Part shown: piece by piece, positions 1 to 64,000 of the stretch | Numbering within the stretch: position 1 is the stretch's first letter | Layout of the letters: the number at the start of each line of letters is the position of its first letter | NCBI RefSeq assembly: GCF_003427025.1 | Contig: NZ_QVAI01000001.1 | Location: 682,001 to 746,000 of the forward strand | Direction of reading: 5' to 3' | Origin: Jiangella endophytica | Lineage (GTDB): Bacteria; Actinomycetota; Actinomycetes; Jiangellales; Jiangellaceae | Length of the DNA: 64,000 nt | The notes under the pieces: generated by a model | What the model was told of the DNA's origin: nothing | Database searches by the model: none | What the model saw: the letters and a program-made list of their open reading frames with translations, nothing else | Translations under genes and position numbers: made by a program

Positions 1-2187
1 GGCGGCGGAGTCCCGGTCGAAGTAGACGAAGAAGTCGAGCTGCGCCAGGAACGTGCGCACGTCCACCTGGTCGTCGTAGGAGACCCAGTTCGGCGGGAGC
101 GCCGAGCCGCCCAGGACACGGGCCGGAGTCCGGTGCCCGCCGTGCAGCCGGACGTCGATCTCGTCGCCGTCGGGATAGGCGGCCAGCAGGTCTCGCCGCT
201 TGGCCGGCCAGTGGCTCGCATGGTCCGGGACGTGCCGCCCGACGACCGGGCGGCCGGGGCCGGGCCGCCGCACGTGCACCGTCAGACCGGCCGGCTCGAA
301 CGGCCGGATCAGCGGCTCCGCGGCGATCTCGCCGAACCCGCCGGACTCGAGCGCCGTGCCGACCCGGGCGCTGCGCGGTACCCAGACGGGCTTGCGACCG
401 AACAGCCGCTGCGCGTTCTCGGCAACGTCCTCGGCGCGGTGGGTGCGGCCCTCCTCGCGCAGCGACACCTCGTCGACCAGGACGGCGACCCGCTCGGCCG
501 CCAGCCCGCGGCCGTCGACGTCGGGGGCGAACTGCAGCGCCGCCGGGTCCTGCACCAGCAGCAGCCGGGTGGCGGCGGGCTGCGTGGCGTGTGAGACCGA
601 CACCTCGCCCGCGGCGACCAGATCGAGCACGCGCGCGTCCATCGCCTGGTGGTACCCGTGCCTGGGCGGCGGCTCCAGCGTCTCGCCCTGTGCCACCGCG
701 ACGCGCAGCCCGGCTCCGGTCATGGCCCGCAGATCGGCGATGACGGCGTCCGGGTTCCGTTTCCCGCGCCGCCAGTCGCCCAGGACGACGACGTCATACG
801 CGGGCTCGGGTGGCGGCTCGGGCAGCGACGACCACGACGGGTCCGGCAGCGGCAGCATTCGTGCCGCCGGGGCGCCGTTGTAGCGGGCCGGCGCCGACCC
901 GTCGCGGATGCGCCGGTTCCGCTCGCGGTAGGCGTCGCGGTACAGCGTCCGGGTCCAGTGCAGCCAGCCCGGGGAGACGTGCCCGCGCGACAGCGAATCG
1001 GCTCGCACCTGGTAGACGGCGAGCGGCAGCGACGGCGGCAGGTCCAGCACCGAGCCGGGCGCGGCAGCGGTCAGCCGCTCGGGGTACTCGACGTCGGCCG
1101 AGCGGCGCACCGCGTCGAAGTACCCGGCCAGCTGCAGCGCCGCGTCCCGGCGAAACAGCAGCGACGACGCGTTGACCCGGCCCGGCGGGTACCCGGGGTA
1201 GCTGAAGGTGAGGTCGGGGAAGGCCCGCAGCGTGTGGCTGCGCGTCGCCAGCAGCCGTGGGTCGGTGAGCAGCGGCTCCAACTGCCGTTCCAGCCGGCGC
1301 GGGTGGGACCAGTCGTCGAAGTCCTGGAACGTGACGAACTCGCCGCGGGCGTGGTCCAGAGCCAGGTTGCGGGCCAGATAGGTGCCACCGTTGGCCGGCG
1401 TGCGCAGGACACGCACCCGCTCGTCCAGCGCGGCGACCTCGTCGACGACGGCGGCGAACTCCGGTGGCGACGCATCGTCGACGACGAGCAGCTCGAGGTC
1501 ACGCCAGCTCTGGCCGAGGATCGACCGGGCGGCGGCGAGGATCCCGGGGCCGGGCCGGTAGGCGGACATCACGACGGTCACCGTGCCACTGCCGGTGGCC
1601 GGTGCGGACGCCGTCGCGGCCAGCCGCTCGAACGGCGTCCCCGCAGCGTCGTCGACGGTCACCGGCTCCAGGCCGGCATCGGCGAACGGCGCCGTGAGCC
1701 GCGACCCCCAGTCGCCGGCCGGCGGCTCCTCGATGAGGAACGGGTTGACGGCGTCGGTCGTCAGGGCCCAGCGCACCGGCTCGGACAGCTCGGCCACGTC
1801 GAGCAGCTCGGTCAGCCGCCCGGGCGCGTCTCGCAGCGTGAGCTGGGCGTACAGCTCGGCCGACGCCGCGTCGAAGGCCTCGATGCCATGCCGGTCCCGG
1901 ACGAGGTCGTAGGCGGCCAGCGCCGCGCCGGGGTCGGTGGCGCCGCGGCTCAGCGCGGCGATCCTTGCCAGCGCGAGCAGCCAGGCCGGGTCGGCATCGG
2001 CCGGGACGGTGCCGGCGTGCAGCCGGTCGAACAGCTCGGCCCGGTCGACGCCGCCGGCCAGCCGGGCGACCAGCTCCGCGGCCTGCGAGCTGCCGATCCG
2101 CACGACGGTAGCGGCAAGCGCGCTCGGCGTGCTGCTGCGTGCGAGCCGGGCGCCGAGCTGGTCGAGGAACGCGGTGTCGGCGCTCAT
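1..2187 (-). CDS. Two-domain glycosyltransferase (GT2 plus GT4-like C-terminus), 3' end outside window
   Basis: Reads leftward from an ATG at 2187 without a stop for 729 codons, so the C-terminus lies beyond base 1. Residues 1-180 are helical and repeat-like. Residues about 200-400 form a family-2 glycosyltransferase domain: VTVVMSAYRPGPG, then ILGQSWRDLELLVVDDAS, then the acidic metal/nucleotide-sugar motif QDFDDWSHPRRL. After about residue 480 a second module starts, ending at the window edge with the motif LDFFVYF. The same motif and surroundings recur in the glycosyltransferase at 18643-20838 (WPADAATLRAVYP / LDFFVYFHNPRWVEAF), so this is a GT2-GT4-like fusion. It starts 10 nt after the stop of the upstream glycosyltransferase and is probably co-transcribed with it. 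Cytoplasmic; likely adds sugars to a surface polymer. The substrate cannot be read from the sequence. Confidence 0.85.
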   Translation of the reverse strand, partial: MSADTAFLDQLGARLARSSTPSALAATVVRIGSSQAAELVARLAGGVDRAELFDRLHAGTVPADADPAWLLALARIAALSRGATDPGAALAAYDLVRDRHGIEAFDAASAELYAQLTLRDAPGRLTELLDVAELSEPVRWALTTDAVNPFLIEEPPAGDWGSRLTAPFADAGLEPVTVDDAAGTPFERLAATASAPATGSGTVTVVMSAYRPGPGILAAARSILGQSWRDLELLVVDDASPPEFAAVVDEVAALDERVRVLRTPANGGTYLARNLALDHARGEFVTFQDFDDWSHPRRLERQLEPLLTDPRLLATRSHTLRAFPDLTFSYPGYPPGRVNASSLLFRRDAALQLAGYFDAVRRSADVEYPERLTAAAPGSVLDLPPSLPLAVYQVRADSLSRGHVSPGWLHWTRTLYRDAYRERNRRIRDGSAPARYNGAPAARMLPLPDPSWSSLPEPPPEPAYDVVVLGDWRRGKRNPDAVIADLRAMTGAGLRVAVAQGETLEPPPRHGYHQAMDARVLDLVAAGEVSVSHATQPAATRLLLVQDPAALQFAPDVDGRGLAAERVAVLVDEVSLREEGRTHRAEDVAENAQRLFGRKPVWVPRSARVGTALESGGFGEIAAEPLIRPFEPAGLTVHVRRPGPGRPVVGRHVPDHASHWPAKRRDLLAAYPDGDEIDVRLHGGHRTPARVLGGSALPPNWVSYDDQVDVRTFLAQLDFFVYFDRDSAA

Positions 2188-2197
2188 ACGTGACGGT

Positions 2198-3988
2198 TCA
2201 ACCCCGGCTCCGGCCGGTGACGGCGGCGTAGACGGTCGCGTAGCGCGCGGCGTTGGAGGACCACTGCCGTTCCGCGACGACCCAGTCGCGCGCCCGCTTG
2301 GCCAGCTCGCGCCGGGCGTCGGCGTCGTCGCGGAGGTCGGCCAGCACCCGGGCGAGTGCGTCGGCATCGCCCGGCGGGAACGAGCGGCCGCGCTCGCCGT
2401 CGCCGGCGATCTCGAGCAGCGGATCCAGCGCGGACACGACGACCGGGATGCCCGCCGCCATGGCCTCGAACGGCTTGAGCGGCGTGACCAGCCGGGCGGC
2501 GCGCTCGGAGATGCGTGGCACGACGAACACGTCGAGCAGCCGGTAGTAGTCCAGGACGCGGTCGTGCGGGACGCGGCCGGTGAACAGCACCGCGTCGCCG
2601 GCGCCCTCCTTCGCCGCGAGCTCCTCGAGCTCGCCGCGACGGTCGCCGTCGCCGACGATCAGCGCGACCGCAGGCACGCCGTCGGCCCGCAACCGCGCGG
2701 CGGCGCGGATCAGCGTCTCGTGGCCCTCGCGGCGGTGATCCAGGTTGCTCACGTAGCCGAACACGAACCGGTCGTTCAGCCCCAGTTCCTCGGCGAGGTC
2801 GTCGGGCCGCGGGCCGGGCTGGAACGCGGCGACGTCCACACCGTTGGGCACGACGTGGACCTTGGCGGCGTCGATGCCGCGCGACACGATCTCGGCGCGC
2901 ATCGACTCGCTGAGCGTCACGACGGCGTCGGCCTCGCGCATGCAGCGGGTCTCGGTGGCGATGCGGCGCTCGTACAGCTCGCCGCGTTCGTTCCACGCCG
3001 ACTCCCGGCTCCACAGCGACTCGAAGAAGCCGCGCACCTCGTACACGAACGGCAGCTCGAAGGCGCGGGCCAGGGCCAGGCCGACGAGCGCCGGCTCGTA
3101 TCCCCGGTGCCCCGAGTGGGCGTGGACGACCGACGGCGCCACCTCGGCCACGCGCGCGGCTGCGGCCGCGGTGTAGGCATCGAGGAAGACGTCTGGCGGC
3201 CCTTTGAGCAGTTGCTTCGTGGTCGCGCCGAGGTGGTGGTGCGGGCTGCCGGACAGGGTCTCGGTGGCCGGGAGCTCGGCGCCGTCGGCCGGGAAGCCGA
3301 GCGCGGTGACGACGATCGGGTCGAGGCCGGCCGCCCGCTGGCTGTCGACCAGGTACTGGCTACGCATCGTGTAGCCGCTCTGGCGGTACGGCATCGCGGC
3401 CTTCAGCAGGTGCAGGATCCGGCCCTCGACCGGGGCGACCGGCGCGAGCCCGGCCGGGACCGCCGGCAGCCAGTCCGGCTCGGTCTCGCGGATGCGGCCG
3501 GCGACGTTGCGCAGCTGGGCGTGCCGGGACGGCGAGTCGTCGGCGCGCACCAGGGCCTCGGCCGCGAGCCGCTGCAGGCTCAGCGCGCCGGCCCGGGCGA
3601 ACGCGTGCCGGGCGGCCTCCAGGAACTCGATGTCGCGAGCCTTCAGGGGCAGCAGCGCCGCGGCGAACGCGATGGCCCGGTCGTGCGCGCCCTGGTCGCT
3701 GAGCTGCTGCAGCTTCGCGAGATCGGCGCCGGCCAGCCGGCCGGTGCCCGTCGCGCGGAACCCGCGCCAGAACTCGCGGGGATAGCGGCCGAGCCGCCAG
3801 CCGTGGCGACGTGCGCGGGTCAGGCCACGGGACATCCGCTGCGGCAGCGGGCGGGACCGCTCGACGGTGGCGGTCAGCTTGCCGACCTGGCGGTACAGCT
3901 CACGGAGCTCGATGAGGGCGCCGTCGGCGATCAGCTGTTTCGCCGCAGCGTGCGTCGACGATTCGTCGCTGTTCCCATCCGGGGCCAT
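2198..3988 (-). CDS. Family 4 glycosyltransferase with helical N-terminal extension
   Basis: A 596-residue protein starting at ATG 3988; the open frame continues upstream only across wecB, which is on the other strand. Residues 15-170 are alpha-helical and resemble a repeat scaffold. A GT-B fold follows: an acceptor-side half with ILHLLKAAMPYRQSGY, FVYEVRGFFESLW and VVPNGVD, and a donor half with FGYVSNLDHRREG, LIVGDGDRR and LVTPLKPFEAMAAGIPVV, the usual GT4 nucleotide-sugar signature. It is a clear paralogue of the gene at 9206-11416, which has the corresponding segment SVLSQSLPIRSGGYATRS. It is divergent from wecB across 75 nt and is followed after 10 nt by another glycosyltransferase. The specific sugar is unknown. 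Confidence 0.9.
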   Translation of the reverse strand: MAPDGNSDESSTHAAAKQLIADGALIELRELYRQVGKLTATVERSRPLPQRMSRGLTRARRHGWRLGRYPREFWRGFRATGTGRLAGADLAKLQQLSDQGAHDRAIAFAAALLPLKARDIEFLEAARHAFARAGALSLQRLAAEALVRADDSPSRHAQLRNVAGRIRETEPDWLPAVPAGLAPVAPVEGRILHLLKAAMPYRQSGYTMRSQYLVDSQRAAGLDPIVVTALGFPADGAELPATETLSGSPHHHLGATTKQLLKGPPDVFLDAYTAAAAARVAEVAPSVVHAHSGHRGYEPALVGLALARAFELPFVYEVRGFFESLWSRESAWNERGELYERRIATETRCMREADAVVTLSESMRAEIVSRGIDAAKVHVVPNGVDVAAFQPGPRPDDLAEELGLNDRFVFGYVSNLDHRREGHETLIRAAARLRADGVPAVALIVGDGDRRGELEELAAKEGAGDAVLFTGRVPHDRVLDYYRLLDVFVVPRISERAARLVTPLKPFEAMAAGIPVVVSALDPLLEIAGDGERGRSFPPGDADALARVLADLRDDADARRELAKRARDWVVAERQWSSNAARYATVYAAVTGRSRG

Positions 3989-4063
3989 GGTCGGGGAGGA
4001 TACCCTGTGCGCTGATCGCGCCGTCGCGCTGCGCAAAACGGTTACAACAGATGGAAGGTCCCA

Positions 4064-5176
4064 TTGTCCAGCGAACTCGTCATTCACGTCACCGGCGCGC
4101 GCCCCAACTTCCCGAAGGCCGCCCCCGTCATCCGGGCGCTCGAGGCCTTGGGGGTCGCGCAGGAGCTCGTGCACACGGGCCAGCACTACGACGACGCCAT
4201 GGCCAAGGTGTTCTTCCGTCAGCTCGCACTGCCGCAGCCCGACGTCGACCTCGGCGTCGGCTCGGGCTCGCATGCCCGCCAGACCGCGGCGATCATGACC
4301 GGTCTCGAGGAGCTCTTCCTCGAGCGCCGCCCGGCGCTGGTGGTCGTCTACGGCGACGTGAACTCGACCGTCGGCGCGGCGCTCGTCGCGGCCAAGCTCG
4401 GCATCGCCATCGCCCACGTCGAGGCCGGGCTGCGCAGCTTCGACCGGACGATGCCCGAGGAGATCAACCGGGTCGTCACCGACCAGCTGGCCGACCTGCT
4501 CTTCGCCACCAGCCCCGACGCGCTGACCCACCTCGGCAACGAGGGCGTGCGGGCGGGCCGGGTGCACTTCGTCGGCAACCCCATGATCGACACGCTCCTG
4601 GCCAATCTGGACCGGTTCGACGCCGACCAGGCCCGCCGCGACCACGGGCTGACCGGTGACTACGTCGTCGCCACGCTGCACCGCCCGGGCAACGTCGACG
4701 ACCCCGCCGACGCCGCCGAGCTGGTCAAGGCCATGCACTCGGTGGCCGACCTCGCCGAGATCGTCGTCCCGCTGCACCCGCGCGGACGCGCCCGGCTGGA
4801 GGCCGCCGGCCTGTTCGCGCACGACCGCCTGCGGGTCATCGACCCGCTCGGCTACGTCGAGTTCCTCGGCCTCGTGCGCGGCGCGAACGCGGTGGTCACC
4901 GACTCCGGCGGCGTCCAGGAGGAGACCACGATCCTCGGCGTGCCGTGCCTGACCCTGCGGCCCAACACCGAGCGGCCGGTGACCATCACCCACGGGACGA
5001 ACCGCCTGGTCACCAGAGCCGACCTCGGCTTCGTCGCCAGCCAGGTGCTGTCGGCCGGGCGCTCGACGGACTGGCCGGTGCCGCCGCTGTGGGACGGCAA
5101 GGCCGGTGAGCGCATCGCGGCGATCATCGCGGCGTTCGTCGATGGCAAGGGGGCTGCAGGGGAGGGTCGTGGCTAG
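4064..5176 (+). CDS. wecB: UDP-N-acetylglucosamine 2-epimerase (non-hydrolysing)
   Basis: Interconverts UDP-GlcNAc and UDP-ManNAc in the cytoplasm, the entry step for ManNAc-containing wall polymers. The 370 residues match the family length, and its signature blocks are all present in order: TGARPNFPKAAPVI at the N-terminus, TGQHYD, VVYGDVNST, HVEAGLRSFDRTMPEEINR, DSGGVQEE and LRPNTERPVT. The start is a TTG preceded by GGAAGG; no better ATG or GTG start fits. The next gene (membrane acyltransferase) overlaps its 3' end by 8 nt, so epimerase, acyltransferase and glycosyltransferase are translationally linked. This argues that ManNAc is a building block of the polymer made by this cluster (inference). 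Confidence 0.95.
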   Translation: MSSELVIHVTGARPNFPKAAPVIRALEALGVAQELVHTGQHYDDAMAKVFFRQLALPQPDVDLGVGSGSHARQTAAIMTGLEELFLERRPALVVVYGDVNSTVGAALVAAKLGIAIAHVEAGLRSFDRTMPEEINRVVTDQLADLLFATSPDALTHLGNEGVRAGRVHFVGNPMIDTLLANLDRFDADQARRDHGLTGDYVVATLHRPGNVDDPADAAELVKAMHSVADLAEIVVPLHPRGRARLEAAGLFAHDRLRVIDPLGYVEFLGLVRGANAVVTDSGGVQEETTILGVPCLTLRPNTERPVTITHGTNRLVTRADLGFVASQVLSAGRSTDWPVPPLWDGKAGERIAAIIAAFVDGKGAAGEGRG

Positions 5177-7268
5177 CATCGCCCCCTCGTACCAGCCGAC
5201 CCGGCGGCGGGTTCCGGACCGCCCGCCGCCACCGCGATTCCGGCCCGACGTCGAGGGTATGCGCGCCGTCGCCGTCGGCATGGTGCTGATCTACCACGCG
5301 GGCGTCGGCTTCGTCCCCGGCGGTTTCGCCGGCGTGGACGTCTTCTTCGTCATCTCCGGGTTCCTCATCACCGGCATGCTCATCCGCGAGGTGGAGCAGA
5401 CCGGGACGGTGTCGCTCGCGCAGTTCTACGCGCGCCGGGCCAAGCGCCTGCTGCCCGCCGCGGCGCTGGTCCTGGGCGTCACCGCGGTGCTGACCTTCCT
5501 GATCGCGCCGACCATCGACCGGCGGGTCTTCGGCGGCGACATCGCCGCGGCCGCCCTGTACTTCGTCAACTGGCGGCTGGCCGACCGGTCGGTCGACTAC
5601 CTCGCCGAGGACGTCGGCCCGTCGCCGGTCCAGCACTTCTGGTCGCTCGCGGTCGAGGAGCAGTTCTACCTGGTCTGGCCGCTGTTCATCCTGCTCATCG
5701 CGCTGTGGGTGCGCCGCAACAACGAGCCGCCGCGGGCCTGGATGGGCGTCGGCCTCGCGGCGGTCGCGGTGCCGTCGTTCGTCTGGTCGGTCTACCTCAC
5801 CTCGTCGAACCCGTCGACGGCGTTCTTCGTGTCGACGACGCGCCTGTGGGAGCTGGCCGTGGGCGCCGGCGTCGCGTTGGGCATGCCCGTGCTGGCCCGC
5901 CTGCGCCAATCCGTTGCCGCCTGGATCGCCTGGGCCGGGCTCGGCGCCGTCGGCCTGTCCGCGTTCCTCATCACCACAGAGACCCCCTGGCCCGGCTCCG
6001 CGGCGCTGCTTCCGGTCCTGGGCACCGCCGCGGTGATCGCCGGTGGCGCCGCCGCGGGCCGCCGAGGGCCGCTCGTCCTGCTGGGCATCCCGCTGTTCGT
6101 GTGGATCGGCGGGCTCTCGTACTCCCTGTACCTGTGGCACTGGCCGCTGATCGTGCTGGCCACCGCACAGTGGGGTGAGCTGCGGGCCTGGCAGGGCCTG
6201 CTGATCGTCGCCTTCTCGTTCCTGCCGGCCTGGCTGGCCTACAAGTTCGTCGAGAACCCCCTCCGGCACGCCCGGTCGATGGTCCGGTCGCCGCGGTTCG
6301 CGCTGAGCATGGGAGCGAACCTCACGCTGGCCGGCATCGCGGCCGGCCTCGCGCTGGCGCTGTCGATGCCCCAGGTCTCGGCGCCGCCGGCGAACGCTCA
6401 GGCCGCGCCGGGCGCCGCCGTCCTCGACGCCGCCGACCCCCGCTCCGACCCCGACGGCGAGCCCGTCGACGAGGCCGACTGGATCACGCCCGACCCGCTG
6501 TCCGCCCCGGAGGACGTCCCGCCGGCCTACGACGAGGGCTGCCAGGTCAGCATCGAGTCCGCGGAGGTGGTCGCCTGCGAGTACGGCGACCCGGACGGCG
6601 ACGTCACCATCGCGTTGGTCGGCGACTCCAAGGCGCTGCAGTGGATCACCGCGCTGGACACCGTCGGGCAGCAGAACGGCTGGCGCATCGTCACCTACAC
6701 GAAGTCGACCTGCTCGTTCACCACGGCCACGCTCAGCACGAGCCGTGAGGTCTTCCAGTCGTGCACGGACTGGAACGAGGCCGTCACCGATCAACTGCGC
6801 GACGACCCGCCCGACCTCGTGCTGACGTCGCAGGGACGCAACCGCGCGCTCAGCGATCCGGACGACCCGGGCAAGGGCGAGACCGTCGGCCCGATGGTCG
6901 ACGGCCTGAAGGAGCGCTGGGGCCAACTGGTCGACGCGGGCATCGCGGTCGCCGTCCTGGCCGACACCCCTCAGCCGGGCTCGGACGTGTACTCCTGCGT
7001 CGCCGAGAACCCCGACCAGCTGACCGAGTGCGCGTTCGACCGTGGTCCGGCCATCGAGGACAGCGCGGCCGAGACCCAGAGCCGCGCGGTCGAGGAGTTC
7101 GGCGAGGCCAGCTGGATCAACCTGAACAACTACATCTGCCCCGCCGACTCGTGCGCGCCGGTCATCGGCAACGTGCTGATCTACCGGCAGGGCTCCCATC
7201 TCACCGTCACCTACGTGAACACGCTGGCACCCCGCCTCGAGGCGGCGCTGGAGGAGATCGTCGAATGA
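5169..7268 (+). CDS. Membrane O-acyltransferase (AT3 family) with C-terminal SGNH domain
   Basis: About 699 residues from GTG 5169, which overlaps the wecB stop and follows a GGGGAGGG run; a longer start inside wecB is possible. Residues about 30-400 are an acyltransferase-3 domain with about ten membrane segments. The family R-X10-H motif is present (EGMRAVAVGMVLIYH), followed by GVDVFFVISGFLITG and VEEQFYLVWPLF. Residues about 470-699 form an extracytoplasmic SGNH-hydrolase-like domain with VGDSKALQW carrying the nucleophile serine and GSHLTVTY carrying the histidine. The Asp expected just before that His (usually YRDxxH) is Gln here. Expected to move acyl groups across the membrane onto surface sugars. 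Paralogue of 12270-14375. Confidence 0.92.
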   Translation: MASIAPSYQPTRRRVPDRPPPPRFRPDVEGMRAVAVGMVLIYHAGVGFVPGGFAGVDVFFVISGFLITGMLIREVEQTGTVSLAQFYARRAKRLLPAAALVLGVTAVLTFLIAPTIDRRVFGGDIAAAALYFVNWRLADRSVDYLAEDVGPSPVQHFWSLAVEEQFYLVWPLFILLIALWVRRNNEPPRAWMGVGLAAVAVPSFVWSVYLTSSNPSTAFFVSTTRLWELAVGAGVALGMPVLARLRQSVAAWIAWAGLGAVGLSAFLITTETPWPGSAALLPVLGTAAVIAGGAAAGRRGPLVLLGIPLFVWIGGLSYSLYLWHWPLIVLATAQWGELRAWQGLLIVAFSFLPAWLAYKFVENPLRHARSMVRSPRFALSMGANLTLAGIAAGLALALSMPQVSAPPANAQAAPGAAVLDAADPRSDPDGEPVDEADWITPDPLSAPEDVPPAYDEGCQVSIESAEVVACEYGDPDGDVTIALVGDSKALQWITALDTVGQQNGWRIVTYTKSTCSFTTATLSTSREVFQSCTDWNEAVTDQLRDDPPDLVLTSQGRNRALSDPDDPGKGETVGPMVDGLKERWGQLVDAGIAVAVLADTPQPGSDVYSCVAENPDQLTECAFDRGPAIEDSAAETQSRAVEEFGEASWINLNNYICPADSCAPVIGNVLIYRQGSHLTVTYVNTLAPRLEAALEEIVE

Positions 7269-9130
7269 GCAGTACTGCACGGGGTGCCGTCCGCCGCCTG
7301 CGCCGGGCGGCTCGCGAGCTGCGCGGCGTGGCGCCGCGCCCGGCCACGCCGACGCCGTCGCCGGCGCCCGCGGCCGTCCCGGCCGACCGCGGTCAGCAGA
7401 TCCGGGAGGTCCGCGACCTGCTGCGCGACCACTTGCCGCGGGAGGCCGTCGCGGCCCGGCCCGGCCTGCGGGTCGCGGTGGCCGCGTCGCCGCGCCTGGC
7501 GGACGCGCTCGCGTGGGAATGGGACCAGACGGTGCTCGAGCCCGGGCAGTGGTCGGGCGTGCTGGAGCCGGCCGGGGCGGAGCTCGTGCTCGTCGAGGCG
7601 CAGTCCGGTCACGTGCCGGGATGGGGTCCCGCGGACGGCGAGCCGGCCCGGCTGGTCGCCGCGGCGGCCGCGCTCGGCCTGCCGGTGGTCGTGTGGGTGA
7701 CGTCGTCGTCCGGCGACACCGCGGGTCTGGACGCGCTGGTCGACGCCGCGGCGGTGGTGTTCGTCGCCGACCCCGCGGCGGCCGTGGCCTGGCGAGAGCA
7801 CAAGCCCGACGCCGTCGTCGAGGTGCTGCCTCCGGCGGCCGCGCCCATGCAGCACTCGCCGGTGCTCGTCGGCGGCTCGGACCGGCGGCCCGGAGCGGCG
7901 GCGTTCGTGTCCGACCAGGGCGCGCTCGATCCGGTCTCGGTGGCCGGCCTGGAGTCGCTGGTCGCGCCGGCCGTCGGCACTCGCGCACTGCCGGAGCTGC
8001 ACGCGTGGCGGGCGCGTGGCCGGCGCGGCGCCGTCGGCGCCGAGGCGGTCCTGCCCGCGGCCGTGAAGCCGGTCGCGGTCGGGTCGACCGTCGCGGAGCT
8101 GTCCGAGCCGATCGTCGACCACTACCGCGTGTTCGTCGATGCCGCCCGCAGCTCGCCGGAGTCGACGTGGTCGCTGCTCGACGCCGCAGCGGCGCAGACC
8201 GCCGTCGTGACCCTGCCGGAGTACCGGGCGGCGCTGCCCGAGGACCTGCGGTCCTACGTCGCGACCGCCGACCAGCCGGTGGCCTTCGGGCGCGAGATCA
8301 TCGCCCGCCTCGCGCAGCCGGAGCTGCGCGACCGCGAAGCGCTGCAACTGCACCGGGCCGTGCTCGCCGGGCACACGCTGGGCCACCGTGTCGACGCGGT
8401 TCTGGCCGCGCTCGGTCGCCCGGTGGCGCCGTTCGACCGCTCGGTGTCCATCGTCGTGCCGACGAACCGCGAGCACGAACTCGACAACGTCTTCGCCAAT
8501 GTCGCCCGCCAGGCGCACCGCGACAACGAGCTGATCCTCGTGTTGCACGGTCTCGGGTTGGACCACGCCGACCTGCACGCCCGGGCGAAGGAGCACGGCG
8601 TCGAACGCCTCCAGGTGATCGACGCCGATTCGTCGGCGGCACTGGGCACCATGATGAACCTCGGCGTCGACGCCGCGAGCGGTCGCTACACGGCGAAGAT
8701 GGACGACGACAACTTCTACGGCCGGCACTACCTCACCGACCTTGTTCATGCGTTCGCCAGCACTGATGCCGGCATCGTCGGCAAATGGGCCCACTATGTA
8801 TGGCTACGTTCGGTCAATGCGGTCGTGCTACGTTATGCCGGCTATCAGCACCGGTACTACCGCCTCGTCCAGGGCGGTTCGATCATGGCCGACACCGAGC
8901 TCGCGAAAGATCTTCGGTTCAGTGACATCCCGCGAGCGGTCGACACCGACTTCCTCAACCGGGCCTGGGCCTCTGGGGTGAGGACCTACTCATCCGATCG
9001 GTTCAACTTCGTCAGCATCAGGGGCACCGATCACGAGGCGCACACCTGGAAGGTGACGGATACGGAAATGATGATCGGCGGTGGACAGGTGGCGTTCTAC
9101 GGCGATCCGCGTGTCCATGTCGATGTGTAA
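7265..9130 (+). CDS. Large glycosyltransferase with C-terminal GT2-like domain
   Basis: A 621-residue protein whose ATG overlaps the stop of the preceding acyltransferase gene (ATGA), which shows translational coupling. After a basic, Ala/Pro-rich N-terminus, residues 50-380 resemble a CgeB/GT4-like nucleotide-sugar fold (AAAVVFVADPAAAVAW, VVEVLPPAAAP). Residues about 395-621 are a family-2-like catalytic domain: SVSIVVPTNREHELDNVFAN, then the acidic KMDDDNFYG motif, GKWAHYVWLRS, LVQGGSIM and IPRAVDTDFL. Such two-part proteins are common in actinobacterial wall-glycan clusters. The last 400 bases are visibly less GC-rich than the rest of the gene. Substrate unknown. Confidence 0.88.
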   Translation: MSSTARGAVRRLRRAARELRGVAPRPATPTPSPAPAAVPADRGQQIREVRDLLRDHLPREAVAARPGLRVAVAASPRLADALAWEWDQTVLEPGQWSGVLEPAGAELVLVEAQSGHVPGWGPADGEPARLVAAAAALGLPVVVWVTSSSGDTAGLDALVDAAAVVFVADPAAAVAWREHKPDAVVEVLPPAAAPMQHSPVLVGGSDRRPGAAAFVSDQGALDPVSVAGLESLVAPAVGTRALPELHAWRARGRRGAVGAEAVLPAAVKPVAVGSTVAELSEPIVDHYRVFVDAARSSPESTWSLLDAAAAQTAVVTLPEYRAALPEDLRSYVATADQPVAFGREIIARLAQPELRDREALQLHRAVLAGHTLGHRVDAVLAALGRPVAPFDRSVSIVVPTNREHELDNVFANVARQAHRDNELILVLHGLGLDHADLHARAKEHGVERLQVIDADSSAALGTMMNLGVDAASGRYTAKMDDDNFYGRHYLTDLVHAFASTDAGIVGKWAHYVWLRSVNAVVLRYAGYQHRYYRLVQGGSIMADTELAKDLRFSDIPRAVDTDFLNRAWASGVRTYSSDRFNFVSIRGTDHEAHTWKVTDTEMMIGGGQVAFYGDPRVHVDV

Positions 9131-9205
9131 AGCGATCAGTAAGTTGCAGTCATCGCGGTTCGGTACCATCGTCGCCGACGCATCGGCAGAACCGGGGATT
9201 CGTAC

Positions 9206-11416
9206 GTGAACACGCAGTTCCACCGCCGCGGGGGCGCGGCCCGCAGGCTGGCCGGCCGGGTGGCCCTGATCGTCCCGCCGACGAAGGGGCCGTCGCGGTG
9301 GGTCGGTTTCGTCGTGCGCACCCGCCTGAGTCAGGCAGGCGACCTCGTCCAGAGCGACCCGGCGCGGATGCTCCGGCTGGTCGAGCCGGTGGCCGAGCTG
9401 GCCACCGACGGCGGGACGACGTGGCGGCTCATCGCCGCCGCGCGGGAACGCGGCGGCGACAACGAGGGCGCGCTCCAGGCCGTCCAGCGCGCCATCGACG
9501 CCGGCGAGCAGACCGTCGGCACCCTGCTCATGCGGCGGCGGCTGGCGCTGCGGCTCAAGCGCGCCGACGACGCCGACGAGGCCATGCGGCTGCTGCTCGT
9601 GACCGCCCCGCGCAGCGCCAAGGAGTTCGGCCGCGCGGTCGATGCCCTGACCGGCGCCGACCTCGACGTCCTCGAGGCCTACGACGCCATGGTGTCGGCG
9701 CTGCCGCGGTTGCGGAAGGCCGGCCGCGAGAAGTTCGACGAGCTGCTCGACGAAGCTCGGCTGGTCCGGGCGCACGAGGGCGGTCCCGACGTCTTCAAGC
9801 CCGAACTGGCGCGGGTCCTGGGCACCAGCAGCCGGCCGCTGCGCATCGTCGTCCAGGCCCTGGTGCGCTGCCGTGCGTGGCACGAGGTGGCCCGGTTCGT
9901 CGCCACCACCCCGCCCAACAGCCCGCAGGTCGGCCCGCGCGGCGCCCGGGCCGGGTTCCCGGTCGCCGAGATCGGCAAGGCCGCCTCGCTGGCACTCGCC
10001 GCGGGCAACGCCAACGCCGCCTCGATCATGGCGGCCAAGGCGCTGGTGGTGCGGCCCGACAACGCCGGCTACCGCGCCACCTTCGACAACGCACGCGACC
10101 AGCTGACCATCGCCCGGAAGGGCTGGACGTTCCCTCCGCCGGCCGAGGAGACGCCGTACGAGCCGGCACCTCGGGCGGTCCTGTCCGTGCTGTCGCAGTC
10201 GCTGCCGATCCGCTCCGGCGGGTACGCCACCCGCTCGCACGGCGTCATCACGGCACTGGCCGGACGCGGCTGGGACATGCGCGCGGTCACCCGGCTCGGC
10301 TTCCCGTACGACCGCTGGAAGAGCGCCGACACCACGGTCGTGCCCGAGGTCGACCACGTCGACGGCATCCCGTACCACCGGCTGCTGGAGGACGGCGTAC
10401 GCCAGTACCCGCAGTTCCCGCTGGCGTCGTACATCGAGCGGTTCGAAGCCGGGGTGCGCGACCTCGCCGTGCGGCACCGGGCCCGGCTGATCCACGCGTC
10501 CAGCTTCTACGTCGCGGGCATGGCCGGCCTGTCCGCCGCCCGCCGCCTGGGGCTGCCTTTCGTCTACGAGATGCGCGGCCTCGAAGAGCTGATGAAGGTC
10601 TCGCGCGATCCCGCGTTCGACGGCTCCGACCGGCACCGCTTCCTCGACCAGCTGGAGACCGGCCTCGCCCGCGAGGCCGACCGCTGCTTCGTCATCACCG
10701 AGGCCCTGGGCCGCGAGATGGCCCGGCGCGGGGTGCCCGAGGACCGCATCGTCGTCGTCCCCAACGGCGTCCACGTCGACCAGTTCCGGCCCGCGGAGCG
10801 CGACCGCGCGCTCGAGGCCGAGCTCGGCGTGGCCGGCAAGACCGTCATCGGCTACGTCGGCGGGCTGGTCGACTACGAGGGCCTCGACGTCCTGCTCGAC
10901 GCCGTCGCGAGCCTGAAGGAGACCCGCGACGACGTCCACGTGATCATCGTCGGCGACGGTCACGCCCAGCGTGCCGTGCACGCGCAGGCCGATCGGCTGC
11001 GGCTCGGCGACATGGTCACCTTCACCGGCCGCGTGCCGCACGAGCAGGTCTCGCGTTACCTGTCGCTCATCGACGTCGCGCCGTTCCCGCGGCTGCCGCT
11101 GCCCGTGTGCGAGCTCATCTCGCCGATCAAGCCGTTCGAGTCGATGGCCATGGGCAAGGCGATCATCGTCTCCGACGTCGCCGCCCTGACGGAGTTCATC
11201 CAGGACGGCGTCACCGGGCGGGTATTCCGCAAGGGCGACGCCGCCGACCTCCGCGACGTGATCGAGCAGCTGCTCGACGCGCCCGATCAGCGCAGGCAGC
11301 TGGGCCAGGCGGCCCGCGAATGGGTCGTGCGCGAGCGCGACTGGGCGTCCGTCACGGCCGTTGTCGAGGCCGCGTACGACGAGATGCTGGCGACTTCGAG
11401 CACCCCGGTGAGCTGA
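9206..11416 (+). CDS. Family 4 glycosyltransferase with long helical N-terminus
   Basis: A 736-residue protein from GTG 9206, with GGGG a few bases upstream. Residues 1-300 are alpha-helical and TPR-like (LVEPVAELATDGGTTWRLI, ALQAVQRAIDAGEQTVGTLL), a likely protein-interaction scaffold. Residues about 325-730 form a GT-B glycosyltransferase with VLSVLSQSLPIRSGGYATRS, FVYEMRGLEELMK, VVVPNGVHVDQF, IGYVGGLVDYEGLDVLLDA, IIVGDGHAQR and ISPIKPFESMAMGKAII. The order of segments matches the divergent gene at 2198-3988, so both come from one ancestral gene. It lies 75 nt after the previous glycosyltransferase and probably belongs to the same transcription unit or has its own weak promoter. Confidence 0.9.
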   Translation: MNTQFHRRGGAARRLAGRVALIVPPTKGPSRWVGFVVRTRLSQAGDLVQSDPARMLRLVEPVAELATDGGTTWRLIAAARERGGDNEGALQAVQRAIDAGEQTVGTLLMRRRLALRLKRADDADEAMRLLLVTAPRSAKEFGRAVDALTGADLDVLEAYDAMVSALPRLRKAGREKFDELLDEARLVRAHEGGPDVFKPELARVLGTSSRPLRIVVQALVRCRAWHEVARFVATTPPNSPQVGPRGARAGFPVAEIGKAASLALAAGNANAASIMAAKALVVRPDNAGYRATFDNARDQLTIARKGWTFPPPAEETPYEPAPRAVLSVLSQSLPIRSGGYATRSHGVITALAGRGWDMRAVTRLGFPYDRWKSADTTVVPEVDHVDGIPYHRLLEDGVRQYPQFPLASYIERFEAGVRDLAVRHRARLIHASSFYVAGMAGLSAARRLGLPFVYEMRGLEELMKVSRDPAFDGSDRHRFLDQLETGLAREADRCFVITEALGREMARRGVPEDRIVVVPNGVHVDQFRPAERDRALEAELGVAGKTVIGYVGGLVDYEGLDVLLDAVASLKETRDDVHVIIVGDGHAQRAVHAQADRLRLGDMVTFTGRVPHEQVSRYLSLIDVAPFPRLPLPVCELISPIKPFESMAMGKAIIVSDVAALTEFIQDGVTGRVFRKGDAADLRDVIEQLLDAPDQRRQLGQAAREWVVRERDWASVTAVVEAAYDEMLATSSTPVS

Positions 11417-11425
11417 CCACGATGG

Positions 11426-11466
11426 GCCCGCCGTCACGATAGGGTCCTCGTGACAGGGCGGCGGGC
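11426..11466. terminator. Hairpin between glycosyltransferase and aquaporin genes, with a -10 box in its loop
   Basis: GCCCGCCG and TCACGA pair with TCGTGA and CGGCGGGC, with a 5-nt bulge (CAGGG) on the right side. It lies 9 bases after the stop at 11416. There is no U-tract, as is usual in actinomycetes. The 8-nt loop contains TAGGGT, so the same bases may end one transcript and start the next. Confidence 0.5.
11440..11445 (+). promoter_or_regulatory. Candidate -10 box for the aquaporin gene
   Basis: TAGGGT matches the actinobacterial TANNNT -10 consensus and lies about 90 nt upstream of the ATG at 11535. No convincing -35 box was seen. It sits in the loop of the hairpin described at 11426-11466. 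Confidence 0.4.
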
Positions 11467-11534
11467 TCGGCCGGGTGGGGGTGACCTACGGTCGCGGCCG
11501 AAACCGGAAGACCTCGACAGGAGTGGTGTCGTCG

Positions 11535-12254
11535 ATGACTGACGCATGGATCCGCAACGCCATCGCGGAGGCGGTCGGTGCATTCATACTCATCAGCAGC
11601 ACGCTGCTCGTCGTCGGCGCCGGCGCCACCCCACGGGCGCTGGCCTACGGGTTCGTCGTGGTGGGGCTGACGGTGGGGCTCGGGCACGTGTCCGGCGGCC
11701 ACTTCAACCCGGCCATCACCCTCGCCATGCTGCTCGACAAGAAGATCGACGTGCTCGGCGCGGTCGCCTACTGGCTCGCCCAGTTCGCCGGCGCGGCGCT
11801 GGGTGCCGTGACCGTCATGCTGACCACCGACCGCGAGGTCGTCGAGGTCGGCACCCCGGTCGTCGCCGACGTCATGACCATCGGCGGGGCCATCGCGCTG
11901 GAGGCCATCTTCACGCTGGCCATCGTGCTGGTCGTGTTCGGCGCGGTCGTCGACGACCGCGCGCCGCTGTCGGCCTACCCGTTCGGCATCGGCCTCACCG
12001 TCGCCGTCGGCGCCTTCGCCACCGACTCCCTGACCGGCAGCGCGCTGAACCCGGCGAAGGGGTTCGGCCCCGCCGTCGTCAGCGGTCAGTGGGACGGCGT
12101 CGCGGTCTGGCTGGCCGGTCCCGTCATCGGCGCCGTCCTCGCCTGGGCGCTGTACCGGTTCGTCATCGCACCGCCCAGCGGCGGGCCGTTCAACCGCCAC
12201 CGCAACGTGTACCCGCAGCCGGTCCCGCCGCCGGGTCCGTCGTTGCTGCCCTGA
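11535..12254 (+). CDS. MIP-family aquaporin / glycerol facilitator-like channel
   Basis: A 239-residue, six-helix membrane channel. Both NPA boxes are visible: GGHFNPAITLAML in the first half and SALNPAKGFGPAVV in the second. The N-terminus AEAVGAFILISSTLLVV is typical of the family. ATG 11535 is chosen because AGGAG lies 11 nt upstream; GTG at 11526 is an alternative. It lies 15 nt upstream of the second acyltransferase gene, so it is probably co-transcribed with wall-modification functions, though a link between the two is not obvious. Whether it passes water, glycerol or another small solute cannot be decided from the visible residues. Confidence 0.9.
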   Translation: MTDAWIRNAIAEAVGAFILISSTLLVVGAGATPRALAYGFVVVGLTVGLGHVSGGHFNPAITLAMLLDKKIDVLGAVAYWLAQFAGAALGAVTVMLTTDREVVEVGTPVVADVMTIGGAIALEAIFTLAIVLVVFGAVVDDRAPLSAYPFGIGLTVAVGAFATDSLTGSALNPAKGFGPAVVSGQWDGVAVWLAGPVIGAVLAWALYRFVIAPPSGGPFNRHRNVYPQPVPPPGPSLLP

Positions 12255-12269
12255 TCCGCCGTTCGCCCC

Positions 12270-14375
12270 GTGGTGCCCGCTGCCGTCGCGTCGCCCGACA
12301 CTGCCTCCGGCCGGTTCCGGGCCCGCCGGCCGGGTACGGCACGTGACGGGCGGTTCCGCGCCGACATCCAGGGTCTGCGCGCCGTCGCCGTGCTCGCGGT
12401 GCTCGGCTTCCACGCCGGGGTCCCGTTCCTGGCCGGTGGCTACGTCGGCGTCGACGTCTTCTTCGTCATCTCCGGCTTCCTCATCACGGGGCTGATCCAC
12501 CGCGAGCTCGAGCAGACCGGCCGGCTCGGCCTCCGGCGGTTCTGGGCCCGCCGCGCGCGCCGGCTGCTGCCCGCGTCCGCCGTCGTGCTGGGCGCGGTCG
12601 CGGCCATGACGATCCTCGTGCTGCCGGTCACCCGGTGGGCCTCCACCGCGTGGGACATCGGCGCCAGCGCGCTCTACGTCGTCAACTGGAGGCTGGCCGG
12701 GCAGTCGGTCGACTACCTGGCCAGTGACAACGCGCCCAGCCCGGTGCAGCACTTCTGGTCGCTGGCGGTCGAGGAGCAGTTCTACCTCGTGTGGCCGGTG
12801 CTGCTGGTGCTGCTGGCCTGGCTGCGCCGACGACGCGGCTGGCGGCTCGACGCCGTCATGCTGGCGGGCATCGCGCTGATCGGGCTGCCCTCGTTGGCGT
12901 GGTCGCTGCTCTTCACCGAGGCGAACCCGGGCCAGGCGTACTTCGTCTCGACCACGCGGCTGTGGGAGCTGGCCGCCGGCGCCGCGCTGGCGGTGGTGGC
13001 GCACCGGCTGGACCGACTGCCCGGGTGGGCCGCGCACGTCCTCGGTCTGGCCGGCCTCGTCGCCATCGGGTACGCGGCCGTCCGGTTCGACGCCGCGACG
13101 CCGTTCCCGGGCAGCGCCGCGCTGCTGCCGGTGCTGGGCGCCGTCGCGGTCATCGTCGCCGGCGGTGCCGGCCGGCGCAGCGCGAGCGCGCGTCTCCTGG
13201 GTGTCGCGCCGATGCGCGGCATCGGCACGCTGTCGTATTCGCTCTACCTGTGGCACTGGCCGCTGCTCGTCGGCGCCGCGGTGCTCTGGGGCGACGACGG
13301 CACGCTGTCCACGAGCGCCGGCCTGGCTGTCGTCGCGTTCTCCGTCGTGCCGGCCTGGCTCACGTACCGGCTGGTCGAGGCGCCGATCCACCACGCCGCT
13401 GTCTTCGCCCGGCGTCCCTCGTGGGCCGGCGTCCTGGGCGTGGCCTGCACGGCCGTCGGCGTGGCCGCCGCCGTGGTCGTGGCGCTCGCGCTCCCGCGGC
13501 CCGAGTACGACGGCAACACCGACGCTCCGGGCGCGGCCGCGCTGGGCGACGACCCCGGCTCCGACCCGGACGGACGGCCGGCCGACACCGTCGACACGAT
13601 GGTTCCCGACGTGCTCGCGGCGCCCGACGACATGGCGATGCTGGACGGCGAGCTGTGCATCAGCGACATCGACGGCACGCGGCTGGAGTCGTGCGCGTTC
13701 GGGCCGCCGGACGCCGCCGTCACGATCGCCGTCGTCGGCGACTCCAAGATGCACCAGTGGCTCCCGGCGCTCGAGCGGGTCGCCGCGGAGCGCGGCTGGC
13801 GGCTCGTCACCTACCTCAAGAGCGCCTGCCCGCTGACCACGGTCGACGTCGCCTACGAGGGTGAGCCGAACGAGTGGTGCGCCGAGTACAACGACGCCCG
13901 GCTGGATCGGCTCCGCACCGACGACTCCCTCGACTACGTGCTGACGTCACAGGTCGCCGGCTACGCCGCGGGGGACGACCCGCAGGACGTCCGGGCGGAG
14001 CGGATGGCCACCGACCTGCGCGGCGTGTGGTCCGGCCTGGAGGAGGCGGGCCGCGACGTCGTCGTCATGCTCGACAACCCGAACCCCCAGGGCGACGTCA
14101 TGGAGTGCGTCGCCACCCACCCGGACGAGCTGAGCGAGTGTGCCTTCCCGCGCTCGGAAGGGGTGCGCGCCAGCGGCGCGGCGCCGCAGCAGGAGGCACT
14201 GGACGACCTCGACGACGTGGGGGTGGTCGACCTGCGCGACTTCATCTGCCCGGGCGACCAGTGCCCGGCAGTCATCGGCGAGACACTGGTCTACCGGCGG
14301 GGCTCGCACCTCACCGCGACCTACGTCGAGTCGCTGACACCACGGCTGGATGCGGCGCTGCTCGCGGCCATGTGA
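12270..14375 (+). CDS. Membrane O-acyltransferase (AT3 family) with C-terminal SGNH domain
   Basis: A 701-residue paralogue of 5169-7268. The R-X10-H motif is intact (QGLRAVAVLAVLGFH), followed by GVDVFFVISGFLITG, VEEQFYLVWPVL and YSLYLWHWPLL within a multi-helix membrane domain (about residues 30-410). An Asp-rich linker leads to the SGNH-like domain at about 455-701, with VVGDSKMHQW (nucleophile Ser) and RGSHLTATY (His). As in its paralogue, the usual Asp of the YRDxxH block is absent (Arg here). Two adjacent GTG codons (12270, 12273) can serve as start and no strong ribosome site was seen, so the exact N-terminus is uncertain. It would acylate surface sugars at the outer face of the membrane. 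Confidence 0.9.
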   Translation: MVPAAVASPDTASGRFRARRPGTARDGRFRADIQGLRAVAVLAVLGFHAGVPFLAGGYVGVDVFFVISGFLITGLIHRELEQTGRLGLRRFWARRARRLLPASAVVLGAVAAMTILVLPVTRWASTAWDIGASALYVVNWRLAGQSVDYLASDNAPSPVQHFWSLAVEEQFYLVWPVLLVLLAWLRRRRGWRLDAVMLAGIALIGLPSLAWSLLFTEANPGQAYFVSTTRLWELAAGAALAVVAHRLDRLPGWAAHVLGLAGLVAIGYAAVRFDAATPFPGSAALLPVLGAVAVIVAGGAGRRSASARLLGVAPMRGIGTLSYSLYLWHWPLLVGAAVLWGDDGTLSTSAGLAVVAFSVVPAWLTYRLVEAPIHHAAVFARRPSWAGVLGVACTAVGVAAAVVVALALPRPEYDGNTDAPGAAALGDDPGSDPDGRPADTVDTMVPDVLAAPDDMAMLDGELCISDIDGTRLESCAFGPPDAAVTIAVVGDSKMHQWLPALERVAAERGWRLVTYLKSACPLTTVDVAYEGEPNEWCAEYNDARLDRLRTDDSLDYVLTSQVAGYAAGDDPQDVRAERMATDLRGVWSGLEEAGRDVVVMLDNPNPQGDVMECVATHPDELSECAFPRSEGVRASGAAPQQEALDDLDDVGVVDLRDFICPGDQCPAVIGETLVYRRGSHLTATYVESLTPRLDAALLAAM

Positions 14376-14438
14376 CCATGAGTCTGCGGGCCGGTCGTGA
14401 CCGGTGGACCGCCGTGATGCGGTTTCCGGATACTCCGC

Positions 14439-14444
14439 TAGAGT
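14439..14444 (+). promoter_or_regulatory. Candidate -10 box upstream of 14551
   Basis: TAGAGT in the context CTCCGCTAGAGTCC, about 105 nt before the start codon. It suggests that the following gene is transcribed on its own, with a leader of about 100 nt. Confidence 0.35.
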
Positions 14445-14550
14445 CCTGCTTGCTGGGGACTCGTCGGTCAGCAACGGGCACGGATGACCACGCCACGTCG
14501 ACGAACGTGCGCGGAGACCCTGTCTACTGCCGACGACGAAGGAGCATGTG

Positions 14551-16431
14551 ATGAGGCCAGACGAGGGCGGCGGGGAGTACACCTCCATCGACGTCGACGC
14601 GCTGGGGCAGGCGGTCGACGACCTCGCTGCGACGCTGACCGGATTGACCGACCGCATCAGCGGCCTGGAGACCGACTTCGGGTATTTCGGGGTCGACAAG
14701 TCGAACCTGAACAAGCTGCTCGAGGCGAAGAGCGACCTCGAGACCATCATGCCGGACATGCGTCGCCGGCACAGTCTGGCCGTGCAGCTGCTGGCCGAGC
14801 AGCAGACCAACGGCTGGGCCGGCGACGGCGTCCTGACCGTGCAGGGCACCGACATCCTCAACGACGACTTCGACTCCGTCGAGGACGCCCAGAACGCCGG
14901 CAGCGACCTCGCCGAGCAGGTCAACAACGGCAACGGCGAGGTCCCGCCGGAGGTCTACGAGCAGCTCGAGCAGTACGGCCACGACCCCGACTTCGCCGAG
15001 GCCTTCATCAACGGCCTGAGCCCTGAGGCGCGCGGCTTCCTGCTCATCGACGCGGACATCCAGGCTGAGGCGGACGGCAACGACGCGCCACAGCTGGCGG
15101 TGGCGAACGTCTTCGCGACGGCGAGCTTCCGGATCGACTACGACGCGGAGTTCGTCAGCGAGATCAACCAGGCCTTGGTCGACAGCGAGTACCCGGGAGA
15201 GATTCAGATCGCGGACCGCATCGCCGCGCTGACCCAGCACGGGTCCTGGGACCACGGTTCCCTGGTGGCGTTCGCCGAGGCGGCGCTGCACGGCGACTAC
15301 GACACCGTCGGACGGTTCACGGACGCGACGGGGGTCTACGCCGGCCTGGCGCGCAACCCGCGGGCCAGCGCCGAGTACATGGCCGAACACCAGGACGACG
15401 TCTGGAACCAGGCGCAGGTCATCGGTCCGGTCACCAGCGAAGATGACTTCCAGGCGGCGTTCGCCGCGTTCCTGCACTCGGCGACCATCGACGACACCGG
15501 CATCTTCGCGCGCCTGCGGCTGCACGACGAGGACCAGCCCAACCTCGCCGAGCAGAACGCCGCCTACCTGATCAACCAGGTCGGCGCGCAGAAGGAGCCG
15601 TTCCCGTTCTTCGACGCCTACCGCGTGGTGTTCGCCGACATCACCGAGGAGTACTGGGACGACCTCGTCTACAGCATGAGCTCGCCGGGCGGTGTGAGCG
15701 ACAACCCCGGCCGCGACGGCATCGAGGTCGACCCGAGCGCGTGGCAGGCCTTCATCACCGAGGGGATGCGCAACCCCGACGGCGCGGCCCGGCTGCACGA
15801 GATGATGTACACCTGGTACGGCGACTACATCCAGGGTGCCGCCGGCTCCGAGAACGGTAACGAGCACTTCTGGGACGACCTCGTGTCGCAGCAGATGGCG
15901 GCCGCGTTCCAGGGCTCCTGGGACACAGTCCTGCAGGAGATCGCCGACGACGAGGCGGCCCGTGAGGAGTTCGTCGCCTCCCTCGTCGACTTCGGCTTCA
16001 GTCTGGTCCCGCCGGACCCGCAGGCCCTCATCGACATGGGCAAGGACGCCTTCATCGACGCGATGAAGAACACCATCACCCAGGCCATCGTCAACGCCGG
16101 CGCCGGCCAGGGCCCGCCGGACCTCAGCTACGACTTCGCCAACCAGCACAAGACCTGGGTGGCGACGGCCGTCGCCGAGTACAACGCCGGAAGCGTCGAC
16201 CCCTACAATGACGGCGACGTCACGTGGGAGGCCGACCCGGCGTTCTACGAGGAGCTCTACGGCGGGAAATTCACCGACTCGTCCGGCAACGTCATCTCAC
16301 CGTTCCTGCCCAGCGGCGAGCCCAACCCGGAGTTTCCCGACGACCCCGCCGCGCTGCAGGCCTTCAATCAGTGGGCGCAGGACCCTGCCATGCAGGTCTA
16401 CATCGGCGAGAACCACCACGGTCGGTTCTGA
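14551..16431 (+). CDS. Large helical protein with WxG motif, function unknown
   Basis: A 626-residue acidic protein without signal peptide or membrane segment. ATG 14551 is preceded at 6 nt by GGAG; an in-frame GTG lies one codon earlier. Residues 8-95 look like a long helical hairpin (VDALGQAVDDLAATLTGLTD) ending in NGWAGDG, a WxG turn as found in WXG100-type ESX substrates. The remainder is helical, with family-like phrases such as GLARNPRASAEYM, reminiscent of large actinobacterial proteins associated with WXG100 genes. No toxin catalytic motif was recognised. A small WXG-motif gene lies 1.3 kb downstream with a lipoprotein gene between them on the other strand. Export through a type VII system is inference; none of its machinery is in the window. 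Confidence 0.75.
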   Translation: MRPDEGGGEYTSIDVDALGQAVDDLAATLTGLTDRISGLETDFGYFGVDKSNLNKLLEAKSDLETIMPDMRRRHSLAVQLLAEQQTNGWAGDGVLTVQGTDILNDDFDSVEDAQNAGSDLAEQVNNGNGEVPPEVYEQLEQYGHDPDFAEAFINGLSPEARGFLLIDADIQAEADGNDAPQLAVANVFATASFRIDYDAEFVSEINQALVDSEYPGEIQIADRIAALTQHGSWDHGSLVAFAEAALHGDYDTVGRFTDATGVYAGLARNPRASAEYMAEHQDDVWNQAQVIGPVTSEDDFQAAFAAFLHSATIDDTGIFARLRLHDEDQPNLAEQNAAYLINQVGAQKEPFPFFDAYRVVFADITEEYWDDLVYSMSSPGGVSDNPGRDGIEVDPSAWQAFITEGMRNPDGAARLHEMMYTWYGDYIQGAAGSENGNEHFWDDLVSQQMAAAFQGSWDTVLQEIADDEAAREEFVASLVDFGFSLVPPDPQALIDMGKDAFIDAMKNTITQAIVNAGAGQGPPDLSYDFANQHKTWVATAVAEYNAGSVDPYNDGDVTWEADPAFYEELYGGKFTDSSGNVISPFLPSGEPNPEFPDDPAALQAFNQWAQDPAMQVYIGENHHGRF

Positions 16432-16440
16432 CCGGCCTCG

Positions 16441-16472
16441 CTGACCGTCCCGCCGCGTCGCGGGACGGTCAG
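16441..16472. terminator. Bidirectional hairpin terminator
   Basis: Perfect 13-bp stem CTGACCGTCCCGC / GCGGGACGGTCAG with a 6-nt loop, placed between two convergent genes. Its right arm contains the stop codon of the minus-strand lipoprotein gene. Confidence 0.75.
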
Positions 16473-17671
16473 TCGTCGACGTCGAGCGTGACGATGATCT
16501 GGCCGTCGTCGCCGGTCGCGGCGACGGCGATGGTGTCGTCGTCAAGCCAGGTCGCCGGGCCGCCGAAGACCGTCGCGACGGTGGCGTCGCCGCCGGGAGT
16601 CACGTAGAGCGTGGGGTTCGCGGTCTGCGAGTCGTCGGCAGCCGCGTCGGCGACGGCCTGGGCGCGGTCGCTGCCGTCCTCGACCCGCCACGCGAACGCG
16701 TCCTGGTCGATCCCGCTGAGCGAGGTCGCGCTGGCCAGGATCGCACCGTCGGGGTTCACCGCCAGCGTGAGCTGGGGGAAGCCGGCCTGGTAGTCGAGGG
16801 TCAGCGCATCGGCCGACCCCGCGAACGGGCCCTCGGTGGCCGCCGGCAGCTGGCCGCCACCGGCCGCGCCGAGCACCGTAGTCGCGCTGGCGTCGTCGAT
16901 GACATAGACGCTGCGCGTGGTCTGGACGGCGATGCGCTCGCCCGGGCCGGCCGCGATGGCGGACTCGCTGAACAGAGTGAGGTCGGTGGAGTCCGTGCCG
17001 TCGGGGAAGAACGCCGCGGCGCTCTCGTCGTCGCTGAGCTCACGGTCGTAGTCGGGGTTGGCTCGGCCGGCGACGGTGCTGAGGGTGCCGTCCCCCTCGA
17101 CCCGGCGCAGCAGGAACCCAGCGTCGGCCCCGGCTGGGTCGACCTGCTCGGTCAGGAGCAGCCGCCCCTCGGAGTCGACCGCGATGTCGCCGACGTAGCC
17201 GAGCTCGGCCTCGGTGGCCGGTTCGCCGTCGGGGGTGACCGGGCCGGGCTGGTCCGCCTCGCCGGCCGGTACGCCCACAGCGGGCTGGAGCTCGCCGTCG
17301 GCGAGCTCCAGAACGACGGCATCGCCACCCTCTTGGCCGGCTCGGTCGGGCAGTACGTACACGGTGCCGTCGGGCGCCGCCGCGATCTCCTGGACGGCGC
17401 CGGAGTCGAGCTGCAGCTGAGTGGAGCGTACGGCGCCCTCGGAGTCGACCTGGACGAGGACGTGCGAGCCGGTGACGCCCCACAGCGTGCCGTTGCCGTC
17501 GGAGGTGAGGCGGTAGATCGGGCCCGGGACGGACGCGTCGGCGCCGGTGCCGTCGGGCTGGTCACCGCCGCCGGCCAGCAGCTCGACCTCGACGCCGTCG
17601 TCGTCGGACGAACACGCTGTCAGGGTGGTCAGGGCGATGATGACTCCGATGACCGCTCTGCTGGTGCGCAC
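16469..17671 (-). CDS. Lipoprotein with repetitive propeller-like domain, function unknown
   Basis: A 400-residue protein. GTG 17671 is chosen because it directly precedes a lipoprotein signal peptide (RTSRAVIGVIIALTTLTACSS, with lipobox LTAC around residue 20) and has GGGGAAGA upstream. The mature part is Asp/Gly-rich with recurring phrases such as IYRLTSDGNGTLWGV, IAAAPDGTVYVL, IAVDSEGRLLL and LAVNPDGAILAS. Their spacing fits blades of an NHL/SMP-30-like beta-propeller. It would sit on the outer membrane face. It is convergent with the large WxG protein and divergent from the small WXG gene, which may mark a functional neighbourhood. No catalytic residues could be assigned. Confidence 0.8.
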   Translation of the reverse strand: MRTSRAVIGVIIALTTLTACSSDDDGVEVELLAGGGDQPDGTGADASVPGPIYRLTSDGNGTLWGVTGSHVLVQVDSEGAVRSTQLQLDSGAVQEIAAAPDGTVYVLPDRAGQEGGDAVVLELADGELQPAVGVPAGEADQPGPVTPDGEPATEAELGYVGDIAVDSEGRLLLTEQVDPAGADAGFLLRRVEGDGTLSTVAGRANPDYDRELSDDESAAAFFPDGTDSTDLTLFSESAIAAGPGERIAVQTTRSVYVIDDASATTVLGAAGGGQLPAATEGPFAGSADALTLDYQAGFPQLTLAVNPDGAILASATSLSGIDQDAFAWRVEDGSDRAQAVADAAADDSQTANPTLYVTPGGDATVATVFGGPATWLDDDTIAVAATGDDGQIIVTLDVDD

Positions 17672-17719
17672 GTGTTCTTCCCCATCGTCGGCTCGCTCGG
17701 GCGTTCGCAGCCGCCATGC

Positions 17720-17725
17720 TAGCCT
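17720..17725 (+). promoter_or_regulatory. Candidate -10 box of the small WXG gene
   Basis: TAGCCT in the context CATGCTAGCCTCACTG, 35 nt upstream of ATG 17761, in the divergent region between the lipoprotein gene and the WXG gene. Confidence 0.4.
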
Positions 17726-17760
17726 CACTGCGAGTGTGACCGAGCAGGAAGCAGGGTGTG

Positions 17761-18069
17761 ATGACTGACGAGCGAATGGTCCCGAACCCGTTCATCTCCG
17801 CGATGGAGGGCCTGAAGACCCGCACGTCCAACGCGGTCGAGGACACCCCCAACATGGACGGCCCCACCGGTTCCATCGGCGACGGTCCGGCCTGGACGGG
17901 CAGCAAGGCCCGCCAGCTCCACGACGACTACCTCGCGCCCAACGCCCAGCCGGTCAAGACCGCGCTGGGCGAGCTGGTCGGCGACGTCGAGGAGAAGATC
18001 GCCACGCTCGATCCCGAGGTCTCCGAGGGCGCGGCGCGCGCCATGCGCATCGACCTGCAGACCCGCTGA
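17761..18069 (+). CDS. Small WXG100-like protein
   Basis: 102 residues, no signal peptide. The mid-protein motif GPAWTGSKARQLHDDYL has the W-x-G turn between two helices typical of ESX/type VII secreted WXG100 proteins. Its size fits the family. The first 25 residues (VPNPFISAMEGLKTRTSNAV) are less typical. The start is ATG 17761, with GTG one codon earlier as alternative; a purine-rich AGGAAGCAGGG precedes. It ends 19 nt before the convergent gene at 18089, with a short hairpin at the stop (CCCGC-TGA-CGCGGG). Its likely partner is the large WxG-containing protein at 14551-16431 (inference). No ESX ATPase or channel gene is nearby. Confidence 0.7.
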   Translation: MTDERMVPNPFISAMEGLKTRTSNAVEDTPNMDGPTGSIGDGPAWTGSKARQLHDDYLAPNAQPVKTALGELVGDVEEKIATLDPEVSEGAARAMRIDLQTR

Positions 18070-18088
18070 CGCGGGCCCGTCCGCGGGG

Positions 18089-18640
18089 TCAGGTCCGCGG
18101 GGCCAGCGAGGCGAGCAGCAGCCGCTCGGCCCGGCCGAGCCCGTCCGGCCCGACGATCACCGAGGCGGTGCTGCGGTACGTCGCGAAGACGGTGCCCATC
18201 GTCCCCCGCACGTAGTCGTCCCACGACTGCGTCTCGTGCGGCCAGCCGTCCTCGGGCAGCAGCAGCTCGGCCGGGAACCCGTACGAGCGCGCCGCAGCCA
18301 GCTCCGGCACGTCCATGACGATCACCGGCCGGAAGCCGGCGCTCAGCACCTGCAGCTGGGCCACGTCGTCGACGACTTCGCGCACCCGTTCCGCCGGCAG
18401 GCCGAGCAGCAGCACGAGGACGACCGGCAGCCGCTCGGTGCCGACGCCGGCCAGCAGCCGGCCCGCGGTGACGTCGAGCGGCGTGTGCTGCTTGGAGTCG
18501 ACGGCGAACAGCCGGTGCACGACCGCGCGGGCGGTGGCGCTGTCGCGGATGCGTGGCACGACGGTGCGCCGGGCGTAGCGGTAGCCGGGGATGCGGCGCA
18601 TGTGGCGCATGACGCGGCGCGGCTTGCGGCGGTCGGCCAT
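18089..18640 (-). CDS. Conserved-looking protein of glycan cluster, function unknown
   Basis: A 183-residue protein starting at ATG 18640, just 2 nt after the stop of the upstream glycosyltransferase, so it is certainly in the same operon. The N-terminus is strongly basic (ADRRKPRRVMRHMRRIPGYR). The middle has alternating hydrophobic strands (LPVVLVLLLGLP, FRPVIVMDVPELAAARSYGF) like a Rossmann-type half-domain, and the end contains WPHETQSWDDYV. The strand pattern resembles the N-terminal part of nucleotide-sugar-binding proteins, but no complete glycosyltransferase motif is present. A role as an accessory protein of the fused glycosyltransferase is inferred only from coupling. Confidence 0.75.
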   Translation of the reverse strand: MADRRKPRRVMRHMRRIPGYRYARRTVVPRIRDSATARAVVHRLFAVDSKQHTPLDVTAGRLLAGVGTERLPVVLVLLLGLPAERVREVVDDVAQLQVLSAGFRPVIVMDVPELAAARSYGFPAELLLPEDGWPHETQSWDDYVRGTMGTVFATYRSTASVIVGPDGLGRAERLLLASLAPRT

Positions 18641-18642
18641 GG

Positions 18643-20838
18643 TCAGTCCTGCCCTTCGGCGACGAGGCCGGTGAGGATGCGGGCGGCCTCGGCGGCGCCG
18701 TTGCCGGGGTCGGCGTCGGCGACGTGCTTCACCATCGGCTCGCCCCGCTCCAGCAGGTCGGCCAGCAGCGGCGTCGCCTGGTCGACGGTGACGATCTCGA
18801 GCGCGTGCGCCCAGCCCTGCGCGGACGCGTAACGCGACCGCGCCTCCTGGTCGTCCAGCGCGGTCGACCGGTTCGGCACGAACAGCGTCGGAACGCCGAA
18901 CCGGAGCAGCTCGTGGAAGCTGTTGTAGCCGGTGGCGCTGACGGCGAGGTCGAACGCGCGGTAGCGGCGCGACAGCGGGAAGTCGCGCACCACGTGCACG
19001 TCGTCGCGGCGACCCTGGCCGGTGGCGATCTCCGGCTGGGTCACGCACACCTCGACCCCGAGGTCGCGCAGCGCGGCCACGACCGCGCCGAGGTCGCCGC
19101 TGGTGTCGTTGATGTTGCCCGCGCCGAGCGAGACCAGCGCGAGCGGCGCCGACGGGTCGAGGCCGAGGAACGCGCGGGCCTCGGCGCGGGTGTCGAGGTC
19201 GTCGGGGTCGAGCAGCGTGACCGGGCCGACGCGGGCCGCCTGGGCCTGTGCGGTGACGCCCTGGTCGGCCGGGCCGGCGAACTCGCCCGGCTCGATGACG
19301 AGGTCGAACCAGCTCGACTTCGCCAGCTGTTCGCGGTTCATGCCGGCTCGCCACATGCCTCGTCGCGACCACACCCAGCCGATGCCCGGGTACGCCCTGC
19401 GGACCAGCCCGAGCCCCTCGTACGGCCAGGTGCCGTCGAAGACGACGACCGACGGGTGGATCCGCTCGATGGTGGCCGACAACCGGGCGGCGAAGTACGC
19501 GTGCCAGCGGGCCGGCTCCAGCCCGGTCGCGGACGCCGACGGCACGTACTCGTACGGGTGCCCGAACCGCCCGACCACCGGCGCGGCCTGCGACAGCGAG
19601 AAGAAGTGCGGCTCCAGCGCGGGCGTGCACCGCTCGGCGTAGGCGAGCAGCCGGGTGAGGTGGCCCATGCCGGCGCCGTTGCTGCTGACGAACAGCGCCC
19701 GCGGCGGGCGCTCACTGCTCGCTTCGGGACCGGCGAGCGGCGGGGCGGACGGCGCCGGTGTCGCGCTGGGCGCCCCGATGAGCTCCTGCAGCCGGGCGAC
19801 GTGCGCCTCGTGGCCGTACCGCTCGCGCGCCGTGCGCTGGGCCCGCTCGACCTGCGCGTCGTAGGCGGCGCGGTCGGCGTACAGGCCGTCGACGACGTCG
19901 CGGACGTCCTGCGGTTCGGCGTACACGGCGGCGTCGCCGAAGACCGGCTCGAAGTGCGGCGGCAGGACGGCCGGGACACCGGTGGCCAGCGCCTCGAGGA
20001 TGGTGCGGCCGAACGCCTCGACCCAGCGCGGGTTGTGGAAGTAGACGAAGAAGTCGAGCGAGGCCAGGAAGTCGCGCGGCGGCATCGCGCCGAACGCGAA
20101 CACCTCCCAGCTCTCCGGCAGGTCGCCGAGCAGGTGCTCCACCGGCCCGGCGCCGCCGAGCACGCGCACCGTCCACGACCCGTCGACGGGGTAGACGGCG
20201 CGCAGGGTGGCGGCGTCGGCGGGCCACTTCTGCGGCGACGACCGGCTGTGCCGCCCGATGACGGGGCGCGCGCCGCGCTCGTCGGCGCGGGCCGGGCGGT
20301 GCACCGCCCAGGCGTCGACGTCGATGATGTTGACCCAGTCGGTCTCGGCCAGTGCGTGCGCCGGGACCCGGCCGGCGATGGCCTGCCGCACCAGCGGGCC
20401 GATCGGCGCCCACAGCGGCTCGCGGCCGAACCGGTGCTTCGCGATCTCGTGCACCGCCTCGGGCCGGTAGTGCTCGTGCCCGTCGATGTCGTACGGCGCG
20501 GCGTTGGCGACGATGACGACGTGGTCGGCCTCGACCGGCGGCAGCTGCTCCGCGGCGTGCTGCAGCACCGCCGGGTGCCGGACCACGACCACCTTCGCGC
20601 GCACCGGCGCGCGGCCGACCAGCAGCTGCGCCCGGCCGGCCTCGACGGCCCGCCGGATCAGCCGGTTCACCGGCGACACTTTCGCGACCAGCGGGCCGTT
20701 CAGGCTGATCAGCCCGGTGGTGTAGCCGGCCCGGGCCTGCGCCGTGATCTCCTCGGCGATGCTGTGCGAGGTGCCGCCGGGGAAGCGGAGGTCCGAGACG
20801 TCGAGGACGTCGACAGTGCGGGTGCCGGGAGCAGGCAT
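18643..20838 (-). CDS. Fusion glycosyltransferase: GT4-like domain plus MurG-like domain
   Basis: A 731-residue protein from ATG 20838. Residues 1-370 form a GT4/CgeB-like half: TVDVLDVSDLRFPGGTSHS, RPVIGRHSRSSPQKWP, LDFFVYFHNPRWVEAFGR and EALATGVPAVLPPHFEPVFG. A Pro/Ala-rich linker (about 365-385) leads to a second, MurG/UGT-like GT-B domain at about 385-731: FVSSNGAGMGHLTRLLAY, then SLGAGNINDTSGDLG, and SATGYNSFHELLRFGVP near the end. Two sugar-transfer activities in one chain suggest coupled sequential additions. The first module is related to the C-terminus of the gene at 1-2187. It is followed at 2 nt by a small gene and divergent from a Tat-exported protein gene. Confidence 0.9.
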   Translation of the reverse strand: MPAPGTRTVDVLDVSDLRFPGGTSHSIAEEITAQARAGYTTGLISLNGPLVAKVSPVNRLIRRAVEAGRAQLLVGRAPVRAKVVVVRHPAVLQHAAEQLPPVEADHVVIVANAAPYDIDGHEHYRPEAVHEIAKHRFGREPLWAPIGPLVRQAIAGRVPAHALAETDWVNIIDVDAWAVHRPARADERGARPVIGRHSRSSPQKWPADAATLRAVYPVDGSWTVRVLGGAGPVEHLLGDLPESWEVFAFGAMPPRDFLASLDFFVYFHNPRWVEAFGRTILEALATGVPAVLPPHFEPVFGDAAVYAEPQDVRDVVDGLYADRAAYDAQVERAQRTARERYGHEAHVARLQELIGAPSATPAPSAPPLAGPEASSERPPRALFVSSNGAGMGHLTRLLAYAERCTPALEPHFFSLSQAAPVVGRFGHPYEYVPSASATGLEPARWHAYFAARLSATIERIHPSVVVFDGTWPYEGLGLVRRAYPGIGWVWSRRGMWRAGMNREQLAKSSWFDLVIEPGEFAGPADQGVTAQAQAARVGPVTLLDPDDLDTRAEARAFLGLDPSAPLALVSLGAGNINDTSGDLGAVVAALRDLGVEVCVTQPEIATGQGRRDDVHVVRDFPLSRRYRAFDLAVSATGYNSFHELLRFGVPTLFVPNRSTALDDQEARSRYASAQGWAHALEIVTVDQATPLLADLLERGEPMVKHVADADPGNGAAEAARILTGLVAEGQD

Positions 20839-20977
20839 GGTTCCAGATCGTGCCACACCCGCGGGCCGCTGCCGATTCGGGCTGCGAATCCGGGCAACCC
20901 GGCGGGTGGAGCCGGCGTGTAGTGGGCAACACGGCCGTGTTCGTCCCGAATTCCTCCAGCCCGACCTGGGAGCACCC

Positions 20978-21595
20978 ATGATGGAACCCGAGAACCCGAC
21001 CACGGCCGACGACCGCTCCAGCCGCCGCCGGCTGCTTCGCAGCGCAGGCGTGCTCGCCGGCGGCGCCGTCGCGACCGCGGCCGGTGTCGCCGCCGCCTCG
21101 TCGGCGCAGGCCGCCCCCGGCGACCCGGTGCGGCTGGGCCGCGTCAACACCGCCGGCAGCGCCACCACGACGGTCCGCTCGTCCGGAGCGGCGACGCTCG
21201 GCGTGCAGCACCGCGGCGGCGGCGACGGCCTGGTGGCGTCGACCGGAGACGTGATGGGTGCGGCCGTGCGGGCGGTGAACACCAACGACGAGCAGCTGAT
21301 GGGCATCGGCGGCGCGGTGGTCGCCACCGGCGAGAACTGTGCCGCGGTCATCGCCACGACCCACGGCGGCCACGACCCCGCGATCTACGCCTACGGCTAC
21401 ACGGACTCGACCGAGACCGAGCTCGGCAACGCGCTCCACGCGATCGGGTCGGTGTACCTGTCCGGCCCGGTCGTCATCGAGGGTGACCTCTTCGTGGCCG
21501 GCACCATCTACTGCGACGACGTCCAGCCGCTCAGCGCGCGGCAGCGCGCCGAGGTGCGCTCCCGGGCCGCGCAGGCACGTCCGTCAGCCGGCTGA
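20978..21595 (+). CDS. Tat-exported protein, function unknown
   Basis: A 205-residue protein (ATG 20978, or the adjacent ATG 20981). The N-terminus has a twin-arginine signal, SRRRLLRSAGVLAGG, with a hydrophobic stretch and an Ala-x-Ala site near SSAQAAPGD, so it is exported folded. The mature region is Gly/Thr/Ala-rich with short repeats (NTAGSATTTVRSSGAATLGV, GGGDGLVASTGDVMGAAV), and ends with LSGPVVIEGDLFVAGTIYCD, which resembles the beta-helical stalk of phage-tail or surface proteins. No catalytic motif was seen. It sits between wall-glycan genes, so a surface structural role is plausible but unproven. A strong palindrome overlaps its stop codon. Confidence 0.8.
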   Translation: MMEPENPTTADDRSSRRRLLRSAGVLAGGAVATAAGVAAASSAQAAPGDPVRLGRVNTAGSATTTVRSSGAATLGVQHRGGGDGLVASTGDVMGAAVRAVNTNDEQLMGIGGAVVATGENCAAVIATTHGGHDPAIYAYGYTDSTETELGNALHAIGSVYLSGPVVIEGDLFVAGTIYCDDVQPLSARQRAEVRSRAAQARPSAG

Positions 21596-21601
21596 CGGAC
21601 G
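21578..21601. terminator. Perfect palindrome at the 3' end of the Tat protein gene
   Basis: 24 bases, each half CGTCCGTCAGCC or its complement, with the stop codon inside. The transcript can fold at the end of the coding region. Followed within 4 bases by the longer hairpin at 21605-21655. Confidence 0.55.
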
Positions 21602-21604
21602 GTC

Positions 21605-21655
21605 GCCGAGGACCGCGCGGAGCGCGCCGACCGGCGGCTCCGTGCGGTCCTCGGC
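21605..21655. terminator. Long hairpin terminator
   Basis: Two 19-base arms, GCCGAGGACCGCGCGGAGC and its complement with one mismatch, around a 13-nt loop. Located 10 bases after the Tat protein gene; no U-run. Confidence 0.65.
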
Positions 21656-21883
21656 GAGCACGCGCTCACCGACGTCACCCGGGCGAGACGCACCTCACCC
21701 GCGTCGGAGCCGGATCACGGCGAGCTCCCGGCTGCGTCCGGCGCCCACGCGGGTGACGTGCTCCTGGGCCGGGTGGGGCGCATTCGCCTGACTTCGGGGT
21801 GTCGGCCAGTCATCCGGATACCCCGAGCCGGCCCCAGGAAGGACCCACCCACCGGCCCTGACGTGCGGAGACCTGGGGGCAGC

Positions 21884-22040
21884 TCAGGAGGCATGCGCGC
21901 GCGCCGCCAGGGCCGCGTCCAGCAGCACTCGCGCGCGGGCGTCGAACGAGTGCACCGTCCGGACCTCCTCGGACACCAGCGTGAGCGCGTCCGGCGGGCA
22001 GAACTCGTCCGGCTCCAGCGCGCACAGCGCCATCCAGGCC
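21884..22040 (-). pseudogene. C-terminal remnant of a glycosyltransferase, inverted
   Basis: On the minus strand an open stretch reads ALEPDEFCPPDALTLVSEE, then VRTVHSFDARARVLLDAALA and a TGA stop at 21884-21886. The HSFDARARxLLDAAL pattern is typical of the extreme C-terminus of CgeB-like (Glyco_trans_1_2) glycosyltransferases. It has no start or upstream domain: immediately beyond about 22040 the opposite strand carries a different part of what looks like the same protein. Probably the 3' end of a broken gene flipped by an inversion. The precise junction is not visible. Confidence 0.5.
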
Positions 22041-22316
22041 GGCGTCGACCTGCACGTCTACGGGCAGAACTGGCGTGACGAGATTCCGGCGCGGTACCTG
22101 CGCGGCGAGTACCTGGACAACGACGCGGCGGGGGCGGCGTACGAGCGGGCGCGGGTCGTCCTCAACGACCACTGGGCGGATATGCGGGAGCACGGCTTCG
22201 TGTCGAATCGGGTCTTCGACGCGGTGGCGGCGGGTGGGCGGGTGGTCAGCGACTCGATCGAGGGCCTGGCCGAGCTGTTCGGACCGGCCGTGCGGACGTA
22301 CTCGTCGCCGGAGGAG
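22029..22316 (+). pseudogene. CgeB-like glycosyltransferase fragment
   Basis: About 96 codons read AIQAGVDLHVYGQNW, then YLRGEYLDNDAAGAAYERAR, VVLNDHWADMREHGFVSNR, VFDAVAAGGRVVSDSIEG and LFGPAVRTYSSPEE. This is the donor-binding half of a CgeB-like glycosyltransferase (PF13524-type, with the LNDHW and NRVFDAVAxG blocks). The reading frame has no recognisable N-terminal half and turns into unrelated Arg-rich residues after SSPEE. The missing C-terminus is probably the inverted piece at 21884-22040. This appears to be a decayed member of the surface-glycan cluster. Confidence 0.7.
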
Positions 22317-22344
22317 CCTCGTCGCAGTCGGCGCCGTCTGGCCG

Positions 22345-23076
22345 TCAGGCGGCCGCGGTGGCCGTGACCCGCTCGGCGTCGACGCGAGCGGCACGGCCGG
22401 CCGGGTCCTCGTGGCGCACCAGCACCGCCGACCCGCCCACGACCAGCGGCACCAGCAGCGCGTCGACCAGAGCCGTGCCGAGGTCGTCGGTCGCGACCAG
22501 CAGCCGGCCACCCGCGCCGGCGCCGAGCTGCTCGGCCCGCTGCCGGGCGTGCGCGGCCAGCCCGCCGAGGGTGTGTACCACGCCGCCACGGTCGAGGGCC
22601 GGCTCGGTGTCGTCGGGCGGGAACAGCGGCACGAAGTGGTCGGGATAGCCGGGCACCTCGACGGCGTAGTCGGCGACGCCGGGCGGCAGAGGCTCGGTGA
22701 ACCGGCCGCCCAGCGGACGCAGCGCCAGCCCGACCACCTCCGGTGCGCTGCCCGCCGCCGCGGCGACGTCGTCCGGGCCGGCGACCGCGACCTGGACGTC
22801 GTCGTCGCCCAGGACGACGCAGACGCCGGCCGACCAGCAGGCGGCCGCCCAGGCCAGCGCCTGCCAGTGCGCGGGCAACCGCAGCGCGACCCGTTCGCCG
22901 GTCTCGGCGCCCAGCCCGCCGGTGAGGAACCCGGCGGTCTTCGCGACCCAGTTGTCGAAGGTGGTGGTGGACAGTTCGACGCGCTCGCCGGTGGCGTCGT
23001 CGTAGAACGTGAGGAACGGCCGCGCGCCGTCGTGCCGGACGGCGGTGCGCAGCAGCTCTGCCGGGGTCTCACTCAT
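22345..23076 (-). CDS. TIGR03089 family protein (AMP-binding-like domain remnant)
   Basis: A 243-residue protein from ATG 23076 (SETPAELLRTAVRHDGARPF). The actinobacterial TIGR03089 family resembles the N-terminal part of acyl-CoA synthetase/AMP-binding enzymes but is too short for catalysis. Visible family features are RPFLTFYDDATGERVELST, NWVAKTAGFL, RVALRLPAHWQALAWAAAC and the terminal LVPLVVGGSAVLVRH. Function unknown. In mycobacteria relatives lie close to wall-polysaccharide genes, as here. Its 3' end is 28 nt from the CgeB-like fragment on the other strand. Confidence 0.85.
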   Translation of the reverse strand: MSETPAELLRTAVRHDGARPFLTFYDDATGERVELSTTTFDNWVAKTAGFLTGGLGAETGERVALRLPAHWQALAWAAACWSAGVCVVLGDDDVQVAVAGPDDVAAAAGSAPEVVGLALRPLGGRFTEPLPPGVADYAVEVPGYPDHFVPLFPPDDTEPALDRGGVVHTLGGLAAHARQRAEQLGAGAGGRLLVATDDLGTALVDALLVPLVVGGSAVLVRHEDPAGRAARVDAERVTATAAA

Positions 23077-23181
23077 ACGCCCCAGCCTACGGCGACCACC
23101 CACCTCCCGTCTGAGTAGCCAACCGCACGCCGACCTGCGCCGTTGGGGCTGTCGGTGCGTCGTGCTTCACTGGGTGCCGTG

Positions 23182-24087
23182 ATGGAGCGGACGTGGCGGC
23201 CGCGGCGCCCGGTCGACGTCCTGGCAACGCTCGGGGCGCACCAGCGCGGCCCGCACGATCCCGCGTTCCAGGTCGACGCCCGCGGGCGGGTGTGGCGCAC
23301 GTGCCGGCCCGGCGGCGACCCCGCCACGGTGTGCGTCGCGGTGGCCGCGCGCGGCGAGGTCACGGCGACGGCGTGGGGCGCGGGCGCCGAGGCCGCCCTC
23401 GACACCGTCCCGCTCTGGCTCGGCGACGCCGACGACCCGGGCGACTTCCAGCCGCGGCACCCGGTGCTGGCCGACGCGTTCCGCCGGTTCCCGGGCACGC
23501 TGATCGGGCGCACCGGGCTGGCCATGGAGGCGCTGGTGCCGGCGATCCTGGAGCAGAAGGTCACCGGCACCGAGGCGTACCGCGGCTGGATGCGGCTGCT
23601 GCGCAGGTTCGGCGACCCCGCGCCCGGCCCCGCGCCCGACCGCATGCGCGTCGTCCCGCCGTCCGAGGCCTGGGCGCGCATCCCGTCGTGGGAGTACCAC
23701 CGCGCCGGCGTCGGGCCGCAGCGTTCGCGCACCATCGTCACCGCCGGCCGGCACGTCGCCCGGCTCGAGGAGATCGCCGGGCTGGCCACCGACGACGCCG
23801 ACCGGCGGCTGCGCGCCGTCCCGGGCATCGGCGTCTGGACGTCGGCCGAGGTCCGCCAGCGCGTCCTCGGCGACGCCGATGCCGTCTCCGTCGGCGACTA
23901 CGGCCTCCCGCACGCCGTCGCCTACGCGCTGACGGGGGAGCGGCGCGGATCCGACGAGCTCATGCTGGAGCTGCTCGAGCCGTACCGCGGCCACCGTCAC
24001 CGCGCCTGCGTCCTGCTGCTGCGGGCCGGCGCCACCCCGCCGCGGCGCGGGCCGCGCGCCCCCGTGCGCGACTACCGCCACATGTGA
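23182..24087 (+). CDS. AlkA-like HhH-GPD DNA glycosylase
   Basis: A 301-residue protein (ATG 23182; an in-frame GTG lies one codon upstream). Residues about 120-285 carry the helix-hairpin-helix GPD fold: AMEALVPAILEQKVTGTEAY, the HhH loop LRAVPGIGVWTSAEV, and the following SVGDYGLPHAV, whose Asp matches the catalytic Asp of AlkA-type glycosylases. It would remove alkylated purines, starting base-excision repair in the cytoplasm. The first 110 residues form an N-terminal domain as in AlkA. It is divergent from the TIGR03089 gene and convergent with fbiB. Confidence 0.88.
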   Translation: MERTWRPRRPVDVLATLGAHQRGPHDPAFQVDARGRVWRTCRPGGDPATVCVAVAARGEVTATAWGAGAEAALDTVPLWLGDADDPGDFQPRHPVLADAFRRFPGTLIGRTGLAMEALVPAILEQKVTGTEAYRGWMRLLRRFGDPAPGPAPDRMRVVPPSEAWARIPSWEYHRAGVGPQRSRTIVTAGRHVARLEEIAGLATDDADRRLRAVPGIGVWTSAEVRQRVLGDADAVSVGDYGLPHAVAYALTGERRGSDELMLELLEPYRGHRHRACVLLLRAGATPPRRGPRAPVRDYRHM

Positions 24088-24151
24088 ACACGTCAGTGCG
24101 GGCCGACGACCAGGTGCACCAGCTCCTGCTCGCCCGCCCGCGGGCGGTACG

Positions 24152-25372
24152 TCACAGCGTGACGGTGACGGTCGCGACGTCGACGGGCGGATGGTCGGCG
24201 GCGGGTTCCGCGGCGTGGCCGATCGCGACCGCGCCGATCGGCGTCCAGCCGGCCGGGAGATCCAGCGCTGCCGTCGCCGCCGAGAGCGCGGGGTCGGGGA
24301 ACAGCCAGGCCGACGCGAGGCCCTCGGCGCCGAGCGCGATCAGCAGGTTCTCGACCGCCGCGCCCAGCCCGAGCAGCGCGTCGGACCCGTCGACCAGACA
24401 GGGGACCACGACATACGGGGCGGTGCCCAGCAGCCCCGCGCCGTCCAGGGCCGACGCCAGCCGGCGGCGGGCCGCGGGCGACTCCAGCAGCACGAACCGC
24501 CACGGCGGCGTGTCGATCGGCCAGGGCGCGGAGAACGCGGCCGTGACGGCCTGCCGGACGACGCCGGGGTCGACGGGCGCCGGTGTGAACGACGACGCCG
24601 TCCGCCGGGCCTGGACGGCGGCGCGCATCGCCTCGGGGGTGCCCAGCCGGAAGCGGTCCTCGGCGCTCGGCCGGATCAGCGCCGCGATGCCGGGGTCGTC
24701 CTCGCGGGGTTCCAGCAGCAGGTGCGGCAGCCCGCGCACGACGGCGACGGGCATGCCGGCCAGCTTGGCGCGGACCAGCTCCGATGCCGCCGCCAGCTCG
24801 TCGGCCAGCGCGACGACGGTGACGCCGAGGCCGTTGCCGTAGGCGTCGGTGCTGCCGCGCAGGTCGTCGACGGCGCGGATGCCGGCCGAGCCGACGGCGA
24901 AGTCGGTGACGCCGTTGCGCCAGACCCGGCCCGCGGTGTCGGTGACGACGATGCCGACGCGCACGCCGTAACGCTTGGCCAGGCCGTCGCGGAGCGCGCG
25001 AGCGGACGCGTCCGGGTCGAGCGGCAGCAGGACGATCGAGCCGGGTTCGACGTTCGACGCGTCGACGCCGGCCGCGGCCATGACGAACCCGTGCCGGGTC
25101 TCGACGATGCGGGTGCGCCCGCGCGGCGTCGTCCACTCCGAGATGGTCCTGACCGCCTCGGCGTCGATGGCGTCGTCGCGGTCGATGCCGGTCTTGACGC
25201 GTCCCTCGGCCTTGCTGACGATCTTGCTCGTGACGACGACGATGTCGCCGTCGCGCAGCGCGTCGCCGGGCGGGGCCGACTCGAGCGCCGTCGCCACGAC
25301 GTCGACGAGGTCGTCGCCGGGGCGAACCTCGGGGATGCCGGGCAGTCCGAACGCCTCGTAGCGAGCGCTCAC
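24152..25372 (-). CDS. fbiB: Coenzyme F420:L-glutamate ligase with nitroreductase-like C-terminus
   Basis: A 406-residue protein. GTG 25372 overlaps the fbiA stop as GTGA, so the two are translationally coupled. Residues 1-245 are the CofE-type gamma-glutamyl ligase, adding glutamates to F420-0: RDGDIVVVTSKIVSKAEGR, MAAAGVDASNVEPGSIVLLP, VVTDTAGRVWRNGVTDFAVG and IRAVDDLRGSTDAYGN. Residues about 265-406 are the FMN-binding nitroreductase-like domain of actinobacterial FbiB (RRTASSFTPAPV, DTPPWRFVLLESP, GAAVENLLIALGAEGLASAW), which acts on the F420 precursor. This domain looks shorter than usual: the stretch between PAARRRLASAL and the GLGAAVEN block is compressed. Confidence 0.92.
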   Translation of the reverse strand: MSARYEAFGLPGIPEVRPGDDLVDVVATALESAPPGDALRDGDIVVVTSKIVSKAEGRVKTGIDRDDAIDAEAVRTISEWTTPRGRTRIVETRHGFVMAAAGVDASNVEPGSIVLLPLDPDASARALRDGLAKRYGVRVGIVVTDTAGRVWRNGVTDFAVGSAGIRAVDDLRGSTDAYGNGLGVTVVALADELAAASELVRAKLAGMPVAVVRGLPHLLLEPREDDPGIAALIRPSAEDRFRLGTPEAMRAAVQARRTASSFTPAPVDPGVVRQAVTAAFSAPWPIDTPPWRFVLLESPAARRRLASALDGAGLLGTAPYVVVPCLVDGSDALLGLGAAVENLLIALGAEGLASAWLFPDPALSAATAALDLPAGWTPIGAVAIGHAAEPAADHPPVDVATVTVTL

Positions 25373-26361
25373 CGGGCCCGCACCTCCTCGGCGAGATCCA
25401 GGGCGGCGCGCGCCATGGCCGCCGCCGCGTCGACGTCGGTCATCCAGAGCGGGACGGCGACGCAGCGCACGCCGGCCGCCTCGACCGCTGCCGTGGCCCC
25501 CGCGTCGACGGTGTCGACCAGCCAGCCGTCCAGCAGGTCCGCGAACAGCTCGGCGACGCCGGCCGCCGTCGTCGGGACCCCGATGGCCGTCAACGCGGCG
25601 TCGGCCATCCCTCGAACCGGTGAACCACCGATGATCGGTGAGACGCCGATGGCGGGGGCCGCCGCGCCCCTGACCGCGTCGCGGATGCCCGGAACGGCCA
25701 GGATCGGGCCGATGCTGACGACCGGGTTCGACGGCGGCAGCAGGATCACGTCGGCGCCGGCGATGGCGTCGAGGACCCCCGGTGCCGGCTTCGCCCGGTC
25801 CGCGCCGACGAGCACGATGCGCCGGGCCGGGACCTCCGCGTGCAGCCGGACCCACCACTCCTGGAAGTGGATCGCGCGCTCCCGCGCATCTCCCGCCGCG
25901 TCGGCCGATTCGTCGTCGTCCCCGGCGGTGACCACGACGTGCGTCTCGACCCGGTCGTCGGTCATCGGGAGCAGCCGGACGCCGGGCTGCCAGCGGTCGC
26001 AGAGGGCCTCGGTGACCGCGGAGAGTGGGTAGCCGGCGGCGAGCATCCGGGTGCGGACGAGATGGGTGGCGAGGTCGCGGTCGCCGAGCGTGAACCACTG
26101 CGCCTCGGCCCCGTACGCGGCCAACTCCTCCGCGACGGCGAACGTCTCGCCGGCGCGGCCCCAGCCCTGGGACTCCTCGATGCCGCCGCCGAGCGTGTAC
26201 ATGACGGTGTCGAGGTCGGGGCTGACGTGCAGCCCGTGCAGCGTGATGTCGTCGGCGGTGTTCCCGATGACGGTGACCTCTGCGTCCGGTGCGGCCCGCA
26301 GCAGCCCCCGGAGGAACCTGGAGCCCCCGATCCCGCCGGCCAGCGCGGTGATCCTCAGCAC
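25369..26361 (-). CDS. fbiA: F420 precursor synthase (2-phospho-L-lactate transferase family)
   Basis: About 330 residues. It joins the phosphoenolpyruvyl or phospholactyl moiety to Fo in the F420 pathway. The CofD/FbiA signature is clear: ITALAGGIGGSRFLRGLL at the N-terminus, IGNTADDITLHGLHVSPDLD, YTLGGGIEESQGWGR, LPMTDDRVETHV, LLPPSNPVVSIGPILAVPGI and GVSPIIGGSPVRGMAD. GTG 26361 gives the usual short N-terminus (VLRITALAGG); GTG 26367 is an alternative, and neither has a strong ribosome site. It is the first gene of the fbiA-fbiB pair and has over 1.2 kb of gene-free DNA upstream. Confidence 0.93.
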   Translation of the reverse strand: MLRITALAGGIGGSRFLRGLLRAAPDAEVTVIGNTADDITLHGLHVSPDLDTVMYTLGGGIEESQGWGRAGETFAVAEELAAYGAEAQWFTLGDRDLATHLVRTRMLAAGYPLSAVTEALCDRWQPGVRLLPMTDDRVETHVVVTAGDDDESADAAGDARERAIHFQEWWVRLHAEVPARRIVLVGADRAKPAPGVLDAIAGADVILLPPSNPVVSIGPILAVPGIRDAVRGAAAPAIGVSPIIGGSPVRGMADAALTAIGVPTTAAGVAELFADLLDGWLVDTVDAGATAAVEAAGVRCVAVPLWMTDVDAAAAMARAALDLAEEVRAR

Positions 26362-26429
26362 AGCCACGACCGTACCCGCTGCCACTCGGCCGCCCGGTCC
26401 GCGCCCGGTCAGCGAGACGGCCGCCCTTT

Positions 26430-26483
26430 CATGATCATCAACCGTTGGCGACGTGATGGCGTCGCTGGCGGTTGATGATCATG
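26430..26483. repeat. Hairpin element A with TGATCA ends
   Basis: Perfect 15-base arms CATGATCATCAACCG / CGGTTGATGATCATG, then three mismatches, then GCGACG/CGTCGC around a 6-nt loop. Lies about 70 nt upstream of fbiA. Its ends share ATGATCA with the element at 49308-49467. Confidence 0.75.
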
Positions 26484-26605
26484 GAGCACGTGCGGGTGTG
26501 CGGGTGTGCGGAGGTCTCCCTTGGCTCGCGGCGGGTCGCGGGTCTCGTGGGCGTGGGACGTTCGCCGCATTCGCGACTCGTCGGACTCTGGCGAGGGGTG
26601 CTGGG

Positions 26606-26663
26606 CCAGGCGTTCTCCTGCTTCACCAGGCAAGCAGGCCTAGTGGAGCGGGAGAACGCCTGG
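26606..26663. repeat. Hairpin element B
   Basis: Perfect 13-base arms CCAGGCGTTCTCC / GGAGAACGCCTGG continue inward as TGCTTCACCAGGC against GCCTAGTGGAGCG with few mismatches, giving a 26-bp stem and a 6-nt loop. The inner part matches the inner right hairpin of the element at 49308-49467. Confidence 0.75.
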
Positions 26664-26925
26664 TGAGGCGGCGTGTGCACGCGTGTTCATGGGCGGCTCG
26701 GAGTGTCACGAGGGCGGTGGCGGGGCGGTGCATGATCACCGTTCTCACCCCTGGCCCACGCGGTCGACGTCGCCGGGTCAACGGCCGCCGCCGGTCGGGC
26801 CGACGGCCGGTCCTGCACCCGTTGACCCTGGGCCACCGGACCACTGGGCCGCCGCAACCCCGGACTCTGGACCGCTGGATCCTGGGCCACGCGAGTCGGG
26901 CATCGAGGCGTGCCCGCACTTCCCC

Positions 26926-27055
26926 CGTCCCCCTGACAGCTGCCCGTTATTGGCCGCGGGTGTGCGGGTCAAACGGTCGTTGCCGGCGCGAAGCGCCCCA
27001 GTAGTCCGCTTGAGGCGCGCGGTCGCGGCAAGAGAATGGGGCAGCAGGGGGACGG
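26926..27055. repeat. Hairpin element C, 130-bp imperfect inverted repeat
   Basis: Outer arms CCGTCCCCCTG / CAGGGGGACGG are perfect. Further in, CTGCCC, TTGGCCGCG and GGGTCAAACGG have imperfect complements, and the centre is GGCGC-GAA-GCGCC. Both halves align over nearly their whole length with small gaps. No coding potential. Confidence 0.65.
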
Positions 27056-27539
27056 CGGACCCGGCAGACCCCACGAACGGTGCACCGGCGATGCGGGAAG
27101 CCAGAACACCGAGTTGACCGGCGGACCGAGTCGGCCGCGCGGACCGAGTGGACCGGACCAGGTGACGGATTCGAGGAACTGGCCGACGGACCGCGTGCGC
27201 TGGGTCGGCCCGGTAAGCCGAGTGGGCCGAACCGGCCAGGGGCTGGGCCGGGTCGAGTGGGCTGGACCGGCCGAGCGGCCCGGAGCCGACTCAGCCGTCC
27301 TGGCCTCGATTCACGTCGTCAGGACGGAACCCGCGCGTTCTCCCGGACGTCAACGAGATGGTGCGCTCGGCGGCGTCGCATCGGGTGATCGGCCGTCTGG
27401 CGTGCCACGCGGCGGAACGCCTAAGCTCCCGCCTCGAACCGCCGCATCGCTGTCGTAACGAGGCGCCAGCGGGCGGGTCGGCGCGTGCCGCCCAGGCGGA
27501 GCGCCGGCAAATGAACGGAGATCTTTAGCACGGTTCCGC

Positions 27540-27568
27540 TTGACGCGCACGTATTGCACTCATGTAAT
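27540..27568 (+). promoter_or_regulatory. Promoter of whiB
   Basis: TTGACG (27540-27545) and TGTAAT (27563-27568) are separated by 17 bases, a close match to the principal sigma-factor consensus, in an unusually A/T-rich patch. Predicted start near 27575, giving a leader of about 94 nt. This is the best-formed promoter in the window. Confidence 0.75.
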
Positions 27569-27627
27569 TTCGAACGTGTCGTTCAAGTGGTCTTGCGGCT
27601 TCGACCACCGCGGGACCGCTACGGGGG

Positions 27628-27643
27628 CCGGCTCATGAGCCGG
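27628..27643 (+). promoter_or_regulatory. 16-base palindrome in the whiB leader
   Basis: CCGGCTCATGAGCCGG is a perfect palindrome 25 nt before the ATG, downstream of a second short hairpin GTGGTC/GACCAC. It could be an RNA hairpin affecting translation or a binding site for a dimeric regulator. The ribosome site AAGGAGG (27656-27662) lies just after it. Confidence 0.4.
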
Positions 27644-27668
27644 AGAACCAGGTCGAAGGAGGCGAGCC

Positions 27669-27932
27669 ATGACCGAGTGGGACGAGATTGACCTGCTCTG
27701 GGGCGAAGCCGAAGAGATGAGTTGGCAAGAGCGGGCGCTGTGCGCCCAGACTGATCCGGAGGCGTTCTTCCCTGAGAAAGGCGGGTCCACCCGAGAGGCC
27801 AAGCGAGTGTGCCTCGGTTGCGAAGTCCAGGCGGAATGCCTGGAGTACGCGCTGGCGCACGACGAGCGGTTCGGCATCTGGGGTGGGCTGTCCGAGCGGG
27901 AACGGCGGAAGCTCAAGAAGAGGGCGGTCTGA
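27669..27932 (+). CDS. whiB: WhiB-family iron-sulfur transcription factor (WhiB/WhmD type)
   Basis: An 87-residue protein with a strong ribosome site, AAGGAGG, 6 nt before ATG 27669. The four cysteines that bind a [4Fe-4S] cluster are C25, C48, C51 and C57 (CxQT then CLGC and QAEC), followed by the family turn GIWGGLSERERRKLK and a basic C-terminus. The N-terminus MTEWDEIDLLWGEAEEMSWQ and the position between fbiA and the large glycosyltransferase identify it as the orthologue of Streptomyces WhiB / mycobacterial WhmD (WhiB2), which controls sporulation-septation or septum formation. It acts with the principal sigma factor and has its own promoter at 27540-27568. Confidence 0.95.
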   Translation: MTEWDEIDLLWGEAEEMSWQERALCAQTDPEAFFPEKGGSTREAKRVCLGCEVQAECLEYALAHDERFGIWGGLSERERRKLKKRAV

Positions 27933-28097
27933 CGGTCGCCCGGCCGGTCGCCGCAATGCTGAACTCTGCCGTTCTCAGGTTCAGCGCGTAAGGTTGGCGG
28001 CTGGCACACGGGGTAGCCCGGCCGAGGCACGCTTCGGCCGGGACCGCCACCCCGCACCGTGTGCTCGCAGACCGAATCGCTGGAACGACGACGAGGC

Positions 28098-31000
28098 ATG
28101 GCACCGGACCCCTTGACCGCAATCGACAACGGCAGCACGACGCCCAGCGTCTATTCCGACCCGGGCATCGGCGCCGACGCCGCCCTGGACGCGTTCGCCG
28201 GTGACATCGGCGAACCGGAGCCGGTCGACCCCACTGAGCTGCTCACGCATGACGTGACGGCCGTGATCGTCGCGCACGACGGCAGCCGGTTCGTCCACCG
28301 CACGCTCGAGGCGGTGGCGGCGCTGCGCCGCATGCCCGAACGCATCGTCGCCGTCGACACCGGCAGCCGCGACGAGACCGAGCAGATCCTGACGTCCACC
28401 CTCGGCGCGCCGTCGGTCGTGTCGATGCCCCGGTCGACGGGGTTCGGCGAGGCCGTCGCGGCCGGCGTGGCCGCCGGCGACGAGATGACCCAGGCCAGGC
28501 AGGGGAGCGGTGCGCTGCGCCGGTCCGACCAGACCCGCTGGATCTGGGTCCTGCACGACGACAGCGCACCGGCGCCCGACGCACTGTCCCGTCTGCTCGA
28601 GGCCGCCGTCCGCCGTCCCGACGCCGGCATCATCGGCCCGAAGGTGCTCGACTGGCGCGAGGGCCGCCAGCTGCTCGAGATCGGCCTGACGGTCACCAGC
28701 GGCGGCCGCCGCCACACCGGCCTGGACCGCCGCGAGTACGACCAGGGCCAGCACGACGCCACGAAGAACGTCCTCGCCGTCGGCAGCGCGGGCATGCTGA
28801 TCCGCCGCGACGTGTGGGACGAGCTGGGCGGGTTCGACCCTCGGCTGACGATCTTCCGCGACGACCTCGACCTCGGCTGGCGCGCCAACGAGGCCGGCTA
28901 CCCGGTCGTCGTCTGCCCGGACGCGGTGGTCTACCACGCCGAGGCGGCCGCGCACGGCCGCCGCCGCCTGGGCGCCACCCGCGACCGGCCGCACCTCGCC
29001 GACCGCCGCAACGCCATCTACGTGCTGCTGGCCAACACGCCCGCCCGCTCGCTGCTGTTCGTGCTGCTCCGGGTGCTGTTCATGGGCCTCGGCCGGTCCC
29101 TCACGTTCCTGGTCGGGAAGCAGCCGGCGCTGGCCTTCGAGGAACTGGTGGCGCTGCTGTCGGTCATCGGCCGGCCCGACGTGCTGATCCGGGCGCGGGC
29201 ACGGCGCCGGCACACCCGCCGCAAGTCGCCGTCGCAGCTGCGCTCGCTGTTCCCGCCGCGCGGCCAGCAGCTGCGGCACGCGGGCGAGAACGTCCTCGGC
29301 ATGATCACCGGGTCCGGCAGCGGCGCGGGCCACGACGTCTCCGGCGGACGGCGCGCGGCGACCTCCGGCGGCGAGGACGACGAGTCGCCGGCCGGCGACG
29401 ACGGCTGGATCCTGCGCTTCCTGCTGCACCCCGCCGTGCTGATGACGGCGGCGCTGATCGTGGTGACGCTGGTGACGGCGCGCGACCTGATCGGCTCCGG
29501 CCGGCTGTTCGGCGGCGCGCTGCTGCCCGCGCCGGCCGCCGCCGGCGAGCTGTGGGCCGTCTACACCGAGTCGTGGCACGGCGCCGGGCTGGGCAGTCCG
29601 TCGGCGACGCCTCCGTACCTGGGCGTGGTCGCGCTGGTCGCGACGCTGTTCCGCAACGCCTCGCTGGCCGTCGACCTGTTGCTGATCGGCTCGGTGCCGC
29701 TGGCCGGCCTGACGATGTACTTGCTGGTCCGCCGCGTGGTGCAGGCCAAGCTGCTGCGCGTCTGGGTGTCGGCGAGCTACGCACTGCTGCCGGCCATCAC
29801 CGGCGCCATCGCGGCCGGCCGGCTGGGCACCGCCGTCGCCACCGTGCTGACGCCACTGCTGGTGCTGGCGGTCATGCGGACGCTCGGCACACCGGGTCGC
29901 TCGGGCCCGGGCCGGGCCGCGTGGAGCGCCGGTCTGCTGCTCGCGGTGGTCTCCGCGTTCGTGCCGCTGGCCTGGATCATCGCGCTGGCGCTGGCGATCG
30001 TCGCGGGTGCGACGGTGTTCCGCGACCGCCGTTCGCTGCTGCGGCTCGGCGTCCTGCTGGCGGTGACGCCGGTGGTGCTGATCCCGTGGACCGGCAGCCT
30101 GCTCACCAACCCGATGCTGCTGGTCACCGAGGCCGGCGTCCCGGGTCCAGGGCTGTCCGACTCGGAACTGGCGCCGTGGTCGGTGCTGCTGCAGAACCCC
30201 GGTGGTCCCGGCAGCGGCCCGATCTGGCTCGGCGCCGGCATCCTGGCCGCCGCCTGGATCTCGCTGTTCCGCCCGGTCCGCCGGCTGGCCATCGCGACCG
30301 CGTGGGTGGTCGTCGGCGTCGCGCTGGTGGCGGGCATCGTGCTGTCGCGCATCGCCGTCAGCGGCCCGACCCTGGAGACCCCGGTCGCCGGCTGGCCCGG
30401 GTACGCGACGGTGCTCGTGGCGGGCGGCCTGCTGGTCGCTGCCGCCATCGGTGCGGAAGGCGCCCGTGAACGACTGTCGCGGGCCAGCTTCGGCTGGCGC
30501 CAGCCGCTGGCCGTCATCGTCGTCGGTGCCGCCGGTCTCGCCCCGATCGTCGCGGCCGGCTGGTGGGTCGCGCGTGGCGCGGGCGACCCGATCGAGCGTC
30601 GCGACCCGGCGATCCTGCCCGCCTATGTCGCCGACGAGGCCGACCGCCCGGAGCGGGTTCGCACACTCGTCCTCAACCGTGCCGACGACGGCCGCATCAC
30701 GTACGCCCTGCTGCGCGAGGCCGGCCCGCGGCTCGGCGACGCCGAGACCAGCCCGCCGCCGGAAGAGTACGGCCCGCTCGACGACGTCGTCGCCGATGTG
30801 GTGTCCGGCCGCGGCGGTGCCGACGGCGCCCGGCTGGCCGAGTTCGCCGTCCGCTACGTCTACCTGCCGCAGCCGTACGACCCCGACCTCGCCGACACCC
30901 TCGACACCGTGCCCGGCCTGGTCCGCAGCAGCGCGCCCGAGGGCGCGGCGATCTGGCAGATCGACCAGCCGGTCGCGCGGGTCTGGATCGCCGCACCGCC

Positions 31001-32207
31001 GGCCGAGGACGGCGCGCCGGCGCCGATGGCCGACGAGAACGCCGAGGTCGTCACCATCCCGAGCGACGAGGTCAATGCCGCCGGCAACGTGCCCGAAGGC
31101 CCGGAGGGCCGCCAGGTCGTGCTGTCCGAGCTGGCCGACCCCGGCTGGACCGCCCGGTTCAACGGCACGGAGCTGGAGCCCACGACGTACGGCGGCTGGG
31201 CGCAGGCGTTCACGCTGCCGCCGCAGGCCGGCGAGTTGACCGTCGAGTACGAGGGCAACCGGCGCGCGTTCTGGCTCTGGTTCCAGCTCGGCGCGGTCGT
31301 GGTCGCCGTCGTCCTGGCGCTGCCCGGGATCCGGCGTGAGCGCGGGGCCGTCGACGACGCCGCCGATCTCGACCCCGACGACACCTCGCCGCGGCTGCCG
31401 CTGGCGCCGGTCCCGGCAGGTGCCGGTGCCGAGCGCGAGCAGCCGGTGGCCGCCCGTGGCAGCCGGCGCAAGGGCGCCCGGCGCGGCGCCGAGCCGTCGC
31501 CTTCGCCGCGGCCCGCTCCGACTCCGGAGTCCGAGCCCGCGACGGCCGCCGACGGCGGGGCCTGGGTGCCCGGCGAACGCACCCTCGGCGAGCGGTTGCG
31601 CGGCCGCCCCGCGACGAAGCAGCCGGCCGGCGACCCGCAGGCCGAGCCCGCGAAGGCGCCGTCTCGTGGACGGGGGCCGCGCAAGCGCTCGGCCCGCGAG
31701 CCCGACCCCGCCGACGCCACCGGGTTCCTCGAATCGACCCCGGACGAGGCGCCGTCGCGTGGACGGGGAGCGCGCAAGCGCTCGGCCGGCGAGCCCGAGC
31801 CCGCCGACGCCACCGGGTTCCTCGAGCCCACGCCGGACGAGGCGCCGTCGCGTGGACGGGCGCCGCGCAAGCGCTCGGCCCGCGAGCCCGAGCCCGCCGC
31901 CCCGGAGGCCGGCGACCCGCTGACCGATCCCGCCTTCGCGGAGCCGGGTCCCGCGCCCGCGCCGCAGCCCGGCGAAGAGCCGCCGCACGCCGTCGGCACC
32001 TGGGACCCGTTCGCCCGGGCCGGCGTCGACGACGACGCGCCGCGGGCATCGCTCACCGACGCCTACAAGGGTCGCCGGGCCGGCCGCGCGGCCGAGGAGG
32101 CGTCCGACGCCAACGGCGCCGACACCGGTGCCCGCACCCGCCGCGCGCCCGGTAAAAGGGCCGCCGGCAAGCGGGCGAAGGGCCGGCGGCAGGAGGACGA
32201 GCAGTGA
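28098..32207 (+). CDS. Large membrane glycosyltransferase (GT2) with repetitive C-terminal tail
   Basis: About 1369 residues from ATG 28098; an upstream GTG at 28059 would add 13 codons. Residues about 55-300 are a family-2 catalytic domain: VTAVIVAHDGSRFVHRTLEA, VAVDTGSRDET, WVLHDDSAPAPDALSRLL and FRDDLDLGWRANEAGYPVVV. Residues about 315-1090 hold many hydrophobic segments (VLMTAALIVVTLVTA, VVLIPWTGSLLTNP) with an extracytoplasmic part before the last helix. The cytoplasmic tail after about 1110 is Pro/Arg/Glu-rich and contains nearly identical 31-residue repeats (PSRGRGPRKRSAREP) at about 1187-1270. Actinobacterial orthologues sit in the same place beside DUF5719 and manB; a role in wall polysaccharide assembly is inferred. 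The stop overlaps the next start (GTGA). Confidence 0.9.
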   Translation: MAPDPLTAIDNGSTTPSVYSDPGIGADAALDAFAGDIGEPEPVDPTELLTHDVTAVIVAHDGSRFVHRTLEAVAALRRMPERIVAVDTGSRDETEQILTSTLGAPSVVSMPRSTGFGEAVAAGVAAGDEMTQARQGSGALRRSDQTRWIWVLHDDSAPAPDALSRLLEAAVRRPDAGIIGPKVLDWREGRQLLEIGLTVTSGGRRHTGLDRREYDQGQHDATKNVLAVGSAGMLIRRDVWDELGGFDPRLTIFRDDLDLGWRANEAGYPVVVCPDAVVYHAEAAAHGRRRLGATRDRPHLADRRNAIYVLLANTPARSLLFVLLRVLFMGLGRSLTFLVGKQPALAFEELVALLSVIGRPDVLIRARARRRHTRRKSPSQLRSLFPPRGQQLRHAGENVLGMITGSGSGAGHDVSGGRRAATSGGEDDESPAGDDGWILRFLLHPAVLMTAALIVVTLVTARDLIGSGRLFGGALLPAPAAAGELWAVYTESWHGAGLGSPSATPPYLGVVALVATLFRNASLAVDLLLIGSVPLAGLTMYLLVRRVVQAKLLRVWVSASYALLPAITGAIAAGRLGTAVATVLTPLLVLAVMRTLGTPGRSGPGRAAWSAGLLLAVVSAFVPLAWIIALALAIVAGATVFRDRRSLLRLGVLLAVTPVVLIPWTGSLLTNPMLLVTEAGVPGPGLSDSELAPWSVLLQNPGGPGSGPIWLGAGILAAAWISLFRPVRRLAIATAWVVVGVALVAGIVLSRIAVSGPTLETPVAGWPGYATVLVAGGLLVAAAIGAEGARERLSRASFGWRQPLAVIVVGAAGLAPIVAAGWWVARGAGDPIERRDPAILPAYVADEADRPERVRTLVLNRADDGRITYALLREAGPRLGDAETSPPPEEYGPLDDVVADVVSGRGGADGARLAEFAVRYVYLPQPYDPDLADTLDTVPGLVRSSAPEGAAIWQIDQPVARVWIAAPPAEDGAPAPMADENAEVVTIPSDEVNAAGNVPEGPEGRQVVLSELADPGWTARFNGTELEPTTYGGWAQAFTLPPQAGELTVEYEGNRRAFWLWFQLGAVVVAVVLALPGIRRERGAVDDAADLDPDDTSPRLPLAPVPAGAGAEREQPVAARGSRRKGARRGAEPSPSPRPAPTPESEPATAADGGAWVPGERTLGERLRGRPATKQPAGDPQAEPAKAPSRGRGPRKRSAREPDPADATGFLESTPDEAPSRGRGARKRSAGEPEPADATGFLEPTPDEAPSRGRAPRKRSAREPEPAAPEAGDPLTDPAFAEPGPAPAPQPGEEPPHAVGTWDPFARAGVDDDAPRASLTDAYKGRRAGRAAEEASDANGADTGARTRRAPGKRAAGKRAKGRRQEDEQ
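31656..31902 (+). repeat. 93-bp in-frame tandem repeat in the glycosyltransferase tail
   Basis: Units begin at 31656, 31749 and 31842; the third is partial. Each encodes APSRGRxxRKRSAxEP followed by DATGFLExTPDE. Unit length is a multiple of three, so copy number can change without breaking the gene. Confidence 0.85.
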
Positions 32208-33739
32208 TCAACGCACGTTGGGCCGGCCTCGCGGCCGGCGCCGGGGTGGCCCTCGTCGTCGGCGGGGCGACGCTGATCGGCCCGCCCAGCTCGATCGTCG
32301 ACGACCACCCGGAGGTCCGCGAGCCGGTCGTCCGGTCGTCGCTGGTGTGCCCGTACGTCGACGGTGAAGAGGCCGGCAGCGCCGAGCTCGGCGTGCTGGC
32401 GCTGCCCGGCGTCGACGTCGCCGAGAACGCCGAAGGCGCCGAGCAGCAGCCCATCACGGTCCGGGCGCTGGCGCTGCCGCCTGACCCGGAGAACCCCGAG
32501 GCCACCGGCGACCCCGCCGCGGAGGCCGCGACCGAGCCGCTGGTCAGCATCGCCGACCGCGGCGTCCCCTCGATCACCCCGGTCGAGACCGCGGCCGGCA
32601 CGTCGTACGCCGTCACCGGCCAGGGCGCGCTGGCACCCGGCCTGGCGGCCGAGCAGTCGCTGATCCTCCAGGAGGTCGACCTGCGCGGCATCAGCACGGC
32701 GACCTGCACCGCACCCCGGCGCGAGCACTGGTTCGTCGGCGCGTCGGCCGAGGTGGGCCGGCGCGGCCGGCTGGTCCTGTCGAACCCGACCGACGTGCCC
32801 GCCGTCGTCGACGTGGAGCTCTGGGACGAGGCCGGGGTCATCGACGCGCCCGGCACCCAGGACATCGGTGTGCCGGCCCGCAGCCAGCGGATCCTGCTGC
32901 TCGACGCGCTCGCGGCCGGCTCGGCGACCACCGCCGTGCACGTGCAGTCCAGCCAGGGCCGCATCACCGCCGCGCTCGAGGTCCGCGAGACCGAGGAGAT
33001 CACGCCGCAGGGCATGACGTACGTCCCGGCGGCGGTGGCGCCGCGCCGCAACCTGTGGATCCCCGGCGTGCCGGGGTCCGGTCAGCGCAGCCTGCGCCTG
33101 GTCGCACCCGGCGACACCGACGCCATCGTGTCGATGCAGATCCTCGGCGCCGACGGCGCGTACAGCCCGGTCGACCAGGACGTCATCACCGTCACCGCCG
33201 GCACCGTCACCGACATCCCGCTGGACAGCGGTGTCGACCCCGCCGGCATCCGGCTGCAGAGCGACGAGCCGATCACCGGGTCGATCCGGGTGGTCCAGGC
33301 GACCGAGGGCGGCCTGCCCGACCTCGCCTACACGTCCGCGTCCGAGCCGCTCACCGGGCCGACCCCGGCGCTGCTCAGCCGCGCGGCGTCGGGCATCGCC
33401 AGCACGTTGCTGATCAGCTCGGCGGTCACGACGACGGCGCGGGTCACCGTGCAGACACTCGCCGCCGACGGCACCGTCGCCGAGGAGCAGCCGCTGGAGA
33501 TCCCGGCCGGCGCGACCGTCCCGGTGGCGCTGACCCCCGCGGGCGACGTGCCGAACGCGACGGTGGTCGTGGTGCCGGAGGCGCCCGGCTCGGTGGTGGC
33601 GGCCCGGCAGATCAGCGCCACCGACGACGACGGCGCGCTGCTGGATCTGATGCCGCTGATCTCGCCGACGATCGAGGTGGACGTCCCGGAGGTCGTGGGT
33701 GAGCTGCCCGACGTCCCCGAGCCGGCCGACACCCCCTGA
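32204..33739 (+). CDS. DUF5719 family membrane-anchored protein
   Basis: A 511-residue protein whose GTG start overlaps the stop of the glycosyltransferase gene. One N-terminal membrane segment (WAGLAAGAGVALVVGGATLI) is followed by a large extracytoplasmic, beta-rich region: SSLVCPYVDGEE, REHWFVGASAEVGRRGRLVL, NPTDVPAVVDVELWD, IPGVPGSGQRSLRLVAPGD. The repeated strand pattern suggests tandem immunoglobulin-like or sandwich domains. DUF5719 occurs in actinobacteria directly behind this glycosyltransferase, and the coupling implies that both act in one complex at the membrane. Biochemical role unknown. Confidence 0.88.
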   Translation: MINARWAGLAAGAGVALVVGGATLIGPPSSIVDDHPEVREPVVRSSLVCPYVDGEEAGSAELGVLALPGVDVAENAEGAEQQPITVRALALPPDPENPEATGDPAAEAATEPLVSIADRGVPSITPVETAAGTSYAVTGQGALAPGLAAEQSLILQEVDLRGISTATCTAPRREHWFVGASAEVGRRGRLVLSNPTDVPAVVDVELWDEAGVIDAPGTQDIGVPARSQRILLLDALAAGSATTAVHVQSSQGRITAALEVRETEEITPQGMTYVPAAVAPRRNLWIPGVPGSGQRSLRLVAPGDTDAIVSMQILGADGAYSPVDQDVITVTAGTVTDIPLDSGVDPAGIRLQSDEPITGSIRVVQATEGGLPDLAYTSASEPLTGPTPALLSRAASGIASTLLISSAVTTTARVTVQTLAADGTVAEEQPLEIPAGATVPVALTPAGDVPNATVVVVPEAPGSVVAARQISATDDDGALLDLMPLISPTIEVDVPEVVGELPDVPEPADTP

Positions 33740-33770
33740 CGGCACGCTTGCCGATCGGGCCGGACGAGCG

Positions 33771-34232
33771 TCAGGGGAGATCCTGGCCGCCGTAGGCGGG
33801 ATCGATCTCTTCAGGCTCGACGCCGAACAGCTCGGCCACCTGCTCGGTGACGACGTCGCCCACCAGCGCGCGCAGCTTGGCGGGGTCGGGGGCGCGGGTC
33901 TCGACCGGGCGGCGGAAGATGACGACGCGGGCGGGCAACGCGCCGGTGCCGGCGTAGGCGCGGGCCAGCGGCACCCAGCTGCGGTCCCAGTCGTCGAGGG
34001 CAGGGACGTCCTCGACGGCGAACTCGACCTTGGCCAGCTGATCCTGCCAACGGCGGTCGAGCCGCTCGACGGCGGCGATGACGAGGTCGTCGAAGCGCTG
34101 CGCCCGCGACACCGACAACGGCGAGTCGGCCGGGGCCAGCGGGCCGCGCATGCCACGCCCGTGCCGGTCGCGGCGGATCCGCGGCAGGCTCACCCCGGAA
34201 GGCGTCTCGGGACCGGGCACACGGCGGCTCAT
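33771..34232 (-). CDS. Zincin-like metallopeptidase family protein with degenerate active site
   Basis: A 153-residue protein. ATG 34232 is supported by a -10 box (TAGTCT on this strand, 34245-34240) only 7 nt upstream, typical of a leaderless transcript. Residues about 45-150 match the PF06262 (Zincin_1/DUF1025) family in layout: RFDDLVIAAVERL, FAVEDVPALDD, RVVIFRRPVE and the C-terminal EPEEIDPAYGGQDLP. The expected HExxH zinc motif is replaced by VTEQVAELFG, so the metal ligands are missing and peptidase activity is unlikely. The gene order beside DUF3499 and manB is conserved in actinobacteria. Confidence 0.85.
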   Translation of the reverse strand: MSRRVPGPETPSGVSLPRIRRDRHGRGMRGPLAPADSPLSVSRAQRFDDLVIAAVERLDRRWQDQLAKVEFAVEDVPALDDWDRSWVPLARAYAGTGALPARVVIFRRPVETRAPDPAKLRALVGDVVTEQVAELFGVEPEEIDPAYGGQDLP

Positions 34233-34239
34233 TCTGGGC

Positions 34240-34245
34240 AGACTA
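34240..34245 (-). promoter_or_regulatory. Leaderless -10 box of the metallopeptidase-like gene
   Basis: TAGTCT on the minus strand, 7 nt upstream of the ATG at 34232. Spacing is right for transcription to begin at the start codon. Confidence 0.5.
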
Positions 34246-34288
34246 GCCGTGTTTGGCGTGCCGTGCCCGGACGACACCGCCCAGACGC

Positions 34289-34294
34289 TAGCCT
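34289..34294 (+). promoter_or_regulatory. Leaderless -10 box of the DUF3499 gene
   Basis: TAGCCT, 6 nt before GTG 34301, so the mRNA probably starts at or next to the start codon. Confidence 0.5.
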
Positions 34295-34300
34295 TCCCCT

Positions 34301-34660
34301 GTGAGTCCGATGCGTCGCTGTTCTCGATCAGCCTGTCCGCGGACTGCTGTGGCGACGCTGACCTACGTCTACGCCGACTCCACCGCCGTGCTGGGCCCGC
34401 TGGCCACGTACGCCGAACCGCACAGCTACGACCTCTGCGCCGAGCACTCCGAGCGGCTGGTCGCGCCGCGTGGCTGGGAGGTCATCCGGCTGGCGCCGGA
34501 CCCCGCCGCGCTCGGCCCCAGCAACGACGACCTGCTCGCGCTCGCCGACGCCGTCCGCGAGGCCGGGCGCCGGCCCGAACCCGCCCCGGCGCCGCCGATG
34601 GCCGGCGAGGGCGGTGCCCGCCGCGGGCACCTGCGCGCGTTGCCCGACCCCGACTCCTGA
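34301..34660 (+). CDS. DUF3499 family protein
   Basis: A 119-residue actinobacterial protein of unknown function. GTG 34301 is favoured by the -10 box 6 nt upstream; ATG 34310 is a possible alternative. The N-terminal half has a likely zinc-binding pattern: RRCSRSAC near the start and YDLCAEHSERL about 30 residues later. The ATLTYVYADSTAVLGPL and PRGWEVIRL segments are family hallmarks. The C-terminal 45 residues are Pro/Ala/Arg-rich and poorly structured. It is divergent from the metallopeptidase-like gene and followed after 51 nt by manB, as in other actinobacteria. Confidence 0.88.
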   Translation: MSPMRRCSRSACPRTAVATLTYVYADSTAVLGPLATYAEPHSYDLCAEHSERLVAPRGWEVIRLAPDPAALGPSNDDLLALADAVREAGRRPEPAPAPPMAGEGGARRGHLRALPDPDS

Positions 34661-34699
34661 GCCTTCGCCCTCCTGCCCCCGCGCCGCCGGGCGGGGAGG

Positions 34700-34705
34700 T
34701 AGGGT
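34700..34705 (+). promoter_or_regulatory. Leaderless -10 box of manB
   Basis: TAGGGT, 6 nt before GTG 34712; supports that start and independent transcription of manB. Confidence 0.5.
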
Positions 34706-34711
34706 CGCTGC

Positions 34712-36097
34712 GTGCGCGACCTCGTCCCGATCCTCAAGGCCTACGACATCCGCGGCGTGGTGCCCGACGAACTGGACGACGAGACCGTCCGGGCCATCGG
34801 CTGGGCGGCCGCGCACGTGCTGGCCGACGGCAGCGGCGCGATGGTCGTCGGGCACGACATGCGGCCCACGTCGCCGCAGCTGTCCGAAGCGTTCGCCGAT
34901 GGCGTCACGGCGGCCGGCGTCGACGTCGTCATGGCCGGGCTGACCAGCACCGATCAGCTCTACTACGCCAGTGGAGCGCTCGGCCTGCCTGGCGCGATGT
35001 TCACCGCCAGCCACAACCCCGCCCGCTACAACGGCATCAAGCTGTGCCGCTCCGAGGCGGCCCCGGTCGGTTACGCCACCGGGCTGGCCGAGATCAAGGC
35101 GCTGATCGACGACGGTGTCGACGCGCCCGTCGCGGCCCGTGGCCGGGTCGAGCACCGCGACACCCTGCACGACTACGCCGCCCACCTGCACTCGCTGGTC
35201 GACCTCGGCGCCGGCCGGCCGATCACCGTCGTCGTCGACGCCGGCAACGGCATGGCCGGGCACACCGTCCCGGCCGTTCTCGACCTGCCCGGTCTCACGG
35301 TCGTCCCGCTGTACTTCGAGCTCGACGGCACGTTCCCGAACCACGAGGCGAACCCGATCGACCCCGCCAACCTCGTCGATCTGCGGGCGGCCGTCCGCGA
35401 GCACGGCGCCGACCTCGGGCTGGCCTTCGACGGCGACGCCGACCGCTGCTTCGTCGTCGACGAGCGGGGCGAGCCGGTGTCGCCGTCGGCGCTGACGGCG
35501 CTGATCGCCGTCCGCGAGCTGGGGCGGGTCCCGGGCTCGTCCGTCGTGCACAACCTCATCACGTCAAAGGCCGTACCCGAGATCATCGCCGAGCACGGCG
35601 GCACCCCGGTGCGCACCCGCGTCGGACACTCGCTGATCAAGCAGACGATGGCCGAGACCGGCGCGGTCTTCGGCGGCGAGCACTCCGGCCACTTCTACTT
35701 CCGCGACTTCTGGCGGGCCGACTCCGGCATGCTCGCAGCGCTGCACACGCTGGCCGCGCTGCGCGCCGACGATGCCGGCCGGCCGCTGTCGCAGCTGCTC
35801 ACGCCGTACGAGCGCTACGCCGCGTCCGGCGAGATCAACAGCACCGTCGCCGACGCCGAAGCCGTCACCGCGCGGGTCGAGGAGACGTTCGGCAAGGCCC
35901 CGGACGTCGTCACCGACCGCCTCGACGGACTCACCGTCGAGCACACCGGCACACCGATGTGGTGGTTCAACCTGCGCCCGTCCAACACCGAGCCGCTGCT
36001 GCGGCTCAACGTCGAGGGCGCCGACCGCGCCGTCATGGAACGGGTCCGCGACGACGTCCTGCGGGTGGTCCGCGGGCAGGGGGAGGGGGCCGCGTGA
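34712..36097 (+). CDS. manB: Phosphomannomutase / phosphoglucomutase
   Basis: A 461-residue alpha-D-phosphohexomutase interconverting mannose-6-P and mannose-1-P (possibly also glucose phosphates), feeding GDP-mannose synthesis. The four-domain family motifs are all present: LKAYDIRGVVPDEL at the N-terminus, the phosphoserine loop TASHNPARYNGIK (catalytic Ser at about 100), the metal loop AFDGDADRCF (Asp about 240), the sugar loop GGEHSGHFYFRD and the phosphate-binding RPSNTEPLLRL near the end. GTG 34712 follows a leaderless -10 box. The Trm112-like gene overlaps its stop codon (GTGA), so manB, Trm112 and the SIS gene are translationally coupled. Acts in the cytoplasm. Confidence 0.95.
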   Translation: MRDLVPILKAYDIRGVVPDELDDETVRAIGWAAAHVLADGSGAMVVGHDMRPTSPQLSEAFADGVTAAGVDVVMAGLTSTDQLYYASGALGLPGAMFTASHNPARYNGIKLCRSEAAPVGYATGLAEIKALIDDGVDAPVAARGRVEHRDTLHDYAAHLHSLVDLGAGRPITVVVDAGNGMAGHTVPAVLDLPGLTVVPLYFELDGTFPNHEANPIDPANLVDLRAAVREHGADLGLAFDGDADRCFVVDERGEPVSPSALTALIAVRELGRVPGSSVVHNLITSKAVPEIIAEHGGTPVRTRVGHSLIKQTMAETGAVFGGEHSGHFYFRDFWRADSGMLAALHTLAALRADDAGRPLSQLLTPYERYAASGEINSTVADAEAVTARVEETFGKAPDVVTDRLDGLTVEHTGTPMWWFNLRPSNTEPLLRLNVEGADRAVMERVRDDVLRVVRGQGEGAA

Positions 36098-36270
36098 GGC
36101 TCGATCCGACGCTGCTGCAGGTCATCGCCTGCCCGGTCTGTCACAGCGCGCTGGAACCCGACGACGCCGCCGGCGAGCTGCTGTGCACCGGCTGCCCGCG
36201 GGCCTATCCCGTGCGCGATGACATTCCCGTGCTGCTGGCCGACCACGCCCGCACCCGCTCCCTGGAGTGA
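36094..36270 (+). CDS. Trm112-like small zinc-ribbon protein
   Basis: A 58-residue protein too short for most gene finders. GTG 36094 overlaps the manB stop, and its own stop overlaps the next GTG (36267). Sequence: LDPTLLQVIACPVCHSAL, then ELLCTGCPRAYPVRDDIPVLL. The two CxxC pairs and the YPVRDDIPVLL ending are the signature of the Trm112/YcaR family, whose eukaryotic and archaeal members activate methyltransferases. In actinobacteria this gene is regularly wedged between manB and the SIS-domain gene. Its partner here is unknown. Confidence 0.9.
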   Translation: MRLDPTLLQVIACPVCHSALEPDDAAGELLCTGCPRAYPVRDDIPVLLADHARTRSLE

Positions 36271-37292
36271 CCCCTGTGTTCTTCGACGGTTCGCTCGACG
36301 ACCCGGACGCCTTGAGCGTCATCGACCCGGTCCTGCGCGACATCGCCGGCTGGGGCGCCCAGGTCCGCCTCGCCGACGTCGCCTCGGCCGACGTGCTGGC
36401 GGCCCTGACCCCCGGGGACCGGCCGCGTGCCGTCGTGGCCGGCGGCGCCGACGGCCGGCTGTTCCGCGCGGTGCTCGAACCGGTCTGCCCGGTCCCGTTC
36501 GTCGCCTGGCCGCACAGCGGGCTGCCCGGCTGGGCCGGCCCGCTCGACCTCGTCGTCGTGGTCTGCCGCTCCGGCCAGGGCGAGGACGAGATCTCCGCCG
36601 TCGCCGAGGCCCGCCGCCGCGGCTGCGCGCTGCTCGTCGCCGCACCCGAGGGCTCGGCGATGCAGGAGGCCGCGGCCGGCCGCGGCACGACGTTCCTGCC
36701 GGCCGGCAGCGCCGACCCGACCGCGCTCGCCGTCCCCGTCCTGCACGCGCTGCACATCATGGGCCTGGGCCCGCAGGTGGAGGCCGAGCCGGTCGCCGCC
36801 GCCCTCGACGACGTCGCCGAGCGGTGCGGCCCGAGCGTCACCGCCGACGCCAACCCGGCCAAGGAACTGGCTCTCGGCATCGCCGACGACGTCCCGGTCG
36901 TGTGGGGCGGGTCGGTGCTGGCCGCCCGCGCCGCCCGTCGCGTCGCCGAGGCACTGCGCTCGGCCAGCGGCCGGCCCGCGTTGTCGGGCGAGGCCGACCA
37001 CCTCGTGCCGATCCTCGAGGGCGCACCCGAGACCGACCTGTTCGCCGACCCGTTCGAGGACGGCGGCTCCGCTGCCCTCCGCCCGGCCCTCGTCATCCTC
37101 GACGACGGCGCCGGCACCCCGGCCGCCGTCGCCGGCCGGGCCCGCCTCGACGCCGCCGCCGAGAGCGGTTCGGTGCGGGTCCAGGAGGTCCGCGCCACCG
37201 AAGGCCCGGACATCGGCCGGTTCGCGGCGTTGCTGGCCACCGGCCGGTTCGCGGCCGCGTACCTGGCGCTCGGCCTCGGCCGTCCGGCCTGA
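36267..37292 (+). CDS. SIS-domain phosphosugar isomerase-like protein
   Basis: A 341-residue protein, GTG start overlapping the previous stop. It resembles the bifunctional phosphoglucose/phosphomannose isomerase family found next to manB and manA in actinobacteria. Visible parts are a first sugar-isomerase fold (RPRAVVAGGADGRLFRAVL, LDLVVVVCRSGQGEDEISAV, GCALLVAAPEGSAMQEAA) and a second, weaker half (VPVVWGGSVLAARAARRVAE, LRPALVILDDGAG). The SGN/SGxT-type sugar-binding serines are altered (SGQGEDE), so catalysis is uncertain. Coupled to manB, so a role in mannose/glucose phosphate balance is likely. Cytoplasmic. Confidence 0.85.
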   Translation: MTPVFFDGSLDDPDALSVIDPVLRDIAGWGAQVRLADVASADVLAALTPGDRPRAVVAGGADGRLFRAVLEPVCPVPFVAWPHSGLPGWAGPLDLVVVVCRSGQGEDEISAVAEARRRGCALLVAAPEGSAMQEAAAGRGTTFLPAGSADPTALAVPVLHALHIMGLGPQVEAEPVAAALDDVAERCGPSVTADANPAKELALGIADDVPVVWGGSVLAARAARRVAEALRSASGRPALSGEADHLVPILEGAPETDLFADPFEDGGSAALRPALVILDDGAGTPAAVAGRARLDAAAESGSVRVQEVRATEGPDIGRFAALLATGRFAAAYLALGLGRPA

Positions 37293-37459
37293 CGGTCGGC
37301 GCGGCTCACCGCCACGCGCCCGTCGGCTGGCCGCTGGGCTCGCGGTGGTGGCCGCTGGCGTCGTGGTTGGTAGGCCGCTGGTCCCGCGGTCGGTGGGCCG
37401 TTCGGCGACGGCCTTCATCTCGCCGTGGTAGGCATGCCCCGCCCCGTTCGGGTGGGTGG

Positions 37460-37484
37460 CCCACCCTACGGGCGGGCACCGACA
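37460..37484. repeat. Dispersed palindromic repeat, copy 1
   Basis: CCCACCCTACGGGCGGGCAC followed by CGACA; the same 20 bases followed by TGACA occur at 47092-47116. Its 3' part GGGCGGGCA can pair with upstream TGCCCCGCCC (about 37435), enclosing GGTGGG/CCCACC. Lies between the SIS gene and manA. Confidence 0.7.
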
Positions 37485-37522
37485 GAGCCGGCGTCACGTC
37501 TCGGAGCGGCGGACGGGTCAAC

Positions 37523-37528
37523 TAGGCT
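37523..37528 (+). promoter_or_regulatory. Leaderless -10 box of manA
   Basis: TAGGCT, 8 nt before GTG 37537; indicates a separate promoter for manA and supports this start over longer frames. Confidence 0.5.
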
Positions 37529-37536
37529 CTCGGCTC

Positions 37537-38703
37537 GTGGCCGTGCTTCTGGACAATCCGGTGCGTTCGTATGCGTGGGGTTCGCCGACCGTCATCCCCG
37601 AGCTGCTCGGCCGGGCGCCGTCCGGGCAGCCCGAGGCGGAGCTGTGGGTCGGCGCGCACCCCGGGTCGCCGTCGACGGTGGCGGGTGACGGGCGGCCGCT
37701 GTCGGCGCTGATCGAGGCCGACCCCGCCGCGACGCTCGGTGACGCCGTCGTGCGCCGGTTCGGGCCGCGGCTGCCGTTCCTGCTGAAGGTGCTGGCCGTC
37801 GAGCGGCCGCTGTCGATCCAGGTGCATCCCACCATCGAGCAGGCGGTCGAGGGGTACGACGCCGAGGACGCCGCCGGCCTCGCGCTCGACGACCCGCGCC
37901 GCTCGTACCACGACCGCAACCACAAGCCCGAGATGGCGGTCGCCGTCACCCCGTTCGAGGCGCTGGTCGGCTTCGACGACCCCGCCGCGGTCGCCGCGTC
38001 GCTGCGGCAGAGCGAGCACACCGACCTCGCCGGTGCGGCCACCGTCCTGAGCGCGAGCGACGGGCTGGAGCGGCTGGTCCGCCGCTGGCTCACCCTCGAC
38101 GACGCCGCGGCGGCGCAGATCGTCGCGGCGCTGACGGCGGAGGCGTCGGCTCGGCGCGACGAACCGCGGTTCGGGCTGGTGCACCGGCTCGCCGAGGCGT
38201 ACCCGCACGACCGCGGGCTGCTGCTGGCGCTGTTGCTGCGCCACCACACGCTGGCGCCCGGCGAGGCGGTGTTCGTCCCGGCCGGCGTCCCGCACGCCTA
38301 CCTGTCCGGCGTCGCCGTCGAGCCGCAGGCCAGCTCCGACAACACGCTGCGCGCCGGTCTGACACCCAAACACGTCGACGCCGCCGAGGTGCTGCGGATC
38401 CTGCGCTACGAGCCGGGCGGCGCCGTCGCGGTGACGCCGGTCCCGGCCGGTCCCGGCCTGGAGCTGTACCCGGTGCCCGGCATCGACGAGCTCGGCCTCG
38501 GCCGCGTGCGGCTCACCGCCGGCGCGGCCGTGCCGGTCCCCGGGCCGCGGCTGGTCCTCGTCGTCGAGGGGACGGCGGCCGTCGACGGCGTGACGCTGGC
38601 GCGCGGGCGGGCCGCGTTCGTCCCCGCCTCCGAGGCGGACGCGACGCTCACCGGCGACGGCGTGGCGTATACCCTGTCCACCGCGCTCGACCGGGCACGA
38701 TAG
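37537..38703 (+). CDS. manA: Mannose-6-phosphate isomerase, class I
   Basis: A 388-residue type I phosphomannose isomerase, linking fructose-6-P to mannose-6-P for GDP-mannose. Motifs: DNPVRSYAWGSPTVIPELLG at the start, AELWVGAHPGSPS, LLKVLAVERPLSIQVHP with a zinc-binding His, DRNHKPEMAVAVTPFEAL with Glu and His ligands, and FVPAGVPHAYLSGVAVEPQA in the cupin fold. The frame stays open upstream, but GTG 37537 is chosen because the protein family begins here and a leaderless -10 box sits at the right distance. A CDF transporter gene follows 42 nt downstream, probably in the same transcript. Confidence 0.95.
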   Translation: MAVLLDNPVRSYAWGSPTVIPELLGRAPSGQPEAELWVGAHPGSPSTVAGDGRPLSALIEADPAATLGDAVVRRFGPRLPFLLKVLAVERPLSIQVHPTIEQAVEGYDAEDAAGLALDDPRRSYHDRNHKPEMAVAVTPFEALVGFDDPAAVAASLRQSEHTDLAGAATVLSASDGLERLVRRWLTLDDAAAAQIVAALTAEASARRDEPRFGLVHRLAEAYPHDRGLLLALLLRHHTLAPGEAVFVPAGVPHAYLSGVAVEPQASSDNTLRAGLTPKHVDAAEVLRILRYEPGGAVAVTPVPAGPGLELYPVPGIDELGLGRVRLTAGAAVPVPGPRLVLVVEGTAAVDGVTLARGRAAFVPASEADATLTGDGVAYTLSTALDRAR

Positions 38704-38745
38704 TCCCCGACCACGCACGCTCCGGAGCGAAGGAAAACCTGACCC

Positions 38746-39696
38746 ATGGCCACTGAAGGTGGGACCAAGGCGGTCGTCGCGGCCCTGCTGGCGAACACCG
38801 GCATCGCCATCACCAAGTTCATCGCGTACGCGCTGACCGGGGCGTCGTCGATGCTGGCCGAGGCGGTGCACTCCGTCGCCGACGCCGGCAACCAGGTGCT
38901 GCTGCTGGTCGGCGGCCGGCGGGCCCGGCGCAAGGCGACGCCGGAGCACCCGTTCGGGTACGGCCGGGTCCGCTACGTGTTCGCGTTCATCGTGTCGATC
39001 GTGCTGTTCAGCCTCGGCGGCGTGTTCGCGCTGTACGAGGCGTTCCACAAGTACGAAGAGGTGCACGCCGGCCACCCGAACGAGCTGCTGGAGAGCCAGT
39101 GGTGGTGGGTGCCGGTCGTCGTGCTGGTCGCCGCGATCGTCATGGAGTCGTTCTCGCTGCGCACCGCGGTCATCGAGTCCGACCGCGTGCGCGAGGGCCG
39201 GTCCTGGGTGCAGTTCGTCCGCCGGGCGAAGTCGCCGGAGCTGCCGGTCATCCTGCTCGAGGACATCGGCGCGCTGCTGGGCCTGGTGTTCGCGCTCGTC
39301 GGCGTCGGACTGGCGCTGATCACCGACAACGCCTACTGGGACGTCGCCGGCACCGCCGCCATCGGCGTGCTGCTGGTCGTCATCGCGGTGATCCTGGCGA
39401 TCGAGATGTCCAGCCTGCTGATCGGCGAGGGCGCGGCCGCCGAGAACGTCCAGAAGATCCTCGCCGCCGCCACCGCGGGCGACGACATCGGCCGCGTCAT
39501 CCACCTGCGCACGCTCTACACCGGCCCGGAGGAGCTGCTGGTCGCGGCCAAGCTGGCGGTCCGTACCGACCAGACCGGCGAGCAGATCGCCGCCGCCATC
39601 AACGGCGCCGAGGAACGCATCCGGGCGGCCCTCCCGGAGGCCCGGCACATCTTCCTCGAGCCCGACATCGACCGGGCGGCCGCGAAGACGCCGTAG
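38746..39696 (+). CDS. Cation diffusion facilitator family transporter
   Basis: A 316-residue inner-membrane protein with about six helices. The first metal site of CDF antiporters is present in TM2 as EAVHSVADAGNQ (H42, D46, the HxxxD pattern). In TM5 the second site reads LEDIGALLGL instead of HxxxD, as in the SLC30A9-like branch, so metal specificity is likely unusual. KATPEHPFGYGRVRYVFAF is a further family hallmark. The C-terminal 90 residues form the cytoplasmic domain (VIHLRTLYTGPEELLVAAKL). The ribosome site GAAGGA precedes ATG. Position between manA and ahcY is conserved in actinobacteria; a functional tie is not evident. Confidence 0.88.
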   Translation: MATEGGTKAVVAALLANTGIAITKFIAYALTGASSMLAEAVHSVADAGNQVLLLVGGRRARRKATPEHPFGYGRVRYVFAFIVSIVLFSLGGVFALYEAFHKYEEVHAGHPNELLESQWWWVPVVVLVAAIVMESFSLRTAVIESDRVREGRSWVQFVRRAKSPELPVILLEDIGALLGLVFALVGVGLALITDNAYWDVAGTAAIGVLLVVIAVILAIEMSSLLIGEGAAAENVQKILAAATAGDDIGRVIHLRTLYTGPEELLVAAKLAVRTDQTGEQIAAAINGAEERIRAALPEARHIFLEPDIDRAAAKTP

Positions 39697-39765
39697 TTCC
39701 GCGACGGGCCGCGTCACGAGGGCGCGGCCCGACGCCCGGCGCCTGCCCGCTCGAAGGGCGCCGGG

Positions 39766-39901
39766 GTAGACTCCCAGGTGCCACGCCGGCGCAGGTGATG
39801 CCGCGGACCCAGATGGGTCGCGCCGGGTCGGACGACTGTTCGGTGCCGCCTCGTCGTGCCCGCGTCCGACCCCTGACCACCATCTTGAGAGGAACCGTTC
39901 C
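39766..39901 (+). promoter_or_regulatory. Promoter box and folded leader of ahcY
   Basis: TAGACT (39766-39771) is a good -10 box. The roughly 125-nt leader has two clear hairpins: GACCC-AGAT-GGGTC (about 39806-39819) and GGTCGGACG / CGTCCGACC (39826-39834 with 39863-39871). The ribosome site AGAGGAA precedes ATG 39902. It does not match the known SAH riboswitch consensus. Confidence 0.45.
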
Positions 39902-41346
<1,445 letters not shown>

Positions 41347-41350
<4 letters not shown>

Positions 41351-41360
41351 CGCGCGTCAG
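41347..41360. terminator. Palindrome spanning both stop codons of convergent genes
   Basis: CTGACGCGCGTCAG is a perfect 14-base palindrome. The ahcY stop lies in its left part and the acetyltransferase stop in its right part. Too short to be a strong terminator by itself. Confidence 0.4.
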
Positions 41361-42211
41361 CGGCGCACGAGGCGCACGTTGCGGGCGTAGGCCCGGAAGC
41401 CGATCGCCTCGTACGCCGCCCGGGCGGCCGGGTACCCGTCGTCACCGCGGGCGCAGACCCGGGCCTGCCGCGCGCCCAGGTCGCGCGCGACGCGCAACGC
41501 GGCCAGCGACGCCGCCGCGGCGAGACCGCGGCGGCGATGCCGCGGATCGGTGCCGACGGGTTCCAGCACGGCGATCTCGCCCTCGACCCACGCGAGCGCC
41601 GACGCGGCCGGCGTGCCGTCCGGCGCGACGACCAGCCAGTCCAGTTCGGGACGGTACGACGGCGCCCGCATGACGCCGCGGTAGGCGGCGTCGTCCATCG
41701 GCACGGAGAACGCGGCGGCGTGGACGGCGGCCCGTGCGGCGGCGTCCTCCGGCCCGCCGACCGGCCGCAGCGTGTACCCGTCCGGCGGCGGCGCCGGTGC
41801 CGGCAGATCGGCGCCCAGCGGGCGGCGCAGGTGTGCGAAGAACCGTCCGTCCTCCTGGCGCTCGTAGCCGTGCCGGGCCAGCTCGCCGATCAGTCCGGTC
41901 TCGGCGTCCAGCACTGTCACCGCGCGCCCGCCGAACCACGCCGCGATCTGCGCCGTCAGCGCCAGATGCGCGGGATCGAGCTGCAGGTCCAGGCGGCCGC
42001 CGCGGGCCCATGCCCAGGCGACCACGCGCTCGCCGTGTCGCCAGTGCGCCAGCCGCCAGGCAGGGTCCGGGCCCCCGTGCTCGCACCAGAACCACGCCAG
42101 CTCGCCCGGATGCCAGCGGCTGGACCAGCTCCACAACCGGCCGGACAGCTGCCGCATCGCGTCCAGCTGGTCCGGCCCGGCGCCGTCGAACCGGTGGTAG
42201 CCGGTGCTCAC
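41357..42211 (-). CDS. GNAT-family N-acetyltransferase
   Basis: A 284-residue protein from GTG 42211, which overlaps the stop of the RDD gene (GTGA). The C-terminal 130 residues carry the GNAT fold: YTLRPVGGPEDAAARAAVHA, LVVAPDGTPAASALAWVEG, then the acetyl-CoA loop VGTDPRHRRRGLAAAASLAA and ARAAYEAIGFRAYARNV. The N-terminal 150 residues look like a second, degenerate acetyltransferase half (WHPGELAWFWCEHGGPDP, VLDAETGLIGELARHGYERQ). The substrate is unknown. Coupled to the RDD membrane protein gene, with which it is co-transcribed. Confidence 0.88.
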   Translation of the reverse strand: MSTGYHRFDGAGPDQLDAMRQLSGRLWSWSSRWHPGELAWFWCEHGGPDPAWRLAHWRHGERVVAWAWARGGRLDLQLDPAHLALTAQIAAWFGGRAVTVLDAETGLIGELARHGYERQEDGRFFAHLRRPLGADLPAPAPPPDGYTLRPVGGPEDAAARAAVHAAAFSVPMDDAAYRGVMRAPSYRPELDWLVVAPDGTPAASALAWVEGEIAVLEPVGTDPRHRRRGLAAAASLAALRVARDLGARQARVCARGDDGYPAARAAYEAIGFRAYARNVRLVRR

Positions 42212-43053
42212 GAGGGCGGGGCGAAGCCACCGTCGGTGCGCGACGGCGCGGGCGGCTGGGCCGGTGGTGCGGCCGGCGGCTGCTGTTGCGGCGGCTGCTG
42301 GGCCGGCGGCCCGCCGTAGCGGAGCGTGTCGCGGCGGCGACGTTCGGCGAGCACCGCGGCGAGGTAGTCCCACGGCTGCAGGCCCGGTGGGGGCGGCGGG
42401 CTGACCAGGGCGGACACCTCGTTGGCGAGGTCGACGGCCAGCCGCGTGCGCACCTCCGGGGCCAGCTGCGGCGCCCGTGCCAGCAGCGACCGGGCGGCCA
42501 TGGCGAGCCGGTCGGGCAGCCGCGACAACTCCAGCGACGCCGCCCAGGCGGCCAGCCGGGGGTCGAGGACCGGCGGCGGCGCCGTCGTCGACGGGATGCG
42601 CTCACGGATGACGACGGTGCCGGCCAGCACGTCGCCGATGCGCTTGTCGCGCGAGTTCAGCAGCGAGCAGACCATGGCGCCGACGCCGAGGGTGAGCACG
42701 AAGTCGGCGAACACCCCGGCCAGCGCGCGCACCAGGGCGTGCCGGAACCGGATCGGGCCGCCGTCGTCGCGGACGACCCGAAGCCCGGCCGCCGCCTTGC
42801 CCACCGACTTGCCGCGGGTGAGCGTCTCGATGGTCGTGGGGATGACGACCAGCAGGAACACCGTTCCGCCGATGATCAACGCCGTCGCCAGCGCCTCGTC
42901 GATGGCCGACGCGACCTGGGCGAACACCAGCAACAGGGCGAGCCCCGTCACCGCGAGGATCAGCGCGTCGAGCAGCAGCGCGAGCGCGCGCGACGGCAGC
43001 TTGGCCAGCCGCAGTTCGAGGGGGACGGCCTCGCCGGTCACCAGGTCGCTCAC
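42208..43053 (-). CDS. RDD family membrane protein
   Basis: A 281-residue protein from GTG 43053. The RDD domain occupies about residues 15-160: LAKLPSRALALLLDALILAV with the first helix and conserved Arg/Asp, a second helix LIIGGTVFLLVVIPTTIETL, and the family segment RGKSVGKAAAGLRVVRDDG. A cytoplasmic tail follows with a Pro/Gln-rich end. In actinobacteria the RDD gene normally lies next to and divergent from a SpoIIM gene, as part of the DUF58-MoxR cluster. Here a secreted subtilase and a regulator separate the two. Function unknown. Confidence 0.9.
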   Translation of the reverse strand: MSDLVTGEAVPLELRLAKLPSRALALLLDALILAVTGLALLLVFAQVASAIDEALATALIIGGTVFLLVVIPTTIETLTRGKSVGKAAAGLRVVRDDGGPIRFRHALVRALAGVFADFVLTLGVGAMVCSLLNSRDKRIGDVLAGTVVIRERIPSTTAPPPVLDPRLAAWAASLELSRLPDRLAMAARSLLARAPQLAPEVRTRLAVDLANEVSALVSPPPPPGLQPWDYLAAVLAERRRRDTLRYGGPPAQQPPQQQPPAAPPAQPPAPSRTDGGFAPPS

Positions 43054-43091
43054 CCGGCTAGTCTGCCGCAGCCGGGGCGGCTGTCCGAATC

Positions 43092-43103
43092 GCGACATGT
43101 CGC
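43092..43103. promoter_or_regulatory. Palindrome upstream of the subtilase gene, possible operator
   Basis: GCGACATGTCGC, a perfect 12-base palindrome 57 nt before ATG 43160 in the 106-nt divergent RDD/subtilase region. A related GTGTCGGACAC is found near 48263, between the HTH regulator gene and spoIIM. Candidate site for the neighbouring HTH regulator. Confidence 0.35.
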
Positions 43104-43159
43104 AACCACGGCACCCGCTGCCCGATGACAGCCGCACGCGCGCCCGCCACGGTGGATTC

Positions 43160-46100
43160 ATGTCGAACTGGTCCCCACGTCCGGATGGTCCGATCCGTCC
43201 GCTCCGCCTGCGGCCGATCGCCGCTCTGGCGAGCGCGGCTCTGCTGGCGGCCACCGCCTCCGCGAGCGCGTCCGCCGTCCCGTCCGTCAGCGCCGAGCCC
43301 GCTCCGGCACGGTCCAGCGCCGCGGCCGGTCCGCAGCAGGCCACGGCCGCCCGGACCACGCTGATCACCGGCGACGTCGTGCACGTGACGGAGTTCCCCG
43401 ACGGCCGGCGGTCGCTGCGGACCGACCCGGCCCCGGGCCGCGAGGACATCACCGTCCACCAGTTCGAGGTCGACGGCCGATCGCTGGTGGTGCCGGCCGA
43501 CGCGATCGCGCTGCTGGCGGCAGGCCGGCTGGACGAGGCGCTGTTCGACGTCGACGCGCTGATCGAGCAGGGCCACACCACGTCGCTGCCGCTCATCGCC
43601 ACGTACGCCGCCGCGGCCGGGATCGCCGCCGCGCCGGTGGGCGCTCAGGCCGGGCCGGAGCTGGAGAGCATCGGCGGCCGAGCCCTGGACGTCGCCGCGG
43701 ACGACGCTGCGCAGTTCTGGGCCGCGCTGGCGCCCGAGGGCGACGCCGTCACCACGCTCTCCGGCGGCATCGAGAAGCTCTGGCTGGACACCCGCGTCGA
43801 GGCGACGCTGGACCGCAGCGTCGCGCAGATCGGCGCCCCGGCGGCCTGGGAATCCGGACTCGACGGCACCGGCGTCACCGTCGCGGTCCTCGACACCGGC
43901 GTCGACGCAGAGCACCCGGACCTCGCCGGGCAGGTCGCCGCGGCCGCGGACTTCTCCGGCAGCCCTTCGACCGCCGACCGGTTCGGCCATGGCACGCATG
44001 TCGCCGCGACCATCGCCGGCACCGGAGCGGGCGGTGACCCGCAGCGGCCCGGGGTCGCGCCGGGCGCACGGATCCTGGCCGGCAAGGTGCTCGGCGACGA
44101 CGGCTTCGGCGACACGTCCAGCGTCATCGCCGGCATGGAGTGGGCGGTCGAGCAGGGCGCCGACGTCGTCAACATGAGTCTCGGCGGCGGCCCGTCCGAC
44201 GGCACCGACCCGTTGAGCGTGGCGTTGAACGAGCTCAGCGCCGCCAGCGACACCCTGTTCGTCGTCTCGGCCGGCAACGACGGCCCGGGCGCGGTGTCCA
44301 TCGGCAGCCCGGGCAGCGCCGACGCCGCCCTGACCGTCGGCGCCATCGACCGGGACGAGTCGCTCGCCGAGTTCTCCAGCCGCGGCCCGCGCCTCGGCGA
44401 CCAGGCGATCAAGCCGGACATCACGGCGCCCGGCGTCGGTATCGTCGCCGCCCGTGCGGCCGGCACCGCGATGGGTTCGCCCGTCGACGACCTGTACACG
44501 GCCGCGAGCGGAACGTCCATGGCGGCGCCGCACGTCGCCGGCGCCGCGGCGCTGCTGGCCCAGCGATACCCGGGCTGGACCGGGGAGCAGGTGGAGGACG
44601 CGCTGGTCAGCACCGCCCGGCCCAACGCGGAGTTGACCCTGGACGAACAGGGCGCCGGCCGGGTCGACCTCGTCCGCGCCGTCGGCCAGCAGGTCTTCGG
44701 CACCGGCGGCCTGGGCCTGGGCACGTATGCCGACGGCGACACCGCACCGGTCACCCACGACGTCACCTACACCAACACGACCGCCTCGGCCGTCGAGCTC
44801 ACCCTGGACCTCACGCTCGCCGGCCGCGACGGCACACCGCCTCCCGCGGGCGCCGTCGACCTCGGCGCCGCGACGGTGACGGTGCCGGCCGGCGGGACGT
44901 CCACGGCCACCCTCACCGTGGACCCCGCCGTGCTGGACCGCGGCCGCTTCACCGGCCGGCTCACCGCGGAGTCGGCGGACGGCTCGGTGGCGCTGGCGAC
45001 CACACTCGGCCTGGTCAAGAGCGCGCCGGTGCGGTCGGTGACGATCAGCGCCGTCGGCCCGGACGGCGAGCCGGCGTTCACCTCGCCGCTGGTGCTGTTC
45101 GGCGCGGATCCGCAGTTCGACACCGTCTCGATGCTCCCCACCGGCGGCCCGACGACGTTCCGGCTGGGCGAGGGCGACTACTTCCTGCACGCGCTGATCG
45201 AGACCAGGGTCGACGGTGAGGAGACGGCGCACCTGATCGTCGACCCGGACCTCGAGGTCGACGGCGACACCGAGGTGGTGCTGGACGCCCGCGAGACGCG
45301 GAAGGTCGAGATCCGGACGCCGCAGCCGGCCGAGCAGCGCGGCATCTGGGGCTACTACACGCATCGGGAGGTCGACGGCCGCCGGATGACCAACGGCACG
45401 ATGCACTTCGACGCTGTCCGCTCGCTCTGGGTGACCCCCACCGAGGAGGCGACCGGCGGCACGTTCGAGTTCATGTCGCGCACACAGCACGTCGCGCCGC
45501 AGCTGACGACCACGGCGACGGCCGGGGCGCCGTTCACCGCGACCCCGCAGCCGCTGAACCAGACGCCGCTGTTCGACGGGCGCCGCACGCTCGACGTCGT
45601 CGCGGCCGGCGCCGGCACCGAGAAGGACTACGCCGGCCTGGACGTGCGCGGCAGGGCCGTCGTGGTGTGGCCGCAGACCGAGCCCGACGCGGACCTGCTG
45701 TCGGCGCCCGCCGCCGCGGCCGGGGCGGCGCTGCTGCTGGTCGTGCCGCCGGGCGGGCAGGACTGGCCGCAGTTCTGGCAGCCCGCCGGTGACCGGCTGC
45801 CGCTGGTCGCGGGGACGCTCGCTCCGGCGGAGGGCCGCGCGATCGCCCAGCGCCTGAAGGACGGCCCGCTGCGCCTGAACGTCGACGGCGTCGCGGCCAG
45901 CCCCTACCTCTACGACGTCATGCAGGTGTCGTCCGGGCACGTCGCCGACCCCGTCGTGCACACCGTGAGCGCCGAGAACAGCGCCGTCATCACCGCCGAC
46001 TACCACGAGCCCGGCGGCGAGCCGTGGTCGAAGGAGCAGCGCTACGGCTGGCGGCCATGGCAGACCGAGACGATCATCGAGCACCAGCGGCCGGTCGGCA

Positions 46101-46951
46101 CCGGGCGGACCCGCGTCGAGTACGTGTCGGCCGGCGACACCGTCTGGCGCCAGCACGTGCTGCCGTACCGCACGTGGGACGAGATGAACCCGGTGCAGTC
46201 GGGCATCAGCCACGACCTGCGCAGCTACACGGCCGGCGAGCGGATCGACGAGACCTGGTACGCCCCGCTCGTCCGCCCGGCGATCCCCGCGGGCGTCGAG
46301 GGCGCCGACCCGTTCCGCACCGGCGACACGTTGAACGTCTGGATCCCGGAGTACGTCGACACCGGGGCCGGCCACTACGGCCGCGCCGAGCCGGCCGTGT
46401 TCGGATCGTCCCCCGACCTCGTCGAGGCCCGCCTCTACGAGAACAACCGGCTGATCGCCGAGGCCGACGGCGTCTGGGGCGCGTACCCGGTGACCCGCGC
46501 GTCGGGACGGTACCGGCTCGAGCTCAGCACCGAGCGGAACCTGCCGGACTGGGAGTTCGCCCCGCGCACCGACACCACGTGGACGTTCCGGTCGGCGCGC
46601 CCGGCCGACGGCGGCAGCACGGTGCTCCCGCTGATCCAGCTCGACTACGCGGTCCCGGCCGGCCTGGACAACCGGGTGGCGGGCGGTGTGGCGACTCCGC
46701 TGACGTTCACACCGCGGCACCCCGACGGACTGGCCGACCCGCCGCGGATCGTCCGGCTGCGGGCGTGGGCGTCCTACGACGACGGCGGCCGCTGGACACC
46801 GCTGGCGGTCCGTCCGGACGGCGCCGGCAGCTGGACGGCGACCGAGCGCGCTCTGCGCGGCGACCATGTGTCGCTGCGGGTGGAGGCCACGGACGCCGAC
46901 GGCAACAGCGTCACCCAGACCGTGGAACGCGCCTACGGACTGCGCCGATGA
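43160..46951 (+). CDS. Secreted subtilisin-like serine peptidase (S8 family)
   Basis: A 1263-residue secreted protease. ATG 43160 follows GGTGG and precedes a Sec-type signal peptide (basic SPRPDGPIRPLRLR, hydrophobic IAALASAALLAATASASA). A pro-region runs to about residue 225. The catalytic triad is visible: Asp245 in VAVLDTGVDAEHPDL, His277 in FGHGTHVAATIAG, Ser453 in SGTSMAAPHVAGAAALLA, with the oxyanion Asn in VVSAGNDGPG. Beyond about residue 500 come beta-sandwich-like domains and a PA-like insert (RAVVVWPQTEPDADLL, GAALLLVVPPGGQDW). Long actinobacterial S8 proteases of this layout are common and often paired with an HTH regulator, as with the gene at 47225-48220. Confidence 0.94.
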   Translation: MSNWSPRPDGPIRPLRLRPIAALASAALLAATASASASAVPSVSAEPAPARSSAAAGPQQATAARTTLITGDVVHVTEFPDGRRSLRTDPAPGREDITVHQFEVDGRSLVVPADAIALLAAGRLDEALFDVDALIEQGHTTSLPLIATYAAAAGIAAAPVGAQAGPELESIGGRALDVAADDAAQFWAALAPEGDAVTTLSGGIEKLWLDTRVEATLDRSVAQIGAPAAWESGLDGTGVTVAVLDTGVDAEHPDLAGQVAAAADFSGSPSTADRFGHGTHVAATIAGTGAGGDPQRPGVAPGARILAGKVLGDDGFGDTSSVIAGMEWAVEQGADVVNMSLGGGPSDGTDPLSVALNELSAASDTLFVVSAGNDGPGAVSIGSPGSADAALTVGAIDRDESLAEFSSRGPRLGDQAIKPDITAPGVGIVAARAAGTAMGSPVDDLYTAASGTSMAAPHVAGAAALLAQRYPGWTGEQVEDALVSTARPNAELTLDEQGAGRVDLVRAVGQQVFGTGGLGLGTYADGDTAPVTHDVTYTNTTASAVELTLDLTLAGRDGTPPPAGAVDLGAATVTVPAGGTSTATLTVDPAVLDRGRFTGRLTAESADGSVALATTLGLVKSAPVRSVTISAVGPDGEPAFTSPLVLFGADPQFDTVSMLPTGGPTTFRLGEGDYFLHALIETRVDGEETAHLIVDPDLEVDGDTEVVLDARETRKVEIRTPQPAEQRGIWGYYTHREVDGRRMTNGTMHFDAVRSLWVTPTEEATGGTFEFMSRTQHVAPQLTTTATAGAPFTATPQPLNQTPLFDGRRTLDVVAAGAGTEKDYAGLDVRGRAVVVWPQTEPDADLLSAPAAAAGAALLLVVPPGGQDWPQFWQPAGDRLPLVAGTLAPAEGRAIAQRLKDGPLRLNVDGVAASPYLYDVMQVSSGHVADPVVHTVSAENSAVITADYHEPGGEPWSKEQRYGWRPWQTETIIEHQRPVGTGRTRVEYVSAGDTVWRQHVLPYRTWDEMNPVQSGISHDLRSYTAGERIDETWYAPLVRPAIPAGVEGADPFRTGDTLNVWIPEYVDTGAGHYGRAEPAVFGSSPDLVEARLYENNRLIAEADGVWGAYPVTRASGRYRLELSTERNLPDWEFAPRTDTTWTFRSARPADGGSTVLPLIQLDYAVPAGLDNRVAGGVATPLTFTPRHPDGLADPPRIVRLRAWASYDDGGRWTPLAVRPDGAGSWTATERALRGDHVSLRVEATDADGNSVTQTVERAYGLRR

Positions 46952-47091
46952 CCCCGGTGTGGACAGCCGCGGGGGCGACTGCGCTGACCGCGGCGGGGAC
47001 GGCTGCGCTGACGACTGCGCCGGTGACGGCCTGGACGGCTGCGGGGGCGACTGCGCCGATCCCGGTCGCACCCCGCCCGGACCGGGAGGGA

Positions 47092-47116
47092 CCCACCCTA
47101 CGGGCGGGCACTGACA
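47092..47116. repeat. Dispersed palindromic repeat, copy 2
   Basis: CCCACCCTACGGGCGGGCAC followed by TGACA; 24 of 25 bases equal the copy at 37460-37484. Here CCCGCCC (about 47072) can pair with GGGCGGG. It lies in the G/C-rich, low-complexity spacer between the convergent subtilase and HTH genes, which also has repeated GCGACTGCGC-like units from 46970 to 47080. Confidence 0.7.
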
Positions 47117-47224
47117 ATGCGGTCGCTGCACGGTCGGCCAGCGGTGTCGCGGCGGCCGCCCTCAGGGCAGCCGTCGTCGGGCCGGTCAGCGTGGTAGGGC
47201 CGGCCGCCGTCACCGCAGCCGCCG

Positions 47225-48220
47225 TCAGGCCAGCCAGCCGCGGCGGGCGACCTGCCAGGCCAGCTGCATGCGGGTCTCGGCGCTGGCCAGGGCCATCAGG
47301 TCGCGGATGCGGCGCTGGACGGTGCGCATGCTGACGCCCAGCCGCGTGGCGATCGCCTTGTCCGTCACGCCCGCGACCAGTAGCGACAGCAGATAGCGCT
47401 CGTCGCCGGAGAGCGTGGTGGCCGGCCCCGTCCCCTCCCCGGGGCCGGCCATCGCAACGCCGCCGGACAGCTGCAGCGGCGCCGCGGCGGACCAGTAGCT
47501 CTCGAACAGCGCGATCAGCGCCGTCAGCAGGTTGCTGTCGCGGACGATCGCGGCGGTCGGCTCGGTGATGCCGTCGCTGCGGGGGACCAGCGGGCAGATC
47601 GCGACCGACCGGTCCGAGATCGCCATCCGGATCGGCAACGTCGGCACCGACCGCGCCAGCTCTCCGGCGTCGATGCCCTTGGCGACGTTGTCGATCATGC
47701 CCGGTTCCTCGAGCAGCTGGCGTTCGTACAGCACCCGGTAGGCGACGCCGCGGGCGAGCATGTCGAACTCCTCGTCGTTGTCCTCCGACGGCATCGCGAC
47801 GTGGCCCGCGCGGCAGAACCACAGCATCTCCTCGCGGGTGCCGAGCTGGACCGCGCGGATCCGCTGCCGGATCGCGTCGCCGCCGGTCACGATCTCCAGC
47901 AGCTGCCCGGCGTCGCGGCGGCGGGCGGTGGCGAGGTGCTCCTCGGCCAGCTCCGCGACGGCCGACCGGGCCCGGTCCAGCGCCTCCTGCGAGCGCAGCA
48001 GCAGCGGCCCGAACGCGACGTCGGGCGGGTTGGCGGCGTACCGCTCGCCGCCGCCCGGCAGCCGGCGGACGAGGCCGCGCGCCGTCAGCCCGTCGACGAT
48101 CGCAAGGACGTCGCTGCCGGGCAGCCGCGCGACGAGGTCGTCGACGTGCGCTTCGCCCGCTCGCACCAGCAGGCGGTAGGCCTCTTCCTCGCCAGCGGTG
48201 ATGCCGGTGCCCTCGAACAT
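47225..48220 (-). CDS. HTH regulator with TrmB-like N-terminus and LuxR-type C-terminus
   Basis: A 331-residue transcription factor. ATG 48220 has a strong ribosome site, GAGGAGGAG. Residues 8-65 form a TrmB-like winged helix (EEEAYRLLVRAGEAHVDDLV, LTARGLVRRLPGGGERY). The middle (about 90-250) resembles a PLD-like/ligand-sensing region (VLYERQLLEEPGMIDNV, PIRMAISDRSVAICPLV). Residues about 268-331 are a LuxR-type HTH (LSGDERYLLSLLVAGVTDKA, IATRLGVSMRTVQRRIRDL). Such regulators are often encoded next to secreted proteases in actinomycetes and may control them; the palindrome at 43092 is a candidate site. No response-regulator Asp domain. Confidence 0.88.
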   Translation of the reverse strand: MFEGTGITAGEEEAYRLLVRAGEAHVDDLVARLPGSDVLAIVDGLTARGLVRRLPGGGERYAANPPDVAFGPLLLRSQEALDRARSAVAELAEEHLATARRRDAGQLLEIVTGGDAIRQRIRAVQLGTREEMLWFCRAGHVAMPSEDNDEEFDMLARGVAYRVLYERQLLEEPGMIDNVAKGIDAGELARSVPTLPIRMAISDRSVAICPLVPRSDGITEPTAAIVRDSNLLTALIALFESYWSAAAPLQLSGGVAMAGPGEGTGPATTLSGDERYLLSLLVAGVTDKAIATRLGVSMRTVQRRIRDLMALASAETRMQLAWQVARRGWLA

Positions 48221-48259
48221 CGCGCTCCTCCTCGTGGCCGTGGCGGCCGGGTGATGTTC

Positions 48260-48265
48260 TAGTGT
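48260..48265 (+). promoter_or_regulatory. Candidate -10 box of spoIIM-like gene
   Basis: TAGTGT, 38 nt before GTG 48303, overlapping a short inverted repeat GTGTCGGACAC. Confidence 0.35.
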
Positions 48266-48302
48266 CGGACACAGGCTCGGTGTCGGCGCGGAAGGGACGG
48301 AA

Positions 48303-49304
48303 GTGGACCTCGACGCGTTCGTCGCCGCGCATCGCGCCGAGTGGGACCGCCTCGAGCGGCTGGTCCGCCGCCGCGGCCGGCTGAGCGGTCCGGAGGCCGA
48401 CGAGCTGGTCGCGCTCTACCGGGCCGCGTCGACGCACCTGTCCACATTGCGCTCGGCGGCGCCCGACCCGGTGCTGCTCGGCCGCCTGTCGACGCTGGTC
48501 GCCCGGGCCAGGACGGCCATCGCCGGCGCGCACGACCCCGGCTGGCGCGACGTCGTCCGGTTCCTCACCGTGGGCTTCCCGGCGGCCGTGTATCTGAACC
48601 GGCGGTGGTGGATCGGCGCGGCGCTCGCGTTCGCCGTCGTCGCCGTCGGCATCGCCTGGTGGGTGGCGGCGAACCCGAGCGTGCAGGCGTCCATCGGCGC
48701 GCCGGAGCAGATCCGCCAGCTGGTCGAGCACGACTTCGAGGACTACTACTCGGCGAACCCGGCCGGCTCGTTCGCCGCCCGCGTGTGGGTGAACAACGCC
48801 TGGGTGGCGGCGGCCTGCCTCGCACTGGGCGTCTTCCTCGGCATCCCGGTCGTCTACGTGCTGTGGATGAACGCCGTCAACGTCGCGGCGTCTGCCGGGC
48901 TGATGGCGGCGGCCGGCCGGCTCGACGTGTTCTTCGGCCTGATCACCCCGCACGGCCTGCTCGAGCTGACCGCGGTGTTCGTGGCGGCGGGCGCGGGTCT
49001 GCGGCTGGGGTGGACGGTCGTCGATCCCGGGCCGCGCAGCCGCGGCGAGGCGCTCGCCGAGACCGGCCGGGCCACGCTGGGGATGGCGCTCGGACTGGCC
49101 TGCGTGCTGCTGGTGTCCGGCGTCATCGAGGCGTTCGTGACGCCGTCCGGCCTGCCGACGTGGGCGCGCATCGCCATCGGCCTGATCGCGGAGGCGCTGT
49201 TCATCGCCTACGTCTGGGTCTACGGACGGCGGGCCGTTCTGGCCGGCGAGGTCGGCGACATCGATCCCTCCGCCCGCGCCGACACCCTCCCCGTCGCCGG
49301 CTGA
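48303..49304 (+). CDS. SpoIIM family (stage II sporulation protein M-like) membrane protein
   Basis: A 333-residue protein from GTG 48303 with GGAA upstream. A helical cytoplasmic N-terminus of about 95 residues (DLDAFVAAHRAEWDRLERLV, LYRAASTHLSTLRS) is followed by five or six membrane helices, beginning with RRWWIGAALAFAVVAVGIAW. Family landmarks are FAARVWVNNAWVAAACLALG and FFGLITPHGLLELTAVFVAA with the invariant HG-LE. In Bacillus SpoIIM helps degrade septal peptidoglycan; in actinobacteria this paralogue belongs to the RDD/DUF58/MoxR cluster of unknown role. It is convergent with the DUF58 gene across a 160-bp inverted repeat. Confidence 0.92.
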   Translation: MDLDAFVAAHRAEWDRLERLVRRRGRLSGPEADELVALYRAASTHLSTLRSAAPDPVLLGRLSTLVARARTAIAGAHDPGWRDVVRFLTVGFPAAVYLNRRWWIGAALAFAVVAVGIAWWVAANPSVQASIGAPEQIRQLVEHDFEDYYSANPAGSFAARVWVNNAWVAAACLALGVFLGIPVVYVLWMNAVNVAASAGLMAAAGRLDVFFGLITPHGLLELTAVFVAAGAGLRLGWTVVDPGPRSRGEALAETGRATLGMALGLACVLLVSGVIEAFVTPSGLPTWARIAIGLIAEALFIAYVWVYGRRAVLAGEVGDIDPSARADTLPVAG

Positions 49305-49307
49305 CCC

Positions 49308-49467
49308 GGAATGATCACGTGAAGTTGGGGTGCTCCCGCTCTACCACCTATGCATACCTGGGGAAGCGGGAAGAGTCCTATGCCAGCGGCGACGTAGGCG
49401 AGTACTCGCTTCACCAGGAATGCATGCCTGGTGGAGCGATCACACGCCAACTTCACGTGATCATTCC
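49308..49467. repeat. 160-bp long inverted repeat (hairpin element D)
   Basis: Perfect 21-base arms start GGAATGATCACGTGAAGTTG and end with its complement. The inner 118 bases also form an imperfect inverted repeat, and each half folds into a smaller hairpin around TATGCATA or ATGCAT. The right inner hairpin CGCTTCACCAGG / CCTGGTGGAGCG is shared with element B at 26606-26663. It fills the whole gap between the convergent spoIIM-like and DUF58 genes, so it may act as a bidirectional terminator. No transposase is encoded. Confidence 0.85.
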
Positions 49468-49475
49468 AAGAGGGG

Positions 49476-50771
49476 TCAGAGGCGGCCGGTCGCCTTGAGC
49501 TCCAGGTAGGCGTCGGCGACGGCGGGCGGGAGGTCCGCCGGCGGCTGGTCGACGACGTGGGCGCCGCGGCGGGTGAGCAGTTCGGCCACCTGCGCGCGGG
49601 CGAGACGGTCGTGCTCGGCGGCGGCCGCGGTGTAGACGGCGTCGGAGTCGCCCCGGCCGGCCGCGAGCTCCGCCAGCCGCGGGTCGGCCACCGACGCCAC
49701 CATGACGGTGTGCCGCCGGGTCAGCCGGCCCAGCACCGGCAGCAGCCCGAGCTCGACGGCGCTGGAGTCCAGCCCGGTGACGATGACGACCAGCGCGTGC
49801 TGCCCTGCCCGGGTCATGATCTCGGCCGTGAGCTGCCGGTAGTCGGTCTCCAGCAGCTCCGGCTCCAGCACGGCCAGCGCGCCGACCATGCGGCGCAGCA
49901 CGTTCGTGGCGTCCAGCCGGGCGACGTCGGCGCGGACCTGCCGGTCGAACGCGAGCAGGTCGACGCGGTCGCCGGCGCGGGCGGCCAGCGTGCCGAGCAG
50001 CAGCGCGGTGTCGATGGCGGCGTCCAGCCGCGGCTCGTCGCCGACCCGGCCCGCGGACGTCCGGCCGGTGTCGAGGACGATCAGCACGTGCCGGTCGCGC
50101 TCGGGCCGCCAGGTCCGCACGACGACCCCGCCGTGCCGGGCGGTCGCGCGCCAGTCGATGGAGCGGACGTCGTCGCCGGGGACGTACTCGCGCAGCGAGT
50201 CGAACTCGGTGCCCTGACCGCGGACACGCACCGCCGACCGGCCGTCGATCTCGCGCAGCCGGGCCAACCGCGACGGCAGGTGCCGGCGGGCCTGGAACGG
50301 CGGCAGCACCCGCACGGTCCACGGGACGGCGTGCGAGCCCTGCCGCCCGGCCAGCCCGAGCGGGCCGAGGCTGCGGACCGTCACGCGGTCCGCGGTCCGG
50401 TCGCCGCGCCGGGTGGGCTGCAGCACCGTCTCGACCAGCCGCCGCTCACCGGCCGGGAGGTCGACGGCGACGCGGTCGGCGACGACGCCCGCGGACGGCG
50501 GCCAGGCGTCGCGCAGCAGGCCGCGGACCCGGCGTCGCCCGGCGTTGTGGACGCTCAGCCGCACCGTCGCCGTCATGCCCAGCCGTGCGTTGCGCTCGCC
50601 GTCGCGGGACAGCCGCAGCCCGCGCGGCGACCCGGCCAGCAGCACGTCGGTCAGCGCGAGCGCCAGCACGACGGCCGTCACGCCCAGCACGCCGGCCCAC
50701 GACGGCGCCGCGGCCGCGACGACCACCGCGCCGATGGCCGCCAGCGCCGCGGCCCGCCCCGTCAGGACCAT
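49476..50771 (-). CDS. DUF58 domain-containing membrane protein
   Basis: A 431-residue protein whose ATG overlaps the moxR stop (ATGA). Two N-terminal membrane helices (AALAAIGAVVVAAAAPSW, GVLGVTAVVLALALTDVLL) are followed by a beta-rich segment and the DUF58 signature GQGTEFDSLREYVPGDDVRS, then IDWRATARHGGVVVRTW. The C-terminal part is vWA-like with the MIDAS start LIVLDTGRTSAGR, where the usual DxSxS is altered to DTGRTS. DUF58 and MoxR proteins act together in several bacteria as chaperone-like modules for metal-centre or complex assembly; the client here is unknown. Confidence 0.92.
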   Translation of the reverse strand: MVLTGRAAALAAIGAVVVAAAAPSWAGVLGVTAVVLALALTDVLLAGSPRGLRLSRDGERNARLGMTATVRLSVHNAGRRRVRGLLRDAWPPSAGVVADRVAVDLPAGERRLVETVLQPTRRGDRTADRVTVRSLGPLGLAGRQGSHAVPWTVRVLPPFQARRHLPSRLARLREIDGRSAVRVRGQGTEFDSLREYVPGDDVRSIDWRATARHGGVVVRTWRPERDRHVLIVLDTGRTSAGRVGDEPRLDAAIDTALLLGTLAARAGDRVDLLAFDRQVRADVARLDATNVLRRMVGALAVLEPELLETDYRQLTAEIMTRAGQHALVVIVTGLDSSAVELGLLPVLGRLTRRHTVMVASVADPRLAELAAGRGDSDAVYTAAAAEHDRLARAQVAELLTRRGAHVVDQPPADLPPAVADAYLELKATGRL

Positions 50772-51781
50772 CAGCGCGGGACGGGGACCGTGGCCAGGAC
50801 CGTCTCGAGCACGGAGTCGGCGGTGACGCCCTCCATCTCGGCCTCGGGCCGCAGGGTCAGCCGGTGCCGCAGCGTCGGACCGGCCAGCGCCTTCACGTCG
50901 TCGGGCGTCACGAACCCGCGGCCGGACAGCCAGGCCCAGGCGCGCGCCGTCTTGAGCAGCGCCGTCGCGCCGCGCGGCGACACGCCCAGCTGCACCGACG
51001 GCGACGAGCGGGTGGCCCGGCAGACGTCGACGACGTAGCCGAGCACGTCGGGCTCGACCCGGACGACCGCGACGGCGGCGCGCGCGGCCGCGAGGTCGCC
51101 GGGGTCGGCGACCGCCTGCACTCCGGCCGCCGCGAGGTCGCGCGGGTCGAATCCGTCGGCGTGCCGGCGCAGCACCGCGATCTCGTCGTCGCGTTCGGGC
51201 ACCGTCACCGTCAGCTTGAGCAGGAAGCGGTCCAGCTGCGCCTCGGGCAGCGGGTAGGTGCCCTCGTACTCGACCGGGTTCTGGGTGGCGGCGACGAGGA
51301 ACGGGTCGGGCAGCGCGCGCGGCCGGCCGTCGACGGAGACCTGCCGTTCCTCCATGGCCTCCAGCAGTGCCGCCTGCGTCTTCGGCGGCGTCCGGTTGAT
51401 CTCGTCGGCGAGCAGCAGGTTCGTGAAGACCGGGCCCGCGACGAAGGAGAACTCCGCCGTGCGGGCGTCGTAGACGAGCGAGCCGGTGATGTCGCCGGGC
51501 ATGAGGTCGGGGGTGAACTGCACCCGCTTCGTCTCGACCCGCAGCGTGGCCGCGAGCGTCCGGACCAGCAGCGTCTTCGCGACGCCGGGCACGCCTTCGA
51601 GGAGCACGTGGCCGCGGCACAGCAGGCCGATGATCAGGCCGCTGACGACGGCGTCCTGCCCGACGACGGCCTTCGCGACCTCCTGACGGGCGGCGGTGAG
51701 CGCAGCTCGCGCGTGCGCGCCGCCGTCGGCGGGCGCGGTGCCGTGCGGCGGTGGGGTCTGCTCGGTGGACGCGTCGGTCAC
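50771..51781 (-). CDS. MoxR-family AAA+ ATPase
   Basis: A 336-residue ATPase from GTG 51781, overlapping the stop of the DUF4350 gene (GTGA). Walker A is LLEGVPGVAKTLLVRTLA, Walker B is NLLLADEINRTPPKTQ, sensor 1 is FLVAATQNPVEYEGTYPLPE, and the arginine-finger region is EAQLDRFLLKL. The C-terminal lid contains SVQLGVSPRGATALLKTARA and FVTPDDVKALAGPTLRHRL, all diagnostic for MoxR. The first 20 residues are a flexible Thr/Pro-rich tail. It works with the DUF58 partner encoded immediately downstream. Confidence 0.95.
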   Translation of the reverse strand: MTDASTEQTPPPHGTAPADGGAHARAALTAARQEVAKAVVGQDAVVSGLIIGLLCRGHVLLEGVPGVAKTLLVRTLAATLRVETKRVQFTPDLMPGDITGSLVYDARTAEFSFVAGPVFTNLLLADEINRTPPKTQAALLEAMEERQVSVDGRPRALPDPFLVAATQNPVEYEGTYPLPEAQLDRFLLKLTVTVPERDDEIAVLRRHADGFDPRDLAAAGVQAVADPGDLAAARAAVAVVRVEPDVLGYVVDVCRATRSSPSVQLGVSPRGATALLKTARAWAWLSGRGFVTPDDVKALAGPTLRHRLTLRPEAEMEGVTADSVLETVLATVPVPR

Positions 51782-52998
51782 GATGAACGGAGATCCTTTC
51801 CGGTGGGCGACGTGCCGGTGGCTCGGGGGACACCGGCATTCTCCAGGGCGTCGAGGTCGTCGGCCAGCCGCACCAGGGCGGCGTCGTCGGCCGGCGGCGG
51901 GCCGGTCAGCAGCGCGGCGATCTCCGCGGCCGGCCGGCGGGTGCGGTAGGCGAGCGTCGTGATCAGGGCGTCGACGGCGCCCGGCCCGGCCTCGCCGTCC
52001 GGCAGGTGCGCGGTCGCGGCCAGCCGGCGGATCGCGGCCGCGCGCAGCAGTTCGGCGGCGTGCTCGCGGGACCGGCCGCGGCGGTACAGCCGGGCCCGTC
52101 CCTCGGTGGTCTCGCTGGCCCGGACGACGACCGGCAGCGGCTCCGGCACCAGCCGGCCCAGCCGCCGGGCCCGCCACACCGCCGCGAGCAGCGCGGCGAT
52201 CGCCAGCTGCCAGGCGCCGGCCCGGACCCATCCGGGCAGTTCGTCGGTGAACGCGCCCGGCGCGTCGGCGTCCTGCTCCGGGACCGGCCGGTACCAGACC
52301 AGCCGCTCCGACGCGCCGAGCAGCCCCAGGGCCAGCGCGGCGTTGCCGTCGTCGTCGAGGTACTCGTTGGTCAGCGGGTCGGCGGTGCCGAGCAGCACGA
52401 CCTGGCCGCCGCTCTCGGTCGCCGTGACGGCCAGCGCCGGCTCGCCGTCGACGGGGTAGCAGGCGGCGCCCTCGGACCGGCTGACGTCGCCGGTGTAGCC
52501 GAGCCCGCCCAGCCGCGCCGACCCCGATCGTTCGGCGACCGGCAGGTCGCAGTGCGGGTCGGCCGAGCCCGGCGCGCCGACCAGGACCGCGGACAGCCCT
52601 GGCGCGTAGTCGGGCACCCGCAGCTCCGCGGCGACCAGCACCAACCGCGCGCCGGTGTCGACGAGGCGGTCGATCTGCGTCGGCGTCAGCAGGTCGGGGA
52701 CCGTCACCAGGACGGTGTCGTCGGGACCCGCGGCCGCGACGGCATCGGCGTTGGTGCGCACCGGCGCGACGTCGACGCCCTGCTCGGTCAGCAGCCGCGC
52801 CAGCGCCCGCGCGCCCGGGTTGTCGACGCCCTCGGGATCGAGGTAGCCGCGGCTGGCCCGGCTCTGCACGACGCCCAAGATCACGGCCGTGAGCAGCAAC
52901 AACACCACGATCGCGAGTGGACGGCGCCAGCGTCGCCAGTGGTCGGCGCCGGTGGGGTCGAGCGGCCGCGACTCAGGCGGCGCGGTGGTCGTGCTCAC
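51778..52998 (-). CDS. DUF4350 domain-containing membrane protein
   Basis: A 406-residue protein, GTG 52998 overlapping the preceding stop. Membrane helix 1 at about 27-48 (PLAIVVLLLLTAVILGVVQ) is followed by the extracytoplasmic DUF4350 domain: NPGARALARLLTEQGVDVAP, DTVLVTVPDLLTPTQIDRLV, GARLVLVAAELRVPDYAPG, with a likely disulfide between the cysteines in DPHCDLP and GAACYPVDGE. A second helix at about 262-280 (AWQLAIAALLAAVWRARR) leads to a cytoplasmic tail containing REHAAELLRAAAIRRL. Part of the coupled run DUF4129-DUF4350-MoxR-DUF58. Confidence 0.9.
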   Translation of the reverse strand: MSTTTAPPESRPLDPTGADHWRRWRRPLAIVVLLLLTAVILGVVQSRASRGYLDPEGVDNPGARALARLLTEQGVDVAPVRTNADAVAAAGPDDTVLVTVPDLLTPTQIDRLVDTGARLVLVAAELRVPDYAPGLSAVLVGAPGSADPHCDLPVAERSGSARLGGLGYTGDVSRSEGAACYPVDGEPALAVTATESGGQVVLLGTADPLTNEYLDDDGNAALALGLLGASERLVWYRPVPEQDADAPGAFTDELPGWVRAGAWQLAIAALLAAVWRARRLGRLVPEPLPVVVRASETTEGRARLYRRGRSREHAAELLRAAAIRRLAATAHLPDGEAGPGAVDALITTLAYRTRRPAAEIAALLTGPPPADDAALVRLADDLDALENAGVPRATGTSPTGKDLRSS

Positions 52999-53666
52999 CG
53001 CGGCACCGCCAGGACCGGCCCGTCGCCGTTGTGCCGGGGCCGGGACCGGGGGCGGGCCAGGGCGACGGCGCGGTCGAGGTCGCGCAGCAGGCGGTCGTCG
53101 TCCTCGGTCGCCGCCACGCCGCCGTAGCGGACGCCGTCGAACAACCGGGCGCCGGTCTGCATGCCGCCGGCGGGCCGCTCGAGGTCGCCGAGGACGGCGG
53201 TCGCCTCGCGGGCCGCCTCGTCGGCGGTGCGGCCGGCCCGCGGGTCGAGGACGCCGCGTTCCTCCAGCCCGGCGACGACGGCCCGGAACCGCTCGACGAC
53301 GGCGGTGGTCCAGTCGCCGCGGGCGGCGGCGTCGTCGGCCGCGGCGCGGTACTCGGTGGCGCTGCGTGGGCGGCCGGGCAGGACGGCGCCAGGACGGCCC
53401 GCGACGCGGCGGGCCAGCGGTCCGGCCCGCAGGATCACGAAGGCGGCGAACCCGACCGCGACGGCCGCGATGATGGCCAGCCCGAGCCGGCTGGACAGGG
53501 TGCCCGTGGCGGCGTCGAGGACGCGGTCGACCTGGTCGGCGATCCAGCGCAGCACCCGCGCGAAGACCGGGGTGTCGCGCTCGTAGGACGGCTGCGAGAG
53601 CTCCTGCCGGGCGAGGTCGCGGGCCTCGTCGCGGCCGAGGTCGACCGGGATCGACGCCGCGATCAC
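52995..53666 (-). CDS. DUF4129 domain-containing membrane protein
   Basis: A 223-residue protein from GTG 53666, overlapping the stop of the upstream gene and itself overlapped by the next GTG. The N-terminal region (VDLGRDEARDLARQELSQPS) lies outside the membrane before one helix at about 65-85 (LGLAIIAAVAVGFAAFVILR). The DUF4129 domain follows: SATEYRAAADDAAARGDWTT, ERFRAVVAGLEERGVLDPRA, GRTADEAAREA. Similar domains are found at the ends of transglutaminase-like membrane proteins. Its role in the MoxR/DUF58 module is unknown. Confidence 0.9.
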   Translation of the reverse strand: MIAASIPVDLGRDEARDLARQELSQPSYERDTPVFARVLRWIADQVDRVLDAATGTLSSRLGLAIIAAVAVGFAAFVILRAGPLARRVAGRPGAVLPGRPRSATEYRAAADDAAARGDWTTAVVERFRAVVAGLEERGVLDPRAGRTADEAAREATAVLGDLERPAGGMQTGARLFDGVRYGGVAATEDDDRLLRDLDRAVALARPRSRPRHNGDGPVLAVPR

Positions 53667-55165
53667 GGCGAGCCCGGGGGCGCTCCGCTGCCGCCGCGGC
53701 CATGGAGGTCGACGCCGGCCGCGCGGGCCAGCTCGATGTCGAGGCCCTCGCGCCGGATGCGCCGGTCGATGTACAGCAGGGCCGTGGCCGCCGCGGCGAA
53801 CGGGGCGGTGATGGTGGCCGAGATCATGCCGGCCAGCGTGTTCAGCACGTACCAGGTGACGGGGTCGTCGCCGGAGCCGGTGCCCAGCATCGACGGGACG
53901 CCGAACGGCACCGCCACGACCTGCCCGATGAGGAACGTGATGATCAGGATCAGCAGCAGGATCGCGAACACCCGCCACCACGACGTCCGCACCAGCGTGG
54001 CCGACCGCCGCAGCGACTCGACGACCCGGATCGGCCGGGCCGCGCCGCCGACCGTGGACGTCTCCAGCATCAGGGCCGGCGTCGACAGCGCGTAGCGCAC
54101 GTACAGCCAGATCGTGACCGGGACCGCCGCCAGCCCGAGCAGTACCACCAGCACCGCCGCGGCCGTCCCGCCGATGACCGCCAGGCCGAGCGCCAGCAGC
54201 AGCACCACGAGCGCCGGGCTGAAGTAGATCAGGGTGTAGAGCAGGGTCAGCCCGAGCAGCCGCGGCAGCCGGCCCTTCGACTCGCGCCACGCCTGGCCGA
54301 TGCTGAGGTCGCGGCCCAGCACCGCCTGCCCGACGACCACCGTCAGCACGCCGGTCAGGAACACCGTGGCGATGACGGTGACCAGCCAGCCGATCACCGC
54401 CGCCGGGAGGCTGCGGGCCAGCGAGTCGAGCGCATCGGCGTCGGACAGGCCGAGATCGGGCTCGGTGATGGCCTCGCCGAACACCCAGGCCAGGACGCCC
54501 GCCGAGACGAGTTGTGTGGCCACCGCGACGACGGCGGACAGGCCGAGCATGGCGGCGAGGTTGCGGCGGATGGTCGTGATGGCGCCGTCGAGGATCTCGG
54601 TGACCCCGAGCGGACGCAGCGGGATGACCCCCGGCTTCACGTCGGGCGCCTGCCAGGCCGAACCGGGTCCGGAAGACCAGGCGCCGTAGCCCTGGCCGCC
54701 GTAGCCCGGCTGCCCGGGGCGCGGCTCGCCGTAGCCGCCGGGCTGGGCGTGACCGGGGCCGTTCTGGCCTCCGGCGCCGGGTGGGCCGCTGTAGGTGGGC
54801 CCGCCGGGCGGGTTCCAGCCGCCCTGCTGACCTGCGGACGGCTGCTGCCAGCCCTGCTGGCCGCGGGACTGGTCCCAGCCGCTGCCCGGACCCCAGCCGC
54901 CGGTGTTCCAGCCGCCGTCCGGACCGCCCGGCGCGCTGTCGTCCGGCGTGGTGCCGTCCGGCGCGGTGCCGCCCGGCGTGGTGCCGTCCGGCGCGGTGCC
55001 GCCCGGAGCGCCGCCGGCCGGGCCTCCCGGCTGCTGCGGCGACCAGCCCGGATACGGCGGCGGCGTCGGCACGCCACCAGCCGCCTGCCCGGTCCCGGAA
55101 GCGGGCGCGTTGTCGTCGCGCGCCGCGTCGTCATCCGGCGGAGACGACCCCGCGATCCCGGACAT
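53663..55165 (-). CDS. Multi-helix membrane protein with Gly/Pro-rich N-terminal tail
   Basis: A 500-residue protein starting at ATG 55165 with GGGAG at good distance. The first 175 residues are a disordered Gly/Pro/Gln/Trp-rich tail with short repeats (GGTAPDGTTPGGTAPDGTTP). The membrane part holds about six helices, starting after IPLRPLGVTEILDGAITTIR, with WLVTVIATVFLTGVLTVVV, YFSPALVVLLLALGLAVI and FAILLLILIITFLIGQVV. The order resembles the glycerophosphoryl-diester-phosphodiesterase membrane-domain family, but no catalytic domain is attached. It is the first gene of the coupled DUF4129-DUF4350-MoxR-DUF58 operon and divergent from mtrA. Confidence 0.88.
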   Translation of the reverse strand: MSGIAGSSPPDDDAARDDNAPASGTGQAAGGVPTPPPYPGWSPQQPGGPAGGAPGGTAPDGTTPGGTAPDGTTPDDSAPGGPDGGWNTGGWGPGSGWDQSRGQQGWQQPSAGQQGGWNPPGGPTYSGPPGAGGQNGPGHAQPGGYGEPRPGQPGYGGQGYGAWSSGPGSAWQAPDVKPGVIPLRPLGVTEILDGAITTIRRNLAAMLGLSAVVAVATQLVSAGVLAWVFGEAITEPDLGLSDADALDSLARSLPAAVIGWLVTVIATVFLTGVLTVVVGQAVLGRDLSIGQAWRESKGRLPRLLGLTLLYTLIYFSPALVVLLLALGLAVIGGTAAAVLVVLLGLAAVPVTIWLYVRYALSTPALMLETSTVGGAARPIRVVESLRRSATLVRTSWWRVFAILLLILIITFLIGQVVAVPFGVPSMLGTGSGDDPVTWYVLNTLAGMISATITAPFAAAATALLYIDRRIRREGLDIELARAAGVDLHGRGGSGAPPGSP

Positions 55166-55320
55166 CGGGCTCCCTTCTTCACGCCGACCGGCCGCTCCGG
55201 GCCGATCCGGCGCATGCTCCGCACGCCCCCTGGGCGTTGTGGCCTTCGCCGTCGCGCGCCCGCAACCCGCGGACACGCCGGTCTCGACTCAATCCTGTCA
55301 CGTCCCGCGAGCACTGCTCA

Positions 55321-55339
55321 GACGCGCCACCGGCGCGTC
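55321..55339. repeat. Inverted repeat in the divergent region before mtrA
   Basis: GACGCGCC-ACC-GGCGCGTC, an 8-bp perfect stem with a 3-nt loop, about 57 nt upstream of the mtrA start. Could be a binding site or part of the transcript. Confidence 0.4.
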
Positions 55340-55395
55340 TCCGCGGCACGCTGATGAGCGACTTTTTCACTCTGAGGCCCCTTCGGTGTCACGAT

Positions 55396-56079
55396 ATGGA
55401 CATGAAAGGACGTGTGCTCATCGTCGATGACGACACCGCGTTGGCGGAGATGCTAGGGATCGTGCTGCGCGGTGAGGGGTACGAGCACGCCATCATCACG
55501 CGCGGCGACGACGTCCTGCCGGCGTTCCGTGAGTTCAAGCCCGACCTCGTGCTGCTCGATCTCATGCTCCCCGGCCGCGACGGCATCGACGTCTGCAAGG
55601 AGATCCGCGCCGAGTCCGGCGTGCCCATCGTCATGCTGACGGCCAAGAGCGACACCGTCGACATCGTCGTGGGCCTCGAGTCCGGCGCCGACGACTACGT
55701 CGTCAAGCCGTTCAAGCCCAAGGAGCTCGTCGCCCGTGTGCGCGCCCGGCTGCGCCGCACCGACGACCCCAAGCCCGAGACCCTGCAGGTCGGTGACGTC
55801 GTCATCGACGTCGCCGGTCACTCGGTCAAGCGCGACGGCCAGCCGATCTCGCTGACGCCGCTGGAGTTCGACCTGCTCGCCTGCCTGGCCCGCCGCCCGT
55901 GGCAGGTGTTCACCCGCGAAGAGCTGCTCGAGAAGGTGTGGGGCTACCGCCACGCCACCGACACTCGGCTGGTCAACGTGCACGTGCAGCGGCTGCGCTC
56001 GAAGATCGAGCACGACCCCGAACGACCCGAGATCGTCGTGACCGTCCGCGGTGTGGGGTACAAGGCCGGACCTGGGTGA
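55396..56079 (+). CDS. mtrA: DNA-binding response regulator MtrA
   Basis: A 227-residue OmpR/PhoB-type regulator. The receiver domain starts with RVLIVDDDTALAEMLGIVLR; the phosphoacceptor is Asp55 in LVLLDLMLPGRDGIDVC, with the switch Thr in IVMLTAKSDT and Lys in DDYVVKPFKPKE. The winged-helix output domain (about 132-225) has SLTPLEFDLLACLARRPWQV, FTREELLEKVWGYRHATDTR and VHVQRLRSKIE. Sequence and the partner genes mtrB and lpqB identify it. MtrA controls cell division and wall homeostasis genes in actinobacteria. ATG 55396 (MDMKGR) matches the known N-terminus; ATG 55402 is an alternative. Confidence 0.97.
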   Translation: MDMKGRVLIVDDDTALAEMLGIVLRGEGYEHAIITRGDDVLPAFREFKPDLVLLDLMLPGRDGIDVCKEIRAESGVPIVMLTAKSDTVDIVVGLESGADDYVVKPFKPKELVARVRARLRRTDDPKPETLQVGDVVIDVAGHSVKRDGQPISLTPLEFDLLACLARRPWQVFTREELLEKVWGYRHATDTRLVNVHVQRLRSKIEHDPERPEIVVTVRGVGYKAGPG

Positions 56080-56083
56080 GCGG

Positions 56084-57886
56084 ATGATCGGTCCCGTCGG
56101 CGGGGACGGCGCGGGGGCGGCAGCGGCGGGCGCGGGCGCCGACGCGCTGTCGCGGTTCCTGCCGCGCCTGGTCCAGTGGTCGATGCGGCCGTGGCGGCTG
56201 GTCCGGGGCGCCTGGCGGCGCTCCATCCAGCTGCGGGTCATCACGGCGACGCTCGCGCTGTCGCTGGTCGTCGTCTCGCTGCTGGGCGTGACGCTGTCGC
56301 GGCAGATCACCGACGGGCTGCTGCAGGCGCACGCCGAGGCAGCCGTCGCCGACGCCGCCGCGGGCATCGACAGCGCCCAGCGCACGCTTGCGGTGTCCGA
56401 CGCGCCGTCCGACGAGCTGCGCCAGACCATCACGCGCATCGTCGAGACGCTCGCCGCCAGCGGCAACACGTCGGCCGCGAGCGACCCGCTCTACGAGATC
56501 GTCGTGCTCGGCGGCGAGGGAGCGCGGACCTACCGCTCCGGCGTCAGCCCGATGAGCGTCCCCGGCCCCCTGCGCGACCAGGTCGCCGACGAGGAGCGGA
56601 TCTTCCGCACCTACACCTCGATCCACTACCTCGACGGCCGCGAGGTGCCGGGGCTGGCGGTCGGCGGGCAGATCACCGACCCGTACGGCGGCGACTACGA
56701 GCTGTACTACCTGTTCCCGCTCACCGAGCAGCAGCAGACCATCGACCTCGTCCTGACGGCCCTGGCGACGGCGGGCGTGCTGCTGATCGTGCTGCTCTGC
56801 GCGCTGGCCTGGCTGGTCGCGCGGCAGGTCGTCACGCCCGTCCGGCTGGCGGCGCGCATCGCGGAGCGGTTCTCCGCCGGCAAGCTGGCCGAGCGCATGG
56901 CCGTCCGCGGCCGCGACGACCTCGCCCGGCTGGCCATGAGCTTCAACCAGATGGCGGCCAGCCTGCAGCACCAGATCGGCCAGCTCGAGGACCTGTCGCG
57001 CATGCAGCAGCAGTTCGTCTCCGACGTCTCGCACGAGCTGCGCACGCCGCTGACGACGGTGCGCATGGCCGCCGACGTGCTGTACGAGTCGCGCGGCCAG
57101 TTCGACCCCACCGCCGAGCGTTCCGTCGAGTTGTTGCAGGCCCAGCTGGACCGGTTCGAGGCGCTGCTCACCGACCTGCTCGAGATCAGCCGGTTCGACG
57201 CCGGCGCCGCCGCGCTGAACGCCGAGCGGTACGACGTCCGCGACGTCATCCACAAGGTGGTCGACGCCGCCACCCCGCTGGCCGTCGAGAAGGGCAGCGA
57301 CCTGGTCGTCTCGGTCCCGGTCGAGCCGGCGATGGCCGAGATCGACGCGCGGCGCATCGAGCGCATCGTCCGCAACCTCGTCGTCAACGCCGTGGAGCAC
57401 GGTGAGGGCCAGGAGGTCCGCATCACCGTCGCCGCCGACGACCACGCGGTCGCCGTCACCGTCCGCGACCACGGCGTCGGCCTGAAGCCGGGGGAGTCGT
57501 CGCTGGTCTTCCACCGGTTCTGGCGCGCCGACCCCGCCCGCGCGCGGACCACCGGCGGCACCGGCCTCGGGCTGTCCATCTCGCTGGAGGACGCGCGGCT
57601 GCACGGCGGGTGGCTGCAGGCGTGGGGCGAGCCCGGCGAGGGGTCGCAGTTCCGGCTCACGCTGCCGCGGCTGGCCGGCGACGACCTGCGATCGTCGCCG
57701 CTGGCGCTCGTGCCCGACGACATCGGCGACGGTGGTCTGATCGACGCCAGCGCCATCGGGGCGCCGTACCGCCGCCTGCTGCCGGCCGGCGCTGAGACCG
57801 ACGACGCGTCCTCGCCGGTCTCGTCCGCGGCGCCGCCCGAGGTGACGCCGTCCGCGCCGGACGAGGACGTGGTGCGCCGTGCGTAG
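56084..57886 (+). CDS. mtrB: Sensor histidine kinase MtrB
   Basis: A 600-residue membrane sensor starting at ATG 56084, 4 nt after the mtrA stop. TM1 (ITATLALSLVVVSLLGVTLS, about 48-67) and TM2 (VLTALATAGVLLIVLLCALA, about 222-243) enclose an extracytoplasmic sensor loop. HAMP follows, then the phosphoacceptor His317 in FVSDVSHELRTPLTTVRMA, and the ATP-binding boxes NLVVNAVEHGEG, VRDHGVGLKPGE and GGTGLGLSISLEDARLHGG. The C-terminal 70 residues are a variable acidic, Ala/Ser-rich tail. It phosphorylates MtrA in response to envelope or osmotic state. lpqB overlaps its end by 8 nt. Confidence 0.97.
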   Translation: MIGPVGGDGAGAAAAGAGADALSRFLPRLVQWSMRPWRLVRGAWRRSIQLRVITATLALSLVVVSLLGVTLSRQITDGLLQAHAEAAVADAAAGIDSAQRTLAVSDAPSDELRQTITRIVETLAASGNTSAASDPLYEIVVLGGEGARTYRSGVSPMSVPGPLRDQVADEERIFRTYTSIHYLDGREVPGLAVGGQITDPYGGDYELYYLFPLTEQQQTIDLVLTALATAGVLLIVLLCALAWLVARQVVTPVRLAARIAERFSAGKLAERMAVRGRDDLARLAMSFNQMAASLQHQIGQLEDLSRMQQQFVSDVSHELRTPLTTVRMAADVLYESRGQFDPTAERSVELLQAQLDRFEALLTDLLEISRFDAGAAALNAERYDVRDVIHKVVDAATPLAVEKGSDLVVSVPVEPAMAEIDARRIERIVRNLVVNAVEHGEGQEVRITVAADDHAVAVTVRDHGVGLKPGESSLVFHRFWRADPARARTTGGTGLGLSISLEDARLHGGWLQAWGEPGEGSQFRLTLPRLAGDDLRSSPLALVPDDIGDGGLIDASAIGAPYRRLLPAGAETDDASSPVSSAAPPEVTPSAPDEDVVRRA

Positions 57887-59627
57887 CCGGGTCCTCGCCG
57901 TCGCCGTGCTGGCGACCGCCGCCGTCGTCGCCGGGTGCAGCGAGATCCCGACGTCCGGCCCGGTCATCGACGCGGGCGCCGTCGGCCCGCAGCCTGACGA
58001 GCAGGGCCGCTACATCGAGGTCATCGAGGCGCCACCACGGCCGGGCATGACACCGAAGGAGATCGTCGACGGGTTCATCGAGGCGATGGCCTCCTACCAG
58101 CCCGGCTACGAGACCGCCCAGGAATACCTCACCGACGAGGCCGCCGCGTCGTGGGACCCGTACGCGCGGGTCGCCGTGCACTACGAGGCCAAGCCGGTGA
58201 CCAACCAGCTCAGCGACAACGTCGTCCACGTCGAGACGACGCCGCGCGGCGAGATCGGCTCCGACGGCGCGTTCCGCGAGGACGTCCCGCCGTCGTCCCC
58301 GCCCGACTTCGACCTGCGGCTCGAGCAGGTCAACGGCGAGTGGCGCATCGCCAACCCGCCGCCGGGCATCCTCATCTCCGACTTCAGCCTCGAGCGCGAG
58401 TATCAGGCCCGCAACGTGTACTTCTTCGACCCGGGCTTCGAGGTGCTGGTCCCCGACGTCGTCTACCTGCCGCGCACCGCCAACGACGCGACGGCCACGC
58501 TGCTGGCCCGCAAGGTGCTCAGCGGCCCGACGGACTGGCTCGCGCCGGCCGTCGCCACGGCGTTCCGCCCCGAGGCCGAGCTCGGCCTCAACGGCGTCCC
58601 CGTCCGCGACGGCGTCGCGACCGTCGAGCTGAGCTCGGACGCCGCGCTGGCCGGGCCCGAGGAGCAGGAGCGCATGGTCGCGCAGCTGGCGTGGACCCTC
58701 GGCGTGCTGCCCGAGGTCGAGAAGGTCCGGGTGCTGGCCAACAACGTGCCGCTGCTCCAGGGCGACCCGCTCTCGCCGCACGATCCGCCGCTGAGCGCGT
58801 ATGACCCCTCCGTCCTGCAGTCGGGCACGCCTCTGTACGCCATCGGCGAGACCGGCGTCGTGTCCGTGTCCGACGGTGAGCTGATCCCCGTCCCCGGACC
58901 GCTGGGTGAGCAGGCCGACGCGCGCGAGGTGGCCGTGAACCTGGCCGGCAACCGCGGCGTCGTCATCAGCGGCGACCACACGACCGTGCGGGTCGCCTCG
59001 TTCGGCGAGGACGAGCCGCTCGACGTCCTCTTCACCGGCGTCGATCTCACGTCGCCGGCCTGGGACCGCACCGGCCTCGTCTGGGCCGTCGACCACGGCG
59101 TCGACGGGCCCGGCATCGTCGTCACCCGCCCCGACGGCCAGCCCGTCGCCGTCACCGCGCCCGACCTCGCCGGCAGGGACGTCGAACGCCTCGCCGTCTC
59201 GCCCGACGGCACCCGGCTCGCGCTGGTCATCGGCGGCGAGGCCATGGTCGCCAACGTCATCCGCGACGCCGACAGCGACGCGTCGATCCGCATCGACCAA
59301 CCGCGGCCGATCGGCCCCGCCGGCGTCGCCCGCGACGTCGCCTGGAGCTCGACCAGCCCGTCGTGGAGCGCCGCCGACACCGTCGTCGTCCTGCTGGAGA
59401 CCGAGTCCAACACCGGCGACACGACGGTCGAGCCGTACAACGCCGCCCTGTCCGGCCAGGAGACCCTCCCGCGCGGCGGCCTCCCGGCCGGCGACGCGGT
59501 GCAGGTCGGCGCGGCAGCCGGGCTGCCCGTCGTCCTCGAGTCCGGCGACGGCGTGCTGTACGTGCAGCGGTCGAGCAACGCGTGGTCGGAGATCGGCCCC
59601 GCCCGCAGTCCGGCCTACCCGGGCTGA
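57879..59627 (+). CDS. lpqB: Lipoprotein LpqB, regulator of MtrB
   Basis: A 582-residue lipoprotein; GTG 57879 lies inside the end of mtrB, so the two are co-translated. The signal peptide AVAVLATAAVVAGCSEIPTS has the lipobox VAGC, with the lipidated Cys at about residue 20. A GerMN domain follows (ATLLARKVLSGPTDWLAPAV, VATVELSSDAALAGPEEQER), then a C-terminal propeller-like region (LAVSPDGTRLALVIGGEAMV). LpqB is known to interact with the MtrB sensor domain in mycobacteria and affects its signalling. Full family length. The next 220 bases have no gene but hold G-rich repeats. Confidence 0.96.
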   Translation: MRSRVLAVAVLATAAVVAGCSEIPTSGPVIDAGAVGPQPDEQGRYIEVIEAPPRPGMTPKEIVDGFIEAMASYQPGYETAQEYLTDEAAASWDPYARVAVHYEAKPVTNQLSDNVVHVETTPRGEIGSDGAFREDVPPSSPPDFDLRLEQVNGEWRIANPPPGILISDFSLEREYQARNVYFFDPGFEVLVPDVVYLPRTANDATATLLARKVLSGPTDWLAPAVATAFRPEAELGLNGVPVRDGVATVELSSDAALAGPEEQERMVAQLAWTLGVLPEVEKVRVLANNVPLLQGDPLSPHDPPLSAYDPSVLQSGTPLYAIGETGVVSVSDGELIPVPGPLGEQADAREVAVNLAGNRGVVISGDHTTVRVASFGEDEPLDVLFTGVDLTSPAWDRTGLVWAVDHGVDGPGIVVTRPDGQPVAVTAPDLAGRDVERLAVSPDGTRLALVIGGEAMVANVIRDADSDASIRIDQPRPIGPAGVARDVAWSSTSPSWSAADTVVVLLETESNTGDTTVEPYNAALSGQETLPRGGLPAGDAVQVGAAAGLPVVLESGDGVLYVQRSSNAWSEIGPARSPAYPG

Positions 59628-59702
59628 CGGACCGGCGGCGGCCGGGTAGGCGGGCTCGCCTGGCCTGCGCGGCCCGCGTCGTCTGTCCAGCCAGGTGGAC
59701 CC

Positions 59703-59803
59703 GTGCGGTCCGGTGGGCTGGTGCGACTCGGTGGGGGCTGTGCGGTTCGGTGGGGGCTGCGGTCCAGTGAGGGCTGCGGTCCGGTGGGGCTGTGCGGCCC
59801 GGC
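59703..59803 (+). repeat. G-rich degenerate tandem repeats
   Basis: About six imperfect copies of a 16-19-base unit GTGCGGTCCGGTGGGGGCT between lpqB and comF. Coding in this stretch is unlikely because the frames give simple Arg/Gly/Trp strings. Confidence 0.6.
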
Positions 59804-59848
59804 CGGACTTCGCCGGACCCTGTCGGACCCGTCGGGCATCATGGTTCC

Positions 59849-60709
59849 ATGATCGTTTTCGCCGCCTCCACGAGCCGCATCGACCCGGCGCCGCCGGCCG
59901 GGCGGCGTGGGCTCGCCGGCCTGCGCCGCACCGTCGCGCGAGTCGGGCATGCGGCCGCCGACCTCGCCCTCGGCAGCGTCTGCGCCGGCTGTGGCGAGCA
60001 TCCCGGCCTGCTCTGCCCGGCCTGCCGCGCCGCGCTGCTCGGGCCGGCGTCGTGCGTGCGGGCCGTCCCGGGCCGGCCCGATCTCCCCCTCGCGGGCGCC
60101 GCCACCTACGCCGGTTCCGTCCGCGCAGCGATCATCGAGCACAAAGAGCACGCCCGACTGCCGCTGGCCGCTCCCCTCGGCGACGCCCTCGCGGTCGCCG
60201 TCACGGCCCTCCTCGCCGCCGACGTCACCGCAGCTGCCGCCGCCGAGGTCGCTGCACTCGGCCCCGTCCGCCACGGCCCCGTCCGCCGCGGCGCCGCTCT
60301 GGGTCACACCGGGCTCGGCAGCGCCGGGCTTGGCGATCGCCCCGTGGTGCTGATCCCCGTCCCGTCGGCGCGGTCCGCGGTGCGCCGCCGCGGCCACGAC
60401 CCCGTCCTCCGGTCGGCCCGCCGAGCCGCCGCCACCCTGCACCGTTCCGGTCAGCGAGCCACCGTCGTGGCCGGGTTGCGGCACCGGCACCGGGTGGCCG
60501 ACCAAGCCGGTCTCGACCGGCGCGAACGCGAGCACAACCTGCAGGGCGCGCTCGTCGCCGCCAGAGCCGTCGCCGGGCGCAGCGACGGCTGCTGCGTGGT
60601 CGTCGTCGACGACATCGCGACCACCGGCGCCACGCTGCGCGAGAGCGCCCGGGCGCTCGAGGTCACGGGCGTGCGGCCATGCGGCGCGGCGGTCATCGCG
60701 GTGGTGTGA
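59849..60709 (+). CDS. comF: ComF family phosphoribosyltransferase-like protein
   Basis: A 286-residue protein from ATG 59849. The N-terminal zinc-binding double CxxC is present in SVCAGCGEHPGLLCPACRAA, followed by the ComF linking region (ATYAGSVRAAIIEHKEHARL). The C-terminal type I phosphoribosyltransferase fold has IPVPSARSAVRRRGHDPVLR, DQAGLDRREREHNLQGAL, and the PRPP loop VVVVDDIATTGATLRESARA. An Ala/Gly/His-rich insert of about 50 residues (VRHGPVRRGAALGHTGLG) is unusual in the family. Function in actinobacteria is not established; in naturally competent bacteria it serves DNA uptake. Conserved neighbour of hpf. Confidence 0.9.
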   Translation: MIVFAASTSRIDPAPPAGRRGLAGLRRTVARVGHAAADLALGSVCAGCGEHPGLLCPACRAALLGPASCVRAVPGRPDLPLAGAATYAGSVRAAIIEHKEHARLPLAAPLGDALAVAVTALLAADVTAAAAAEVAALGPVRHGPVRRGAALGHTGLGSAGLGDRPVVLIPVPSARSAVRRRGHDPVLRSARRAAATLHRSGQRATVVAGLRHRHRVADQAGLDRREREHNLQGALVAARAVAGRSDGCCVVVVDDIATTGATLRESARALEVTGVRPCGAAVIAVV

Positions 60710-60768
60710 CGCCCACCGCCGCTAGCAGAAATCAAGGGGTTCCATGTGTACGGCAGACGACGAACGGC

Positions 60769-60774
60769 TAACGT
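60769..60774 (+). promoter_or_regulatory. Candidate -10 box of hpf
   Basis: TAACGT in GGCTAACGTTTG. It places the transcript start near 60781, exactly at the left arm of the folded leader. Confidence 0.5.
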
Positions 60775-60780
60775 TTGTTC

Positions 60781-60895
60781 ATGGCACCCATTGTCGATCC
60801 TCGACCCCACGAGGAGGGCCGGGTGCGAATCCCGGTGACGCGAGCGCATGGGTGCTGCTCGACCGTCTGTCCCCACGACGACCGGGAGGTTTCGA
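60781..60895 (+). ncRNA. Structured leader of hpf (candidate cis-regulatory RNA)
   Basis: An outer 8-bp stem GCACCCAT (60784-60791) / ATGGGTGC (60848-60855) closes a junction with two inner hairpins: TCCTCG / CGAGGA (60798-60803 with 60810-60815) and CCGGG / CCCGG (60819-60823 with 60831-60835), the latter with the 7-nt loop TGCGAAT. A further 3-bp helix CGC-GA-GCG follows. The ribosome site GGGAGGT (60884-60890) lies 29 nt after the structure. Such a compact junction right after a predicted start site is typical of regulatory leaders. It does not match a family I can name. Confidence 0.45.
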
Positions 60896-61534
60896 GTGGA
60901 TATTGTCATCAAGGGCCGTCACACGACCGTGCCGGAGCGGTTCCGTAACCACGTCGCGGAGAAGCTCTCCAAACTCGACAAGATCGGCCACAAGGTCATC
61001 CGCGTGGACGTCGAGATCACGGCCGAGGCCAACCCTCGACAGACCGACCAATCCGAGCGGGTCGAACTGACCTTGCACTCGAAGGGCCCGGTCATCCGGG
61101 CCGAGGCGGCCGCCGCCGATCGGTACGCCGCGCTCGACCTCGCCACGGACAAGCTGGTCGGACGGCTGCGCAAGGCCGCCGACCGCCGTCGAGTCCACCG
61201 TGGCAGCCGCACGCCGATCTCGGTTGCCGCTGCCACCGCCGGTCTCGACAGCGTCGGTGCCATCCCCGCGCAGGCGACCCCCACCGCCCCCATGGCCAAG
61301 GCCGTCACCGCGGTCGAGGAACCGCCTGACGCCTACGCCGTCCCCGACTCCGGCCCCATGGTGGTCCGTGAGAAGACGCACCGGGCCGAGCCCATGACGC
61401 TCGACCAGGCGCTCTACGAGATGGAGCTCGTCGGCCACGACTTCTACCTGTACGTCGACGCCGACTCCAAGATGCCCAGCGTCGTCTACCGGCGCCGCGG
61501 CTACGACTACGGCGTCATCAGGCTCGACGTCTGA
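60896..61534 (+). CDS. hpf: Ribosome hibernation promoting factor, long form
   Basis: A 212-residue protein from GTG 60896, 5 nt after GGGAGGT. The N-terminal domain (1-105) is the YfiA/HPF fold that sits in the 30S decoding channel: DIVIKGRHTTVPERFRNHVA, KLSKLDKIGHKVIRVDVEIT, AAAADRYAALDLATDKLVGR. A variable linker (Ala/Pro-rich) leads to the C-terminal dimerisation domain (about 155-212): EKTHRAEPMTLDQALYEMEL, GHDFYLYVDADSKMPSVVYR. This is the long form which pairs 70S ribosomes into 100S dimers in stationary phase. A strong hairpin follows the stop. Confidence 0.96.
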   Translation: MDIVIKGRHTTVPERFRNHVAEKLSKLDKIGHKVIRVDVEITAEANPRQTDQSERVELTLHSKGPVIRAEAAAADRYAALDLATDKLVGRLRKAADRRRVHRGSRTPISVAAATAGLDSVGAIPAQATPTAPMAKAVTAVEEPPDAYAVPDSGPMVVREKTHRAEPMTLDQALYEMELVGHDFYLYVDADSKMPSVVYRRRGYDYGVIRLDV

Positions 61535-61547
61535 CCTGTCCGCTCCA

Positions 61548-61582
61548 CATCGGCACGCCCCTCGTCCGGGGGCGTGCCGATG
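61548..61582 (+). terminator. Hairpin terminator after hpf
   Basis: Perfect 14-bp stem CATCGGCACGCCCC / GGGGCGTGCCGATG with a 7-nt loop, 14 bases after the hpf stop. No U-tract. Confidence 0.75.
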
Positions 61583-61634
61583 ATCGTTCCACGGGCCGCC
61601 CGACCCTGTCGGTGCCCGCTGATAGCTTCGCGAG

Positions 61635-62849
61635 ATGGCTCGAGAGAAGCTGACGAACGCGGCGGCCCGGCGGGTGGCGCTCGCGGCCCAGGGGTTCGCC
61701 GACCCCCGGCCGCCGAGCCCCGACCGCCGCGCCATCCGCCGCGTGGTCGACCGCGTCGGCGTGGTGCAGATCGACTCCGTCAACGTGCTGTCGCGCTCGC
61801 ACTACCTGCCGTTCTTCAGCCGGCTCGGCCCCTACCCGCGCGCCGAGCTCGACCGTGCCGCCAACAAGTCGCCGCGCATGCTGTTCGAGTACTGGGCGCA
61901 CGAGGCGTCCATGCTCCCGGTCCGCACCCAGCCCTACCTGCGGGCCCGCATGGCCCGGGCCGACCAGCTCGCCTGGGGCGGCATCCGGCGCCTGGCCAGT
62001 GAGAAGCCCGAGTTCGTGGCCTGGGTGCTCGACGAGGTGAAGCGGCTCGGCCCGGTCACGGCCGGCGAGATCGAGCACGACGCCCCGCGCGAGAAGACGG
62101 ACTGGGGCTGGAACTGGTCCGAGGTCAAGACGGCGCTCGAGTACCTGTTCTGGTCCGGCGAGGTCACGGCGGCCGGCCGCAACGGCTCGTTCGCCCGGCT
62201 CTACGACATCCCCGAACGGGTGCTGCACCGCGACGTCCTCGCGGCGCCCACGCCGACGCCCGAAGAGTCGTTCCGCGAGCTGGTCCGCATCGCCGCCCGC
62301 GCCCACGGCGTCGGGTCCGAGCAGTGCCTGCGCGACTACTTCCGCATCTCCGTCGCCGGCGCCAAGACGGCCATCGCCGAGCTCGTCGACGCCGGTGAGC
62401 TGCTGCCGGTCACCGTCGAGGGCTGGAAACGTCCCGCCTACCTCCACCGCGACGCCCGCGTCCCGCGCCGGGTCGACGCCCGGGCGCTGCTGAGCCCGTT
62501 CGACTCGCTCATCTGGGAACGGGCCCGCACCGAGGCGCTGTTCGGCTTCCGCTACCGGCTGGAGATCTACGTCCCGCCCGACAAACGCGTGCACGGCTAC
62601 TACGTCCTGCCGTTCCTGCTCGGCGACGAACTCGTGGCCCGGGTCGACCTCAAGGCCGACCGGCAGGCAGGCGTGCTGCTGGTGCAGTCGGCGTGGGGAG
62701 AGCCCGGCTCACCGGCCGACACCCCCGACGAACTGGCCGACGAGCTGGTCTCGCTGGCCGGCTGGCTCGGCCTGTCCGGCGTCACGACCACCGGCCGCGG
62801 TGACCTCGCCGCTCCGGTGCAGGACGCGCTCGACCGCGCTGCCGCCTGA
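61635..62849 (+). CDS. YcaQ-like crosslink-repair DNA glycosylase (HTH_42 family)
   Basis: A 404-residue winged-helix protein from ATG 61635. The PF06224 family signature begins with [15 protein letters not shown], and the catalytic QxD motif of YcaQ/AlkZ-type glycosylases is present as [20 protein letters not shown]. Other family blocks are [34 protein letters not shown] and [40 protein letters not shown]. Such enzymes unhook interstrand DNA crosslinks made by natural alkylating agents. Full length. It has no close operon partners. Confidence 0.92.
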
Positions 62850-63203
62850 CCCGGACGCGCGTGTCGGCCCAGCTCACCACCAGGCCTTCCGACGCCCCCG
62901 CCTCGCCAGCGGGCATCGTCCCTGTCCGCTTTCACACGGCCGGCCGATCCCAGCCGGATCGAACGCCGTTGCCGGATCCGCCAGGTCAGCCGACCCACGC
63001 CGCGGCGTTCCCGCCCGGGGCCGCGCGCGGGTCGGAACCGCAGGCCGCGGCCGCCGCCCGCAGCCGTGCGGCAGCGGAGCGCCCGGCCGAACCCGGTCGG
63101 ATCTCACGCCTCGCCGGCACAGCAGCCGCCACATCGCGCCGTCGCTGCGTGGCCGGCGCCCTGCCCGAACCCCGCGGCTGCCGTTGACCCGTGGCCCCGC
63201 AGG
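62850..63203. other. Gene-free spacer
   Basis: 354 bases between the glycosylase gene and the 3' end of the acetyltransferase gene. Open frames here are Arg/Pro/Ala-rich without recognisable motifs. I see no promoter, repeat or RNA structure that stands out. Confidence 0.6.
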
Positions 63204-64000
63204 TCAGGGCCGCGGGTCGTCCGAGAGCAGGTCGTACCAGTGCAGGTCGAGCACGACTCCGCCGCGAATGCGCTCGCCCGCCCGCTCCACGCCGAACGGC
63301 CGGAACCCGGCCCGCTCGATGACCTTCCGAGACGCGTCGTTGCCGGTCACGTGCGCGATCACCAGGCGCCGCAGGCCCAGCCCGCCGGCCGACGCGGGTG
63401 CGAACGCGTGCCGCACCATCAGCCCGACCGCCTCCGTCGCCACGCCGTGTCCTCGCGCGTCCGGGTGCACCCAGTACCCGATCTCGGCCCCGCCGTCGTG
63501 CGTCAGCAGCCCCATCAGCGAGAACGCGCCGATCGCCGGGCCACCCTCGGGCAGCGCCGCCGCCCAGTGGATGCCCCGTCCGGCGGCCGCCTCCTCCTCA
63601 CGGTCGCGGATGTAGGCACGCGCGATCTCGCGCGTATACGGCGACGGCAGCCCGCCCAGCCAGTGCTGCGTGACGGGGTCGTTGCAGGCCTCGACGACGG
63701 CGGCGGCGTCGGACTCGGCGAACCGGCGCAGCGCCACCCGCGTACCGGCCAGCGTCGGAACGTCCAGCCACGGCAGCAGCGGGCGCATCGGCTCGCCGGC
63801 CGCCAGCGTCCCCACCCAGGTGTCGCGCCGGATACCGCGCTGGGCGATGCCGCCGCGGACCTTGCCCTCGATGCGGAACCCGCAGGCCCACGCCACCCGC
63901 CGCGACGCCCAGTTGCCGACGACGGCCCGCCAGTGCAGGTGCGTCAGCCCGGGCCCGACGTCGGCGAAGGCGTACTCGGCCACCAGCCGGACCGCCCGCG
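63204..64000 (-). CDS. Double GNAT acetyltransferase, 5' end outside window
   Basis: 265 codons run from the right edge to a stop at 63204; the start lies beyond base 64000. The first 70 residues visible (RLVAEYAFADVGPGLTHLHW, GNWASRRVAWACGFRIEGKV) are the C-terminal half of one RimJ/RimL-type acetyltransferase domain. A second complete domain follows: TLAGTRVALRRFAESDAAAV, CNDPVTQHWLGGLPSPYT, EIGYWVHPDARGHGVATEAV with the acetyl-CoA loop, and NDASRKVIERAGFRPFGVER. So the protein has two tandem GNAT domains. Substrate unknown. Confidence 0.88.
   Translation of the reverse strand, partial: RAVRLVAEYAFADVGPGLTHLHWRAVVGNWASRRVAWACGFRIEGKVRGGIAQRGIRRDTWVGTLAAGEPMRPLLPWLDVPTLAGTRVALRRFAESDAAAVVEACNDPVTQHWLGGLPSPYTREIARAYIRDREEEAAAGRGIHWAAALPEGGPAIGAFSLMGLLTHDGGAEIGYWVHPDARGHGVATEAVGLMVRHAFAPASAGGLGLRRLVIAHVTGNDASRKVIERAGFRPFGVERAGERIRGGVVLDLHWYDLLSDDPRP

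What the first reader, a model, noticed from the sequence alone, without database searches (positions are those of the whole stretch)
60769..60895. Compact junction-like RNA leader in front of hpf
A predicted transcript start is followed immediately by an 8-bp closing stem with two internal hairpins, one with a 7-nt TGCGAAT loop resembling a tRNA T-loop, and then a ribosome site. The design resembles a small regulatory RNA or riboswitch. It would give direct control of ribosome hibernation. I know of no described hpf-linked motif with this layout.
Basis: partly seen in the sequence, partly recalled or inferred. Interest (0 to 1): 0.6.

Follow-up and report, generated by a model that had tools for sequence, protein, structure and literature searches.

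The report
Leaderless mini-ORF starts hibernation-factor mRNA
The messenger RNA for a bacterial ribosome-hibernation protein appears to begin directly with a start codon for a tiny extra reading frame, folded into a small RNA junction, and many related bacteria without this fold keep the same leading start codon, so the number of working ribosomes might set how much hibernation protein is made.

Summary
A -10-like box (60769-60774) is followed by an 8-9 bp closing stem with two hairpins, then the hpf ribosome site. Twenty of 21 Jiangellales hpf leaders share the block; compensatory changes exist, but are thin for the outer stem and pass only some controls. The T-loop is not conserved. No Rfam family matches; other actinobacteria carry the described raiA RNA before hpf.

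The stronger signal was missed: the predicted transcript starts with AUG (60781), at leaderless spacing from the -10 box, in 21 of 21. Background regions show this spacing for real leaderless genes, not for unconnected ATGs (4 at 577 genes). Upstream of hpf it recurs: 28 of 30 loci in one family, 22 of 30 in one genus (all AUG-GCN-UGA or AUG-stop), 9 of 47 raiA-less (one probably chance) against 0 of 33 raiA-bearing regions class-wide. The AUG frame is preferentially closed before hpf (28 of 28, other frames 15 and 14; Jiangellales 18 of 21, others 7 and 4).

Best reading: a 5'-terminal AUG (leaderless uORF), here enclosed by a three-way junction, controlling hpf translation. Start site, 70S binding and direction of effect are unproven. 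New variant of a known kind.

The parts
60746..60751 (+). -35-like box GTGTAC (GTGTA[CT] in relatives), 17 nt before the -10 box
   Evidence: same box and spacing in 20 of 21 leaders; function inferred
60769..60774 (+). -10 box TAACGT
   Evidence: TAACGT in 20 of 21 leaders, TAGCGT in G013; promoter role inferred
60781..60783 (+). 5'-terminal AUG: predicted transcript start and leaderless upstream start codon
   Evidence: ATG in 21 of 21, while each of the three bases before it differs in 2-4 of 21; spacing 6 nt (7 in G016) as for leaderless genes in the background
60781..60948 (+). upstream ORF of 55 codons in this genome, overlapping hpf; closed before hpf in 18 of the 20 relatives
60783..60791 (+). 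outer stem P1, 5' arm (GGCACCCAT)
60798..60815 (+). hairpin H1
   Evidence: changes on both sides in 3 of 6 pairs in alignment A4
60818..60836 (+). hairpin H2 with loop TGCGAAT; holds GGGTGC copy 1 (60821-60826), an alternative partner of the P1 5' arm
   Evidence: one pair longer on both arms in G016 and G018
60848..60856 (+). outer stem P1, 3' arm (ATGGGTGCT; GGGTGC copy 2)
60858..60864 (+). CTCGACC element, complementary to the SD flank and hpf start region (GG...CGAG)
   Evidence: CTCGAC in 16 of 21 leaders; pairing predicted in several minimum folds
60884..60889 (+). Shine-Dalgarno GGGAGG of hpf
60896..61534 (+). hpf (long form; S30AE N- and C-terminal domains)
   Evidence: Pfam PF02482 and PF16321

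Best explanation
The leader is a cis-acting translational control region of hpf whose core is a 5'-terminal AUG: the mRNA starts at the AUG of a short leaderless upstream ORF, and in Jiangellales the nucleotides right after that AUG form the closing stem of a three-way junction. By geometry a ribosome on the 5' AUG (toeprint about +15) and the closed stem (nt 3-11) exclude each other. Shown here: anatomy, conservation, leaderless spacing, enrichment at hpf, preferential closure of the uORF frame. Inferred: transcript start, 70S loading, activation rather than repression, feedback.
For: ATG at +1 in 21 of 21 leaders, 6 nt after the -10 box (7 in G016). In 790 kb of background (577 predicted genes) gene-starting in-frame ATGs peak at 6/7 nt after TA...T (27+7 at 197 hexamers), unconnected ATGs do not (3+1). 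Upstream of hpf unconnected ATGs do: 10 at 6 nt and 3 at 7 nt for 45 TA..[GA]T hexamers in 91 regions without a raiA-like pattern, 0-2 at each other spacing. 28 of 30 loci of family f31 and 22 of 30 of genus g29 against 2 of 235 other genes in the same loci plus six stretches. g29: AUG-GCN-UGA 17, AUG-stop 5 of 22, the layout of the start-stop mutants in PMC4965119. Frame of the AUG closed before hpf: f31 28 of 28 against 15 and 14 of 28; Jiangellales 18 of 21 against 7 and 4. Structure: 90.5% of cells paired against 47-54% when slid; 11 cells changed on both sides (0 of 500 shuffles). Literature: 5'-uAUGs bind 70S and can raise or lower the downstream gene (PMC4965119, passages); RafH, an HPF, would block leaderless mRNA recruitment (PMC10799931, passage).
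Against: No transcript data: the start is inferred from -10 spacing. The uORF peptide is not conserved (7 to 35 codons where closed), and in this very genome, G012 and G015 the frame runs into hpf. Fold modelling gives no direction: blocking nt 1-16 changed SD accessibility up in 10, down in 4 of 21, and made the hpf start codon less accessible on average (0.49 to 0.28). Outer-stem covariation is thin: one pair with both sides changed in 5 of 18 distinct rows and unpaired in 8; for the whole structure two measures do not beat shuffles (pairs changed on both sides 45 of 500, further pair types 274 of 500); nothing beyond shuffles within the genus. A 5' stem is not a general feature: Fisher p 0.53 in f31, 1.0 in g29. 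With the looser hexamer TA...T the hpf regions also show a peak of 9 ATGs at 12 nt (and 28 [AG]TG at 5 nt, no ATG), not examined. Counts are not corrected for kinship.
Confidence: 0.5

Rival explanations
1. A ligand- or protein-binding three-way junction (riboswitch-like, or autogenous binding by HPF or a ribosomal protein) controls hpf; the AUG is incidental.
For: Three-way junction with some compensatory changes in Jiangellales, single site at hpf, alternative folds 0.3-5.3 kcal/mol apart in the 12 congeners.
Against: No Rfam match; loops and inner parts vary widely among genera, unlike an aptamer core; no second good match of the leader in its genome (next E 0.3); the AUG lies at the edge of the stem, is invariant, and recurs where no 5' stem is found.
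Confidence: 0.15
2. The 5' stem is a transcript stabiliser or a passive fold; the leader does not regulate translation.
For: The stem begins at nt 3 of the predicted transcript; single-sequence stability is ordinary.
Against: Does not account for the invariant AUG, the frame-specific closure or the start-stop ORFs in g29.
Confidence: 0.15
3. ATG(G) is conserved as part of the promoter or initially transcribed region of hpf, not as a start codon.
For: Most of the block from -14 to +9 is conserved in Jiangellales; start sites prefer purines (recalled).
Against: Background upstream regions show no such peak of unconnected ATGs; frame-specific stops; Ala-codon and stop-codon variation in g29.
Confidence: 0.15

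Closest known systems
5'-terminal AUG (5'-uAUG) mRNAs of E. coli such as ptrB, iscR, rcnR (PMC4965119; abstract and passages read)
   Same: SD-led gene whose mRNA also starts with AUG; short 5' uORF; natural g29 versions have the AUG-xxx-UGA layout made artificially there
   Different: Here conserved within several families and tied to one gene, hpf; in Jiangellales enclosed by a three-way junction; no experiment
raiA RNA / ModT (Rfam RF03072; PMC11706538, abstract and passages read)
   Same: Structured RNA upstream of hpf/raiA in actinobacteria; same locus position
   Different: Jiangellales leader is about 78 nt plus linker and has no model match; raiA-bearing regions lack the 5' AUG (0 of 33)
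raiA-hairpin RNA (RF03059)
   Same: Small RNA near hpf (one hit, L170)
   Different: No match in the window
Leaderless short ORFs and uORF/riboswitch combinations of mycobacteria (PMC4633059, PMC11260477; search listings and abstract starts only)
   Same: Leaderless or upstream ORFs in actinobacterial leaders
   Different: Other genes and signals, as far as the abstract starts show

Membership tests
raiA RNA (RF03072) | Match to the covariance model at gathering score | tested here: not met
   0 in window; 0 of 22 genomes of the order (its 14 control genomes also gave none, so weak on its own; the same family was found in other loci by cmscan)
raiA-hairpin (RF03059) | Match to the covariance model | tested here: not met
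Known riboswitch class | Match to any Rfam family | tested here: not met
   (only one sub-threshold hit, outside the element, to GRIK4_3p_UTR)
Riboswitch as a mechanism | Ligand binding changes gene expression | not testable with these tools
   none
tRNA-like T-loop | Conserved T-loop nucleotides in the 7-nt loop | tested here: not met
   loop varies in sequence and length; T-loop consensus recalled
5'-uAUG / leaderless uORF mRNA | AUG at the mRNA 5' end | tested here: inconclusive
   spacing to the -10 box as in leaderless genes in 21 of 21; transcript end not mapped
5'-uAUG / leaderless uORF mRNA | Downstream SD-led coding sequence | tested here: met
   GGGAGG 60884-60889 before hpf GTG
5'-uAUG / leaderless uORF mRNA | 70S binding at the AUG and effect on the downstream gene | not testable with these tools
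   none

The most novel reading that the evidence does not exclude
The leaderless AUG on hpf mRNA is a direct gauge of idle, initiation-competent 70S ribosomes: they alone can load there, loading opens the junction and licenses hpf synthesis, and HPF, by plugging those ribosomes, shuts off its own mRNA. Actinobacteria lacking raiA RNA would have evolved or kept this device repeatedly, in its smallest form as AUG-Ala-stop.
Probability: 0.25. Interest if true: 0.85.

Novelty: new variant of a known kind. Interest (0 to 1): 0.6.

Why it matters
How bacteria match the amount of hibernation factor to the number of idle ribosomes is, to my knowledge, poorly understood. A leader that begins with a start codon used by intact 70S ribosomes, on the gene whose product blocks those ribosomes, would give a simple self-limiting circuit and a natural function for 5'-terminal AUGs. 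The prediction is cheap to test by changing one codon.

Tried and rejected
Known RNA family: rejected. T-loop: rejected, loop not conserved. Degenerate raiA RNA: no model match; a short GGCCGGG-like resemblance was seen by eye and not pursued. rRNA mimicry or repeated aptamer: the leader has no second good match in its genome (next best E 0.3). Clean two-state switch freeing the SD: the two folds leave the SD about equally paired in this genome (0.35 against 0.31) and modelling of a bound ribosome gave no consistent direction. Conserved leader peptide: lengths and sequences differ, stop at codon 8 in two congeners. General 5' stem in other families: not supported, although a 12-leader mixed set gave Fisher p 0.008. 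Within-genus covariation: not above shuffles.

Rows set aside: G013 was left out of the multiple alignment, of model R1 and of A4, and gave no hit with R1. Two spurious rows of A3 were dropped by a stricter cut. In A4 the leaders of G019 and G020 (L017, L016) are aligned to GGGTGC copy 1. G014 has no hpf match. In one search raiA status was set by a loose sequence pattern (39 of the 80 class regions flagged); Rfam later gave 33 of 80, which one search uses. Three g29 loci with the AUG (L292, L295, L301) were flagged by that pattern but not by Rfam. Of the 9 class-wide hits, L228 lies in a frame that reads like phosphoribosyltransferase (comF-like) coding sequence and is probably chance; L204, L205 and L176 are genomes that also appear in the f31 and g29 sets. 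In one search 57 of 60 hpf genes were recognised and skipped; the background gene finder is a simple one of mine.

Full report
WHAT IS THERE. The gene downstream is a long-form hpf (PF02482 and PF16321), starting GTG at 60896. Before it lie an ORF resembling a phosphoribosyltransferase (PF00156, 24 bits, just under Pfam's cut-off; comF by recalled synteny) and one with LpqB-type domains. The 81 nt 60780-60860 fold as a three-way junction (-36 kcal/mol, z -1.67, 11 of 200 shuffles as good). With the downstream part included the minimum is another fold, in which GCACCC pairs with the GGGTGC inside hairpin 2 and CCCGGT of hairpin 2 pairs with the SD flank ACCGGG.

WHERE IT OCCURS. One relative (G017) has a contig of the same length, 50031, and the same leader as the record of Phytoactinopolyspora limicola, so the order is Jiangellales; the window's genus is not named by any search (Jiangella is my guess). 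A pattern from the conserved 5' block matched once in each of 19 of 22 genomes of the order, always at hpf (one mismatch allowed, none needed). With G016 (one-base insertion) and the more distant G013 there are 21 leaders from the 21 genomes with an hpf match; the 22nd, G014 (75% complete), has none. A covariance model of 12 congeners found the leader in all 8 other close loci (bits 16.5-39.4, E 4e-7 to 0.08) but not in G013; in whole genomes it found hpf in 16 of 22, plus 7 weak hits elsewhere at E 0.04-0.85.

STRUCTURE. Cut before the CTCGACC element, 19 of 21 leaders fold with the outer stem closed (G002 and G013 do not by that criterion); mean z -2.17, 12 of 21 at p below 0.05. On the model-fitted alignment A4 (20 rows, 18 distinct) 90.5% of cells pair, against 47-54% for slid partners; 11 cells show changes on both sides (0 of 500 shuffles) and the covariation score was reached by 6 of 500. 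Two other measures are not above shuffles: pairs with changes on both sides (5; 45 of 500) and further pair types (16; 274 of 500). Hairpin 1 has 3 of the 5 covarying pairs; hairpin 2 lengthens by one pair on both arms in G016 and G018. The outer stem has a nearly invariant core, one pair with A-U/G-C/C-G exchange (5 rows) that is unpaired in 8 rows, and G-U exchanges. In G018 it is re-registered into a longer stem, and in G013 a different stem GGCCACCCGG/CCGGGTGGTC sits right after the same AUG. Within the genus alone there is no covariation beyond shuffles. A gapless 5' stem as good as the real one is found in 0.2-23% of shuffles of the same leader. In the full-length free ensemble the outer stem is the minor form in 11 of 12 congeners; it is favoured in 5 of the other 9 leaders (G012, G016, G017, G018, G021).

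THE 5' AUG. The stem starts inside ATGGCACCC. ATG is present in 21 of 21, whereas each of the three bases before it differs in 2-4 of 21, and it lies 6 nt (7 in G016) after TAACGT, or TAGCGT in G013. I tested this spacing on 40 stretches (790,483 bases) of related genomes, 577 predicted genes: for 197 TA...T hexamers upstream of genes, ATGs that start the gene in frame lie at 6 nt (27) and 7 nt (7), with 0-2 at other spacings, so this is the spacing of leaderless genes here; ATGs not connected to the gene show 3 and 1, the level of other spacings. In 91 hpf upstream regions outside Jiangellales that lack a raiA-like pattern, ATGs peak at 6 (10) and 7 (3) for 45 TA..[GA]T hexamers, with 0-2 at other spacings; those whose translation I printed or tested are not in frame with hpf. 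With the looser hexamer TA...T there are 11 at 6 and 5 at 7, but also 9 ATGs at 12 nt and 28 [AG]TG at 5 nt, which I did not examine.

OTHER GROUPS. In family f31, 28 of 30 loci have it; in genus g29, 22 of 30. Other genes in the same loci plus six stretches: 2 of 235. In g29 the ORF is AUG-GCN-UGA in 17 and AUG-stop in 5 (UGA or UAA). None of 20 of these 60 loci searched has an Rfam match. In the class-wide sample of 80 regions, Rfam finds raiA RNA within 400 nt in 33; 0 of these and 9 of the other 47 have the 5' AUG, in 6 of 20 families. One of the 9 (L228, the only one of its family) is probably chance, and three or more belong to f31 and g29. The collections gave no names for f31 and g29.

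IS THE ORF REAL. In f31 the frame of the AUG is closed before hpf in 28 of 28, the other two frames in 15 and 14; in Jiangellales 18 of 21 against 7 and 4. Stop positions differ and peptides are mostly unlike, so selection seems to act on start and termination rather than on a peptide. Against this, in the window's own genome the frame runs 55 codons into hpf, and G012 and G015 also have no stop before hpf.

MECHANISM. Leaderless mRNAs are started mainly by intact 70S ribosomes (PMC9031893, passages). In E. coli, mRNAs with both a 5' AUG and an SD gene bind 70S at the 5' AUG and 30S at the SD; losing the AUG cut ptrB expression to under 8%, and a start-stop version restored 40%, while in other mRNAs loss of the AUG raised expression or did nothing (PMC4965119, passages). 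The natural g29 leaders have that start-stop layout. RafH, an HPF, would according to its structure block recruitment of leaderless mRNA (PMC10799931, one passage). I therefore propose that 70S loading at the 5' AUG competes with the outer stem and promotes hpf translation, closing a negative feedback. Only the mutual exclusion follows from the anatomy; direction and feedback are inference, and fold modelling does not decide (SD more open in 10, less in 4 of 21, start codon less open on average).

KNOWN OR NEW. Not raiA RNA, raiA-hairpin or any Rfam family. It looks like, and is probably, a 5'-uAUG/leaderless uORF system; membership is unproven until the 5' end is mapped. New would be the tie to hpf, its recurrence and the junction. 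Kinship was not corrected for, so the Fisher p-values printed overstate certainty; the number of lineages with the AUG (Jiangellales and five further families after leaving out L228) is the safer measure.

Noticed in passing
L311-L340 (family f31): 25 of 28 hpf leaders with the 5' AUG hold GGNGGTG, 12 the longer GGRGGTGRTG, in varying frames near the uORF end; it resembles an extended complement of the 16S rRNA 3' tail (recalled), mostly far from the hpf start, perhaps a ribosome-binding decoy.
   Followed up: partly
L281-L310 (genus g29): Minimal ORFs AUG-GCN-UGA or AUG-stop at the predicted 5' end of hpf mRNA, 37-57 nt before hpf, in 22 of 30 loci.
   Followed up: yes
window 61623-61637: The AlkZ-like glycosylase gene after hpf has TAGCTT-N6-ATG, a leaderless signature.
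   Followed up: no
window 60746-60751: GTGTA[CT] exactly 17 nt before TAACGT in 20 of 21 leaders; not a usual -35 box, the sigma factor or activator is unknown.
   Followed up: no
L069:1913-2173, L104:1907-2173: In two Nocardiopsis loci raiA RNA ends more than 300 bases before hpf instead of next to it.
   Followed up: no
L170:62-109: raiA-hairpin RNA (RF03059) upstream of an hpf of family f19.
   Followed up: no
window 60821-60826 and 60850-60855: Two copies of GGGTGC can pair with the same 5' arm GCACCC; in this genome the free fold prefers copy 1.
   Followed up: partly
hpf upstream regions: Peaks of [AG]TG at 5 nt (28) and of ATG at 12 nt (9) after TA...T among the 91 raiA-less regions, perhaps repeated sequences of related species.
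   Followed up: no
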